Shown in pieces: positions 1-37,838 of a stretch of 37,838 bases of DNA. The notes under the pieces are model-generated. The model ran no database searches. It was given only the letters and a program-made list of their open reading frames with translations, and had not been told where the DNA came from. The stretch is from Caldithrix abyssi (lineage in GTDB: Bacteria; Calditrichota; Calditrichia; Calditrichales; Calditrichaceae). The stretch is taken from assembly GCA_011369465.1 (NCBI GenBank), contig DRQG01000097.1, positions 1-37,838 on the forward strand. Reading direction: 5' to 3'. Every line of letters starts with the position of its first letter. The stretch's first letter is position 1. A program made the position numbers and the translations under genes.

Positions 1-699
1 GAACTGGCCTCCCTGTTGCTGCACGATTTACGTTCCCCGGCGCAAAGTATGGTGGGCTATCTGGAATTGCTGGAAAAGGAAATATTCGGCGAACTCAATG
101 AAGGACAACACCAGATACTGCGCAATGCCATCAATTTGAGCGACCGAACCATCTATTTAATGGAAGAACTGAGCCAGGTGTATCGTTTTGAACAAAAAGA
201 ATTTGTACTCAACAAAACAAAAATACATCTGCGTGAATTTATCGATGCCGCCTTACGCACCTTGTGGGTCCAGGCCGATAAAAAAGAAATCAAATTTGTA
301 CCTCAAATTACCAAAGATTTACCGGAAATCATGGCAGACGGCCCCGCTTTGGAACGGGTATTGGTTAACTTGCTGACCAACGCGGTTAAGTTTAGCCCGG
401 AAAAAGGAACGGTACGCATTTATGTGGAACGCAGCGAAACTTTTTTGGGTGAACCCAGTATCCGCTTCCGCATAGTTGATTCGGGCGAAGGAATTCCGTC
501 GGAGCGCCTAAACGTTATCTTTGACAAATATTACCGGCTTAGCGCAGGCCGCAAGCAAAGTAAAGGGATGGGGCTGGGGCTGTATATTTCCAAGCTGATT
601 GTCGAGGCGCACGGCGGCCAAATAGGAGCCTACAATAACCGCGAGGGGGGTTCCACTTTCTATTTTAATTTGCCGCTTTCATCACCGGATGACCAGTAA
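1..699 (+). CDS. Sensor histidine kinase, 3' part (5' end outside window)
   Basis: C-terminal catalytic part of a membrane or cytosolic sensor kinase that autophosphorylates on histidine and passes the phosphate to an unseen response regulator. The frame is open from base 1. The first visible residues lead directly into the H-box (HDLRSP, phospho-acceptor His at about residue 8 of the visible part). After the dimerisation helices come the N-box (NLLTNAVKFSP), G1 (DSGEGIP), F-box (FDKYYR) and G2 (KGMGLGLYISK) of the HATPase domain, so the ATP-binding site is complete. A TTG at 16 could be read as a start but lies inside the H-box region, so the true start and any sensor domain lie upstream of the window. 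The protein ends soon after the HATPase domain, with no attached receiver. The signal it senses cannot be inferred. Confidence 0.93.
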   Translation, partial: ELASLLLHDLRSPAQSMVGYLELLEKEIFGELNEGQHQILRNAINLSDRTIYLMEELSQVYRFEQKEFVLNKTKIHLREFIDAALRTLWVQADKKEIKFVPQITKDLPEIMADGPALERVLVNLLTNAVKFSPEKGTVRIYVERSETFLGEPSIRFRIVDSGEGIPSERLNVIFDKYYRLSAGRKQSKGMGLGLYISKLIVEAHGGQIGAYNNREGGSTFYFNLPLSSPDDQ

Positions 700-1011
700 A
701 TACACGCATTTTCGACAGCCATACTTTGTTTAGGGTAATTACAGTACATCCTTTACCGTTTTTGCCGTTGCCGGCAAGCCAAAGAACCTTTTAAAACGGT
801 CAATCTATCGTTATATCGTTTTATAAGGATACATCTATTATCATCGCTGTTCAAAATAGTTTATTATAATGGGTCTTCCAGCAAATATATGGGTGAAATT
901 CAGAGATCAAATCGTTAATATTGTAAGACAGAACAAGCTTTAATCCTCAAGTACTTACGAATCATTGTTTTATTTCCCCGTAGGGGAATATGCCCATAGC
1001 CCATCGATTCA

Positions 1012-1153
1012 GAGACTGTGTGAAAATACCTTGTCAAGTGTCATTCCGACGAATGTCGGAATCCCTAACATATTGTTTATTATGCATTCCAGCTCCCCCC
1101 CTGGTGGCATAGAATAACTTTATTGTCTTGATTTTGCATTTTCACACATCCTC
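1012..1153. mobile_element. MITE-like / IS-end remnant with inverted termini
   Basis: The stretch is bounded by inverted repeats: GAGACTGTGTGAAAAT at 1012-1027 and its near-complement at 1138-1153, matching at 14 of 16 positions with an 11-bp perfect core. The interior has no coding capacity but contains a perfect hairpin, TTCCGAC-GAAT-GTCGGAA, at 1044-1061. Short size, inverted ends and lack of an ORF fit a miniature element or a decayed insertion-sequence end. No convincing target-site duplication was seen. The family assignment is inference. Confidence 0.45.
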
Positions 1154-1190
1154 TTCATCGATGGGTAAAAGATAGTTAAAATAGATATTA

Positions 1191-1322
1191 GTCCCGTAAG
1201 GGACGGTTGACGCGCTACTAAGAATGTAAACCAGATGTCCCATTCGGGACATACCGGATTTTTTGGATTGGCTTTCCCCGCCATAAATGACGGGGCTATG
1301 AGCATAAATCCTTACAGGATTT
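1191..1322. repeat. Cluster of short perfect palindromes
   Basis: Four inverted repeats lie in about 130 bases: GTCCC-GTAA-GGGAC (1191-1204), ATGTCCC-ATTC-GGGACAT (1235-1252), a CCCCG/CGGGG pair near 1276-1295, and AAATCC-TTACA-GGATTT (1306-1322). The spacing and the shared GTCCC/GGGAC core suggest decayed copies of one REP-like interspersed repeat. None is followed by a T-tract, so they do not look like terminators. Confidence 0.5.
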
Positions 1323-1356
1323 CTTTACTCTGTTAATCAGAACGGTGACAATTCTT

Positions 1357-3555
1357 TTATTTTACACCGAAGATAAGCTGCTCACTCTGTACTTGAAAAT
1401 TGTTGGCAAGTAGTTTATAAGCCCAGTAGTTCTTCATTACCTTCCGAACGTAATCGCGCGTTTCGCTGAATTCAATATTTTCGATAAACACGTCAATCCG
1501 CTCGGACCCTGGTATTTTACGCCAGCGTTTCACCCGGTGCGGCCCGGCGTTGTAGGCAGCCAACATCCACTCTTTGCGGCCATTAAACTGGCGCGCCAGT
1601 TGTTTTAAATAGAGCGAACCCAGATGGATATTTAATTCCGGGTCATACAACTGTCGGTTATCCGATAGCCGGATGCCGGCCAGCCTGGCCATATCTTTTG
1701 CTGTGGAGGGGATAAGCTGCATCAAGCCCCAGGCGTTCGCCCAGGACAGCGCGCCCGGTTCATATTTGCTTTCCTGCTTGATAACCGCAAGAATAAGTTC
1801 CTTTTCCAATCCGTAACGTTTAGCATATTTCTCAATTTCGTTATCGTAATAAAAAGGAAATCGTTCTTTAAGAATAAACGGTTTGAGAACATAGGAGCGG
1901 TCGTTATAGTATTTCCTGTTGATATATTCGTACACCCGGTAAGCCTTACCGTAATCGCCGAACTTTTTATAGATTTCGGCCAATGCAATCCACTCTTCAC
2001 GGGTTTTGGCGCTTAGTTTTATGTCCTTTAAGGCCAGAAGCCCATATTGATGTCCCAATAAATCGCGCACCAAAAAGGCCTTCTCAAAGGCGTCAATCAG
2101 ATTGGCAAAACCGACGGCATAATAGGACAGCGAAGTGGAACTGTTGTGAAATTTTTCCTGCAGATGAAGTTGGTCATCAATATATTCTTTATCCAGCAGG
2201 TAGCTTTTCATCGTATAGTAATCGTCCCAAAGTTCTCCGGCCAGATCGGTGCGCAGACGGCGGGCGGTGAGGGTATCTCCCGTTAAATCACGACAGACCG
2301 CCGACCAGTACTGGGCACGGTTGCGATGGAAATCGGGCCAGTTCGAAAAACGAATCCGCGTAAAAACCTGATCCGCTTCCTGATATTGTTTCAACCGGAA
2401 CAGACTAAAACCCTCGCGGAATTGCGCCTCTTTGGTAAACTCGGAGCGCTTCCATCGTTTTGAGACTTCCCGGTACAGTTTTAGCGCTTCTTCGGGACGT
2501 TTTTGTTCCTCGTAAATCCAGGCCGCCTTCCAGAGGGCCTCCGGCGCTTTACGCCTCCGCGGGAAACTTTTGGCATATTCGGTATAAGCCTGTATGGCAT
2601 TGCGTTTCCGGCCCAGCCGCAGGTAGGAACGAGCCACGTAAAGACGGATATGGGGTTCCAGTTTCGCAGCCTGCGGATCCTTTAACAATTCTTTCATGCC
2701 ATATAATACGGTGCGATAGCGCCCCTGTGCATAATATACTTTAAGCAGTTCAAACCGGGCTTTTGCTTTAGCCTCTTTATCTTTTTCCTGTTTAATAAAC
2801 GTTTCCAGTTTCTTTCTTAAAAGAAGATATTGGCGGTTGCCGGCATAAGCCGGGATCATTGTAAAGAAATTTTCCTTATAAAAATCCGGTTCGTTCTTTT
2901 CCAACCAGATTACCAGCTCATAAACGGCGGGAGAGGAAGGATATTTTTTAATAATTCTCTTAAACTCGCTGAATGCTTTAGACCGGTTCCCCATATAATA
3001 GGAAGCCATGGCCGATTTTACCAGAAAATACCCGTTTTTTTCTTTGCGAACGCCATTTTCTTTGGCTTTCAAAAAATAGCGTCTGGCTTCCGTGTAATGG
3101 TTTTGATTAAAAAACGCCTCGGCAACGGGCGCCAGTAGAGAGTCTGCCAGCGTGTGACGGTTATATTCGGCAATATAACGTACGGCTTCTTCAAGCGCGG
3201 CCGCGGTATCGGCCTCCCACATACTGCGGATGTAAAAATAACGGCTGTATTCCGGAAGAAAATGTTTCCAGACAGCCAGCTTACCGAATATTTTGGCGCT
3301 GCTGTCTTTATTACCGGTACGGAACAAAGCATAGGCAATTTTGAATTCTAAACGGGGATCGTCAATAAGTGGATTGAGAGTTGCATAGCGGTGCAGGGCT
3401 TGTTGATACTGCGCGCCGGCATACAGGCTGTCAGCCTGTTGTATGGCTATTTCGCGATCCAGATGGAGGGCCAGAGGGTTCATTTCGCCCTGGGACACCT
3501 GTCCGGCAAATAGTAGTAAGAGAAAAACGATTTGATATGCCGCTTTGCCATGCAT
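1357..3555 (-). CDS. Soluble lytic murein transglycosylase with TPR-like repeats (Slt family)
   Basis: Periplasmic enzyme that cleaves the MurNAc-GlcNAc bond of peptidoglycan to give 1,6-anhydro ends. The 732-residue protein begins with a signal peptide (residues 1-23, hydrophobic IVFLLLLFAG core). A long helical region of TPR-like repeats (about 30-560) follows, including two clear units with the NAIQAY and EALKLY patterns. The C-terminal SLT domain is at about 575-710. Its catalytic glutamate is E595 in KQESKYEP, followed by the conserved AWGLMQLIPSTA and LAAYNAGP blocks. The size and order match Slt70-type enzymes, in which the helical doughnut guides the glycan strand. The ATG at 3555 is preferred because the signal peptide starts there. 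The gene appears monocistronic, with a candidate promoter 60-90 bases upstream. The family is certain; the physiological partner is unknown. Confidence 0.95.
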   Translation of the reverse strand: MHGKAAYQIVFLLLLFAGQVSQGEMNPLALHLDREIAIQQADSLYAGAQYQQALHRYATLNPLIDDPRLEFKIAYALFRTGNKDSSAKIFGKLAVWKHFLPEYSRYFYIRSMWEADTAAALEEAVRYIAEYNRHTLADSLLAPVAEAFFNQNHYTEARRYFLKAKENGVRKEKNGYFLVKSAMASYYMGNRSKAFSEFKRIIKKYPSSPAVYELVIWLEKNEPDFYKENFFTMIPAYAGNRQYLLLRKKLETFIKQEKDKEAKAKARFELLKVYYAQGRYRTVLYGMKELLKDPQAAKLEPHIRLYVARSYLRLGRKRNAIQAYTEYAKSFPRRRKAPEALWKAAWIYEEQKRPEEALKLYREVSKRWKRSEFTKEAQFREGFSLFRLKQYQEADQVFTRIRFSNWPDFHRNRAQYWSAVCRDLTGDTLTARRLRTDLAGELWDDYYTMKSYLLDKEYIDDQLHLQEKFHNSSTSLSYYAVGFANLIDAFEKAFLVRDLLGHQYGLLALKDIKLSAKTREEWIALAEIYKKFGDYGKAYRVYEYINRKYYNDRSYVLKPFILKERFPFYYDNEIEKYAKRYGLEKELILAVIKQESKYEPGALSWANAWGLMQLIPSTAKDMARLAGIRLSDNRQLYDPELNIHLGSLYLKQLARQFNGRKEWMLAAYNAGPHRVKRWRKIPGSERIDVFIENIEFSETRDYVRKVMKNYWAYKLLANNFQVQSEQLIFGVK

Positions 3556-3573
3556 TCTGTTATACCGCCTTCT

Positions 3574-3591
3574 TTAAGAAATCTTTCTTAA
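3574..3591. promoter_or_regulatory. Perfect dyad in leader of the transglycosylase gene
   Basis: TTAAGAAA-TC-TTTCTTAA is an 18-bp palindrome lying between the candidate promoter and the ATG at 3555. With a 2-base centre it would not form a good RNA hairpin, so a protein operator is the likelier reading. There is no direct evidence for a regulator. Confidence 0.3.
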
Positions 3592-3612
3592 TAGTCGATA
3601 CCTCTACTGCTA

Positions 3613-3641
3613 ATATAAGTATATAACCGGACGGTGGACAA
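3613..3641 (-). promoter_or_regulatory. Candidate sigma-70 promoter for the transglycosylase gene
   Basis: On the minus strand TTGTCC (3636-3641) and TTATAT (3613-3618) are separated by 17 bases. The -10 match is only moderate. It lies about 60 bases upstream of the start codon in a short AT-rich spacer. Confidence 0.4.
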
Positions 3642-3803
3642 ATTCGTGATATGTCTCACCCAAAGTGGATGATTTGTACATTCTTTTAAATAAACGCAAA
3701 CTGCCTATTAAATAATTCATTAAATATTACAGAGCTAACACAAACCCGGATGGAAGCCATTGCTGTCTCTGCATTTTTTATGAGAATTTTGGTAGGAGTG
3801 GCG

Positions 3804-6239
3804 CTAAACTTCCGTTATTCTGATAATGATCATCGTCATGTCGTCGCGCTGTCCTTTTTTACCGGCAAATTTATCCACCTCGGCATAGACGCGATCCAGT
3901 ATATCCTGCACGGGTAATTCTTTATATTCCGCCAATAAACGCTGCAGGCGTTCCTCTCCGAATTCCTTTTCCGAACTGTCCATTGCCTCATTCAATCCAT
4001 CCGTATAAAAGACGAAGATGTCATCTTTGTGCAGAGTCAGCGTAATCTCTTCGATGATTTCATCAAAAATCGGCCCTTTTTCCAGCCCTAAAGCCAATCC
4101 GTCCGGTTGAAGGATTTCCGGTTGGCTGTTTCCGGATGGAATCCGGAGGATGGGGTTATGACCGGCGCGTGCTATGGTTCCCTTGCCATTTTCCACATCG
4201 AATACGGCGTAAACCATGCTGATAAACGTATTGCGCCGGGCGTTTTCAAAAAACAGGGCATTCATTTCACTGAGAATGCGTTTTGGCGAATCCTGTTGTC
4301 GGCTCACCGCTCTTAAAAATCCTTTGGTGAGGGTCATATAAAAGGCCGCCTGGGTGCCTTTACCGGCCACATCGCCGATGGCTACGCCCAATTTACTTCG
4401 GTTCAACTGCACGAAATCATAGTAATCGCCGCCCACTTCAAGCGCCGGTACGCAACGGGCGGCAATATCCAATCCCGGAATCCGGGGCATTTGATCGGGC
4501 AAGAAGCTCATCTGTACCTCGCGGGCGATTTCCAGTTCCCTCTGCAAGCGCTGGCGTTCATTAATAAACTTAACGTAGCGGGGGGTGATACGGGTATAAT
4601 CGCCGAGTGAGTCGCGCGTCAGAACAGCAGCTACCGCATAAGCAAGCGTGACTGCAAAACCGACTATATAAGTCCATCCAAAGCCATCCTGACCGAACAC
4701 TAAAAACAATCCGCCTTTACTGAGCTGGAATACATAGAAAGCGACCGCCACAGTAAGAAAATCAAAGCGGAAAACAGATAGCGTAAAAAGCAGACCGACA
4801 ACCGCCATAATTAACAGTCCTGTCCATTGCGGGCTGAACACATCGTAAAAAACCAGCGAAAAGACAACGACCGTTATACTAATAAAGAAGACGGGGATAT
4901 TTACCCATTTACGCAGCAACCCCGGAATAACCAGGAAAGAAAATAACGAAGCCGCCAGAGCATAGGAAACATTTCTGAAAGCCAGGTACAATCCCGGTTC
5001 CGCTGCTGTTGCAAAGACGATATTGCTATCGGTGAGATAAAGAAAAGATATGTCAAAAAAATAATCGGCAGCGGCTGCACCAACTAACAATACTGCAAGC
5101 GTTGAAAGCCCCAGAGAAATCCCGCGAATCAAACTCGTGCCGATATGCGAATCCAGTATATAACCGTTTAGAAGCAAATCCACGGTAAGCAGTTTTTCGT
5201 TCCAAACTTCCCGTATGAGCGATTCCGAAGTCATCCAAAGAACAAAAATACCCAGACCGATAAAAATGGGTCCCAGGATGATTTCAAAGATATTTCCCCA
5301 ATAAAAGGGATAAGATAAACTAAGAAGTATTCCGAAAAAAGTCGCCGCTGCGCTTAGTATTCCCAATTTTATAGCCAGCTTAAAACCGATTTCGTAGGAG
5401 CGGACACGTTTGAACCATAAAATGCTTAAGGCAATAAAAAATCCAAGATAAACCAGGATCATCAACATCTTAGCGATAAAATGGGGAGCCTGCGGTTCTG
5501 CTTCCGGTATGTCCAATTCCTGCGTCAATTTGACAATTTGATCGCCCACCATGGCCAGGCGAATTTTCATCGTATCCGGCATAGCCTCTATGGGAATATG
5601 ACGGACAAATTCATAGTCCACCCTGTTTTTCCCGGGCGCTTTGCTATCCCCTGCCGATCCGCCTTCATCCACAGCACGGGCGGAAATCTCAAAGCTGGAA
5701 TCCAATCGGCTGGTATCAGCGAAAAGACGGATATTGCTAAAATGTTCCAAAAATCGGTTTGCAATCTGGGCTGCTTCCTGTTTGCTCACCGAGCGGACAC
5801 GTCCGGTATCGGCAATGGTACGATCGAGCCCGATTAAATTACCCCTGGTATCAAATTTCAGCTGAAACGATTTAATGATTTTATTAACCTGATTTTCATC
5901 CCCGTTGTTATTGCTCACTGAAAAAATATTGGTTGGCACCCAGCGTACGTCATAATAATAGCCGTTTACCTGTTTGCGAAGCAGTGCGTTGGCTTTCTGC
6001 AACCCCACAGTTTTCTGGACATATTTGATGAGATTGGCATTCTGCTCCAGTTTAACGATGGGATGATACTCCGATACGTCCATGGAAAAGAGAAAAGCCA
6101 GTTCCTGCGCTGTACGGATGATCTTATCCGAACCAGCATTCTGATTAAGCCCCATCAGAGGATAATACCGGGGATACAAAGCGAATAATATTATGCCTGC
6201 CAGCAAGATGAATAAAAAATATGATTTAAGTGCCCGCAT
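3804..6239 (-). CDS. Membrane-bound PP2C/SpoIIE-type serine/threonine phosphatase
   Basis: Likely dephosphorylates a partner protein, in known systems an anti-sigma-factor antagonist. The 811-residue protein has an N-terminal membrane anchor (about 8-25) and a soluble region to about 255 that probably faces the periplasm and matches no family I recognise. A block of about eight to nine membrane helices follows (about 255-535), then a short coiled coil with RELEIAREVQMSFLP, the usual linker of RsbU-like enzymes. The phosphatase domain (about 590-811) keeps its metal ligands in EVGGDYYDF, IGDVAGKG, AGHNP, FYTDGLNEA and QRDDMT. No anti-sigma factor or STAS partner is encoded nearby, so the target is unknown. 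The ATG at 6239 has GAGG just upstream. Confidence 0.9.
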   Translation of the reverse strand: MRALKSYFLFILLAGIILFALYPRYYPLMGLNQNAGSDKIIRTAQELAFLFSMDVSEYHPIVKLEQNANLIKYVQKTVGLQKANALLRKQVNGYYYDVRWVPTNIFSVSNNNGDENQVNKIIKSFQLKFDTRGNLIGLDRTIADTGRVRSVSKQEAAQIANRFLEHFSNIRLFADTSRLDSSFEISARAVDEGGSAGDSKAPGKNRVDYEFVRHIPIEAMPDTMKIRLAMVGDQIVKLTQELDIPEAEPQAPHFIAKMLMILVYLGFFIALSILWFKRVRSYEIGFKLAIKLGILSAAATFFGILLSLSYPFYWGNIFEIILGPIFIGLGIFVLWMTSESLIREVWNEKLLTVDLLLNGYILDSHIGTSLIRGISLGLSTLAVLLVGAAAADYFFDISFLYLTDSNIVFATAAEPGLYLAFRNVSYALAASLFSFLVIPGLLRKWVNIPVFFISITVVVFSLVFYDVFSPQWTGLLIMAVVGLLFTLSVFRFDFLTVAVAFYVFQLSKGGLFLVFGQDGFGWTYIVGFAVTLAYAVAAVLTRDSLGDYTRITPRYVKFINERQRLQRELEIAREVQMSFLPDQMPRIPGLDIAARCVPALEVGGDYYDFVQLNRSKLGVAIGDVAGKGTQAAFYMTLTKGFLRAVSRQQDSPKRILSEMNALFFENARRNTFISMVYAVFDVENGKGTIARAGHNPILRIPSGNSQPEILQPDGLALGLEKGPIFDEIIEEITLTLHKDDIFVFYTDGLNEAMDSSEKEFGEERLQRLLAEYKELPVQDILDRVYAEVDKFAGKKGQRDDMTMIIIRITEV

Positions 6240-6294
6240 TTCAATCCTCAGTAAAACTAAAGAGATAAAGCCATGTGTAATATTTACTTTTTAC

Positions 6295-6323
6295 TATTTA
6301 AGCATTTGAATGATTAATTTCAA
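6295..6323 (-). promoter_or_regulatory. Candidate sigma-70 promoter for the phosphatase gene
   Basis: TTGAAA (6318-6323) and TAAATA (6295-6300) on the minus strand are separated by 17 bases, in the AT-rich 125-base spacer upstream of the start at 6239. Only sequence resemblance supports it. Confidence 0.35.
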
Positions 6324-6364
6324 CAGAAATGACGGGATATTAGTGGTTTGTATATAAAAGAAAT

Positions 6365-8170
6365 TCAGGAAAGTGCCGAAGCCGCAGCGACGGAAAGGTT
6401 AATTTCCATTGATGAATTCTTACTGAGCGCTTTGCTAAAATCGGCGTAGCTGACCGGCCTGCCGAACAGAAAACCCTGGTATTTTGTACATTTGTATTTA
6501 TCCAGGATCTGTAACTGATGGACATCCTCCACTCCTTCGGCAATAATATCCAACTTCAGATTCTTACTCAGTTGAATAATAGATCGTATCATCTCCCTGT
6601 GTTGTCGGTTATTTTCCAGGTTGTTCACAAAGGCGCGGTCGATCTTTATGGCAGTGGCGGGTACCCGTTGCAGGTACGACATGGAAGCATAGCCCGAGCC
6701 AAAATCGTCGATGGCAATCCGGACGCCCAGATCGATTAAAGCATGCAGGTTCCTAATAACCCGTTCGTCCTGTTCCAGATAGCTGGTTTCCGTAAGCTCG
6801 AATTGAAGCATCCGGGGATTGATATCCAGGGTTTCAATCAATTCACGAATAAGGCCTATTAATTTATTGGAATGTAACTGTTTGGTGGAAAGATTTACCG
6901 AAAGATAAAATTCCCGGTTTCCGGTAATTTGATAAAAATTCCTGTACTCGTACAATGATCGTTCCAGCACCCATTGGCCTATGGGAATAATCAAATTGCT
7001 TTTTTCAGCGATGGGGATAAATTGAGACGGAGGAACCATCCCGCTATCAGGGCTTTTCCAGCGAATCAGCGCTTCTCCGCCGGCAATACGAAAATGATTG
7101 TCATTTTCCTTTTCGAAAATGGGCTGATAAACAATATGCATTTGCTCATTAAAAACACCTTTTACTACCAGTTCGCGCAGATTCTTTTCCAGCTGCATCG
7201 TACGTGAAGCAGTTTGAGAAATCTGATCCGAGTAAAAACGATAGCCATCCTTGCCCTGTTTTTTGGCCAGATACATCGCCGTATCGGCCTTTTTTATGAG
7301 GAGTTCACGATTTGTTCCGTTTTGCGGCATGAGCACGATTCCCACACTGGCGCTCAGATAGTTAATCGTTGTCTGATTAATGATATAGGGTTGCGAAATG
7401 GCTGCTATCAGTTTTTGTGCCACCAAACCGGCTTCATAGTCGTTTTTTAAATTCTTCAGGATAACCACAAATTCGTCCCCGCCGAGTCGGTAGATTCGGT
7501 CGGATTTCCGCAATGTTTCCCGCAAGCGCCGGCTCACCTCCTGCAGCACCCGGTCACCGTAATCGTGTCCAAGCGAATCGTTGACCAGCTTAAAGTTATC
7601 CAGATCACAGAAAAGCAACGCCACCGTTGTCTTTTCGGGCAGTCGTTCCAATTCCATTAAAACCTGGTCTAATTGTTCGTTAAAAGCGTCCCTGTTAAAC
7701 AGACCGGTTAATTTATCGTGATAAGCCAGATATTTCAGTTCTTTTTGGGCGTGCACTACAGCGGTAAGATCGCTGCCAAACAATGCCACATAAGCGCCGT
7801 CGGCAAAAGGTTGTGCGAAACGTTTATAGTAACGGGTTTTATCGGTTCTTGCCAGATAAATACCTTCCGTAAAATGGACAATGCGTTTTTCGGCCAGGGC
7901 TTTTTGCCGGTTTTCTTCCCTCTTTTTCAGCGGGCCGGTTTCCGCACCGATTTGGGAAAAGTAAAAATAATCATCCCTACCGGGTAATTGCCGGCGCAGC
8001 ATTTCATCGGGACAATAATACTCGTTTACGAATATATATTTCCCATCGCGGTCGTAAACCGCAACTTCCATGGGCAATTTGCGCAGCAGATAGTCGCTGT
8101 CAAAAGGCTCTGCATTTTCCGAATATTGTTTCAATATCCGGATAGCCAGTCTTATTAGCCATCTTTTCAT
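6365..8170 (-). CDS. PAS-GGDEF-EAL protein, cyclic-di-GMP synthesis/degradation
   Basis: Cytosolic 601-residue protein with domains for making and hydrolysing cyclic di-GMP. An N-terminal PAS-like segment lies at about 30-145 (EVAVYDRDGKYIFVN). The GGDEF domain is intact (RLGGDEFVV, GGDEF at about 230-234) and carries an inhibitory I-site RKSD five residues upstream. The EAL domain keeps the residues required for hydrolysis: EALIRW (E366), SVNLSTKQL, FELTET, DDFGSGYAS, KIDRAFV, AEGVED and QGFLFG. Neither catalytic motif is degenerate, so both activities are possible and the PAS domain may set the balance. No transmembrane segment is apparent. The gene stands alone between the phosphatase gene and the PATAN operon, and the start at 8170 lacks an obvious Shine-Dalgarno sequence. 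Confidence 0.95.
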   Translation of the reverse strand: MKRWLIRLAIRILKQYSENAEPFDSDYLLRKLPMEVAVYDRDGKYIFVNEYYCPDEMLRRQLPGRDDYFYFSQIGAETGPLKKREENRQKALAEKRIVHFTEGIYLARTDKTRYYKRFAQPFADGAYVALFGSDLTAVVHAQKELKYLAYHDKLTGLFNRDAFNEQLDQVLMELERLPEKTTVALLFCDLDNFKLVNDSLGHDYGDRVLQEVSRRLRETLRKSDRIYRLGGDEFVVILKNLKNDYEAGLVAQKLIAAISQPYIINQTTINYLSASVGIVLMPQNGTNRELLIKKADTAMYLAKKQGKDGYRFYSDQISQTASRTMQLEKNLRELVVKGVFNEQMHIVYQPIFEKENDNHFRIAGGEALIRWKSPDSGMVPPSQFIPIAEKSNLIIPIGQWVLERSLYEYRNFYQITGNREFYLSVNLSTKQLHSNKLIGLIRELIETLDINPRMLQFELTETSYLEQDERVIRNLHALIDLGVRIAIDDFGSGYASMSYLQRVPATAIKIDRAFVNNLENNRQHREMIRSIIQLSKNLKLDIIAEGVEDVHQLQILDKYKCTKYQGFLFGRPVSYADFSKALSKNSSMEINLSVAAASALS

Positions 8171-8344
8171 GGTAAGTCATCAAAATGAGAAATAGAATAC
8201 GTTCTATTGATTATAGCGGTATTTCGACTTTTATTTCAAAATAATTAGTATTGAAAGCATTTCAGATCAGTTGTTTTCTAAATCGGGGACAAAAGAACTA
8301 ATATGGAAGAAACAAAGGAATGTACTGCTTTTATCCACTTTGCC

Positions 8345-8357
8345 GGTAACCGTTACC
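8345..8357. promoter_or_regulatory. Short dyad in spacer upstream of the GGDEF-EAL gene
   Basis: GGTAAC-C-GTTACC is a perfect 6-1-6 dyad about 180 bases upstream of the start codon at 8170, in a 286-base spacer without a convincing gene. It is too tight for an RNA hairpin and could be an operator half-site pair. Chance occurrence is not excluded. Confidence 0.2.
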
Positions 8358-8456
8358 CGGATTTTGTATGCGCCTGCGATATGTTTTACGATAGAAAATA
8401 AAAAACACGGTGATTCTGAAGGGTATTACATTTGGGGAATCGTACCGGAGGGGATT

Positions 8457-8930
8457 TTACTTTTCTACTTCCTCCCGTCTTTCGGTGAATTGCTTTAAAG
8501 CACTAAGCAGAGTTTTTATAACGCCGTTTTCTTCGTCCGAATTAAAGTAAAAAACGGATTCGTTGTCCTCTTGCGCCAAATCGTTACTTTTGTCTTCCAC
8601 GCTTTTGTCAAACGGAATAAATATAAAATATGGTGTTGCATATTTGCGTTCATACTGGGTGATCAGGTCTTGCACGGTATGGTTTATTTCTTCAACAAGA
8701 AAAAGCGTAAACGGTGCTCTGGGAATAGTACGATCCCAGATAGATTGCGTAAAATAATCTTCCTGTTTATCCAAAATATAGAAATATACCGATTTCTCTT
8801 TATCGATCTCAAATTCAATATGCCGAAAACCCCGATAACTGCGATCAGTAGAAACTTGCAGGCTTTGTATAAATTCTTTATCCAAATCATTCAGCATGTG
8901 GATAACCGGTATTTCGAGAATCTGGCTCAC
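8457..8930 (-). CDS. Small protein resembling a P-loop-dead small GTPase, third gene of PATAN operon
   Basis: 157 residues with no motif I can name outright. Its first half can be laid against the GTPase-like domain of the protein encoded at 10069-11715. The segment around DKEFIQSL falls where that protein has GKSDFIQHL, but the Walker A glycines are replaced. A conserved strand pattern follows (HIEFEID, VYFYILD, FTLFLVEE, YFIFIPFD), as in the beta strands of MglA/COG2229-like GTPases. I infer a nucleotide-binding-dead paralogue that might pair with, or regulate, the active-looking domain. The tail (about 115-157) is acidic, then helical. The start overlaps the stop of the preceding gene by 4 nt (ATGA), so translation is coupled. 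The alignment is by eye only; a novel fold remains possible. Confidence 0.8.
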   Translation of the reverse strand: MSQILEIPVIHMLNDLDKEFIQSLQVSTDRSYRGFRHIEFEIDKEKSVYFYILDKQEDYFTQSIWDRTIPRAPFTLFLVEEINHTVQDLITQYERKYATPYFIFIPFDKSVEDKSNDLAQEDNESVFYFNSDEENGVIKTLLSALKQFTERREEVEK

Positions 8931-10072
8931 GACAATTCCTCCAAAGCCTGAATGAAATCATCAAGTGTACTGTATTGATTGAACAGATATGATCTGCGGG
9001 TGACGCTTACGGCCATTTCTTCTTCTTCAAACTGTTTGGAAGATTCCCCGCTATCCGGATGTTTGGGAGCGCTTTTCTTATCTGATTTAGTAAATATTTT
9101 GTTGACCATCTTTCGTATTCCGGATTCTTCCTTCTCTTTTTGCAGTTGTTTCAATTTTTTCTCAAAGGCGTCTTTATCCAAAAGCCAGCCGTCTTTTATC
9201 CATTGTATCATCCGCTCCAAAACAGGAATCGATTTTTCGGAATAGTTTTCCAGAAATTTTTGGATGGTATTGCCTTCTTTGAACAGCAACAGCACATTCC
9301 GGTTGGTTGGGCCCATTTCTTCGTAATCCAGGTCGGGACTGGCATACAACACTTTATTTTCCGCAGGCAGACGGGCAAGCAGCCTGTACTGCATATTGAT
9401 ATGGTTGAGACATTCCAGTATAATTTGCTGGTTGTCCAGCAGAATACGCTTGGTGTGTTTTTCCTTGTCCAGTTGCGTCCAGAAGCGCCCGTAAAACCAG
9501 GTAGCCATTACTTCGATAGCTTCCAGGGGATCGCGCTTGGCCAGCCGGGCGTTTACTATTTTCCCTTTGTTGAATTCGATGCGGCCCCGCTGCGCCCCTT
9601 TCTGTAAATGAAGCACACCGTTTTTATTACCCTCTTCAAAAGAATGAATCAGGTCGATCAGGTTCAGGTCTTCCAGTCTGCCGCGCATTTCCCAGCGATC
9701 GGGCCCTTTATCCGTATCCGTTCCTAAGAAGGATTTGAGACGATATTCCAGTTCCTTGCGGTTCATGGGAAAGCAGAACAGATCGGCAGCACCTTTTTTC
9801 CATAGTTCGAGCCGTTTTTCTTTTTGCAGCAAACCGCTGCAGCAAATGAAAGGTATTTCCGTTTCGGCCACTATATAGGCATCCACCCATTGGGTCAGTT
9901 CCTGAAAATCCTCATTAATCAGTAGTACGATAGCCGGATTTTCTATGGGGATGTTTTCAAGCGCATCTCCCAGCTCCCCGCCCCAGGAAAAATGCACCGG
10001 AAGATGCCCCAGATGTTGATTAAATAGATGAAAATGATCTTCGTTATGACTTACAATCAAAAAATCTCTCAT
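8927..10072 (-). CDS. Pseudo-receiver plus PATAN (DUF4388) signalling protein
   Basis: 381 residues, cytosolic. Residues 1-117 have the alternating beta/alpha pattern of a response-regulator receiver. The residues needed for phosphorylation are lost: SHNED stands where the acidic pair is expected, INED at the acceptor strand, and CFPMN replaces the conserved Lys-Pro. Residues about 131-225 form a PATAN/DUF4388 domain (GRLEDLNLIDLIHSF ... GVLHLQKG ... GRIEFNKGKIVNARL). A winged-helix-like segment follows (about 275-315, EGNTIQKFLENYSEKS ... WIKDGWLL), then a charged linker and a short C-terminal tail. It lies between the two other operon genes with ATGA overlaps at both junctions, implying stoichiometric synthesis and probably a complex. 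PATAN proteins of known function relay signals in gliding and phototaxis systems; the role here is unknown. Confidence 0.9.
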   Translation of the reverse strand: MRDFLIVSHNEDHFHLFNQHLGHLPVHFSWGGELGDALENIPIENPAIVLLINEDFQELTQWVDAYIVAETEIPFICCSGLLQKEKRLELWKKGAADLFCFPMNRKELEYRLKSFLGTDTDKGPDRWEMRGRLEDLNLIDLIHSFEEGNKNGVLHLQKGAQRGRIEFNKGKIVNARLAKRDPLEAIEVMATWFYGRFWTQLDKEKHTKRILLDNQQIILECLNHINMQYRLLARLPAENKVLYASPDLDYEEMGPTNRNVLLLFKEGNTIQKFLENYSEKSIPVLERMIQWIKDGWLLDKDAFEKKLKQLQKEKEESGIRKMVNKIFTKSDKKSAPKHPDSGESSKQFEEEEMAVSVTRRSYLFNQYSTLDDFIQALEELS

Positions 10073-11715
10073 TCCGTAAGGGCTTCCTCACTGTTTTCTT
10101 CGGATTGGGTTTCAATAGCCGGATTGTCCGGTTCGATTTTTTCCTGTATGGGCTCCTCGGCCTCTTCTTCTGCTGCCTCATTCTCACCATCCTCTTTTTT
10201 TGCAGGAAGGGTTACCGGCTCCATGGCCAGAAGAACATCGTGAATGCTGCGGATATCAGCAGGATTACAAGGTACCCAGTTAAAAATAAATTGGGTGCTA
10301 AATTTACTGCGAACCGAATCGATCAAATCCGGTGAGGGCATCTCGGTGACCGCCGCCACACAAGACACAGGATACATACTGAGCAAATGATTGATAACAT
10401 AATTAACATATTCATAGGTATCCTGTTCAAGATAACTGATCAGAAAAATGTATCCCACCAGTCCCTCGGACAGTTTCTCCGTAGTTTCCATCACCATCTG
10501 GTCCACGGTCATCCCAAAAAGCAGCAGGTCCAGATCGGTACTCAAAGTAACGCGGGCGACCTCCAGGTCTTTTGCTTCGGGCGCCTGATTTTTAGCGCCG
10601 GTAAGATGTTGGATAAAATCCGATTTACCCGAAAGGCGCGAGCCCAGAACGACAATTTTCCCGGTGTTTTCACCCTCTATATGTAAGTTGACCTTTAGCT
10701 GTTGGATCTCAAACTGGTTGAGTATCAATTCATTTAACGCTGCCTGAGCGGATGGAATCGCCTCCGGTACCGCTTCGAACACGCTGCGATGCGGCTGGTT
10801 TACCTGTAATAATTTATCTTCTTTCAGGACAACCAGCTTTTCTGCGGTTTCATAACAGGTGTACACCGGATTATCCAGTGCTTCTTCCAATAGCAGCGGT
10901 TTTTTAATGAGTTGAAGGAAAGATTCTTCGATTTCCGGATGGAGAGCGCGAACATCGCCCAGATGGATAACGCGCAGGGTGCTGTTTAACGTACCGATTT
11001 TTTTCAGGTTTTCCAGAAATGATTTGCGGCGTTTTTCTGCCAGTAATACCAAACCGATATTGCTTAACGCGATATTGTTTTTCGGTTTTACTGTTTCGGA
11101 AGCGGTAAAAAAGAAATCCCCCTTATTCCAGTACAGCATGTGCAAAACCGCCTCTTTGCCGGTGTGGCCATTCACCCAGGCATCGTCTATGTTCCCGGTA
11201 TAAAAATAGATCTTCCCGCTGCTGGCGGAAGTAACCAGCTTTAACACGCCTGTACGTTTTTCTTTTCCCAGCGAGCTGATCAGCTTGGCCAGCGGGATAT
11301 CTTCCAGACGTCCTCTGGAATATAAGGCGTCCTTTTCATCCTCTGTACTAACCGATTTCAACACCCATCGGGTGGCATAGAATATTTCTTCCGGAGCGCC
11401 GGATCGCTCAAAAACCCGACGGGCGCCCAATTCGTAGAAGGCCATACGCCGGTTGGCGTTCTCCGGTACATTATAAACTACGATATTGCGCCGGGAAATC
11501 TGTTGAAAAAAACGTATCACATTGGTTCGCTCGGCCTGAACGATAACGTCATAATCGATTAAAAACAGGACAACATTCTCATCGGGAATGGATTCATCCT
11601 CGGAAGGAATGACCTGCCGTTTTTCTACCTCATATCCTTCGCTGCCATACAGTTCGGTAAGCCGGTTGATGTCGGTTGCGGTGTCGTGAAATATGTAGAT
11701 TTTTCTTTCGGACAT
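10069..11715 (-). CDS. Pseudo-receiver / PATAN (DUF4388) / small-GTPase-like fusion
   Basis: 548 residues, first gene of the operon. The N-terminal receiver-like domain (about 1-125) keeps an Asp in LFLIDYD but lacks the acidic pair and the conserved Lys. A PATAN/DUF4388 domain follows (about 135-230, GRLEDIPLAKLISSLG ... GKIYFYTGNIDDAWV), then a helical/winged segment. A GTPase-like domain (about 352-510) has a good Walker A, GSRLSGKS (358-365). Its downstream motifs are degenerate: GMTVDQ occupies the place of the usual GTPGQ switch-II motif of MglA/COG2229 GTPases, and VTEMP replaces NKxD, so nucleotide specificity is uncertain. The last 45 residues are a Glu-rich, probably disordered tail. 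A good promoter lies upstream, and AAGGAT precedes the ATG at 11715. Confidence 0.9.
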   Translation of the reverse strand: MSERKIYIFHDTATDINRLTELYGSEGYEVEKRQVIPSEDESIPDENVVLFLIDYDVIVQAERTNVIRFFQQISRRNIVVYNVPENANRRMAFYELGARRVFERSGAPEEIFYATRWVLKSVSTEDEKDALYSRGRLEDIPLAKLISSLGKEKRTGVLKLVTSASSGKIYFYTGNIDDAWVNGHTGKEAVLHMLYWNKGDFFFTASETVKPKNNIALSNIGLVLLAEKRRKSFLENLKKIGTLNSTLRVIHLGDVRALHPEIEESFLQLIKKPLLLEEALDNPVYTCYETAEKLVVLKEDKLLQVNQPHRSVFEAVPEAIPSAQAALNELILNQFEIQQLKVNLHIEGENTGKIVVLGSRLSGKSDFIQHLTGAKNQAPEAKDLEVARVTLSTDLDLLLFGMTVDQMVMETTEKLSEGLVGYIFLISYLEQDTYEYVNYVINHLLSMYPVSCVAAVTEMPSPDLIDSVRSKFSTQFIFNWVPCNPADIRSIHDVLLAMEPVTLPAKKEDGENEAAEEEAEEPIQEKIEPDNPAIETQSEENSEEALTE

Positions 11716-11756
11716 CGTTTATCCTTTATATAAAACGGGATATAAAACGATTCACA

Positions 11757-11785
11757 AATTTAGCTGTTACAATGAGTTATGTCAA
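11757..11785 (-). promoter_or_regulatory. Sigma-70-type promoter of the PATAN/GTPase operon
   Basis: On the minus strand a perfect TTGACA (11780-11785) and TAAATT (11757-11762) are separated by exactly 17 bases, about 45 bases upstream of the first start codon. It lies wholly inside the 77-base gap after the methyltransferase gene, so the three-gene operon can be transcribed independently of the genes upstream. The same two hexamers and spacing recur at 28035-28063. Confidence 0.7.
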
Positions 11786-11792
11786 GGATTGA

Positions 11793-12329
11793 TCATTTTA
11801 TCCGTAAATACTGCTGTAACACATGGTACAACACGATCCCAAATGCCACACTTACATTAAGCGACTGCTTGATGCCCAGCATTGGTAACTCGACAGCAAA
11901 ATCAGCTTCTTTAACCACTTCTTGCGAGAGACCTTCTACCTCGTTGCCCACCAGCAGACAAACAGGAAAACTATATTCGACCTGAGCATAATTGACGCTT
12001 GTGTTGGTGTGTTCTACCGCGGCTATTTTTACGCCTTGTTCTTTTAAGGCCTTGAGCACCGGAAGCGGATTTTTACTGTATTCCCACGGGACGCTTTCGG
12101 TGGCACCCAATGCGGTTTTATCGATTTCTCTACGGGGAGGAACGGGAGTAAACCCGGTGAGAAACAATTTAGTAATGCGCGCACCGTCCCCACTGCGAAA
12201 AATACTGCCCACATTATGCATACTGCGAATGTTTTCCGCCAGCACATAAATAGGAAGCCGTTCCAGTTTTTGTAATTCTTTAAGGGTGGGACGTTTGCTG
12301 AAGATTTCTTCGTATGTAAGTTTACGCAT
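11793..12329 (-). CDS. SpoU/TrmH-family RNA 2'-O-methyltransferase
   Basis: SAM-dependent ribose methyltransferase of the SPOUT (trefoil-knot) class acting on tRNA or rRNA. All three family motifs are present in 178 residues: motif 1 (NIRSMHNVGSIFRSGDG, with the Asn and Arg thought to be catalytic), motif 2 (LLVGNEVEGLS) and motif 3 (ELPMLGIKQSLNVSVAFGIVLY), which forms the knot. The protein is short and lacks the N-terminal L30e-like substrate-binding domain of RlmB-type enzymes, so it is closer to TrmH/TrmL-sized proteins. The exact target nucleotide cannot be read from the sequence. It starts only 7 bases after the stop of the uracil methyltransferase gene, so the two are probably co-transcribed. 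Confidence 0.92.
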   Translation of the reverse strand: MRKLTYEEIFSKRPTLKELQKLERLPIYVLAENIRSMHNVGSIFRSGDGARITKLFLTGFTPVPPRREIDKTALGATESVPWEYSKNPLPVLKALKEQGVKIAAVEHTNTSVNYAQVEYSFPVCLLVGNEVEGLSQEVVKEADFAVELPMLGIKQSLNVSVAFGIVLYHVLQQYLRIK

Positions 12330-12336
12330 ACAATCG

Positions 12337-13749
12337 TTATTTCTCCTGTTTGAGGCTTAGCTTGACCACAGTCTCGATATGATACGTCTGCGGAAACATA
12401 TCAACCGGTTGAACGGTATCCACCCGGTATTTTTGAGCTAAAATAGCCAGATCGCGCGCCAGTGTTGTGGGATTACAGGAGACGTAAACGATGCGATGCG
12501 GCGCTATTTCGTTAATATAGCGCACAACTTTTTCGTGCATTCCTGCCCGGGGAGGATCGGTTACCAGAACATCCGGTTTGGGTTCGGTTTCTTCCAGCCG
12601 GTGCAGCAGGTCGCCGCCCACAAAACGGGCGTTATACACCTCATGCTGGCGGGCATTTTCCGCCGCATCGGCTACCGCGCTTTCAGCCAGTTCAAAGCCG
12701 ATGACTTGTGCGGCTTGACGGGCCAGAAACATACTTATGGTTCCCGTTCCGGCATACAAATCCCACACCACTTCCCTGCCTTGTAGTTCGGCAAATGTCA
12801 TCACCGTATCGTACAGGCGTTCAGCTTGCCGCGTATTGGTCTGAAAGAATGAATTGGCGGAAATCTGAAAAACAAATGGTCCCAGTTTTTCCTGAATATA
12901 CGGAAGGCCTCTTAACAAAATTTCCTTTTCGCCCACGGCGATCTGAGCTTTGCGTGTGTTGATGTTGTTCACCACTCCGGCGATGTTTTCCACCTGTTCG
13001 AACAGGATATCGGCCAGTTTTTTAAGCGGTTCTACCTGCTCGTAAGCGGTTACGATATTCACCATCAATCCGCCGTCATAAGCGCTCTCGCGCAGAACCA
13101 AAAAACGCAGAAACCCCTCGTGTGACCGGACGCCGTAGGGCTGCAAGCCTTCCCGTTGACTGAATTCGGAAACGATTTGCAGTACCCGGTTGGCCCGTTC
13201 CGATTGCAGCATACAATGATTCACCTGGATAATTTTGTCGAAGGTGCCGGGAACATGCAGCCCCAAAGCAAAATCACGCCGTACCGTTTCATCGCCCAGT
13301 TCGTCGGCAGTCAGCCAGCGCCGATCGGAAAAAGAGAATTCCATTTTATTGCGGTAGGCAAATTCCCTGTCCGAAGCCAAAACAGGCAGAACCTCTACAT
13401 CCTCCACCCCGCCAATGTGCTTCAAGGATTCCCGCACAATATCCTGTTTGTATCGCAACTGATCGGCATACCGCAGATTTTGCCAGGTACATCCGCCGCA
13501 CCATTCAAAATAGGGACACGGCGGCTTTTGCCGCAGGGGCGAGGGTTGTTCAATTTCCAGCAATCGTGCTTCTGCATAAGCCGTTTTCCGTTTCCTGATC
13601 CGCGCTCGCACCGTTTCGCCCGGCAGGGCGTCTTTTACAAAAATAACATAATTATCCAGCCGGGCCACACCGGCGCCGCCGAAAGCTAATTTTTCGATGT
13701 ACAGGGTATACTCACCGTTACGCTTAACGGGATATTTCGGATCGCTCAA
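12337..13749 (-). CDS. rlmD: RNA (uracil-5-)-methyltransferase, RlmD/RumA family
   Basis: Transfers a methyl group from SAM to C5 of a uracil in RNA (U1939 of 23S rRNA in the E. coli enzyme). Residues 1-65 form a TRAM-like beta domain (LAFGGAGVARLDNYVIFVKDALPGE). Cys78, Cys84 and Cys87 (CPYFEWCGGC) with Cys179 are placed to bind a 4Fe-4S cluster. The SAM-binding motif is VWDLYAGTGTISMFLA. DPPRAG, the nucleophile Cys425 (VSCNPTTLARDL) and Glu459 (HIETV) complete the active site. The 470-residue length is normal. The start is a TTG at 13749 with GAAGG about seven bases upstream. The family is secure, but which uracil is modified (U1939, U747 or a tRNA site) is not. Confidence 0.93.
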   Translation of the reverse strand: MSDPKYPVKRNGEYTLYIEKLAFGGAGVARLDNYVIFVKDALPGETVRARIRKRKTAYAEARLLEIEQPSPLRQKPPCPYFEWCGGCTWQNLRYADQLRYKQDIVRESLKHIGGVEDVEVLPVLASDREFAYRNKMEFSFSDRRWLTADELGDETVRRDFALGLHVPGTFDKIIQVNHCMLQSERANRVLQIVSEFSQREGLQPYGVRSHEGFLRFLVLRESAYDGGLMVNIVTAYEQVEPLKKLADILFEQVENIAGVVNNINTRKAQIAVGEKEILLRGLPYIQEKLGPFVFQISANSFFQTNTRQAERLYDTVMTFAELQGREVVWDLYAGTGTISMFLARQAAQVIGFELAESAVADAAENARQHEVYNARFVGGDLLHRLEETEPKPDVLVTDPPRAGMHEKVVRYINEIAPHRIVYVSCNPTTLARDLAILAQKYRVDTVQPVDMFPQTYHIETVVKLSLKQEK

Positions 13750-13793
13750 AAGATAACCTTCTGTTGAATTGGTTTAATTGATATAATGCTGTC

Positions 13794-15200
13794 TCATTCG
13801 GTTATTCGGTTGGCCACACTCTTTATGGCTGCGTCAAATAGAGCCTCGTCAAACATACGCAGCCCCCGCTTGGCCGACTCGTTAAGCACCATGGCAAAAG
13901 TACGGATTTTTCGAAACAGTTCAAAAGAAGTTTGCGGATCGGCCAGCGGATAAATGGACTTATTGGTCAACAAAGGATCGATGTCTTCGGGGATAAGCCC
14001 GCGATCAACAGCACGGCGGTATTCCAGAGTGCCGGGAATGGGAGAAAAGGAAGCCAGTTTTACCTGCACGCCCAGATTATTCACAAATATGATACTGGCA
14101 ATCACCTCTTCCACGGGTTGATCCGGCAGTCCCATCAGCACATACGCTTCCAGATCGGACGGGCGATAGCCGGCTTCCGTTAAATGCCGTACTGCTTCGG
14201 TCATAGCCTCGTTGCTCACCTTGGAATACATATCTTTGCGCCGTTCTTCGTTGGATGTTTCAAAACTGATGCGGATGGTCTTAAATCCGCTGCGATACAT
14301 CAAGTCGGCCAGCCGTTTATCGATGTATTTGGCAAACAAACCGTTGGGAGAATGCAGGCGCAGCGGCAGACGGCTCTCAATTATTTTTTCCAGTATTACT
14401 TCGATGTGCTTTTCTTTGGCAATGAATAAAGCATCATCATAAAAGGCAAAATCACGGATTTTAAAGCGCTCATAATGGTCGTGGAATTCACGTATTACAT
14501 TTTCCGGAGAACGGCGGGTATAGGGCATGGCGATTTTTTTTTGAGCACAAAAGGAACAATCGTATGGACAGCCCCGCGCCGTCATCATTAATAAATATTT
14601 TGGCCGTTCAAGCAGATCAAAAGCCGGATAAGGATAGCCGTCTAAAGAATTTGGTAATTCTTCCCGATCGTAAGGTTGCTGCAACACAGAGGATAATACA
14701 TCCAACGTTTTCAGCTCGCCAGGGCCTGTGATCAAATAATCGGGCTGAATGGTTCTTTTGGCGTGTTCGGGAAGTAAAGTGGCATAAATTCCCCCGAGGA
14801 TGACCGGTTTATCGGGAAGGTATTTACGAACCAATCGTACTACGTTCTGTACTCCCGGATACCAGTAGGTCATAATACTGGTAACCAGCACGGCGCTGGC
14901 GTCCTTATACCGGATTAACCGGGAAATAAATTTCTCTTCGGATATTCCGTAACGGGCGTAATGGCGTGGTACATAATCCAGAATGGCCGGTTTTTCGATT
15001 ACCGTCCGCGGATAGTGGCCTGTACCGTATTTTTTATTTCTGGTGTGTCCTTCACCGCCCGGACAATCGATATAAGCGATTTCGTACTCAAAGCGACGCA
15101 AAAACGAAGCCAGATACAGCAGTCCAAGAGGCTGGCTCCATAAATCGAACGCCGTGAAATCATAAATCCACGGGTTTATCAGCAGCAGTTTGTTCTTCAT
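13794..15200 (-). CDS. Radical SAM protein with B12-binding-like N-terminal domain
   Basis: 468-residue enzyme that should bind a 4Fe-4S cluster and generate a 5'-deoxyadenosyl radical. The cluster motif is CPYDCSFC (Cys211, Cys215, Cys218), followed by the barrel (FAFYDDALF, RISFETSNEERRKDMYSK, EAYVLMGLPDQP). Residues 1-185 have the layout of the cobalamin-binding domain found in this class (LLINPWIYDFTAFDLWSQPLGLLYLASFLR ... PVILGGIYATLLPEH), but no DxHxxG cobalamin-ligand motif is visible. B12 could bind base-off or not at all. The substrate is unknown; relatives act on lipids, hopanoids or natural products. It lies 51 bases after the TPR-HTH gene and 44 before the methyltransferase gene, so it is probably in the same transcript. 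No clear Shine-Dalgarno precedes the ATG at 15200. Confidence 0.9.
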   Translation of the reverse strand: MKNKLLLINPWIYDFTAFDLWSQPLGLLYLASFLRRFEYEIAYIDCPGGEGHTRNKKYGTGHYPRTVIEKPAILDYVPRHYARYGISEEKFISRLIRYKDASAVLVTSIMTYWYPGVQNVVRLVRKYLPDKPVILGGIYATLLPEHAKRTIQPDYLITGPGELKTLDVLSSVLQQPYDREELPNSLDGYPYPAFDLLERPKYLLMMTARGCPYDCSFCAQKKIAMPYTRRSPENVIREFHDHYERFKIRDFAFYDDALFIAKEKHIEVILEKIIESRLPLRLHSPNGLFAKYIDKRLADLMYRSGFKTIRISFETSNEERRKDMYSKVSNEAMTEAVRHLTEAGYRPSDLEAYVLMGLPDQPVEEVIASIIFVNNLGVQVKLASFSPIPGTLEYRRAVDRGLIPEDIDPLLTNKSIYPLADPQTSFELFRKIRTFAMVLNESAKRGLRMFDEALFDAAIKSVANRITE

Positions 15201-15251
15201 AAGTGAGAGAAGCAGGCTGTAAAGGATTGAGCGGGTTTAAATGGACTGAAC

Positions 15252-16460
15252 CTAAATCGCCTCGGCAATTTCTTCCGTTTCTGAATCGTTAACGGAATCT
15301 GTGTTTTTCCGCTGTACGGGTTTGCGCCGTACCCGGCCTTTTTCCAGCTCTTTTTTGGAAAGACGATCCGGATGTGTTTCATAAACATTGCCATCCACAT
15401 TGTAACGATTCATCAGTTCCACCCATTTATCCAGTTCGTTCTTTACAAAACGTATGGTTCCCCGATCGGAGTCGAAATAAGACGGTATTTCTTCATTAAA
15501 AGCTTTGCGGGTTAAATCAAATGGGCGTTCAAATCCCAAATAACGGGCAGCCGTGGCCGCATTCCACATACATTCCTCATTGTCGCAGTATCCCGGCATA
15601 CAATAATCCCACTCCTTTTTCAGATATTCACGCAAGCGCTCGGGGTCTTTTTTATAGATGCGATCAAGGACGGCTTTGTAACCGCTGCCCATTTTGTAGG
15701 CTATCTGAGCCATACCAAACTGAGCCAGTTCGGAATCGGGAAACCGTTTACTGATATCTTTATATATTGGCTCTGCTTTTTCAAATTCACCGAGGTGTAT
15801 GTATGCTTTGGCCAGGGCGTCCAGGCTTTCGGGAGAATCATTTTTCCGCGCATAGATAATCAGGTGCTTTAATGCGTCTTCATACCTTCCCAGCTTTTGC
15901 AGAGCCAGAGCCATATACTTGTTTGTGGTGGCGTCTTCCGGTTTTATTTCCAATGCCAGGGTAAAATCATCCACGGCATTCGACCATAAATCACCGTTAA
16001 TCTTATTGATACCGCGGTTCATGTGAACATAAAATTTAATCTCGTCATCCAGCGGTTGAAACTCAAAATCGTTGTAAAAAAAATCGAGACTGCGGATGGA
16101 TATCATGCGCGTTTTTCCGCGGGATCGTTTATTTTGATTGAATTCCTTTAGAATTTTGGATAGAAAAAGAGACAGCTTTCGTTTCACTTCCGACTCATTG
16201 ACCACCGTAATATTCGCAAAATCGTTGCTGTTTTGCTGGTCCGCTGTTTCCGAGGCTTTATGCAACCGTTCTTTGGCTCTATGAAAAGCGTGATTGAGCA
16301 GTTCATTCAATAAATTTACCGGGGAACCGATGCGCATCTCGATACGATTACGTTCATACAATGATCCCACTACAAAAGAATAGTTTAAAGTGAACTTATT
16401 TTCTGTGTAGGACCACTTCTTTAAGTAGGTTGATAAAAAATACAATTCATTCGCTTCCAT
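15252..16460 (-). CDS. TPR protein with C-terminal excisionase/MerR-like helix-turn-helix
   Basis: 402 residues from the ATG at 16460, chosen because AGGAG lies seven bases upstream; a longer in-frame start at 16496 has no such support. The N-terminal 110 residues match no family I recognise. About 130-285 contain TPR units (WSNAVDDFTLALEIKPED, KYMALALQKLGRYEDALKHL, AKAYIHLGEFEKAEPIYKDI). Three cysteines (about 287, 292 and 297, CMPGYCDNEEC) come next. A segment at about 299-350 fits the HTH_17/excisionase pattern: TAARYLGF for the first helices, EIPSYFDSD for the wing, and IRFVKNELDKWVE for the closing strand and helix. The tail is basic, then acidic. I infer a DNA-binding adaptor whose TPRs receive a protein partner. 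It leads a likely operon with the radical SAM and methyltransferase genes. Confidence 0.88.
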   Translation of the reverse strand: MEANELYFLSTYLKKWSYTENKFTLNYSFVVGSLYERNRIEMRIGSPVNLLNELLNHAFHRAKERLHKASETADQQNSNDFANITVVNESEVKRKLSLFLSKILKEFNQNKRSRGKTRMISIRSLDFFYNDFEFQPLDDEIKFYVHMNRGINKINGDLWSNAVDDFTLALEIKPEDATTNKYMALALQKLGRYEDALKHLIIYARKNDSPESLDALAKAYIHLGEFEKAEPIYKDISKRFPDSELAQFGMAQIAYKMGSGYKAVLDRIYKKDPERLREYLKKEWDYCMPGYCDNEECMWNAATAARYLGFERPFDLTRKAFNEEIPSYFDSDRGTIRFVKNELDKWVELMNRYNVDGNVYETHPDRLSKKELEKGRVRRKPVQRKNTDSVNDSETEEIAEAI

Positions 16461-16766
16461 TTTACTTCTCCTGAATACCGCTGATTCTGTTACCACATCC
16501 GTTAATACGATTAAATATGTAGTGAGCTTACAAAGATTTTAAAATAATTTGAGAAAAATCAATTCAGCACAACTTATTAAGAATTCTAAAAAAGATATCT
16601 ACAAACGGTCTTTGATCTGAAGGAAAATCTATTAAACCGTAGACAATGGTAGCTATATAAGCATGCTGAAATTTATAGAATATTTATTGCCCAGTCAAGC
16701 TGTTTTTCTGATTACGATTCTTTACTTAATACGTACCCTTCAGGTAAAAGTTCCTTGAGGCTTATT
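16461..16766. other. AT-rich spacer between barrel gene and TPR-HTH gene
   Basis: About 300 AT-rich bases separate the start of the TPR-HTH gene from the end of the barrel gene. The Shine-Dalgarno AGGAG of the TPR-HTH gene lies at the left edge. I see no gene, no clear -35/-10 pair, and no hairpin with a T-tract that would terminate the barrel transcript. Confidence 0.5.
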
Positions 16767-18287
16767 TCAGAATTTATAAACAATTTCGGCAGAAAAGAAA
16801 GAACTTCTGGTATTATTCTCATCGGTGTCCAAATCCTGATCATTATCATAACTGACAAAACTGTTCAACTCAATGTGATCGGTAATGGGGATCTGCAGCA
16901 TTAAAAGAAGACTGAGGATATTTTTATTGGAGTATATCCGGAAAATATCTACATCGATTGCATCCGGATAGCGTCGCCAGACATACGAACCGCTTAAGGA
17001 AATATACATCCCTGTCAAAGTGCTGTAGTCAGCCCCAAAAGCAACGCCGTGCCCGCTATAATTCTGTTCTTTAATATATTGTGACTGACTGCCGGCAAAT
17101 TCGCGGTGCATTTTCTTTTCAAACAAATAGCCTGTTTGCAGGCTGAATTGATTGGAAAGATCGAATCCCAGATATGAAGATAATTCGTGATAAGAATAGT
17201 CCGGTTCCTGTTCGGTTTTTATCCTGTAGGTTTTATACTTTGGACGATACAATGCTTTGAGACGGAATACCGGATTGAAATTTAAGGAAAAACTGATATC
17301 GGCAAAAACACTCTGCGAATTATTTCTAAATACCGAATCGGAAACGGTGTAACTAAAACGGTTGTTTCGGTAACTTAAATTTACCGAATAATTAACCGTA
17401 GCCGGTGCAGAATTTCCCATTACAATATCAAAAGTATGCATACGATAATCGTTATTTGCCACCTGCATACTCTCGTTGAAATCCAGATTGTAGTTCAGGG
17501 TGTAACTACCCAAACTTTTAGTCCAATAAGTCAGTCCGGTATTCAACTGATCGCGCAAAAAATCCGGCACCGAGACCGATGGAGCCTGATACACTTTATA
17601 GCGCAGACTGTTATCCAGACGCCAAACTATATTATTTGTAAGCTGCCAACGAAAAAATTGCCGCGTATTTGCTTCCTGATAACCCAAATCCGGGTATAAA
17701 GCGTTTTTATCAAATTCGAAACCCAAATTGAACCGGCCTTCAAAATTATTGGTAATAACCGCACTTTCCAGTTTGGTACGAACTGTCATATTTTCCTTGT
17801 CATAACGGGCATCAATTAACATTGAGGTTGTCTGCACATTGCCTGACCATAACGGCTGGCTGTAACTAATCGCTATATAAGGTTTTTGTACCTGATCGAT
17901 TAACACACTATCTGCCTGGAAATAACCGACTTCAAATTCCTGCCGATTGTAATCGACTCCGGTTCGAACAAATAAATCGTAACCGCTAAATGATGTCATC
18001 ATATTTGATGTAGAATTATAGGCCGTTTTTTGAAAGAGTGAATGATTGTCAAGGAATTGCTCCAAAAAAATGACCGCCAGATCATACATCTCACTGTCTG
18101 CATATTGTCTGGCTGAATCAATTAAAGCAAATTGATCACCGGATAAGGGCTGGGTATTTTGCAGCAGGATCGCTTCATCCAATAGAAGACTGAATTCTTC
18201 GCGAGAGGAATGCTGCGCGCGAAGCAGCAATGGAAGACAACAGACAAGGCAGAGAATAAATTTGAGCGGAGGCAATATTCGATTCAT
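16767..18287 (-). CDS. Predicted outer-membrane beta-barrel with helical N-terminus
   Basis: 506 residues from the ATG at 18287. A TTG at 18302, directly after the upstream stop, is an alternative start, but the signal peptide begins at the ATG (residues 1-25, FILCLVCCLPLLLRAQ). Residues about 30-85 are helical (DEAILL, DSARQYADSEMYDLAVIFLEQFL) and TPR-like. From about 100 to the end the sequence alternates polar and hydrophobic residues in many short strands rich in Tyr, Asn and Phe, and finishes EIVYKF. The terminal Phe is typical of proteins recognised by the Bam complex. No named porin or receptor family is recognised. It is the second gene of a pair with the secreted helical-repeat protein, with no gap between them, so the two may form one envelope complex. 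Confidence 0.82.
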   Translation of the reverse strand: MNRILPPLKFILCLVCCLPLLLRAQHSSREEFSLLLDEAILLQNTQPLSGDQFALIDSARQYADSEMYDLAVIFLEQFLDNHSLFQKTAYNSTSNMMTSFSGYDLFVRTGVDYNRQEFEVGYFQADSVLIDQVQKPYIAISYSQPLWSGNVQTTSMLIDARYDKENMTVRTKLESAVITNNFEGRFNLGFEFDKNALYPDLGYQEANTRQFFRWQLTNNIVWRLDNSLRYKVYQAPSVSVPDFLRDQLNTGLTYWTKSLGSYTLNYNLDFNESMQVANNDYRMHTFDIVMGNSAPATVNYSVNLSYRNNRFSYTVSDSVFRNNSQSVFADISFSLNFNPVFRLKALYRPKYKTYRIKTEQEPDYSYHELSSYLGFDLSNQFSLQTGYLFEKKMHREFAGSQSQYIKEQNYSGHGVAFGADYSTLTGMYISLSGSYVWRRYPDAIDVDIFRIYSNKNILSLLLMLQIPITDHIELNSFVSYDNDQDLDTDENNTRSSFFSAEIVYKF

Positions 18288-18302
18288 AAAAATAGAGTAC
18301 AA

Positions 18303-19787
18303 TCATTTTATGGCATCTTTAAGGATAAAATCCATTTGATTCTCGACAATGGAAATCAGGTGTGCGGCAACCACCAAATTACCGCTGTCCAGATTTTCTT
18401 TTGCTTTGTTTAACAGACGTCTCAGAACAGCTACCGCAGAATCATTTTGAATATCTGTTTGATCCTCAAGAGAAGTAAGTGTGTCAGATAGTCGATTATA
18501 TCGCTTTAGCAGATTATCCGGATCGTAAACTGAGCCTGCTTTGGCTAAAGATTTACTTTGATTCATCAGCCGCAGAGCCAGCTGTAATTTCTTAAAAGAT
18601 TCGTTCGTTTTTCCGTTTTCATAAGCAATGCGCGAACCCTCAATAAGTTTTGAGGCCTGATCCAACAGATATTCTGCAGAACCGCTGCGATCTTCACCCA
18701 ACTGTTCACGGCGCAGTTGCAACAGCTTTTCGGCTTCTTCGATACGGGCGTTCAGACGAATATTTGCTGATGCTCCGGAGCCATCCGTTGTTGTATATCT
18801 TAATGCTTTCGACGCCATTCGTTGGATAAGCATCGTTTTATTTTGGGCAGATACATAGTCACCCTTCTCAAAATCTCTCATAGCGCCGCGCAGATACTGA
18901 TTGGCCTTTTTCAATAAGCGTTCGGCATTTTTATTTTCGGTCTTCCCCAGGGTCTGTTCAATGCCATTCACATATCGCTGTAAGGATTCCAGGTTTGCTC
19001 GTATCTGTTCTTTTCGTCCTGTGGTTGTACTCTGGCTTAAATCCACAGCCCGGTGCAGCATACGTTCGCAAATTTGCAGATACATAAAGGCCTGCCTGGT
19101 ATCTTCTTTTTCATAGAGCTCTCTGGCTTTATCCATAAATGACCGCACTTTTCTGAGTATGCCCTCATATTCCCGGTTCCCTTCGTAATGGGGTATGCTT
19201 TTATAGAGACTCATCAGGCTTTTGTAGTACTGTTCAAAATCCGTGGGAACCGCCGGACGTTTTCCGATGGAGACCATGTCTAATACTTTGTTGGCAAAAT
19301 AGGTAGAGAGACGATAATACTGCTGGCTTTCGATGTATTTTTCCTGTTTAAAGGCCAGTTCCGCTTTTCTTTGAAAGGCGCGCGCTTTATTCAACATGTA
19401 GCGGGCATCTTCATTTCCGGAAAGGTTTACCGCCCGCTCTGCCCGACGCATCAGCTCATTGAGCTTTTGATTCGCCCGTGCAGCAGGTTTATACAAAACG
19501 ATCTGAGCCGCCCATTCTGCCTGTTTGAGCGAGCGGACATAGGCCATTTTGGCCCGGTTAAACTTTCCCTGCTGTAAATAAGATATAGCCTCCCGGAAGT
19601 TTTTTCGGGCCTGTTTAACCAATTCGATCGCTTTGTCATTCTGATAACGCACAGCGAGCTGTTCCACTGTTTTTATTTTCCGATCCAGCCGTTCCAACAG
19701 ATTCTTTAATTCTGCCAGAGACTGAGCCTCGCTAAACGATACCAGCGTAAGGATGACCAGGGCTATTTTAAGTATATTATGTTTCAT
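18303..19787 (-). CDS. Secreted helical-repeat protein, function unknown
   Basis: 494 residues with a signal peptide (residues 1-21, IALVILTLVSFSEAQ). The mature protein appears entirely alpha-helical, built from about six copies of a 65-85-residue unit. Each unit reads roughly: helix with A..LL.KA, helix with A...FE.GDY..A, helix with L..A..MA.KAL. Examples are SGNEDARYMLNKARAF, AERLLKKANQYLRGA and AEYLLDQASKLIEGS. Basic and acidic residues are plentiful and there is no cysteine cluster or catalytic motif. It is immediately followed by the barrel gene, suggesting a periplasmic scaffold or partner. The ATG at 19787 has AAGGA upstream; a small hairpin (19796-19814) reaches into that ribosome-binding site. 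Confidence 0.85.
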   Translation of the reverse strand: MKHNILKIALVILTLVSFSEAQSLAELKNLLERLDRKIKTVEQLAVRYQNDKAIELVKQARKNFREAISYLQQGKFNRAKMAYVRSLKQAEWAAQIVLYKPAARANQKLNELMRRAERAVNLSGNEDARYMLNKARAFQRKAELAFKQEKYIESQQYYRLSTYFANKVLDMVSIGKRPAVPTDFEQYYKSLMSLYKSIPHYEGNREYEGILRKVRSFMDKARELYEKEDTRQAFMYLQICERMLHRAVDLSQSTTTGRKEQIRANLESLQRYVNGIEQTLGKTENKNAERLLKKANQYLRGAMRDFEKGDYVSAQNKTMLIQRMASKALRYTTTDGSGASANIRLNARIEEAEKLLQLRREQLGEDRSGSAEYLLDQASKLIEGSRIAYENGKTNESFKKLQLALRLMNQSKSLAKAGSVYDPDNLLKRYNRLSDTLTSLEDQTDIQNDSAVAVLRRLLNKAKENLDSGNLVVAAHLISIVENQMDFILKDAIK

Positions 19788-19795
19788 TGTATTTC

Positions 19796-19814
19796 CTTAT
19801 CTCACAAAGATAAG
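19796..19814 (-). promoter_or_regulatory. Leader hairpin overlapping the ribosome-binding site
   Basis: CTTATC and GATAAG flank 7 bases just upstream of the helical-repeat gene. In the mRNA the second arm overlaps the start of the AAGGA ribosome-binding site, so pairing could lower translation. The stem is only six A/U-rich pairs, so the effect is uncertain. Confidence 0.3.
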
Positions 19815-19849
19815 CGAAATTTAATTCATTGCAATATCATTTTTTTTAA

Positions 19850-19886
19850 AGAACAGAAAAAGGCGCATACCCGAAGGTACGCGCCT
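19850..19886 (-). terminator. Rho-independent terminator of the lipoprotein gene
   Basis: The minus-strand RNA folds as AGGCGCGUACC-UUCG-GGUAUGCGCCU, an 11-bp stem with one G-U pair and a UUCG tetraloop, followed by UUUUUCUGUU. It begins about 20 bases after the lipoprotein stop codon, and it separates that gene from the helical-repeat/barrel pair. Confidence 0.85.
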
Positions 19887-19905
19887 GCCTCTATTGTTCG
19901 CCTGT

Positions 19906-20871
19906 TTAGAAGCGGGTTACCCGATACGGAGACGCCCAGGTGGCCGATACATACGGATAATCGTCATTCGATTTTTCGAGAATAGTACCGTTATCGATTA
20001 CATCGATTACCGCATGATGTAAGCCGCGTACCTGCTGAACAATCCACGTTCCTTCGTAGATATTGTTACCTTCATCATCTTTGCCTGCATAAGTAAACCA
20101 GGCACGTCCGAAGTGCGCGCGGGCAAAGCGGGGGTTCAACCCGTAGTGTAACAGAACCGTTTCGGTGGCCTCGGTATCTTCCGGATACATAACCGGATTG
20201 GATGTCGTGTTTTTTACTTTGACGCGTAAATAAACCTCTGTCAATCGGGGATAGGTAAACAGATTCACACCGTTCTGAAAATATTCCAGCGGATCGGTAA
20301 TAATTACGGAATCCTGATTTTCCGCTTTGATCAACAGTTCAACGATTTCCACACCAGGCTGCTCGGAATAACCATTCTGCATAGAGATGTCAACTATTTT
20401 CCAGTCGCGACGAGGTTCGCCGGTGTCGGCGATCTTTTTCAGGTGAACAATGCGCTCCAGGCTGTGTGTAATCGGTTTATCGTACCAGTCAAAATTAAGG
20501 GTACTGTCGGTTTTAACGACCCGTTTCACTTTAAGAATACCCTTGAATTTTGTGTACACATAGGCCGTAGCTGTTGAATCCCCCGGATCCAGCGTAACCT
20601 GTATGGATCGTTCTACAGGTTGGTGGCGAATCCGCACAAAACGCGTCCGTACGAAATCTTTGGAAAGCGGAGCGGACGGACCATCGTTATCAATATTGCT
20701 TTCACTTTCCTCGTCAATTCCGTCAAAACCGATATCCGCCGAATCGCTCAGCACAGTCTTTATCGCTTCTATATCGGCGGAATCATCATTCGGGTTGCTG
20801 GGGCCGTTATTTTGGCACCCGTAAAAGGCCACTAAACCTATGGCCATTAAGATAAACATCAGCTTCTTCAT
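19906..20871 (-). CDS. Predicted lipoprotein with sigma-54-like promoter, function unknown
   Basis: 321 residues from the ATG at 20871, chosen because GGAGGG lies about seven bases upstream; the in-frame ATG at 20889 gives only a six-residue extension. The signal peptide ends in a lipobox (AFYGC) with the lipidated Cys at position 19. Asn/Gly/Pro residues and then a strongly acidic linker follow (about 20-70, rich in Asp, Glu and Ser). The body (about 75-321) is predicted to be mostly beta-strand, with repeated VKRVVK, VEIVELLIKA and VYLRVKVKNTTSNPV patterns that suggest immunoglobulin-like domains. No enzymatic motif is seen. A strong terminator follows it, so it is a single-gene unit. The promoter region carries a sigma-54-type element and two dyads. 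Confidence 0.87.
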   Translation of the reverse strand: MKKLMFILMAIGLVAFYGCQNNGPSNPNDDSADIEAIKTVLSDSADIGFDGIDEESESNIDNDGPSAPLSKDFVRTRFVRIRHQPVERSIQVTLDPGDSTATAYVYTKFKGILKVKRVVKTDSTLNFDWYDKPITHSLERIVHLKKIADTGEPRRDWKIVDISMQNGYSEQPGVEIVELLIKAENQDSVIITDPLEYFQNGVNLFTYPRLTEVYLRVKVKNTTSNPVMYPEDTEATETVLLHYGLNPRFARAHFGRAWFTYAGKDDEGNNIYEGTWIVQQVRGLHHAVIDVIDNGTILEKSNDDYPYVSATWASPYRVTRF

Positions 20872-20958
20872 CGTATTACCCTCCTTCAAAAAGTTAGTTG
20901 TTAACCAATTTGTTTATTCCGGGCCCTGTGGAATAAATCGAGTTCTGCCGGTTATAGA

Positions 20959-20974
20959 GCATTTGCCGTGCCAA
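20959..20974 (-). promoter_or_regulatory. Sigma-54-type promoter upstream of the lipoprotein gene
   Basis: Minus strand TTGGCACGGCAAATGC: the -24 block TGGCACG is perfect, and the GG and GC dinucleotides are 10 bases apart as required. The -12 block reads ATGC instead of TTGC. The predicted start is near 20947, giving a leader of about 75 bases. Two perfect dyads lie upstream. Confidence 0.55.
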
Positions 20975-20985
20975 AATCTATAACG

Positions 20986-21002
20986 CTTTAATTATATTAA
21001 AG
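20986..21002. promoter_or_regulatory. Dyad just upstream of the sigma-54-like promoter
   Basis: CTTTAAT-TAT-ATTAAAG is a perfect 7-3-7 dyad about 12 bases upstream of the -24 element. It could be an operator or an architectural-protein site. It is A/T-rich, so chance is possible. Confidence 0.3.
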
Positions 21003-21049
21003 TTAGAAGAATTGAATTTGTATTTAGAAAGCACGTAGTGACCTTTATA

Positions 21050-21065
21050 GTACATTTTTATGTAC
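21050..21065. promoter_or_regulatory. Candidate activator site for the lipoprotein promoter
   Basis: GTACAT-TTTT-ATGTAC is a perfect 6-4-6 dyad roughly 100-120 bases upstream of the predicted transcription start, the usual distance for a sigma-54 enhancer-binding protein. A further GTAC lies just beyond. Confidence 0.35.
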
Positions 21066-21128
21066 GAAATGGTACAGTTTTGCTTTTGAGTTGATGAAAA
21101 TATCCGCCCCTCGCCATAGCAGGACAAT

Positions 21129-21254
21129 GGGCCTGCCCTGAGTATTTCGAAGGGCCTGTCCTGATCCCGCCCAGGCGGGACGAAGGGCCTGTCCTGAGCA
21201 TTTCGAAGGGCCTGTCCTGAGTTTTTCGAAGGAGCCGTCCCTGAGCCTGGTGAA
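21129..21254. repeat. Five tandem units of a 23-nt repeat
   Basis: Consensus GGGCCTGTCCTGAG-N4-TTCGAA (23 nt). Units are at 21129-21151, 21152-21184, 21185-21207, 21208-21230 and a diverged last copy at 21231-21254. Unit 2 is 33 nt because its middle is replaced by an inverted-repeat cassette (CCCGCCCAGGCGGG). The same pieces recur near 24100, 25920 and 27830. A minus-strand frame through the array is an artefact of the repeat. Confidence 0.8.
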
Positions 21255-21451
21255 GGAAAACCCTCTGCTGTTTTGCTTTTATTTTATTGCGCTTTTTCAT
21301 AAGTTTAGTACCAAATAGAAAATATTGTGTATTGAGTAAAGAGTAACACTGACCGGTTGACGTGTAATAGCCGAACCGAAACCGAGCGTTGAAAGCTTTG
21401 CACCGGACAATTCAATAACTAAACAGCTTAATAACCAACAACTGCTATCAT

Positions 21452-22942
21452 ATGAAAAACCGCCTATCCATCTTTTCCGACCGGCCGGCATTATTAATAC
21501 TTGCTGTTGGTCTGCTCATCCGGGCCATTGCCTCATGGCTTATTCCCCCCGGTTTTGATGAAGCTTATTACGGGGTTTACGCACATCATCCGGCCTGGGG
21601 TTATTTTGATCATCCGCCGCTGGTAGCCGTTACCGCCGGATTCGGATTTTGGTTGAGCGGTGTTTATACCTTTATTACGCTGCGGCTGGGCGCACTGCTG
21701 CTGTTTGTGTTTTCTTCCCTGATTTTGTACGAAAGCATTATCCTGCTTTATAATCAACGAGCGGCGCGTATCGGATTGATGCTGCTGCACACCATTCCGT
21801 ACTTTTTCATTGGTATGGGTGCTTTTGTCATTCCGGATAATACTCTCGGATTATTCTGGTTGTTATTCATTTACAGCTTAATCCGATTACAGAGGGATGA
21901 TAACCCGCGCTGGTTTCTGCTAAGCGGCACAGCTTTGGGTCTGGCTCTGTTGTCCAAATATCACGCTGTTTTTCTGGTTATGGGTTTAGGCTTGCTCCTG
22001 TTGTTTAATAAGAATTGGCGCCGTTACTGGCGCAGCCCCTGGTTGTACGGCGGCGCGGTTCTGGCGTTTTTAATCTTTTTGCCCAACATTCTCTGGAACG
22101 CTTCAAACGATTGGATTTCGTACGTGTACCAGTTCAGTAAAGGAGGTTCGGCCGGCTTGCATCTATCGCTGGATAAATTCATTCAGGGTATTGGCGTTCA
22201 GGCCGGGTACTTGCTGCCCTGGTATTTTATTCTACTGCTTATAGCCGGTTACCGCCCCTGGCGATCAAAACAAAAACATACCTTGTTTTTACTGCCCTTT
22301 GTCTGGCTGCCGGTTCTGGTCTTTACCTTTATCGGGGCTACACGCACCATTTTACCTCACTGGCCCATGCCCGGTTATCTGGCCGCCATTATCTTGCTGG
22401 CCGGATGGATGGATACCTGGCGTCCGGCCATATCACACCGTTATTTAAAATTCTCCGCTATGTTTATTGGGGTACTGCTTATGTTTGTGCTGTTACAAAC
22501 ACGGCTGGGTATTATCGACATGGATCGTAAAAAAGATCCTACCTTAAACGGTTTCGGCTGGAGCGAGTTGGCCTCGCATATACAGGAAAAAGGCTATCTG
22601 GCAGACCAGCGTCTGTTTTTGTTTACCCATAAATGGTTTCTCTCCGGTGAGTTGGATTTTGCTCTGCAGGGTCAGCGCGAAGTTACCGTACTGAATCGCT
22701 GGCATCCGCAGGGATTCGCATTTTGGTCCGATATGGATTCATTATTGGGACGTAACGCCCTGTTTGTCACATCGGAATTTTTTCCTGAAAATGCAGCAAA
22801 GAGTTATGCGCTTTATTTCGATGAAATCACCCGCCTGCCCGATTTTTACGTACAGCGGAATGGAAAACCCGGCAAGACCTTTTATTTATGGTATTGCAAA
22901 AACTTAAAAACACCTTTCCCCTGGCCATACGGGAATAAATAG
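21452..22942 (+). CDS. Membrane glycosyltransferase, GT39/ArnT-like (PMT superfamily)
   Basis: 496-residue integral membrane enzyme of the GT-C fold, expected to move a sugar from a polyprenyl-phosphate donor onto lipid A, another lipid or a protein on the outer face of the inner membrane. Residues 1-350 contain about ten hydrophobic segments. The first extracytoplasmic loop carries the acidic motif FDEAYYGVY (Asp36-Glu37) and then YFDHPPLVA, both typical of ArnT-like transferases. SKYHAVFLV at about 170 matches the family's second conserved loop. A soluble C-terminal region (about 370-496) follows. The acceptor cannot be predicted. The PAP2 phosphatase gene follows at 121 bases on the same strand, fitting lipid-carrier recycling. 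No Shine-Dalgarno is obvious before the ATG at 21452. Confidence 0.88.
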   Translation: MKNRLSIFSDRPALLILAVGLLIRAIASWLIPPGFDEAYYGVYAHHPAWGYFDHPPLVAVTAGFGFWLSGVYTFITLRLGALLLFVFSSLILYESIILLYNQRAARIGLMLLHTIPYFFIGMGAFVIPDNTLGLFWLLFIYSLIRLQRDDNPRWFLLSGTALGLALLSKYHAVFLVMGLGLLLLFNKNWRRYWRSPWLYGGAVLAFLIFLPNILWNASNDWISYVYQFSKGGSAGLHLSLDKFIQGIGVQAGYLLPWYFILLLIAGYRPWRSKQKHTLFLLPFVWLPVLVFTFIGATRTILPHWPMPGYLAAIILLAGWMDTWRPAISHRYLKFSAMFIGVLLMFVLLQTRLGIIDMDRKKDPTLNGFGWSELASHIQEKGYLADQRLFLFTHKWFLSGELDFALQGQREVTVLNRWHPQGFAFWSDMDSLLGRNALFVTSEFFPENAAKSYALYFDEITRLPDFYVQRNGKPGKTFYLWYCKNLKTPFPWPYGNK

Positions 22943-23063
22943 TAGCAGGCATTGAGCATGAGAGGCAGAAAATTACAATTGAGCAAAATATGCATTTCGA
23001 GTTAACAGAAGATATAATTTGTGGCTATTTGTCGACAGCCCATGGCCAATAATGTGAGTCAGT

Positions 23064-23831
23064 ATGAAATCCAAAACCACATTACGTGATCCCTGGATAG
23101 TGATTCCTGCGGTTTTAACAACCACCTTTCTTTTACTGGTGTATGTAATGGATTGGAACCACCCGCTTTTCCTGTATCTGAACCATATATCGCATTACAG
23201 CGGGGAAGCGCTATGGGCAAATATTACCATTTTGGGCGATACTCTGGTTACCGCCGTACTGATTCTGCCTCTGCTCAAAAAGCGCTCGGAAATAATCTGG
23301 ACGCTGCTTTTTGCCGGTGTGTTGGCTCTACTGGTTTCCCAGGGGTTAAAAACATTATTGCAGATGCCCCGCCCGCCGGCGGTTTTGGATAAAAATCTGT
23401 TCCATATAATCGGACCGGCCCTTACGCAAAGATCGTTTCCTTCCGGCCATACCACCACAGTGTTCACGGTGGCTTTTGTTCTTATCTTGTATATAAGAAG
23501 GAATGCTCTAAGAATATTTTACTTTACCACAGCTTTGGTAATCGGATTATCACGGATTGTCGTGGGAGTGCACTGGCCGCTCGATATTTTAGGCGGGATT
23601 CTCACTGCTGTCCTTTCCGCTCTGGTTGGTCTGCACTTATTTAACAGAGTGAAAGAACGAATACCATCGGTAAATCCAATCTATCTGTCTATGATAATTA
23701 TGGCAGCGGCTCTGGTGTTGCTTTTCTTTCATAACACCCGTTATCCGCAAGCAGAGGTTTTGCAAGCAGTTATCGCAATTTTCGCAATTACAAATACGGG
23801 TTTTTTTATGGTAAAACAGTTAAAAGGATAG
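23064..23831 (+). CDS. PAP2-family membrane phosphatase
   Basis: 255-residue membrane phosphatase of the type-2 phosphatidic-acid-phosphatase family, which removes phosphate from lipid phosphates such as undecaprenyl pyrophosphate or phosphatidylglycerol phosphate. The three signature motifs are present: KTLLQMPRP, RSFPSGHTT (with the catalytic His) and SRIVVGVHWPLDILGG (His nucleophile and Asp). Six membrane helices are apparent, the last two after the catalytic motifs. It follows the ArnT-like gene on the same strand. A role in recycling the lipid carrier or trimming the lipid acceptor is plausible but not shown. Confidence 0.93.
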   Translation: MKSKTTLRDPWIVIPAVLTTTFLLLVYVMDWNHPLFLYLNHISHYSGEALWANITILGDTLVTAVLILPLLKKRSEIIWTLLFAGVLALLVSQGLKTLLQMPRPPAVLDKNLFHIIGPALTQRSFPSGHTTTVFTVAFVLILYIRRNALRIFYFTTALVIGLSRIVVGVHWPLDILGGILTAVLSALVGLHLFNRVKERIPSVNPIYLSMIIMAAALVLLFFHNTRYPQAEVLQAVIAIFAITNTGFFMVKQLKG

Positions 23832-23865
23832 AGATAGAAATTACGAAAATACCACCCGCCTTAGG

Positions 23866-24324
23866 AGGGCGATGAGTACAGAGTATAGAGTAGAAAGTGA
23901 CAAGTAACAAGTGACGCGTGACGAGAGATTGGAAATTAGAAACTTGAAACTCGGAACTGGATACTCAGTTAATTATGAATTAAAAATGAAGAATTAAGAA
24001 TAAAAGGTAAAAAAGGGTAAAGGGACAAAGTAACCCAAGATTTATCTTGCGCTTATGGCAGGCAGACAACCCTTCGACCCCGACACGTCGGGGCAGGCTA
24101 GGCTCAGGGAACGTGTACTTTCGTCCCGCCCGAACAGGCTCAGGGCAGGCAGTCAATAGCCAAGAATTTTGAATATCGATTAACGAACAACGAATTATGA
24201 ACTGAAAATTAATAACTCAATAACTTAATAACTTAGTAACTTGGAACTAGGAACCGGGAACTAAAAACTTATAACTGAGAACTGAGAACTAAAAACTAAT
24301 TGCCAATAGCCAAAAAACTAAATT
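23866..24324. repeat. Low-complexity repeat tract upstream of the permease gene
   Basis: About 460 bases without a gene. Two parts (23866-23952 and about 24180-24310) are degenerate direct repeats with a period near 10 bases, of the type AACTNRGAACT or GTGACAAGTAAC. Between them lies the left arm of the inverted repeat described below. I see no promoter hexamers for the permease gene here. Confidence 0.6.
23953..24152 (+). repeat. Left arm of long inverted repeat flanking the permease gene
   Basis: About 200 bases that match the reverse complement of 25908-26086 almost throughout. Shared blocks include ACTCAGTTAATTATGAATT, GATTTATCTTGCGCTTATGG and AGGGAACGTGTACTTTCGTC. The left copy has an extra segment of about 22 bases carrying CCCCGACACGTCGGGG, itself a palindrome. 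See the right arm and finding. Confidence 0.85.
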
Positions 24325-25788
24325 ATGCTCTGGTTGCAAAATATTGTTATTATCAGCGTAAGCTTTCTGCTTTCGCGCATACTCATTGAAGCGGACGCAC
24401 ACCGTTATTTTATCTCTTATCTGCTAAAAAAAGGGTATAGACAAATTTCCGGGCTGATCACCGCCGTATTGCTGCTTTCCTATCTTATGTCGCTTTTTTT
24501 CTCCAACACAGTGGTTGTTTTGTCACTGATTCCGATTATTCAGTATTTTAACCAAGAAATCAAAAACGAAGAACGCCGCGCTCTGGTAGCCACCTATCTG
24601 GCTCTGGCGCTTATCTATGGTGCAAATATCGGTGGAATGGGATCATTAATTGGTTCCGCTCTCAATATTATTTACCTTGGGTTGCTGGAGTTTTATAACA
24701 TTCCCGGCCGCGAATATATCAATTTCTTTTCCTGGTTACTGGTTGGCGTTCCCGTATCGCTGATACTGCTTTTTATCAGCAGGCTCATCCTTCGCTTTGA
24801 TGAAAAACGCCATCTGCCCGACGAACCGATTCCTTTCCATCCGGAAATAGATATCCGATTTGACAGTAAAAAGTACCTGTTGTTTTATTTTTCTAATCTA
24901 TTCTTCATCATTCTGCTTTCTGCCATACAATTTTTATTACAGCCACCGCCGTTATGGGGCGGGCTTAATCCCGTGGACTGGATTTTTCTACTATATTTTA
25001 TCGGCTTTCTTTTTTTTGCGTTCATCTATCCGAGACGCGAGCAGTCGGCCTTCCACTATCAGCGTAATATTCTTCATTTTCTGCTCTATCTTCTTTTCAC
25101 TCCGTTTATCTTTTTAGTAGAGACCTTGAAGGAAATCGGCGGACGCATTCCCTCAGGGCGGCCAGGCATTATTAATAAAATTGATGATCGTCTGGATGGT
25201 ACACTCAACCGTATCTGGTATCATTTATGGGGCGAACGAATATCCTTTTTAAGAAGTAAAAATACCAATACCTATGTATCTATTCACCGTATTTTAAGTG
25301 AATTACCATATATGGGTCTGCTTATTTTGGCGGGCATTCTGGTGCTTGTGTACTTTGTTACCCGTCTGGGTGATAATCCCGCCACGCCGCAGATCGACGG
25401 CTATCTGGTTGTTTTTATCGAGAACCTTTCGCACTATCTGCTGGGAGGAATCGAACAATACTTTATCCTGTTCTTATCGGTAATACTCATTACCGTTTTT
25501 ATAACAGAACTGATCAACAATATGAGCACGTTGTTAATCCTTTTCCCTCTTATCATCCAAATCGGTTACGCCATGCATATGAATCCCATTGTTCTGCTGC
25601 TGGCCATGACCATCGGCGCCTCTTCTGCTTACATGTCGCCTGTTGCCACCTCGGTTAATGCGCTGGCTTTCGGCGCTGTGGAAGGGGTTTCTCTAAAAAA
25701 GATGATGGGGCTCGGGCTGGCTCTTAACCTGCTTGGTACATTCTGGCTGGCGGCGGTGTTTTACATTCTTAATCTGTTGTTTGTATAG
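24325..25788 (+). CDS. SLC13/DASS-like membrane permease
   Basis: 487-residue inner-membrane transporter with about eleven hydrophobic segments. Its signature blocks match the SLC13 (divalent-anion/Na+) and ArsB/NhaD ion-transporter superfamily: FFSNTVVVLSLIP (the SNT motif), NIGGMGSLIGSALN in the first re-entrant loop, ELINNMSTLLILFPL in the second repeat, and GASSAYMSPVATSVNALAFG near the end. Pseudo-twofold symmetry is visible between the two halves. A long cytoplasmic linker (about 160-190 and 230-310) is rich in charged residues. The substrate (sulfate, dicarboxylate, phosphate or a metal oxyanion) cannot be decided from sequence. The start lacks a Shine-Dalgarno. The gene sits alone between inverted repeats, which makes horizontal acquisition or local rearrangement plausible. 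Confidence 0.88.
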   Translation: MLWLQNIVIISVSFLLSRILIEADAHRYFISYLLKKGYRQISGLITAVLLLSYLMSLFFSNTVVVLSLIPIIQYFNQEIKNEERRALVATYLALALIYGANIGGMGSLIGSALNIIYLGLLEFYNIPGREYINFFSWLLVGVPVSLILLFISRLILRFDEKRHLPDEPIPFHPEIDIRFDSKKYLLFYFSNLFFIILLSAIQFLLQPPPLWGGLNPVDWIFLLYFIGFLFFAFIYPRREQSAFHYQRNILHFLLYLLFTPFIFLVETLKEIGGRIPSGRPGIINKIDDRLDGTLNRIWYHLWGERISFLRSKNTNTYVSIHRILSELPYMGLLILAGILVLVYFVTRLGDNPATPQIDGYLVVFIENLSHYLLGGIEQYFILFLSVILITVFITELINNMSTLLILFPLIIQIGYAMHMNPIVLLLAMTIGASSAYMSPVATSVNALAFGAVEGVSLKKMMGLGLALNLLGTFWLAAVFYILNLLFV

Positions 25789-26183
25789 TAGTACGTTAGT
25801 TTTTAGCTCTCAGTTTTGCCCGCCACAGCGGGTTCTTCGCTTCGCTACGAAAGTTGTCAGTTGTTAAGTTATTGAAAAGCTGTCGGCTGTCAGCTATCGG
25901 CCATCGGCTGCCTGCCCTGATCCCGCCCCGGCGGGACGAAAGTACACGTTCCCTGAGCCTGTCGAAGGGTTGTCTGCCTGCCATAAGCGCAAGATAAATC
26001 TTGCGTTACTTTGTGCCTTTGCCCCTTTTTACCTTTTATTCTTAATTCTTCATTTTTAATTCATAATTAACTGAGTATTCAGTTCCAAGTTCCCAATTTC
26101 TATTTTCTATTTACCCGTCACTCAACATCATCAGCCCTTATTGCCAGGCGTTCATACCTTAAGCCAACAGCCGGTAACCTGTT
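25789..26183. other. Repeat-rich spacer between permease and glutamine synthetase genes
   Basis: About 395 bases between the convergent stop codons of the permease and glutamine synthetase genes. Most of it is the right arm of the inverted repeat (25908-26086). The part before it (25797-25907) holds short degenerate repeats of the CTGTCGGCTGTCAGCT type. No gene and no strong terminator is seen. Confidence 0.6.
25908..26086 (-). repeat. Right arm of long inverted repeat flanking the permease gene
   Basis: About 180 bases; its reverse complement matches 23953-24152 with few mismatches and one gap of about 22 bases. It contains CCTGAGCCTGTCGAAGG and CCCGCCCCGGCGGGAC, modules that also occur in the 23-nt tandem array. 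The arms are about 1.75 kb apart and enclose one gene. Confidence 0.85.
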
Positions 26184-27557
26184 TTACAAATCAAAATACA
26201 TGCTGTACTCGATCGGGCTGGGCCAGTTGGATATCTGGTTAAATTCCTTCTTTTTGCTGTCAATCCAATGCTCTATAAAAGATTCGTTTAACACTTCATC
26301 GCGCAACAGAAAGGTATAATCGTCTTCCAGGGCTTGTAAGGCCATATCCAGACTGAAGGGCAGGTAATGCATCTCGATGCGCGGATCGTAATCGTCCGCT
26401 TCGTACGGCCCAAAGCCTTCTTTGATCGGATCAATACGGTTAAGCACACCGTCCAAACCGGCCATCATAATAGCCGTTAAAGCCAGATACGGATTGGCCG
26501 TGGCATCGGGCGGACGGTATTCAAATCGCGTTTTTTGCGCATCTTTTACATACCGGGGAATACGTACGCAGGAGGCGCGGTTGGCCTGACCGAAATTGAT
26601 GGCCGTGGGTGCTTCCACGCCGGGGACAAGTCGCTTGTAGCTGTTGGTGGTGGGGTTGGTAAAGGCGCACAATGCCGGCGCATGTTTTAAAACGCCGCCG
26701 ATATAATAAAGCGCCATTTGGCTCAGATTGGCATACGCTCCTTTTTCGTAGAAGGCATTGCCCCGACTATTCATCAGATAATGATGCAGATGCAATCCCG
26801 AACCGGCCTGCCCGTACAGCGGTTTGGGCATAAAGGTCACATACAGATCGTTTTGCCTGGCCAGGTTGTGCAGAATATATTTGCTTAAAATAATTTTATC
26901 CGCTGTGGCCAGTAATTTGTCAAAATTGGTTTCGATTTCCTGTTGACCGCGATTACCCACTTCGTGATGGTGATACTTCACCGATATGCCAGCCTGCATC
27001 AGCAAACGACTGGCATCATCCCGGAAATCATCAAAACTATCCAACGGATTGGCGATGTGGTAACCGTTGGCTGTAAAATCTTCGCCGGAAGTGATTTTAA
27101 AATAAGATTGTTCCGTAGCTGACCGAAATTCAACATTCGATAAGATATAAAATTCAAATTCCGGTCCCCACATGGTATGCTCGGCAACGTTGTACTTTTG
27201 CAGCAGACGTTCTGCCGACTCGCTAATATTACGCAAATCGTACTGATAAGGCGTGTTTTTATAGTCGGTGTTGAATACCCGGGTAAAGCAGCTTAGGGTA
27301 ACCGCCTGACGGAAAGGATCTATCATACAGGTATTCAAATCGGGTTTCATAATCATATCGCTGTTTTCCACAGGTTTAAATCCGTAGCTGGATCCGTCAA
27401 ATCCCACACCGTCACGCAACAAGGTGGATAGCGTGTTTTCCGAAAACGGCAGCGTTAAATGATGCAAACGCCCGTTGAGATCGCATACTTTTAAATCGAT
27501 AAATTCAATTTCTTTACCGCCGCTGATCCGCTCCAGATTGAAGTCTTTCGGTATCAT
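26184..27557 (-). CDS. glnA: Glutamine synthetase, type I
   Basis: Joins ammonia to glutamate using ATP; the main entry of nitrogen into metabolism. The 457-residue length is normal for type I. Visible motifs, in order: GVGFDGSS (about 51-58), ENSDMIMKPD, the metal-site block GPEFEFYIL, EIETNFD, GSGLHLHHYL, the ATP/glutamate block NPTTNSYKRLVPGVEAP, then NRASCVRIPRY and RFEYRPPDATANPYLA. The usual adenylylation region NLYDLPPE is replaced by DDYDPRIE, so control by adenylylation is doubtful. AAGGAG lies eight bases before the ATG. No nitrogen-regulatory gene (glnB, amtB, ntrC) lies in the window, and no sigma-54 element was found upstream. Confidence 0.96.
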   Translation of the reverse strand: MIPKDFNLERISGGKEIEFIDLKVCDLNGRLHHLTLPFSENTLSTLLRDGVGFDGSSYGFKPVENSDMIMKPDLNTCMIDPFRQAVTLSCFTRVFNTDYKNTPYQYDLRNISESAERLLQKYNVAEHTMWGPEFEFYILSNVEFRSATEQSYFKITSGEDFTANGYHIANPLDSFDDFRDDASRLLMQAGISVKYHHHEVGNRGQQEIETNFDKLLATADKIILSKYILHNLARQNDLYVTFMPKPLYGQAGSGLHLHHYLMNSRGNAFYEKGAYANLSQMALYYIGGVLKHAPALCAFTNPTTNSYKRLVPGVEAPTAINFGQANRASCVRIPRYVKDAQKTRFEYRPPDATANPYLALTAIMMAGLDGVLNRIDPIKEGFGPYEADDYDPRIEMHYLPFSLDMALQALEDDYTFLLRDEVLNESFIEHWIDSKKKEFNQISNWPSPIEYSMYFDL

Positions 27558-27688
27558 AAATCAGGCTCCTTGTATTCATCGTTTTACGGGGGTTAAATTT
27601 CCTCTAATTTACGTCAAATAATTATATGAAAACAGGAAAATCATCGGGTTCTTTTATAAAATAGGTTCGGCCAGAGGGAGGTGTGCTG

Positions 27689-27776
27689 CAGCTAACCCGG
27701 AGGGCAACCCACCCCAGTACGTAAAAACCAGACTGACGCCGCGTTAAGCCCCTCCCTTTGGCGGCGGAGGGAGGGG
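27689..27776 (+). repeat. GC-rich repeat, copy 1
   Basis: Matches 27911-28000 in the same orientation with moderate divergence (shared CAACCCA, CGTAAAA, GCCCCTCCCTT and GGGAGGGG blocks). It ends in a hairpin CCCCTCCC (27749-27756) / GGGAGGGG (27769-27776). Confidence 0.65.
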
Positions 27777-27815
27777 AAGGGGGGGGGTGCGGGCAGGTAC
27801 AGCATAAATTGGTAC

Positions 27816-27893
27816 GTCATTCCGTCCCGCCCGGGCAGGATCGGAATCCCGTCACTTAAACAATGGATGCTGAGACAAGCTCAGCATGACTGG
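27816..27893. repeat. Short interspersed element with two hairpins
   Basis: Contains CGTCATTCCG ... CGGAATCCCG, related to the hairpin at 1044-1061, and ATGCTGAG-ACAAG-CTCAGCAT (27867-27887), a perfect 8-bp stem. No T-tract follows. It looks like a dispersed palindromic repeat, not a terminator. Confidence 0.5.
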
Positions 27894-27910
27894 TGAGGGG
27901 ATATTAAAGC

Positions 27911-28000
27911 GGTTGCCAGCTCTGGGGTCAACCCAACCCGATTCGTAAAAGCCACCCAGCCGCCACGCTACGCCCCTCCCTTCGTCGGCGAAGGGAGGGG
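27911..28000 (+). repeat. GC-rich repeat, copy 2
   Basis: Second copy of the 27689 repeat. It ends in a perfect 12-bp stem with a 4-base loop, from CCCCTCCCTTCG (27973-27984) to CGAAGGGAGGGG (27989-28000). It lies directly upstream of the promoter at 28035. Confidence 0.65.
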
Positions 28001-28034
28001 TTGGGGGTGGGTAACCGCATTCTTCATATCTTTT

Positions 28035-28063
28035 TTGACAAAGCCCGCGTATTCCCATAAATT
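28035..28063 (+). promoter_or_regulatory. Sigma-70-type promoter of the 55-codon gene
   Basis: Perfect TTGACA (28035-28040), 17-base spacer, TAAATT (28058-28063), about 50 bases upstream of the ATG at 28115. It is the same hexamer pair and spacing as the PATAN operon promoter. Confidence 0.7.
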
Positions 28064-28114
28064 ATCGCTCACTTTTACATAGGAAACCAATAAATAATTT
28101 ACCAGGAGTGCAAA

Positions 28115-28282
28115 ATGGAAGATAAAAAATGTTTCAACTGCAACAGTTCCGAACAGGATATACCGGTGGTTAACCTGAGTTATAAAGGCAAACAACTGTG
28201 GATCTGTCCACGCTGTATCCCCAGCATGATCCACGAGCCGCATATTGTTCAGGATAGTCTTAACCGCGCCGAAAACGAATAA
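28115..28282 (+). CDS. 55-residue double-CxxC (zinc-ribbon-like) protein
   Basis: A short gene with strong support: a good promoter, AGGAG six bases before the ATG, and a hairpin right after the stop. The protein begins MEDKKCFNCNSSEQ and has a second pair, WICPRCIPSMIHE, so Cys6, Cys9 and a later CxxC about 23 residues on could hold one zinc ion. Between the pairs is a short beta-like segment (VVNLSYKGKQLW). The tail (HIVQDSLNRAENE) is hydrophilic. There is no membrane segment and no catalytic motif. Similar small ribbon proteins serve as zinc stores, nucleic-acid binders or subunits, but no function can be assigned. A minus-strand frame overlaps it but lacks these signals. Confidence 0.82.
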   Translation: MEDKKCFNCNSSEQDIPVVNLSYKGKQLWICPRCIPSMIHEPHIVQDSLNRAENE

Positions 28283-28292
28283 CTGATCGCTA

Positions 28293-28330
28293 ACCGGCGG
28301 AAACTCATGACGCTTCCGCCGGTATTTTAT
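28293..28330 (+). terminator. Probable terminator of the 55-codon gene
   Basis: Perfect 10-bp stem, ACCGGCGGAA (28293-28302) and TTCCGCCGGT (28314-28323), with an 11-base loop, starting 11 bases after the stop codon. The following ATTTTAT is only a weak T-tract. Confidence 0.65.
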
Positions 28331-28497
28331 ATCTATTCAACATGCCTGTTCACTTTTATATTATTCACGTCCTCGCTCCTGAAGAAACTGCGATTGGTGC
28401 TGAAAATAGGAACTCTTAAGCTGACGCTGGCAGCAAAATGCTATTTAATCAGCAACACTGTTTAATGACTAAAAAAACAAAGTAAACTTATTTTAGT

Positions 28498-31400
28498 ATG
28501 CTAAAACATTGTCTCGTAATATTCAGTTTCATATTGGTAGCCCTTTTACCGAATTCGGTTATATCCCAACCCCTTGCTGCTGCTGCCGAAATCGGTTACC
28601 CTTTTATACAAACCTATAAACCTTCATTGTATAATGCCGCTCCTTCCAATTACGACATAGCGCGGGATGACAAAGAAATTATGTATTTCGCTAACGACCG
28701 TGGTGTCCTTATTTTCGACGGTGTTTCCTGGCAACTTTTTTCACTGCCCAATCAGGGCACTGTACGCGCTTTGTGTTATGCCAACAATCGAATGTTTGTG
28801 GGAGGGCAAGATGCAATGGGTTATTTGACATCAAGCGATAAAGGAACGTTGCGCTATGTTTCGCTGAGCAACCACATTCCCGAGCAATTCAGAGATTTTA
28901 AAAACATTTGGGAGATAAAAGCTCTAAAAGATACCGTTTATTTCCGGAGTTATTTTTATCTGTATCGTTGGAGTAAGGGCAAAATGAAGGTATTCAGGGC
29001 TAAGAATTTTTTCCATACCATTTACACAGTAGGCCGCCAACTCTGGTATCGTGCAGTGGGTGCCGGATTGTTTCGCGTAAAAAGTGACAGTGTCCTATTC
29101 ATTCCAGGAAGTGAAATTTTCGCAAAGGAATCAATTGGCGACATCTTCAAGATGGGGAATAATAATTGGTTAATTATTGCTCGAAAGAAAGGAATTTTTC
29201 AGTATGACGGAAGCCGCTTCCGAAAAATCTCATCCAAAAATACCGATATGTTTTTATCCAAAGCTTTGGCCTTCCGGGCTATCCGACTGAATAACAACAG
29301 AATTGCCATAGCGACACAACGCAAAGGATTGGCTATCCTGGACAATAAAGGCAAAATAGTGCGGATAATCGGAAAAGAGGCGGGCTTGCCGGATAACACG
29401 CTTTTGAATTTACATAAGGACGCTCAGGGCGGCTTGTGGATAGCGCTGAGCAATGGCATTGCCCGTGTGGATATATCACCACTATTTTCATTCTATCCAC
29501 CCAGAAGCGGTATCGAAGGTAACATCAATACCCTGATCCGGCATAAAACCAATGTGTACGCCGCCACTCGCATGGGTGTGTTCAGGCTGGATACATCTGC
29601 TTACAGACTCCCGCGATTTACAAAAATACCGGGAATTAATTCTTATACATTGGATCTGTTATCCATGCCCAACCGCCTTTTGGTCGGTTCACATCTGGGG
29701 GTCTTTGAAATTGTAAATGGAAGCGCTCGCAAACTGGTCGATCTCACCGGCGTAACATGCTTACATCAGCCTGTTTCAACACCTAACCTTGTTTTTGCCG
29801 GTCATTACCAGGGAATCGGAATTCTCAATTTAAATGCAGATCCGGCACATCGATTTACCGCGATAGATTCGATCCGGGATCAAATCATCAACATGGCTGA
29901 CGACAAGGGATATTTGTGGGCAGGAACCCGCCACGGTCTGATTCGTTTCCCGTTATTTTTGGAAAAAACCACCGGCAGTTCCCTCCTACCGCGACGCATT
30001 GAGCGTTTCGGTCAAAATGACGGCCTGCCGGACGGGTCGGTTCGGATCATCCGATTCGGAGATCAACTATTATTCAGTACACAAAAAGGCATCTTTTCCT
30101 TTAGCGAAAGTTCCGGCCGGTTTAACCGTGCCGATAATTTGCCGTACCCTCTAAATGATACCAGCGTCACCGTTACAGAGCTCTTCCCTGCTCCCGGGGG
30201 TGCTTCCTTCTGGCTTATCGGTCATAAGGGCCCCCGTATGCTCTACGGACGATTGCAATATCGCAAAAACAATAGTTGGCAGTGGGAGGCCTTCCTGCAG
30301 CAACGATTGGAGGACATTGGCGATGTTTACGCCATCCTTCCGGAAAAAAACGTCGTCTGGTTTGGCGGTTTCGAAGGATTGCTGCGGTTTAACCCCGGAT
30401 CCGTATCCGGCGTAAGCACCGATTCTTTTTCCGTGTATATCCGCCGCCTTCGGTCACTTAAACCGGATAGTTTGATTCTGGAAAATTTTGGTTTGCAAGA
30501 GAGCGCAACGACTTCATCAAATCTATTTCGTATTCCTTACGCCATGAATGCTTTACGCTTTGAATTTGCCGCTGCCTGGTACGATCAGCCGGCCAAAAAT
30601 GTTTACCGGGTGCGATTAAGCGGCTATGACGAGGATTTCACAAGCTGGTCTGCGGAAACATTTAAGGATTATACCCGCCTTTCACCAGGGAATTACACTT
30701 TTACGGTTCAGGCGCGCAATCAATACGGCGCAATAGCCCAGCCGGCTCATCTGTCATTCCGCATCGTCCCACCGCTCTATTTTACCTGGTGGGCCTATAT
30801 TCTCTACACAGCAATTTTCATCGTCTTCCTTGTATTCATCACAAAAATACGTTTACATCGATTGGAAAAGAGAACCAACTATCTTGAAGAACTCGTTGAT
30901 CAAAGAACGGCAATGGTACGTAGTCAGGCTAAAAAATTGAAGGAACTGGATATTCTGAAATCGCGCTTTTTTGCCAATATTTCTCATGAATTCCGTACAC
31001 CGCTCACCTTAATATTAGGGCCGCTTAATGATATGGTATCTGAAGAGGCAGATAATACAAAAAGAAAAAAACTGGAGCGGATGCACCGAAATGCCAAGCG
31101 CATGCAGAAATTGATTAACCAGCTTCTCGATCTTTCCCGCCTGGAACACAACAAAATGCCGTTAAATGTGCAGCAAAAACCTCTGGCGCCGTTTTTGCGC
31201 GGTTTATTATCTTCATTCCATTCTCTGGCCGAACAAAAGAACATACGGTTGCTGTTTACCGACAAATCTTCAAACCCGCAGCAATCGGTTTATTACGATC
31301 CCGATGTTCTGGAGAAAGTAATCACCAATCTACTCTCCAACGCCCTGAAATTCTCCCCATCCGGCGGGCGTGTAGAATTGGTCCTGGAAAATGATGCACA

Positions 31401-32565
31401 ATGGCATATCATCCGCGTTACGGATACGGGAATCGGCATCACTGCAGAAAATTTACCCCATATTTTTGACAGGTTCTATCAAATTACAAATAACAGGGAT
31501 GGTTCAACAAATGAGGCGCGCGAATACGAAGGAACAGGTATAGGACTGGCCCTGGCGCGCGAATTAATTGAACTGCATCACGGTGAGATCGAGGTACGAA
31601 GCGTCAAAGGAAAAGGAACGGAATTTATTGTTAAGATTCCTTTTGATTCAGCCATTTATCACAGGCATGAAATAGCGGAGAACGCTGAAGAAGGACAGGC
31701 ATATCCCCCGGATATACCGCATAAACAAACGGACCGGTCCCCTTTTGAAAAACCTCGCTTATCCCCTGATAATGGTAACAATGATCCCTTGCTTCTTTTA
31801 ATAGAGGATCAACGCGATATGAGCGAATACGTACGGGAAGTCTTACCTTCATCCTATCAAATCCATAATGCATCGGATGGCGAAGAAGGTCTGAAAAAAG
31901 CTCTTAACCTTATTCCGGATCTTATTATTAGCGATGTGATGATGCCCGGCATGGACGGTTTTGATCTTTGCCGTCGTCTAAAATCCGACCACAGAACCAG
32001 CCACATCCCCATTATTTTACTTACCGCCAAAGCGGGTGAAAAAGGAAAGGTTACGGGATTGGATACCGGAGCGGACGCTTACCTAACCAAACCGTTTCAT
32101 TCTGAAGAATTGCGTATCCGGGTTCAACGGCTCATTGAACAACGTCGCAAACTACAGGAGCGTTTTCGCAGCGAAGGACGATTGATGCCCAGAGAAATTA
32201 AAGTAAATTCTGCCGAAACGGAATTTATCGACAAGCTGACGCAAACATTGGAAAAGAATCTGCATAACGAACATTTTGGAGTAGAAGAGCTCAGCAGGGC
32301 CATGCACTTAAGCCGTCGTCAAATGCTGCGTAAAATCAGCGCTCTCAGCGGCCAGAATCCCACAAAATTTATTCGTTCCTTTCGGATTCAGAGGGCTAAA
32401 GAACTATTACAACAGGGTTTCGGAACCATTTCCGAGGTGGCCTATCAAGTGGGTTACGGCAATGTTTCTTATTTTACCCGATGTTTCCGGGAAGAAACCG
32501 GACAGACGCCGTCACAGTTCATTAAAAATCAATCACAGACCGATCCCGCAGATCATAACGGTTAA
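28498..32565 (+). CDS. Hybrid two-component system regulator (propeller-HK-REC-AraC)
   Basis: 1355-residue one-protein signalling system that senses a ligand outside the cytoplasm and activates transcription. Order: signal peptide (1-24); beta-propeller repeats to about 650 (units such as MYFANDRGVLIFDGVSWQLF and GLWIALSNGIARVD); a Y_Y_Y domain (about 690-755, YRVRLSGYDEDF, LSPGNYTFTVQARN); one membrane helix (about 761-784). In the cytoplasm come a coiled coil, the phospho-acceptor His830 (ISHEFRTPLTLI), an HATPase domain with NLLSNALKFSP, DTGIGI and GTGIGLALA, a receiver with acceptor Asp1146 (SDVMMPGMDG), and an AraC HTH (about 1260-1345, AYQVGYGNVSYFTRCFREETGQTPSQF). All key residues are intact. 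Family members usually control polysaccharide-use loci, but no susC/D or glycosidase is nearby, so its regulon is elsewhere or unknown. Confidence 0.96.
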   Translation: MLKHCLVIFSFILVALLPNSVISQPLAAAAEIGYPFIQTYKPSLYNAAPSNYDIARDDKEIMYFANDRGVLIFDGVSWQLFSLPNQGTVRALCYANNRMFVGGQDAMGYLTSSDKGTLRYVSLSNHIPEQFRDFKNIWEIKALKDTVYFRSYFYLYRWSKGKMKVFRAKNFFHTIYTVGRQLWYRAVGAGLFRVKSDSVLFIPGSEIFAKESIGDIFKMGNNNWLIIARKKGIFQYDGSRFRKISSKNTDMFLSKALAFRAIRLNNNRIAIATQRKGLAILDNKGKIVRIIGKEAGLPDNTLLNLHKDAQGGLWIALSNGIARVDISPLFSFYPPRSGIEGNINTLIRHKTNVYAATRMGVFRLDTSAYRLPRFTKIPGINSYTLDLLSMPNRLLVGSHLGVFEIVNGSARKLVDLTGVTCLHQPVSTPNLVFAGHYQGIGILNLNADPAHRFTAIDSIRDQIINMADDKGYLWAGTRHGLIRFPLFLEKTTGSSLLPRRIERFGQNDGLPDGSVRIIRFGDQLLFSTQKGIFSFSESSGRFNRADNLPYPLNDTSVTVTELFPAPGGASFWLIGHKGPRMLYGRLQYRKNNSWQWEAFLQQRLEDIGDVYAILPEKNVVWFGGFEGLLRFNPGSVSGVSTDSFSVYIRRLRSLKPDSLILENFGLQESATTSSNLFRIPYAMNALRFEFAAAWYDQPAKNVYRVRLSGYDEDFTSWSAETFKDYTRLSPGNYTFTVQARNQYGAIAQPAHLSFRIVPPLYFTWWAYILYTAIFIVFLVFITKIRLHRLEKRTNYLEELVDQRTAMVRSQAKKLKELDILKSRFFANISHEFRTPLTLILGPLNDMVSEEADNTKRKKLERMHRNAKRMQKLINQLLDLSRLEHNKMPLNVQQKPLAPFLRGLLSSFHSLAEQKNIRLLFTDKSSNPQQSVYYDPDVLEKVITNLLSNALKFSPSGGRVELVLENDAQWHIIRVTDTGIGITAENLPHIFDRFYQITNNRDGSTNEAREYEGTGIGLALARELIELHHGEIEVRSVKGKGTEFIVKIPFDSAIYHRHEIAENAEEGQAYPPDIPHKQTDRSPFEKPRLSPDNGNNDPLLLLIEDQRDMSEYVREVLPSSYQIHNASDGEEGLKKALNLIPDLIISDVMMPGMDGFDLCRRLKSDHRTSHIPIILLTAKAGEKGKVTGLDTGADAYLTKPFHSEELRIRVQRLIEQRRKLQERFRSEGRLMPREIKVNSAETEFIDKLTQTLEKNLHNEHFGVEELSRAMHLSRRQMLRKISALSGQNPTKFIRSFRIQRAKELLQQGFGTISEVAYQVGYGNVSYFTRCFREETGQTPSQFIKNQSQTDPADHNG

Positions 32566-32626
32566 AGCAGATCTTCACATTCCTGATTTAACTGAACGTA
32601 CGGTTACAGGATAGTTTCGACAATGA

Positions 32627-33547
32627 TCAGAAATTGAACCGGCGGGCAATTTCCCGGCAAATATTCTGCAAATCCTTTTCGCTGTTAATTTCCGTCCATT
32701 CGATCCGTTTATCCTGACGGAACCAGGTGAGCTGACGCTTGGCGTATCGTCTGGAGTTGCGTTTTATCTGCTCCGTCATTTCCTCGTAGGATACGGCGCC
32801 ATCCAGATAGGCAAAAGCTTCTTTGTATCCCACCGTGTTCAGGGCATTTAATGGGGGAGCGTAGCCCGCATCCCGGAGGCGCCGGACTTCATCCAGCAGA
32901 CCCTGCTCAAGCATTTTATCCACGCGGCGGTTAATCCGTTCGTACAGGATGTTTCGGTCGGCGGTTAAACCGAAAAACCGTGGTTCAAAATCTGCTTTTC
33001 TGGTTTGTTTTTGCAGATCGGAAAATCGTTGGCCGCTGAGTTCCCACACTTCCAGGGCGCGCAGGATGCGTTTTTCGTCGGCGGGACTTATTTTTTGCGC
33101 GTACACGGGATCAACCGCTTTCAATTGCTCAAACATGGCCGGAAGTCCTTTCCGTTTTGTTTGATCGGCCAGCTCCTTCCTCAGGCTGTCGTCCCGCAAA
33201 TCGGCTTCGAATAAGCCATCCACCAAAGCGCGGATATACAGACCGGATCCGCCCACGACGAGGGGAATACGACCGCGCTGCTGTATTTGCCGGATCACCT
33301 GCCGCGCTTCTTTTCCATACATCCCGGCGCTGTAATAGGCGTCCGGCTCGAGGATATCGATGAAATGGTGGGGAATTTTTTCGAGAATTGATTTATCCGG
33401 CTTGGCCGTGCCGATATCCATATATTTGTAAATTTGCCGCGAATCGGCCGATACAACTTCCACAGAAAAATAGTCGGAAAGCAAAACGGATAAGGCGGTT
33501 TTACCAACAGCAGTAGGTCCAACTATGATGGGAACAGTGAAAGACAT
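32627..33547 (-). CDS. miaA: tRNA dimethylallyltransferase MiaA
   Basis: Transfers a dimethylallyl group to N6 of A37 in tRNAs that read codons beginning with U. The 306 residues from the ATG at 33547 start with the P-loop IIVGPTAVGKTALS. Next come DSRQIYKYMDIGTAKP (tRNA/DMAPP site), HHFIDIL, GGSGLYIRALVDG, and RNSRRYAKRQLTWFR near the end, as in all MiaA proteins. A TTG at 33580 in the same frame would add 11 residues without family support. The gene lies downstream of mutL by about 150 bases and may share its transcript; the mutL-miaA neighbourhood is common in bacteria. Confidence 0.97.
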   Translation of the reverse strand: MSFTVPIIVGPTAVGKTALSVLLSDYFSVEVVSADSRQIYKYMDIGTAKPDKSILEKIPHHFIDILEPDAYYSAGMYGKEARQVIRQIQQRGRIPLVVGGSGLYIRALVDGLFEADLRDDSLRKELADQTKRKGLPAMFEQLKAVDPVYAQKISPADEKRILRALEVWELSGQRFSDLQKQTRKADFEPRFFGLTADRNILYERINRRVDKMLEQGLLDEVRRLRDAGYAPPLNALNTVGYKEAFAYLDGAVSYEEMTEQIKRNSRRYAKRQLTWFRQDKRIEWTEINSEKDLQNICREIARRFNF

Positions 33548-33694
33548 AAATGCACCCTGGGGAGAAATTCCAAACGACAAATGGCAAATTACAAACAGAT
33601 TTAAGTCGAAAAAATTTATTTTAAAACGGTATCAATGCGGTTTAAGTTTCGGCTTTGTACAGGATTATTAATGTACTATTGAATATTCTCTCGT

Positions 33695-35509
33695 CTATGT
33701 TATTCGTTTAAATTTGCGGTCCAGTTCTTCCAAATCCATGGTTACAATAACCGGGCGGCCGTGCGGGCAGAAAAAGGGCGACTCGCAGGCAAAAAGTTGA
33801 TCCACCAGATCCTGCATTTCCTGTTGAGAAAGGGTTTCGCCCGATTTTACCGCATTTTTACAGGCATAGGCGGCGGCCACTTTTTCGTTATGGTTAAAAT
33901 CGTGCAGAGGGCGGTTCCGATAATAATCGATAATGTCCAATAGTATCTGCGACTCCCGCCCCACTTTAACATCGGCCGGCATGGCTTCAATCACAATGGT
34001 TGTACCGCTAAACACTTTGATGCTGAATCCGATATGATTCAGAACTTCATAAATATCTTTAAAAACGGAAAAATCTTCATAGTTTAGAGTCAGTTTTTGC
34101 GGGAAAAGCAATTTCTGGCTGATCATCGGCTGTTTTTCATTAAGGACTTTAAGAATGCGTTCGTACAAAACCCGTTCGTGGGCCACATGTTGATCGATGA
34201 TTACCATACCGCTTTTGATTTCGGAAAGAATGTAGCGGTTATGGATTTGCCAGAACTTGGCTTGTTCGCTAAAAACAGGCGCCGGGGTACTCGGCAGGTT
34301 TTCGGGTTGTCCGGTTTCGGCCGGATGTTCTTTTTCCCCGGAGTTTTGCTGAGTACTTTCGGGTTCAAAGTATGTAAGGCTCAGTTGATCTCCGGAGTAC
34401 CGGGCCATGGAATGTTTGCGGCTTTTAAGTTCGCTCATAATCTCACCGGGTGTGGATTGCAATGAACGTCCCACCGCACTGCCGGAAGGCGCCGAATTAA
34501 AAGAAGGGATGACGTTTTCTTTTTTTAATACACTTTGAACGCTGTTAATGAAAAAATAGTAAATACTGCGTTCGTTGGCGAAACGCACTTCCATTTTGGC
34601 CGGATGCACATTCACATCCACCAGGGCCGGATCGATATCAATGAACAGACAATACACCGGATAGGAACCGGCCGGGATCAGGTTGGCATAACCCTGCACA
34701 ATGGCATAACCCAGGGAACGCGCCTGAATGGGACGGCCGTTAAGAAAAATGTATTGCCAGCCGCGCGACTTACGGGTGAGATCGGGACGGCTGATAAATC
34801 CGGATAACTGCACGCCGCCCAAAGAAGCAGACAGGGGCAGCAAGTCTTTGTACAAGGCGTCACCGAAGATTTCGCGCACCCGTTCGTTAATCTCCGCCGG
34901 CTTTAAATTAAAAATTTGTTTTCCGTCCATGGTCAGTTCAAAATGGATATCCGGGTAGGCCAGGAAAAAACGCTTGAGCGTGGTAAGAATTTGCTGGCTT
35001 TCGCTGTTATCGGCCCGTAAAAACTGACGCCTGGCCGGGGTATTGAAAAACAGGTTCTTTACACTGATGCTGGTTCCCGTATTGGAGGCGTTCTTTTTAA
35101 AATCCCGCACCTTGCCGCCGTGAATCACAAGTAAATTGCCCAGCTTTTCTTCTTTTGTCTTCGATTTGATTTCCACCTGACTTACCGAAGCGATACTGGG
35201 CAGCGCCTCGCCCCGAAATCCGAGCGTTTCAATACGCTGCAGATCATCCGCTTTTTTTATTTTGCTGGTGGCGTGGCGCTCAAAGGCCAGGCGAATGTCT
35301 TCTTCTCCCATACCGACACCGTTATCCACCACCTGAATAAGCTGCTTACCGCCTTTTTCGATAAAAACAGCGATACGCTGGGCTTCGGCATCGATGGCGT
35401 TTTCCACCAGTTCCTTAACCACCGAGGCAGGACGTTCCACCACCTCACCGGCAGCAATTTTATTGGCCAGATTTTCCGGTAAAATTTTTATTTTTGATTG
35501 AAGCGGCAT
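33695..35509 (-). CDS. mutL: DNA mismatch repair protein MutL with endonuclease motif
   Basis: ATPase of mismatch repair that links MutS to strand incision. The 604 residues from the ATG at 35509 begin KIKILPENLANKIAAGEVVERP, as in family members; an in-frame start at 35608 would add a hydrophobic extension of 33 residues that the family lacks. The GHKL ATPase motifs are ELVENAIDAEA, DNGVGM and TLGFRGEAL. The middle (about 350-420) is a variable linker. The C-terminal domain has DQHVAHERVLYE, the metal-binding endonuclease motif absent from E. coli MutL, and finishes with ACKNAVKSG and CPHGRP. It should therefore nick DNA itself, implying a MutH-independent system. Confidence 0.97.
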   Translation of the reverse strand: MPLQSKIKILPENLANKIAAGEVVERPASVVKELVENAIDAEAQRIAVFIEKGGKQLIQVVDNGVGMGEEDIRLAFERHATSKIKKADDLQRIETLGFRGEALPSIASVSQVEIKSKTKEEKLGNLLVIHGGKVRDFKKNASNTGTSISVKNLFFNTPARRQFLRADNSESQQILTTLKRFFLAYPDIHFELTMDGKQIFNLKPAEINERVREIFGDALYKDLLPLSASLGGVQLSGFISRPDLTRKSRGWQYIFLNGRPIQARSLGYAIVQGYANLIPAGSYPVYCLFIDIDPALVDVNVHPAKMEVRFANERSIYYFFINSVQSVLKKENVIPSFNSAPSGSAVGRSLQSTPGEIMSELKSRKHSMARYSGDQLSLTYFEPESTQQNSGEKEHPAETGQPENLPSTPAPVFSEQAKFWQIHNRYILSEIKSGMVIIDQHVAHERVLYERILKVLNEKQPMISQKLLFPQKLTLNYEDFSVFKDIYEVLNHIGFSIKVFSGTTIVIEAMPADVKVGRESQILLDIIDYYRNRPLHDFNHNEKVAAAYACKNAVKSGETLSQQEMQDLVDQLFACESPFFCPHGRPVIVTMDLEELDRKFKRIT

Positions 35510-35630
35510 AAGAGAAATATATAAAATTGCAGTCAATAAAAAAAATGAGATTAATCGTAACGCGATTTTCAAATCGCACCAGATTGATGTAACGGATAAT
35601 TCATTCAAATTTTTTTTTGATATGTTGCGT

Positions 35631-35663
35631 TATAAAAAAAAGCCCTCCGGCTTGCGGAGGGCT
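35631..35663 (-). terminator. Rho-independent terminator of dnaK
   Basis: Minus-strand RNA: AGCCCUCCG, a 5-base loop, CGGAGGGCU, then a run of eight U. The perfect 9-bp stem starts about 25 bases after the dnaK stop codon and separates dnaK from mutL. Confidence 0.92.
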
Positions 35664-35688
35664 TTCGTGCCTCTATGTGTTCTGTCCG

Positions 35689-37635
35689 TTAATTCTTCTG
35701 GTCGTCGTCCACTACTTCGTAGTCGGCGTCTTCCACTTTTTGCTCTTCGTCAGCCGGCGGCGGGGTTCCTGCGGATGCTTGCGGACCGCCTGCCGCTCCG
35801 GCTTCTGCTCCCGGCTGAGCGCCGGGTTGGGCACCGCCGGTTTGGGCGTACATCTTTTGCGCTACTTCATTCCAGACGGAATTCACCGCTTCCATTGCCG
35901 ATTTCATTTCGTTTACATCGTTATTTTTATGAGCTTCTTTAAGACGCCCTAATGCCGTCTCAATTTTCGATTTATCCTCGCTGTTCATCTTGTCGCCCAT
36001 TTCTTTCAACTGCTTCTCAGTTTGGTAAATGGTGGTATCGGCCTGGTTCTTGGTTTCGATCTCTTCCCGTTTGCGCTTATCTTCCGCGGCGTGCGCCTGA
36101 GCTTCTTTCTTCATTTTTTCAATTTCTTGTTCGCTAAGGCCGCTGGAAGCTTCGATACGGATACTCTGTTCTTTACCGGTGGCCTTATCCTTTGCGGTTA
36201 CATGCAAAATACCGTTGGCATCCACATCAAAGGTAACCTCGATCTGCGGAATACCGCGCGGCGCAGGCGGAATACCGTCGAGGATAAATTTACCCAGCGT
36301 GCGGTTGTCCGCGGCCATCTGCCGTTCACCCTGCAGTACATGGATTTCAACCGTGGTTTGGTTGTCGGCAGCGGTAGAGAACACCTCCGTCTTTTTAGTC
36401 GGAATGGTGGTATTGGCTTCGATCAGTTTAGTGGTTACTCCGCCCAGAGTTTCAATGCCCAGAGAAAGCGGAATCACATCCAGCAGAAGCACATCTTTTA
36501 CCTCGCCGGTTAATACGGCACCCTGGATGGCCGCACCGATGGCGACAACTTCATCGGGGTTTACGCCTTTGTGGGGTTCTTTTCCAAAGAAATCTTTAAC
36601 CACTTCCTGCACCTTGGGGATACGGGTCGAGCCGCCCACCAGAATCACTTCATCGATATCAGAAGTGGTTAAACCGGCGTCCTTCAATGCCATCCGGCAA
36701 GGTTCCACCGTGCGCTGAATCAGATCATCCACCAATTGTTCGAATTTGGCGCGGGTAAGGGGAATGTTCAAATGTTTCGGGCCGGATTCCGTTGCCGTGA
36801 TAAAAGGCAGATTTATTTCCGTCTGCATGGAAGAGGACAACTCGATCTTGGCTTTTTCGGCAGCTTCTTTCAAACGCTGCAAAGCCATGGGGTCTTTCCG
36901 CAGGTCCACACCTTCCTGTTTCTGGAATTCATCAGCCAGATAATCGATTAAACGCTGATCAAAATCATCACCGCCCAGATGCGTATCTCCGTTGGTGGAT
37001 TTTACTTCGAACACGCCGTCGCCAAGTTCCAGAATGGATATATCGAACGTACCGCCGCCCAAATCAAATACGGCTATTTTTTCATCCTTTTTGCTGTCCA
37101 ACCCATAGGCTAACGAAGCAGCCGTCGGTTCGTTAATAATACGTTTCACATCCAACCCGGCAATTTTACCGGCGTCCTTGGTAGCCTGACGCTGCGCATC
37201 ATTAAAATAGGCCGGAACGGTAATGACCGCTTCGGTTACCTTTTCGCCCAGATAATCTTCCGCAGTTTGTTTCATTTTCTGCAGAATCATAGCCGAAATT
37301 TCCGGCGGGGAATATTTTTTATCACCCACATCAACCATCACTACATCATTGTTTCCGGCTTCTACTTTATAGGGCACTTCCTTGATTTCATTTTTAACTT
37401 CCTTATAAAAACGTCCCATAAACCGTTTTATAGAGAATATGGTGTTTTCAGGATTTGTTACAGCCTGTCGTTTAGCCGGCGCGCCTACCAGCCGTTCCCC
37501 TTTTTTGGTAAAAGCCACAACCGAAGGGGTAGTACGTGCGCCTTCGGCGTTGGGGATAACAACCGGTTCGCCGCCCTCCATAACAGCTACAACCGAGTTC
37601 GTAGTTCCCAGATCAATTCCAATTATTTTTCCCAT
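35689..37635 (-). CDS. dnaK: Molecular chaperone DnaK (Hsp70)
   Basis: ATP-driven chaperone that binds exposed hydrophobic segments of unfolded proteins. The 648-residue, full-length sequence starts [18 protein letters not shown] (phosphate-1 loop). It also has [24 protein letters not shown] (phosphate-2) and [13 protein letters not shown] (adenosine site). The interdomain linker is [13 protein letters not shown], the substrate-binding beta domain lies at about 390-505, and the helical lid ends in a Gly/Ala/Pro/Gln-rich tail and the acidic [17 protein letters not shown] lies seven bases before the ATG at 37635. It is a single-gene unit: no grpE, dnaJ or hrcA adjoins it in the window. A sigma-54-type promoter lies upstream and no CIRCE operator is visible. 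Confidence 0.98.
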
Positions 37636-37687
37636 TTTATTTCCTCCTTTTAAGCTTTGATTTTCAATCTATCATCATTTTTCGCTT

Positions 37688-37704
37688 TGCAAGGTTTGTG
37701 CCAA
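37688..37704 (-). promoter_or_regulatory. Near-consensus sigma-54 promoter upstream of dnaK
   Basis: Minus strand TTGGCACAAACCTTGCA. The -24 block TGGCAC and the -12 block TTGCA are both perfect, and the GG and GC dinucleotides are separated by the required 10 bases. The predicted start is near 37677, leaving a leader of about 40 bases before the AGGAGG ribosome-binding site. No good -35/-10 pair for the main sigma factor was found in the same stretch. Confidence 0.7.
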
Positions 37705-37792
37705 AGGCGGATAAATACATATATCTTCTTTAATTTCAATATGTTGCAATATTTTTTAATTCAAGAAAGCTAAATACGAGCGAACGATTCTA

Positions 37793-37826
37793 AGCCAGAT
37801 TGGCAGGAATAGCCATGGTTTGGCAG
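37793..37826. promoter_or_regulatory. Two dyads, candidate enhancer sites for dnaK
   Basis: AGCCA-GATT-GGCAG type sites in tandem: AGCCAGATTGGCAG (37793-37806) and AGCCATGGTTTGGCAG (37811-37826). Both share AGCCA and TGGCAG ends around a centre that differs by two bases. They lie about 115-150 bases upstream of the predicted sigma-54 start, the usual location of activator sites. Confidence 0.5.
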
Positions 37827-37838
37827 AAAATACATTTA

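Follow-up and report, generated by a model that had tools for sequence, protein, structure and literature searches.

A phylum-wide Calditrichota operon of PATAN proteins and GTPase-fold domains that look like pseudoGTPases

The question raised by this locus of Caldithrix abyssi is whether three overlapping genes, which combine receiver-like, PATAN and GTPase-like domains, encode a GTP-driven switch or a complex of another kind. The initial annotation favored the former, an active/inactive GTPase pair in which the first protein (A) would cycle between GTP and GDP, the third (C) would be its dead regulatory partner and the PATAN domains would act as adaptors, with polarity or surface motility as a tentative purpose. 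As discussed in the following sections, the A-B-C operon is real, phylum-wide and structurally explained, and the evidence suggests a conserved scaffold or signalling complex with no classical GTP switch. The architecture of the operon is well supported, and its function is something that we infer. The window, meaning the whole stretch of DNA that was analysed, is one 37.8-kb contig from a 4.3-Mb draft genome, and the operon, its candidate promoter and the two genes upstream lie on its minus strand.

Layout of the operon and its conservation across Calditrichota

Gene A (10069-11715; 548 aa) encodes a pseudo-receiver, a DUF4388/PATAN domain, a winged-helix-like segment, a GTPase-like domain and an acidic disordered tail. 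Gene B (8927-10072; 381 aa) encodes a pseudo-receiver, a DUF4388/PATAN domain and a winged-helix-like segment, followed by a basic amphipathic segment, an acidic linker and a short C-terminal motif, while gene C (8457-8930; 157 aa) is a stand-alone small-GTPase fold that lacks a P-loop and is homologous to the third domain of A. Three genes joined by two ATGA overlaps had been described, and the genes and the 4-nt overlaps stand, but only the A/B overlap (10069-10072) is ATGA; the B/C overlap (8927-8930) reads GTGA, because C starts with a GTG codon. This start is preceded by GGAGG, and the C genes of relatives begin at the same point. Transcription of the operon had been assigned to one good promoter. 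A candidate, TTGACA-17-TAAATT (11757-11785), is indeed suitably placed upstream of A, but promoter-like matches are not commoner in the region than chance would provide (8 found against 9.2 expected).

Clear evidence that this arrangement is conserved comes from a set of 40 Calditrichota genomes. The third domain of A and gene B were each found in 37 of them and gene C in 38; A-B-C is present in single copy in 37-38 of the 40. C is present in each of the 23 genomes with a completeness of 90% or more and a contamination of 5% or less, and the two genomes that lack A, B and C altogether (G023 and G027) are drafts of 86-88% completeness. The initial annotation had made its reading depend on finding the same gene order in related genomes, and nearly all of the 40 have A-B-C in this order, the genes overlapping or lying very close together; A and B are separated by 25 nt or less in 34 of 35 cases and B and C by 50 nt or less in 31 of 32. 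In G032, C sits at a contig start. With the gene order retained almost throughout the phylum, a chance arrangement is excluded. The sole look beyond the phylum was a pattern scan, which returned no loci with protein A alone and, with closer rows, 14 confirmed loci, all of them from Calditrichota.

GTPase folds in gene C and in the third domain of A

Gene C has no convincing Pfam match over its 157 residues, and its fold was assigned by three routes. Profile-profile comparison (hhalign) aligned C with the GTPase-like domain of A at 96.4% (E 1.2e-9, 141 columns), whereas the controls, drawn from 16 unrelated families and from the remaining domains of A and B, gave at most 2.2% with the exception of the B receiver (51.9%). 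The AlphaFold2 model of C (pLDDT 83.7, pTM 0.80) has the beta-alpha order of a small GTPase. Finally, all 50 PDB matches listed for that model are small GTPases or GTPase domains, among them the FeoB G domain, Rab, Ras, Rho and Arl, with a best E value of 2e-6. The high score against the B receiver prompted us to consider C as a receiver-like domain, a candidate that was rejected since C scores 0.1% against true receivers and, among the structure matches listed, every one is a GTPase.

These results confirm that C is a small-GTPase fold homologous to the third domain of A. The by-eye alignment of FIQSL in C with FIQHL in that domain reflects real homology, as judged from the profile match, the predicted fold and the structure matches, and the earlier view of the 157-residue protein as a P-loop-dead relative of the A domain is likewise borne out, including the small-GTPase prediction that had been named as a check on it. 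When an HMM of C was run against the six-frame ORFs of the loci (3,693 in all), it found only C genes, three B-C fusions and the A third domain, and across the 40 whole genomes the C profile matched, besides C itself, only the A domain, in three genomes. The one P-loop remnant kept by any C is GSRYSGKE, at the expected position in G022 (L084). C would make up a new family, one whose fold is assigned.

The corresponding domain of A is a degenerate, Arf-like small-GTPase domain (residues 338-501; 10213-10704). A profile of its family finds members of the Arf/Arl/Sar group, Arl3 and Sar1, among PDB sequences (6e-5 and weaker); Pfam Arf scores above its cut-off for the A domains of G022, G025 and G026, and the AlphaFold model of the domain matches Arf-family structures at about 1e-6. 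The model of the whole A chain reaches a pTM of only 0.40, too low to place its domains relative to one another. Descent from the phylum's own MglA was tested and not supported, the profile match being 1.3% with a shallow MglA alignment. The best local matches of the A domain are, weakly, stand-alone Rup-type and similar small GTPases. A Rup-like operon is present in the same genome (L162, G000:C92:4500-11500, positions 1343-4837 of that stretch), where a large coiled-coil protein, a 173-aa Ras-family GTPase with intact motifs and a PAS-sigma54-type AAA protein are encoded.

How much of the nucleotide-binding machinery is left? The sequence GSRLSGKS was correctly placed in the GTPase-like domain of the first gene, at residues 358-365 of A (10621-10644), and the altered GMTVDQ and VTEMP were also read correctly; they sit where G3 and G4 should be. 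The P-loop is not conserved in the family. Among 36 A sequences, GKS/T is found in seven (the window and six other genomes) and GRS in six, and the motif is lost in 23. No A sequence of the 36 has a G3 DxxG or a G4 [NT]KxD. Mapped onto a tree built from the N-terminal part, with a slightly relaxed P-loop pattern, retention and loss require six changes, at least four of which are forced by well-supported branches.

This pattern bears directly on the active/inactive pair. The intact P-loop of the window, the GKS/T and GRS motifs of twelve other genomes and the Arf-family matches of the A domain are what a cycling GTPase would lead one to expect, but with DxxG and NKxD missing from every A sequence, and with the P-loop lost repeatedly while the operon itself was conserved, that proposal does not hold up as originally made and we regard it as very unlikely. 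Since the P-loop is gone from 23 of the 36 A sequences and DxxG and NKxD from all, nucleotide binding is not what keeps the domain in most of the phylum. Both C and the third domain of A look like pseudoGTPases, in which the GTPase fold is kept and the catalytic motifs are lost.

That said, to judge from its sequence the intact P-loop of A could still bind a nucleotide in genomes like that of the window. A could then act as a nucleotide sensor in such lineages, binding without hydrolysis, and would have lost even binding in the others. Retention of the P-loop is patchy, and its clustering on the tree exceeds that of shuffled labels, which is compatible with this idea, and there is a eukaryotic precedent in the pseudoGTPase domain of p190RhoGAP, which binds GTP without hydrolysing it (PMC10211241). 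Without the Mg-binding Asp of DxxG and a base-specificity motif, though, we consider a sensor of this kind unlikely.

Two copies of one plan

The description of A and B as two proteins with degenerate receivers and PATAN/DUF4388 domains was accurate. DUF4388 lies behind the receiver-like domain in both A (residues 135-229; 11029-11313; 46 bits, E 5e-12) and B (residues 131-225; 9398-9682; 51 bits, E 2e-13), well above the Pfam cut-off of 25, and was matched in 29 of 30 B rows. The receiver-like domains of A and B match true PhoB receivers at 97-98% in profile comparison, yet neither protein retains the set of residues that marks a phosphorylatable response regulator (acidic pair, acceptor Asp, Thr/Ser and Lys). 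In the window, the receiver-like domain of A (residues 1-123; 11347-11715) has Asp54 at the acceptor position, with Asn at the Thr/Ser position and no conserved Lys. Across the phylum the acceptor Asp occurs in 13 of 36 A sequences and in no B, and the conserved Lys in neither.

B is a paralogue of A residues ~1-325. Profile-profile matches between the two proteins reach 96.6% for the receiver-like domain, 99.7% for PATAN and 92.6% for the winged-helix-like segment, and A and B form separate clades, each of them phylum-wide; the separation is full apart from one row (L091_B), which is an A gene. Because A and B are paralogous over this part, B together with C matches A domain by domain, like a split second copy. 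Fused B-C genes do occur, in G008, G009 and G010 only, and since all three genomes fall inside the window's family, the fusion is more likely a derived state. Origin of A by fusion and origin of B and C by fission are both compatible with the data. The C part of the G008 fusion (L069/L105) contains an in-frame TAA, for which mutation and sequencing error are not distinguished. The B profile also matches a 240-260 aa receiver-DUF4388 protein (G000:C142:59721-60425), which has counterparts in nearly every genome.

The part of B that follows the shared plan has features of its own. The basic amphipathic segment GIRKMVNKIFTKSD (residues 318-331; 9080-9121), a candidate membrane-binding helix, is present in all 36 B rows once L091_B is left out, with a mean charge of +3.4, and its hydrophobic moment lies at a median 93rd percentile of its own protein, an argument from composition. 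Amphipathic membrane-targeting helices are found in other bacterial proteins, such as MinD, and by analogy the B segment may be a membrane anchor. B also has a conserved C-terminal motif, YLFNQYSTLDDFIQALEEL (8933-8989), and of the three B-C fusions, two keep a similar SLFN motif directly ahead of C.

Possible function, neighbours and related systems

Taken as a whole, we see about an even chance that A and B-C form a membrane-anchored, nucleotide-independent scaffold or localisation hub, perhaps feeding the MglA/MglB system. There would be one complex in which a single plan (pseudo-receiver, PATAN/DUF4388, winged-helix-like segment and GTPase-like domain) is present twice, first as a single chain, A, and then as B plus C, split over two genes. 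Both GTPase-fold domains would act as protein-binding modules, perhaps with A pairing with C; the basic amphipathic segment of B would tie the complex to the membrane, and the PATAN domains and pseudo-receivers would bind partners, giving a scaffold or localisation hub that needs neither phosphorylation nor a GTP cycle. Among possible partners, the canonical MglA/MglB polarity cluster that these genomes also encode, and in which DUF4388-roadblock proteins are likewise used, would be the likeliest. A more ambitious version, which we put forward tentatively and think rather less probable, would make this heteromeric pseudoGTPase scaffold a core component of Calditrichota, derived from a receiver-PATAN-GTPase unit that was duplicated before the phylum diversified, then split and stripped of enzymatic activity, and organising polarity or the envelope without GTP or phosphoryl switching.

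The choice of MglA/MglB as partner is the weakest step, the argument for it being one of domain company. Elsewhere in the genome of the window, a cluster encodes a true MglA (E 5e-69 against crystallised MglA) together with a roadblock protein that resembles MglB and a DUF4388-roadblock protein, and PATAN genes are sometimes found near mglA/mglB (PMC4316618). This cluster (L156, G000:C110:9000-20939, positions 3980-9298) encodes a cache-HAMP sensor, roadblock proteins and the DUF4388-roadblock protein, and further holds a CheY-like receiver and a PAS histidine kinase. Roadblock matches occur in 40 of 40 genomes. Since A-B-C and MglA/MglB are both nearly universal in the phylum, their co-occurrence is no test of a link between them.

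A SpoU-family RNA methyltransferase gene (11793-12329) lies upstream of A in most genomes, and a TRAM-containing RNA uracil-5-methyltransferase (12337-13749) is also a conserved neighbour; these do not suggest a polarity role and count against it. Together with the winged-helix-like segments, the methyltransferase pair raises the alternative that the operon has a role in transcription or RNA metabolism, regulating RNA modification or working with it. The spacing between methyltransferase and A is loose, however (median 103 nt, range 8-398), when compared with the overlaps within the operon, the adjacency is missing in G031, and no nucleic-acid-binding family scores above its cut-off for A, B or C, all of which makes such a role highly improbable. 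In seven genomes a PhoB/PhoR-type pair follows the operon. Beside it in the window (3804-8170) are genes for a GGDEF-EAL protein and for a membrane protein that has a SpoIIE-type phosphatase domain, neither of which is conserved next to the operon in relatives.

Another possibility is that the operon is devoted to regulating type IV pili or another form of motility, in the manner of the cyanobacterial PATAN regulators, which act on type IV pili (PMC7690835) and among which PixE binds the pilus motor PilB1. A PilT-family match is present in 32 of the 40 genomes. Three rather complete drafts (G014, 94% complete; G022, 92%; G031, 100%) nevertheless have the operon while lacking both a PilT-family match at E 1e-60 and flagellin, and though absence from a draft is not proof, this weakens a purely motility role, which we consider unlikely.

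The nucleotide-independent scaffold can be set beside several known systems. MglA/MglB, a Ras-like GTPase and its roadblock GAP, works with RomR and FrzS and likewise joins a GTPase-fold protein to receiver-type partners, of which FrzS has a non-phosphorylatable receiver (PMC11580455). It differs in that the operon encodes no roadblock protein for an MglA-type GTPase to pair with, and that its GTPase-like domain is fused to REC-PATAN, lacks G3 and G4 and, as noted, hardly matches the phylum's MglA. The cyanobacterial PATAN response regulators (PatA, PixE, PixG and LsiR) resemble A and B in carrying receiver and PATAN in one protein, but in A and B both receivers are degenerate, an extra GTPase-fold domain is present, and two paralogues share the operon with a stand-alone GTPase-fold protein. 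Actinobacterial conservons and Rup systems likewise bring a small GTPase and signalling proteins together in a conserved operon (PMC4316618), whereas the A-B-C operon is without a histidine kinase, roadblock, coiled-coil or OmpA component.

Comparable too are the eukaryotic pseudoGTPases, such as CENP-M, Rnd proteins and the middle domains of p190RhoGAP, which also have a GTPase fold without working nucleotide motifs and use it for protein binding, scaffolding or allostery (PMC10211241); the present proteins are bacterial, are encoded in an operon with PATAN/receiver proteins and are related to them at the superfamily level. In the open-access literature pseudoGTPases are described mainly from eukaryotes, DUF4388 is hardly named, and pseudo-GTPase and MglA were not found joined, while here a pair is kept as a single-copy operon in nearly a whole bacterial phylum. 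The interest of the operon lies in its being a conserved pseudoGTPase system of bacteria rather more than in an active/inactive GTPase switch, and its products are candidates for a core complex of a phylum whose cell biology has hardly been studied by experiment. The fusion proteins and the graded loss of the P-loop provide a natural series for studying the role of a GTPase fold after nucleotide binding is gone. PATAN seems to be paired in another way in the same genome as well: at L167 (G000:C128:10000-20000, positions 3564-6108), tandem genes resemble cyclic-nucleotide-binding plus DUF4388 proteins.
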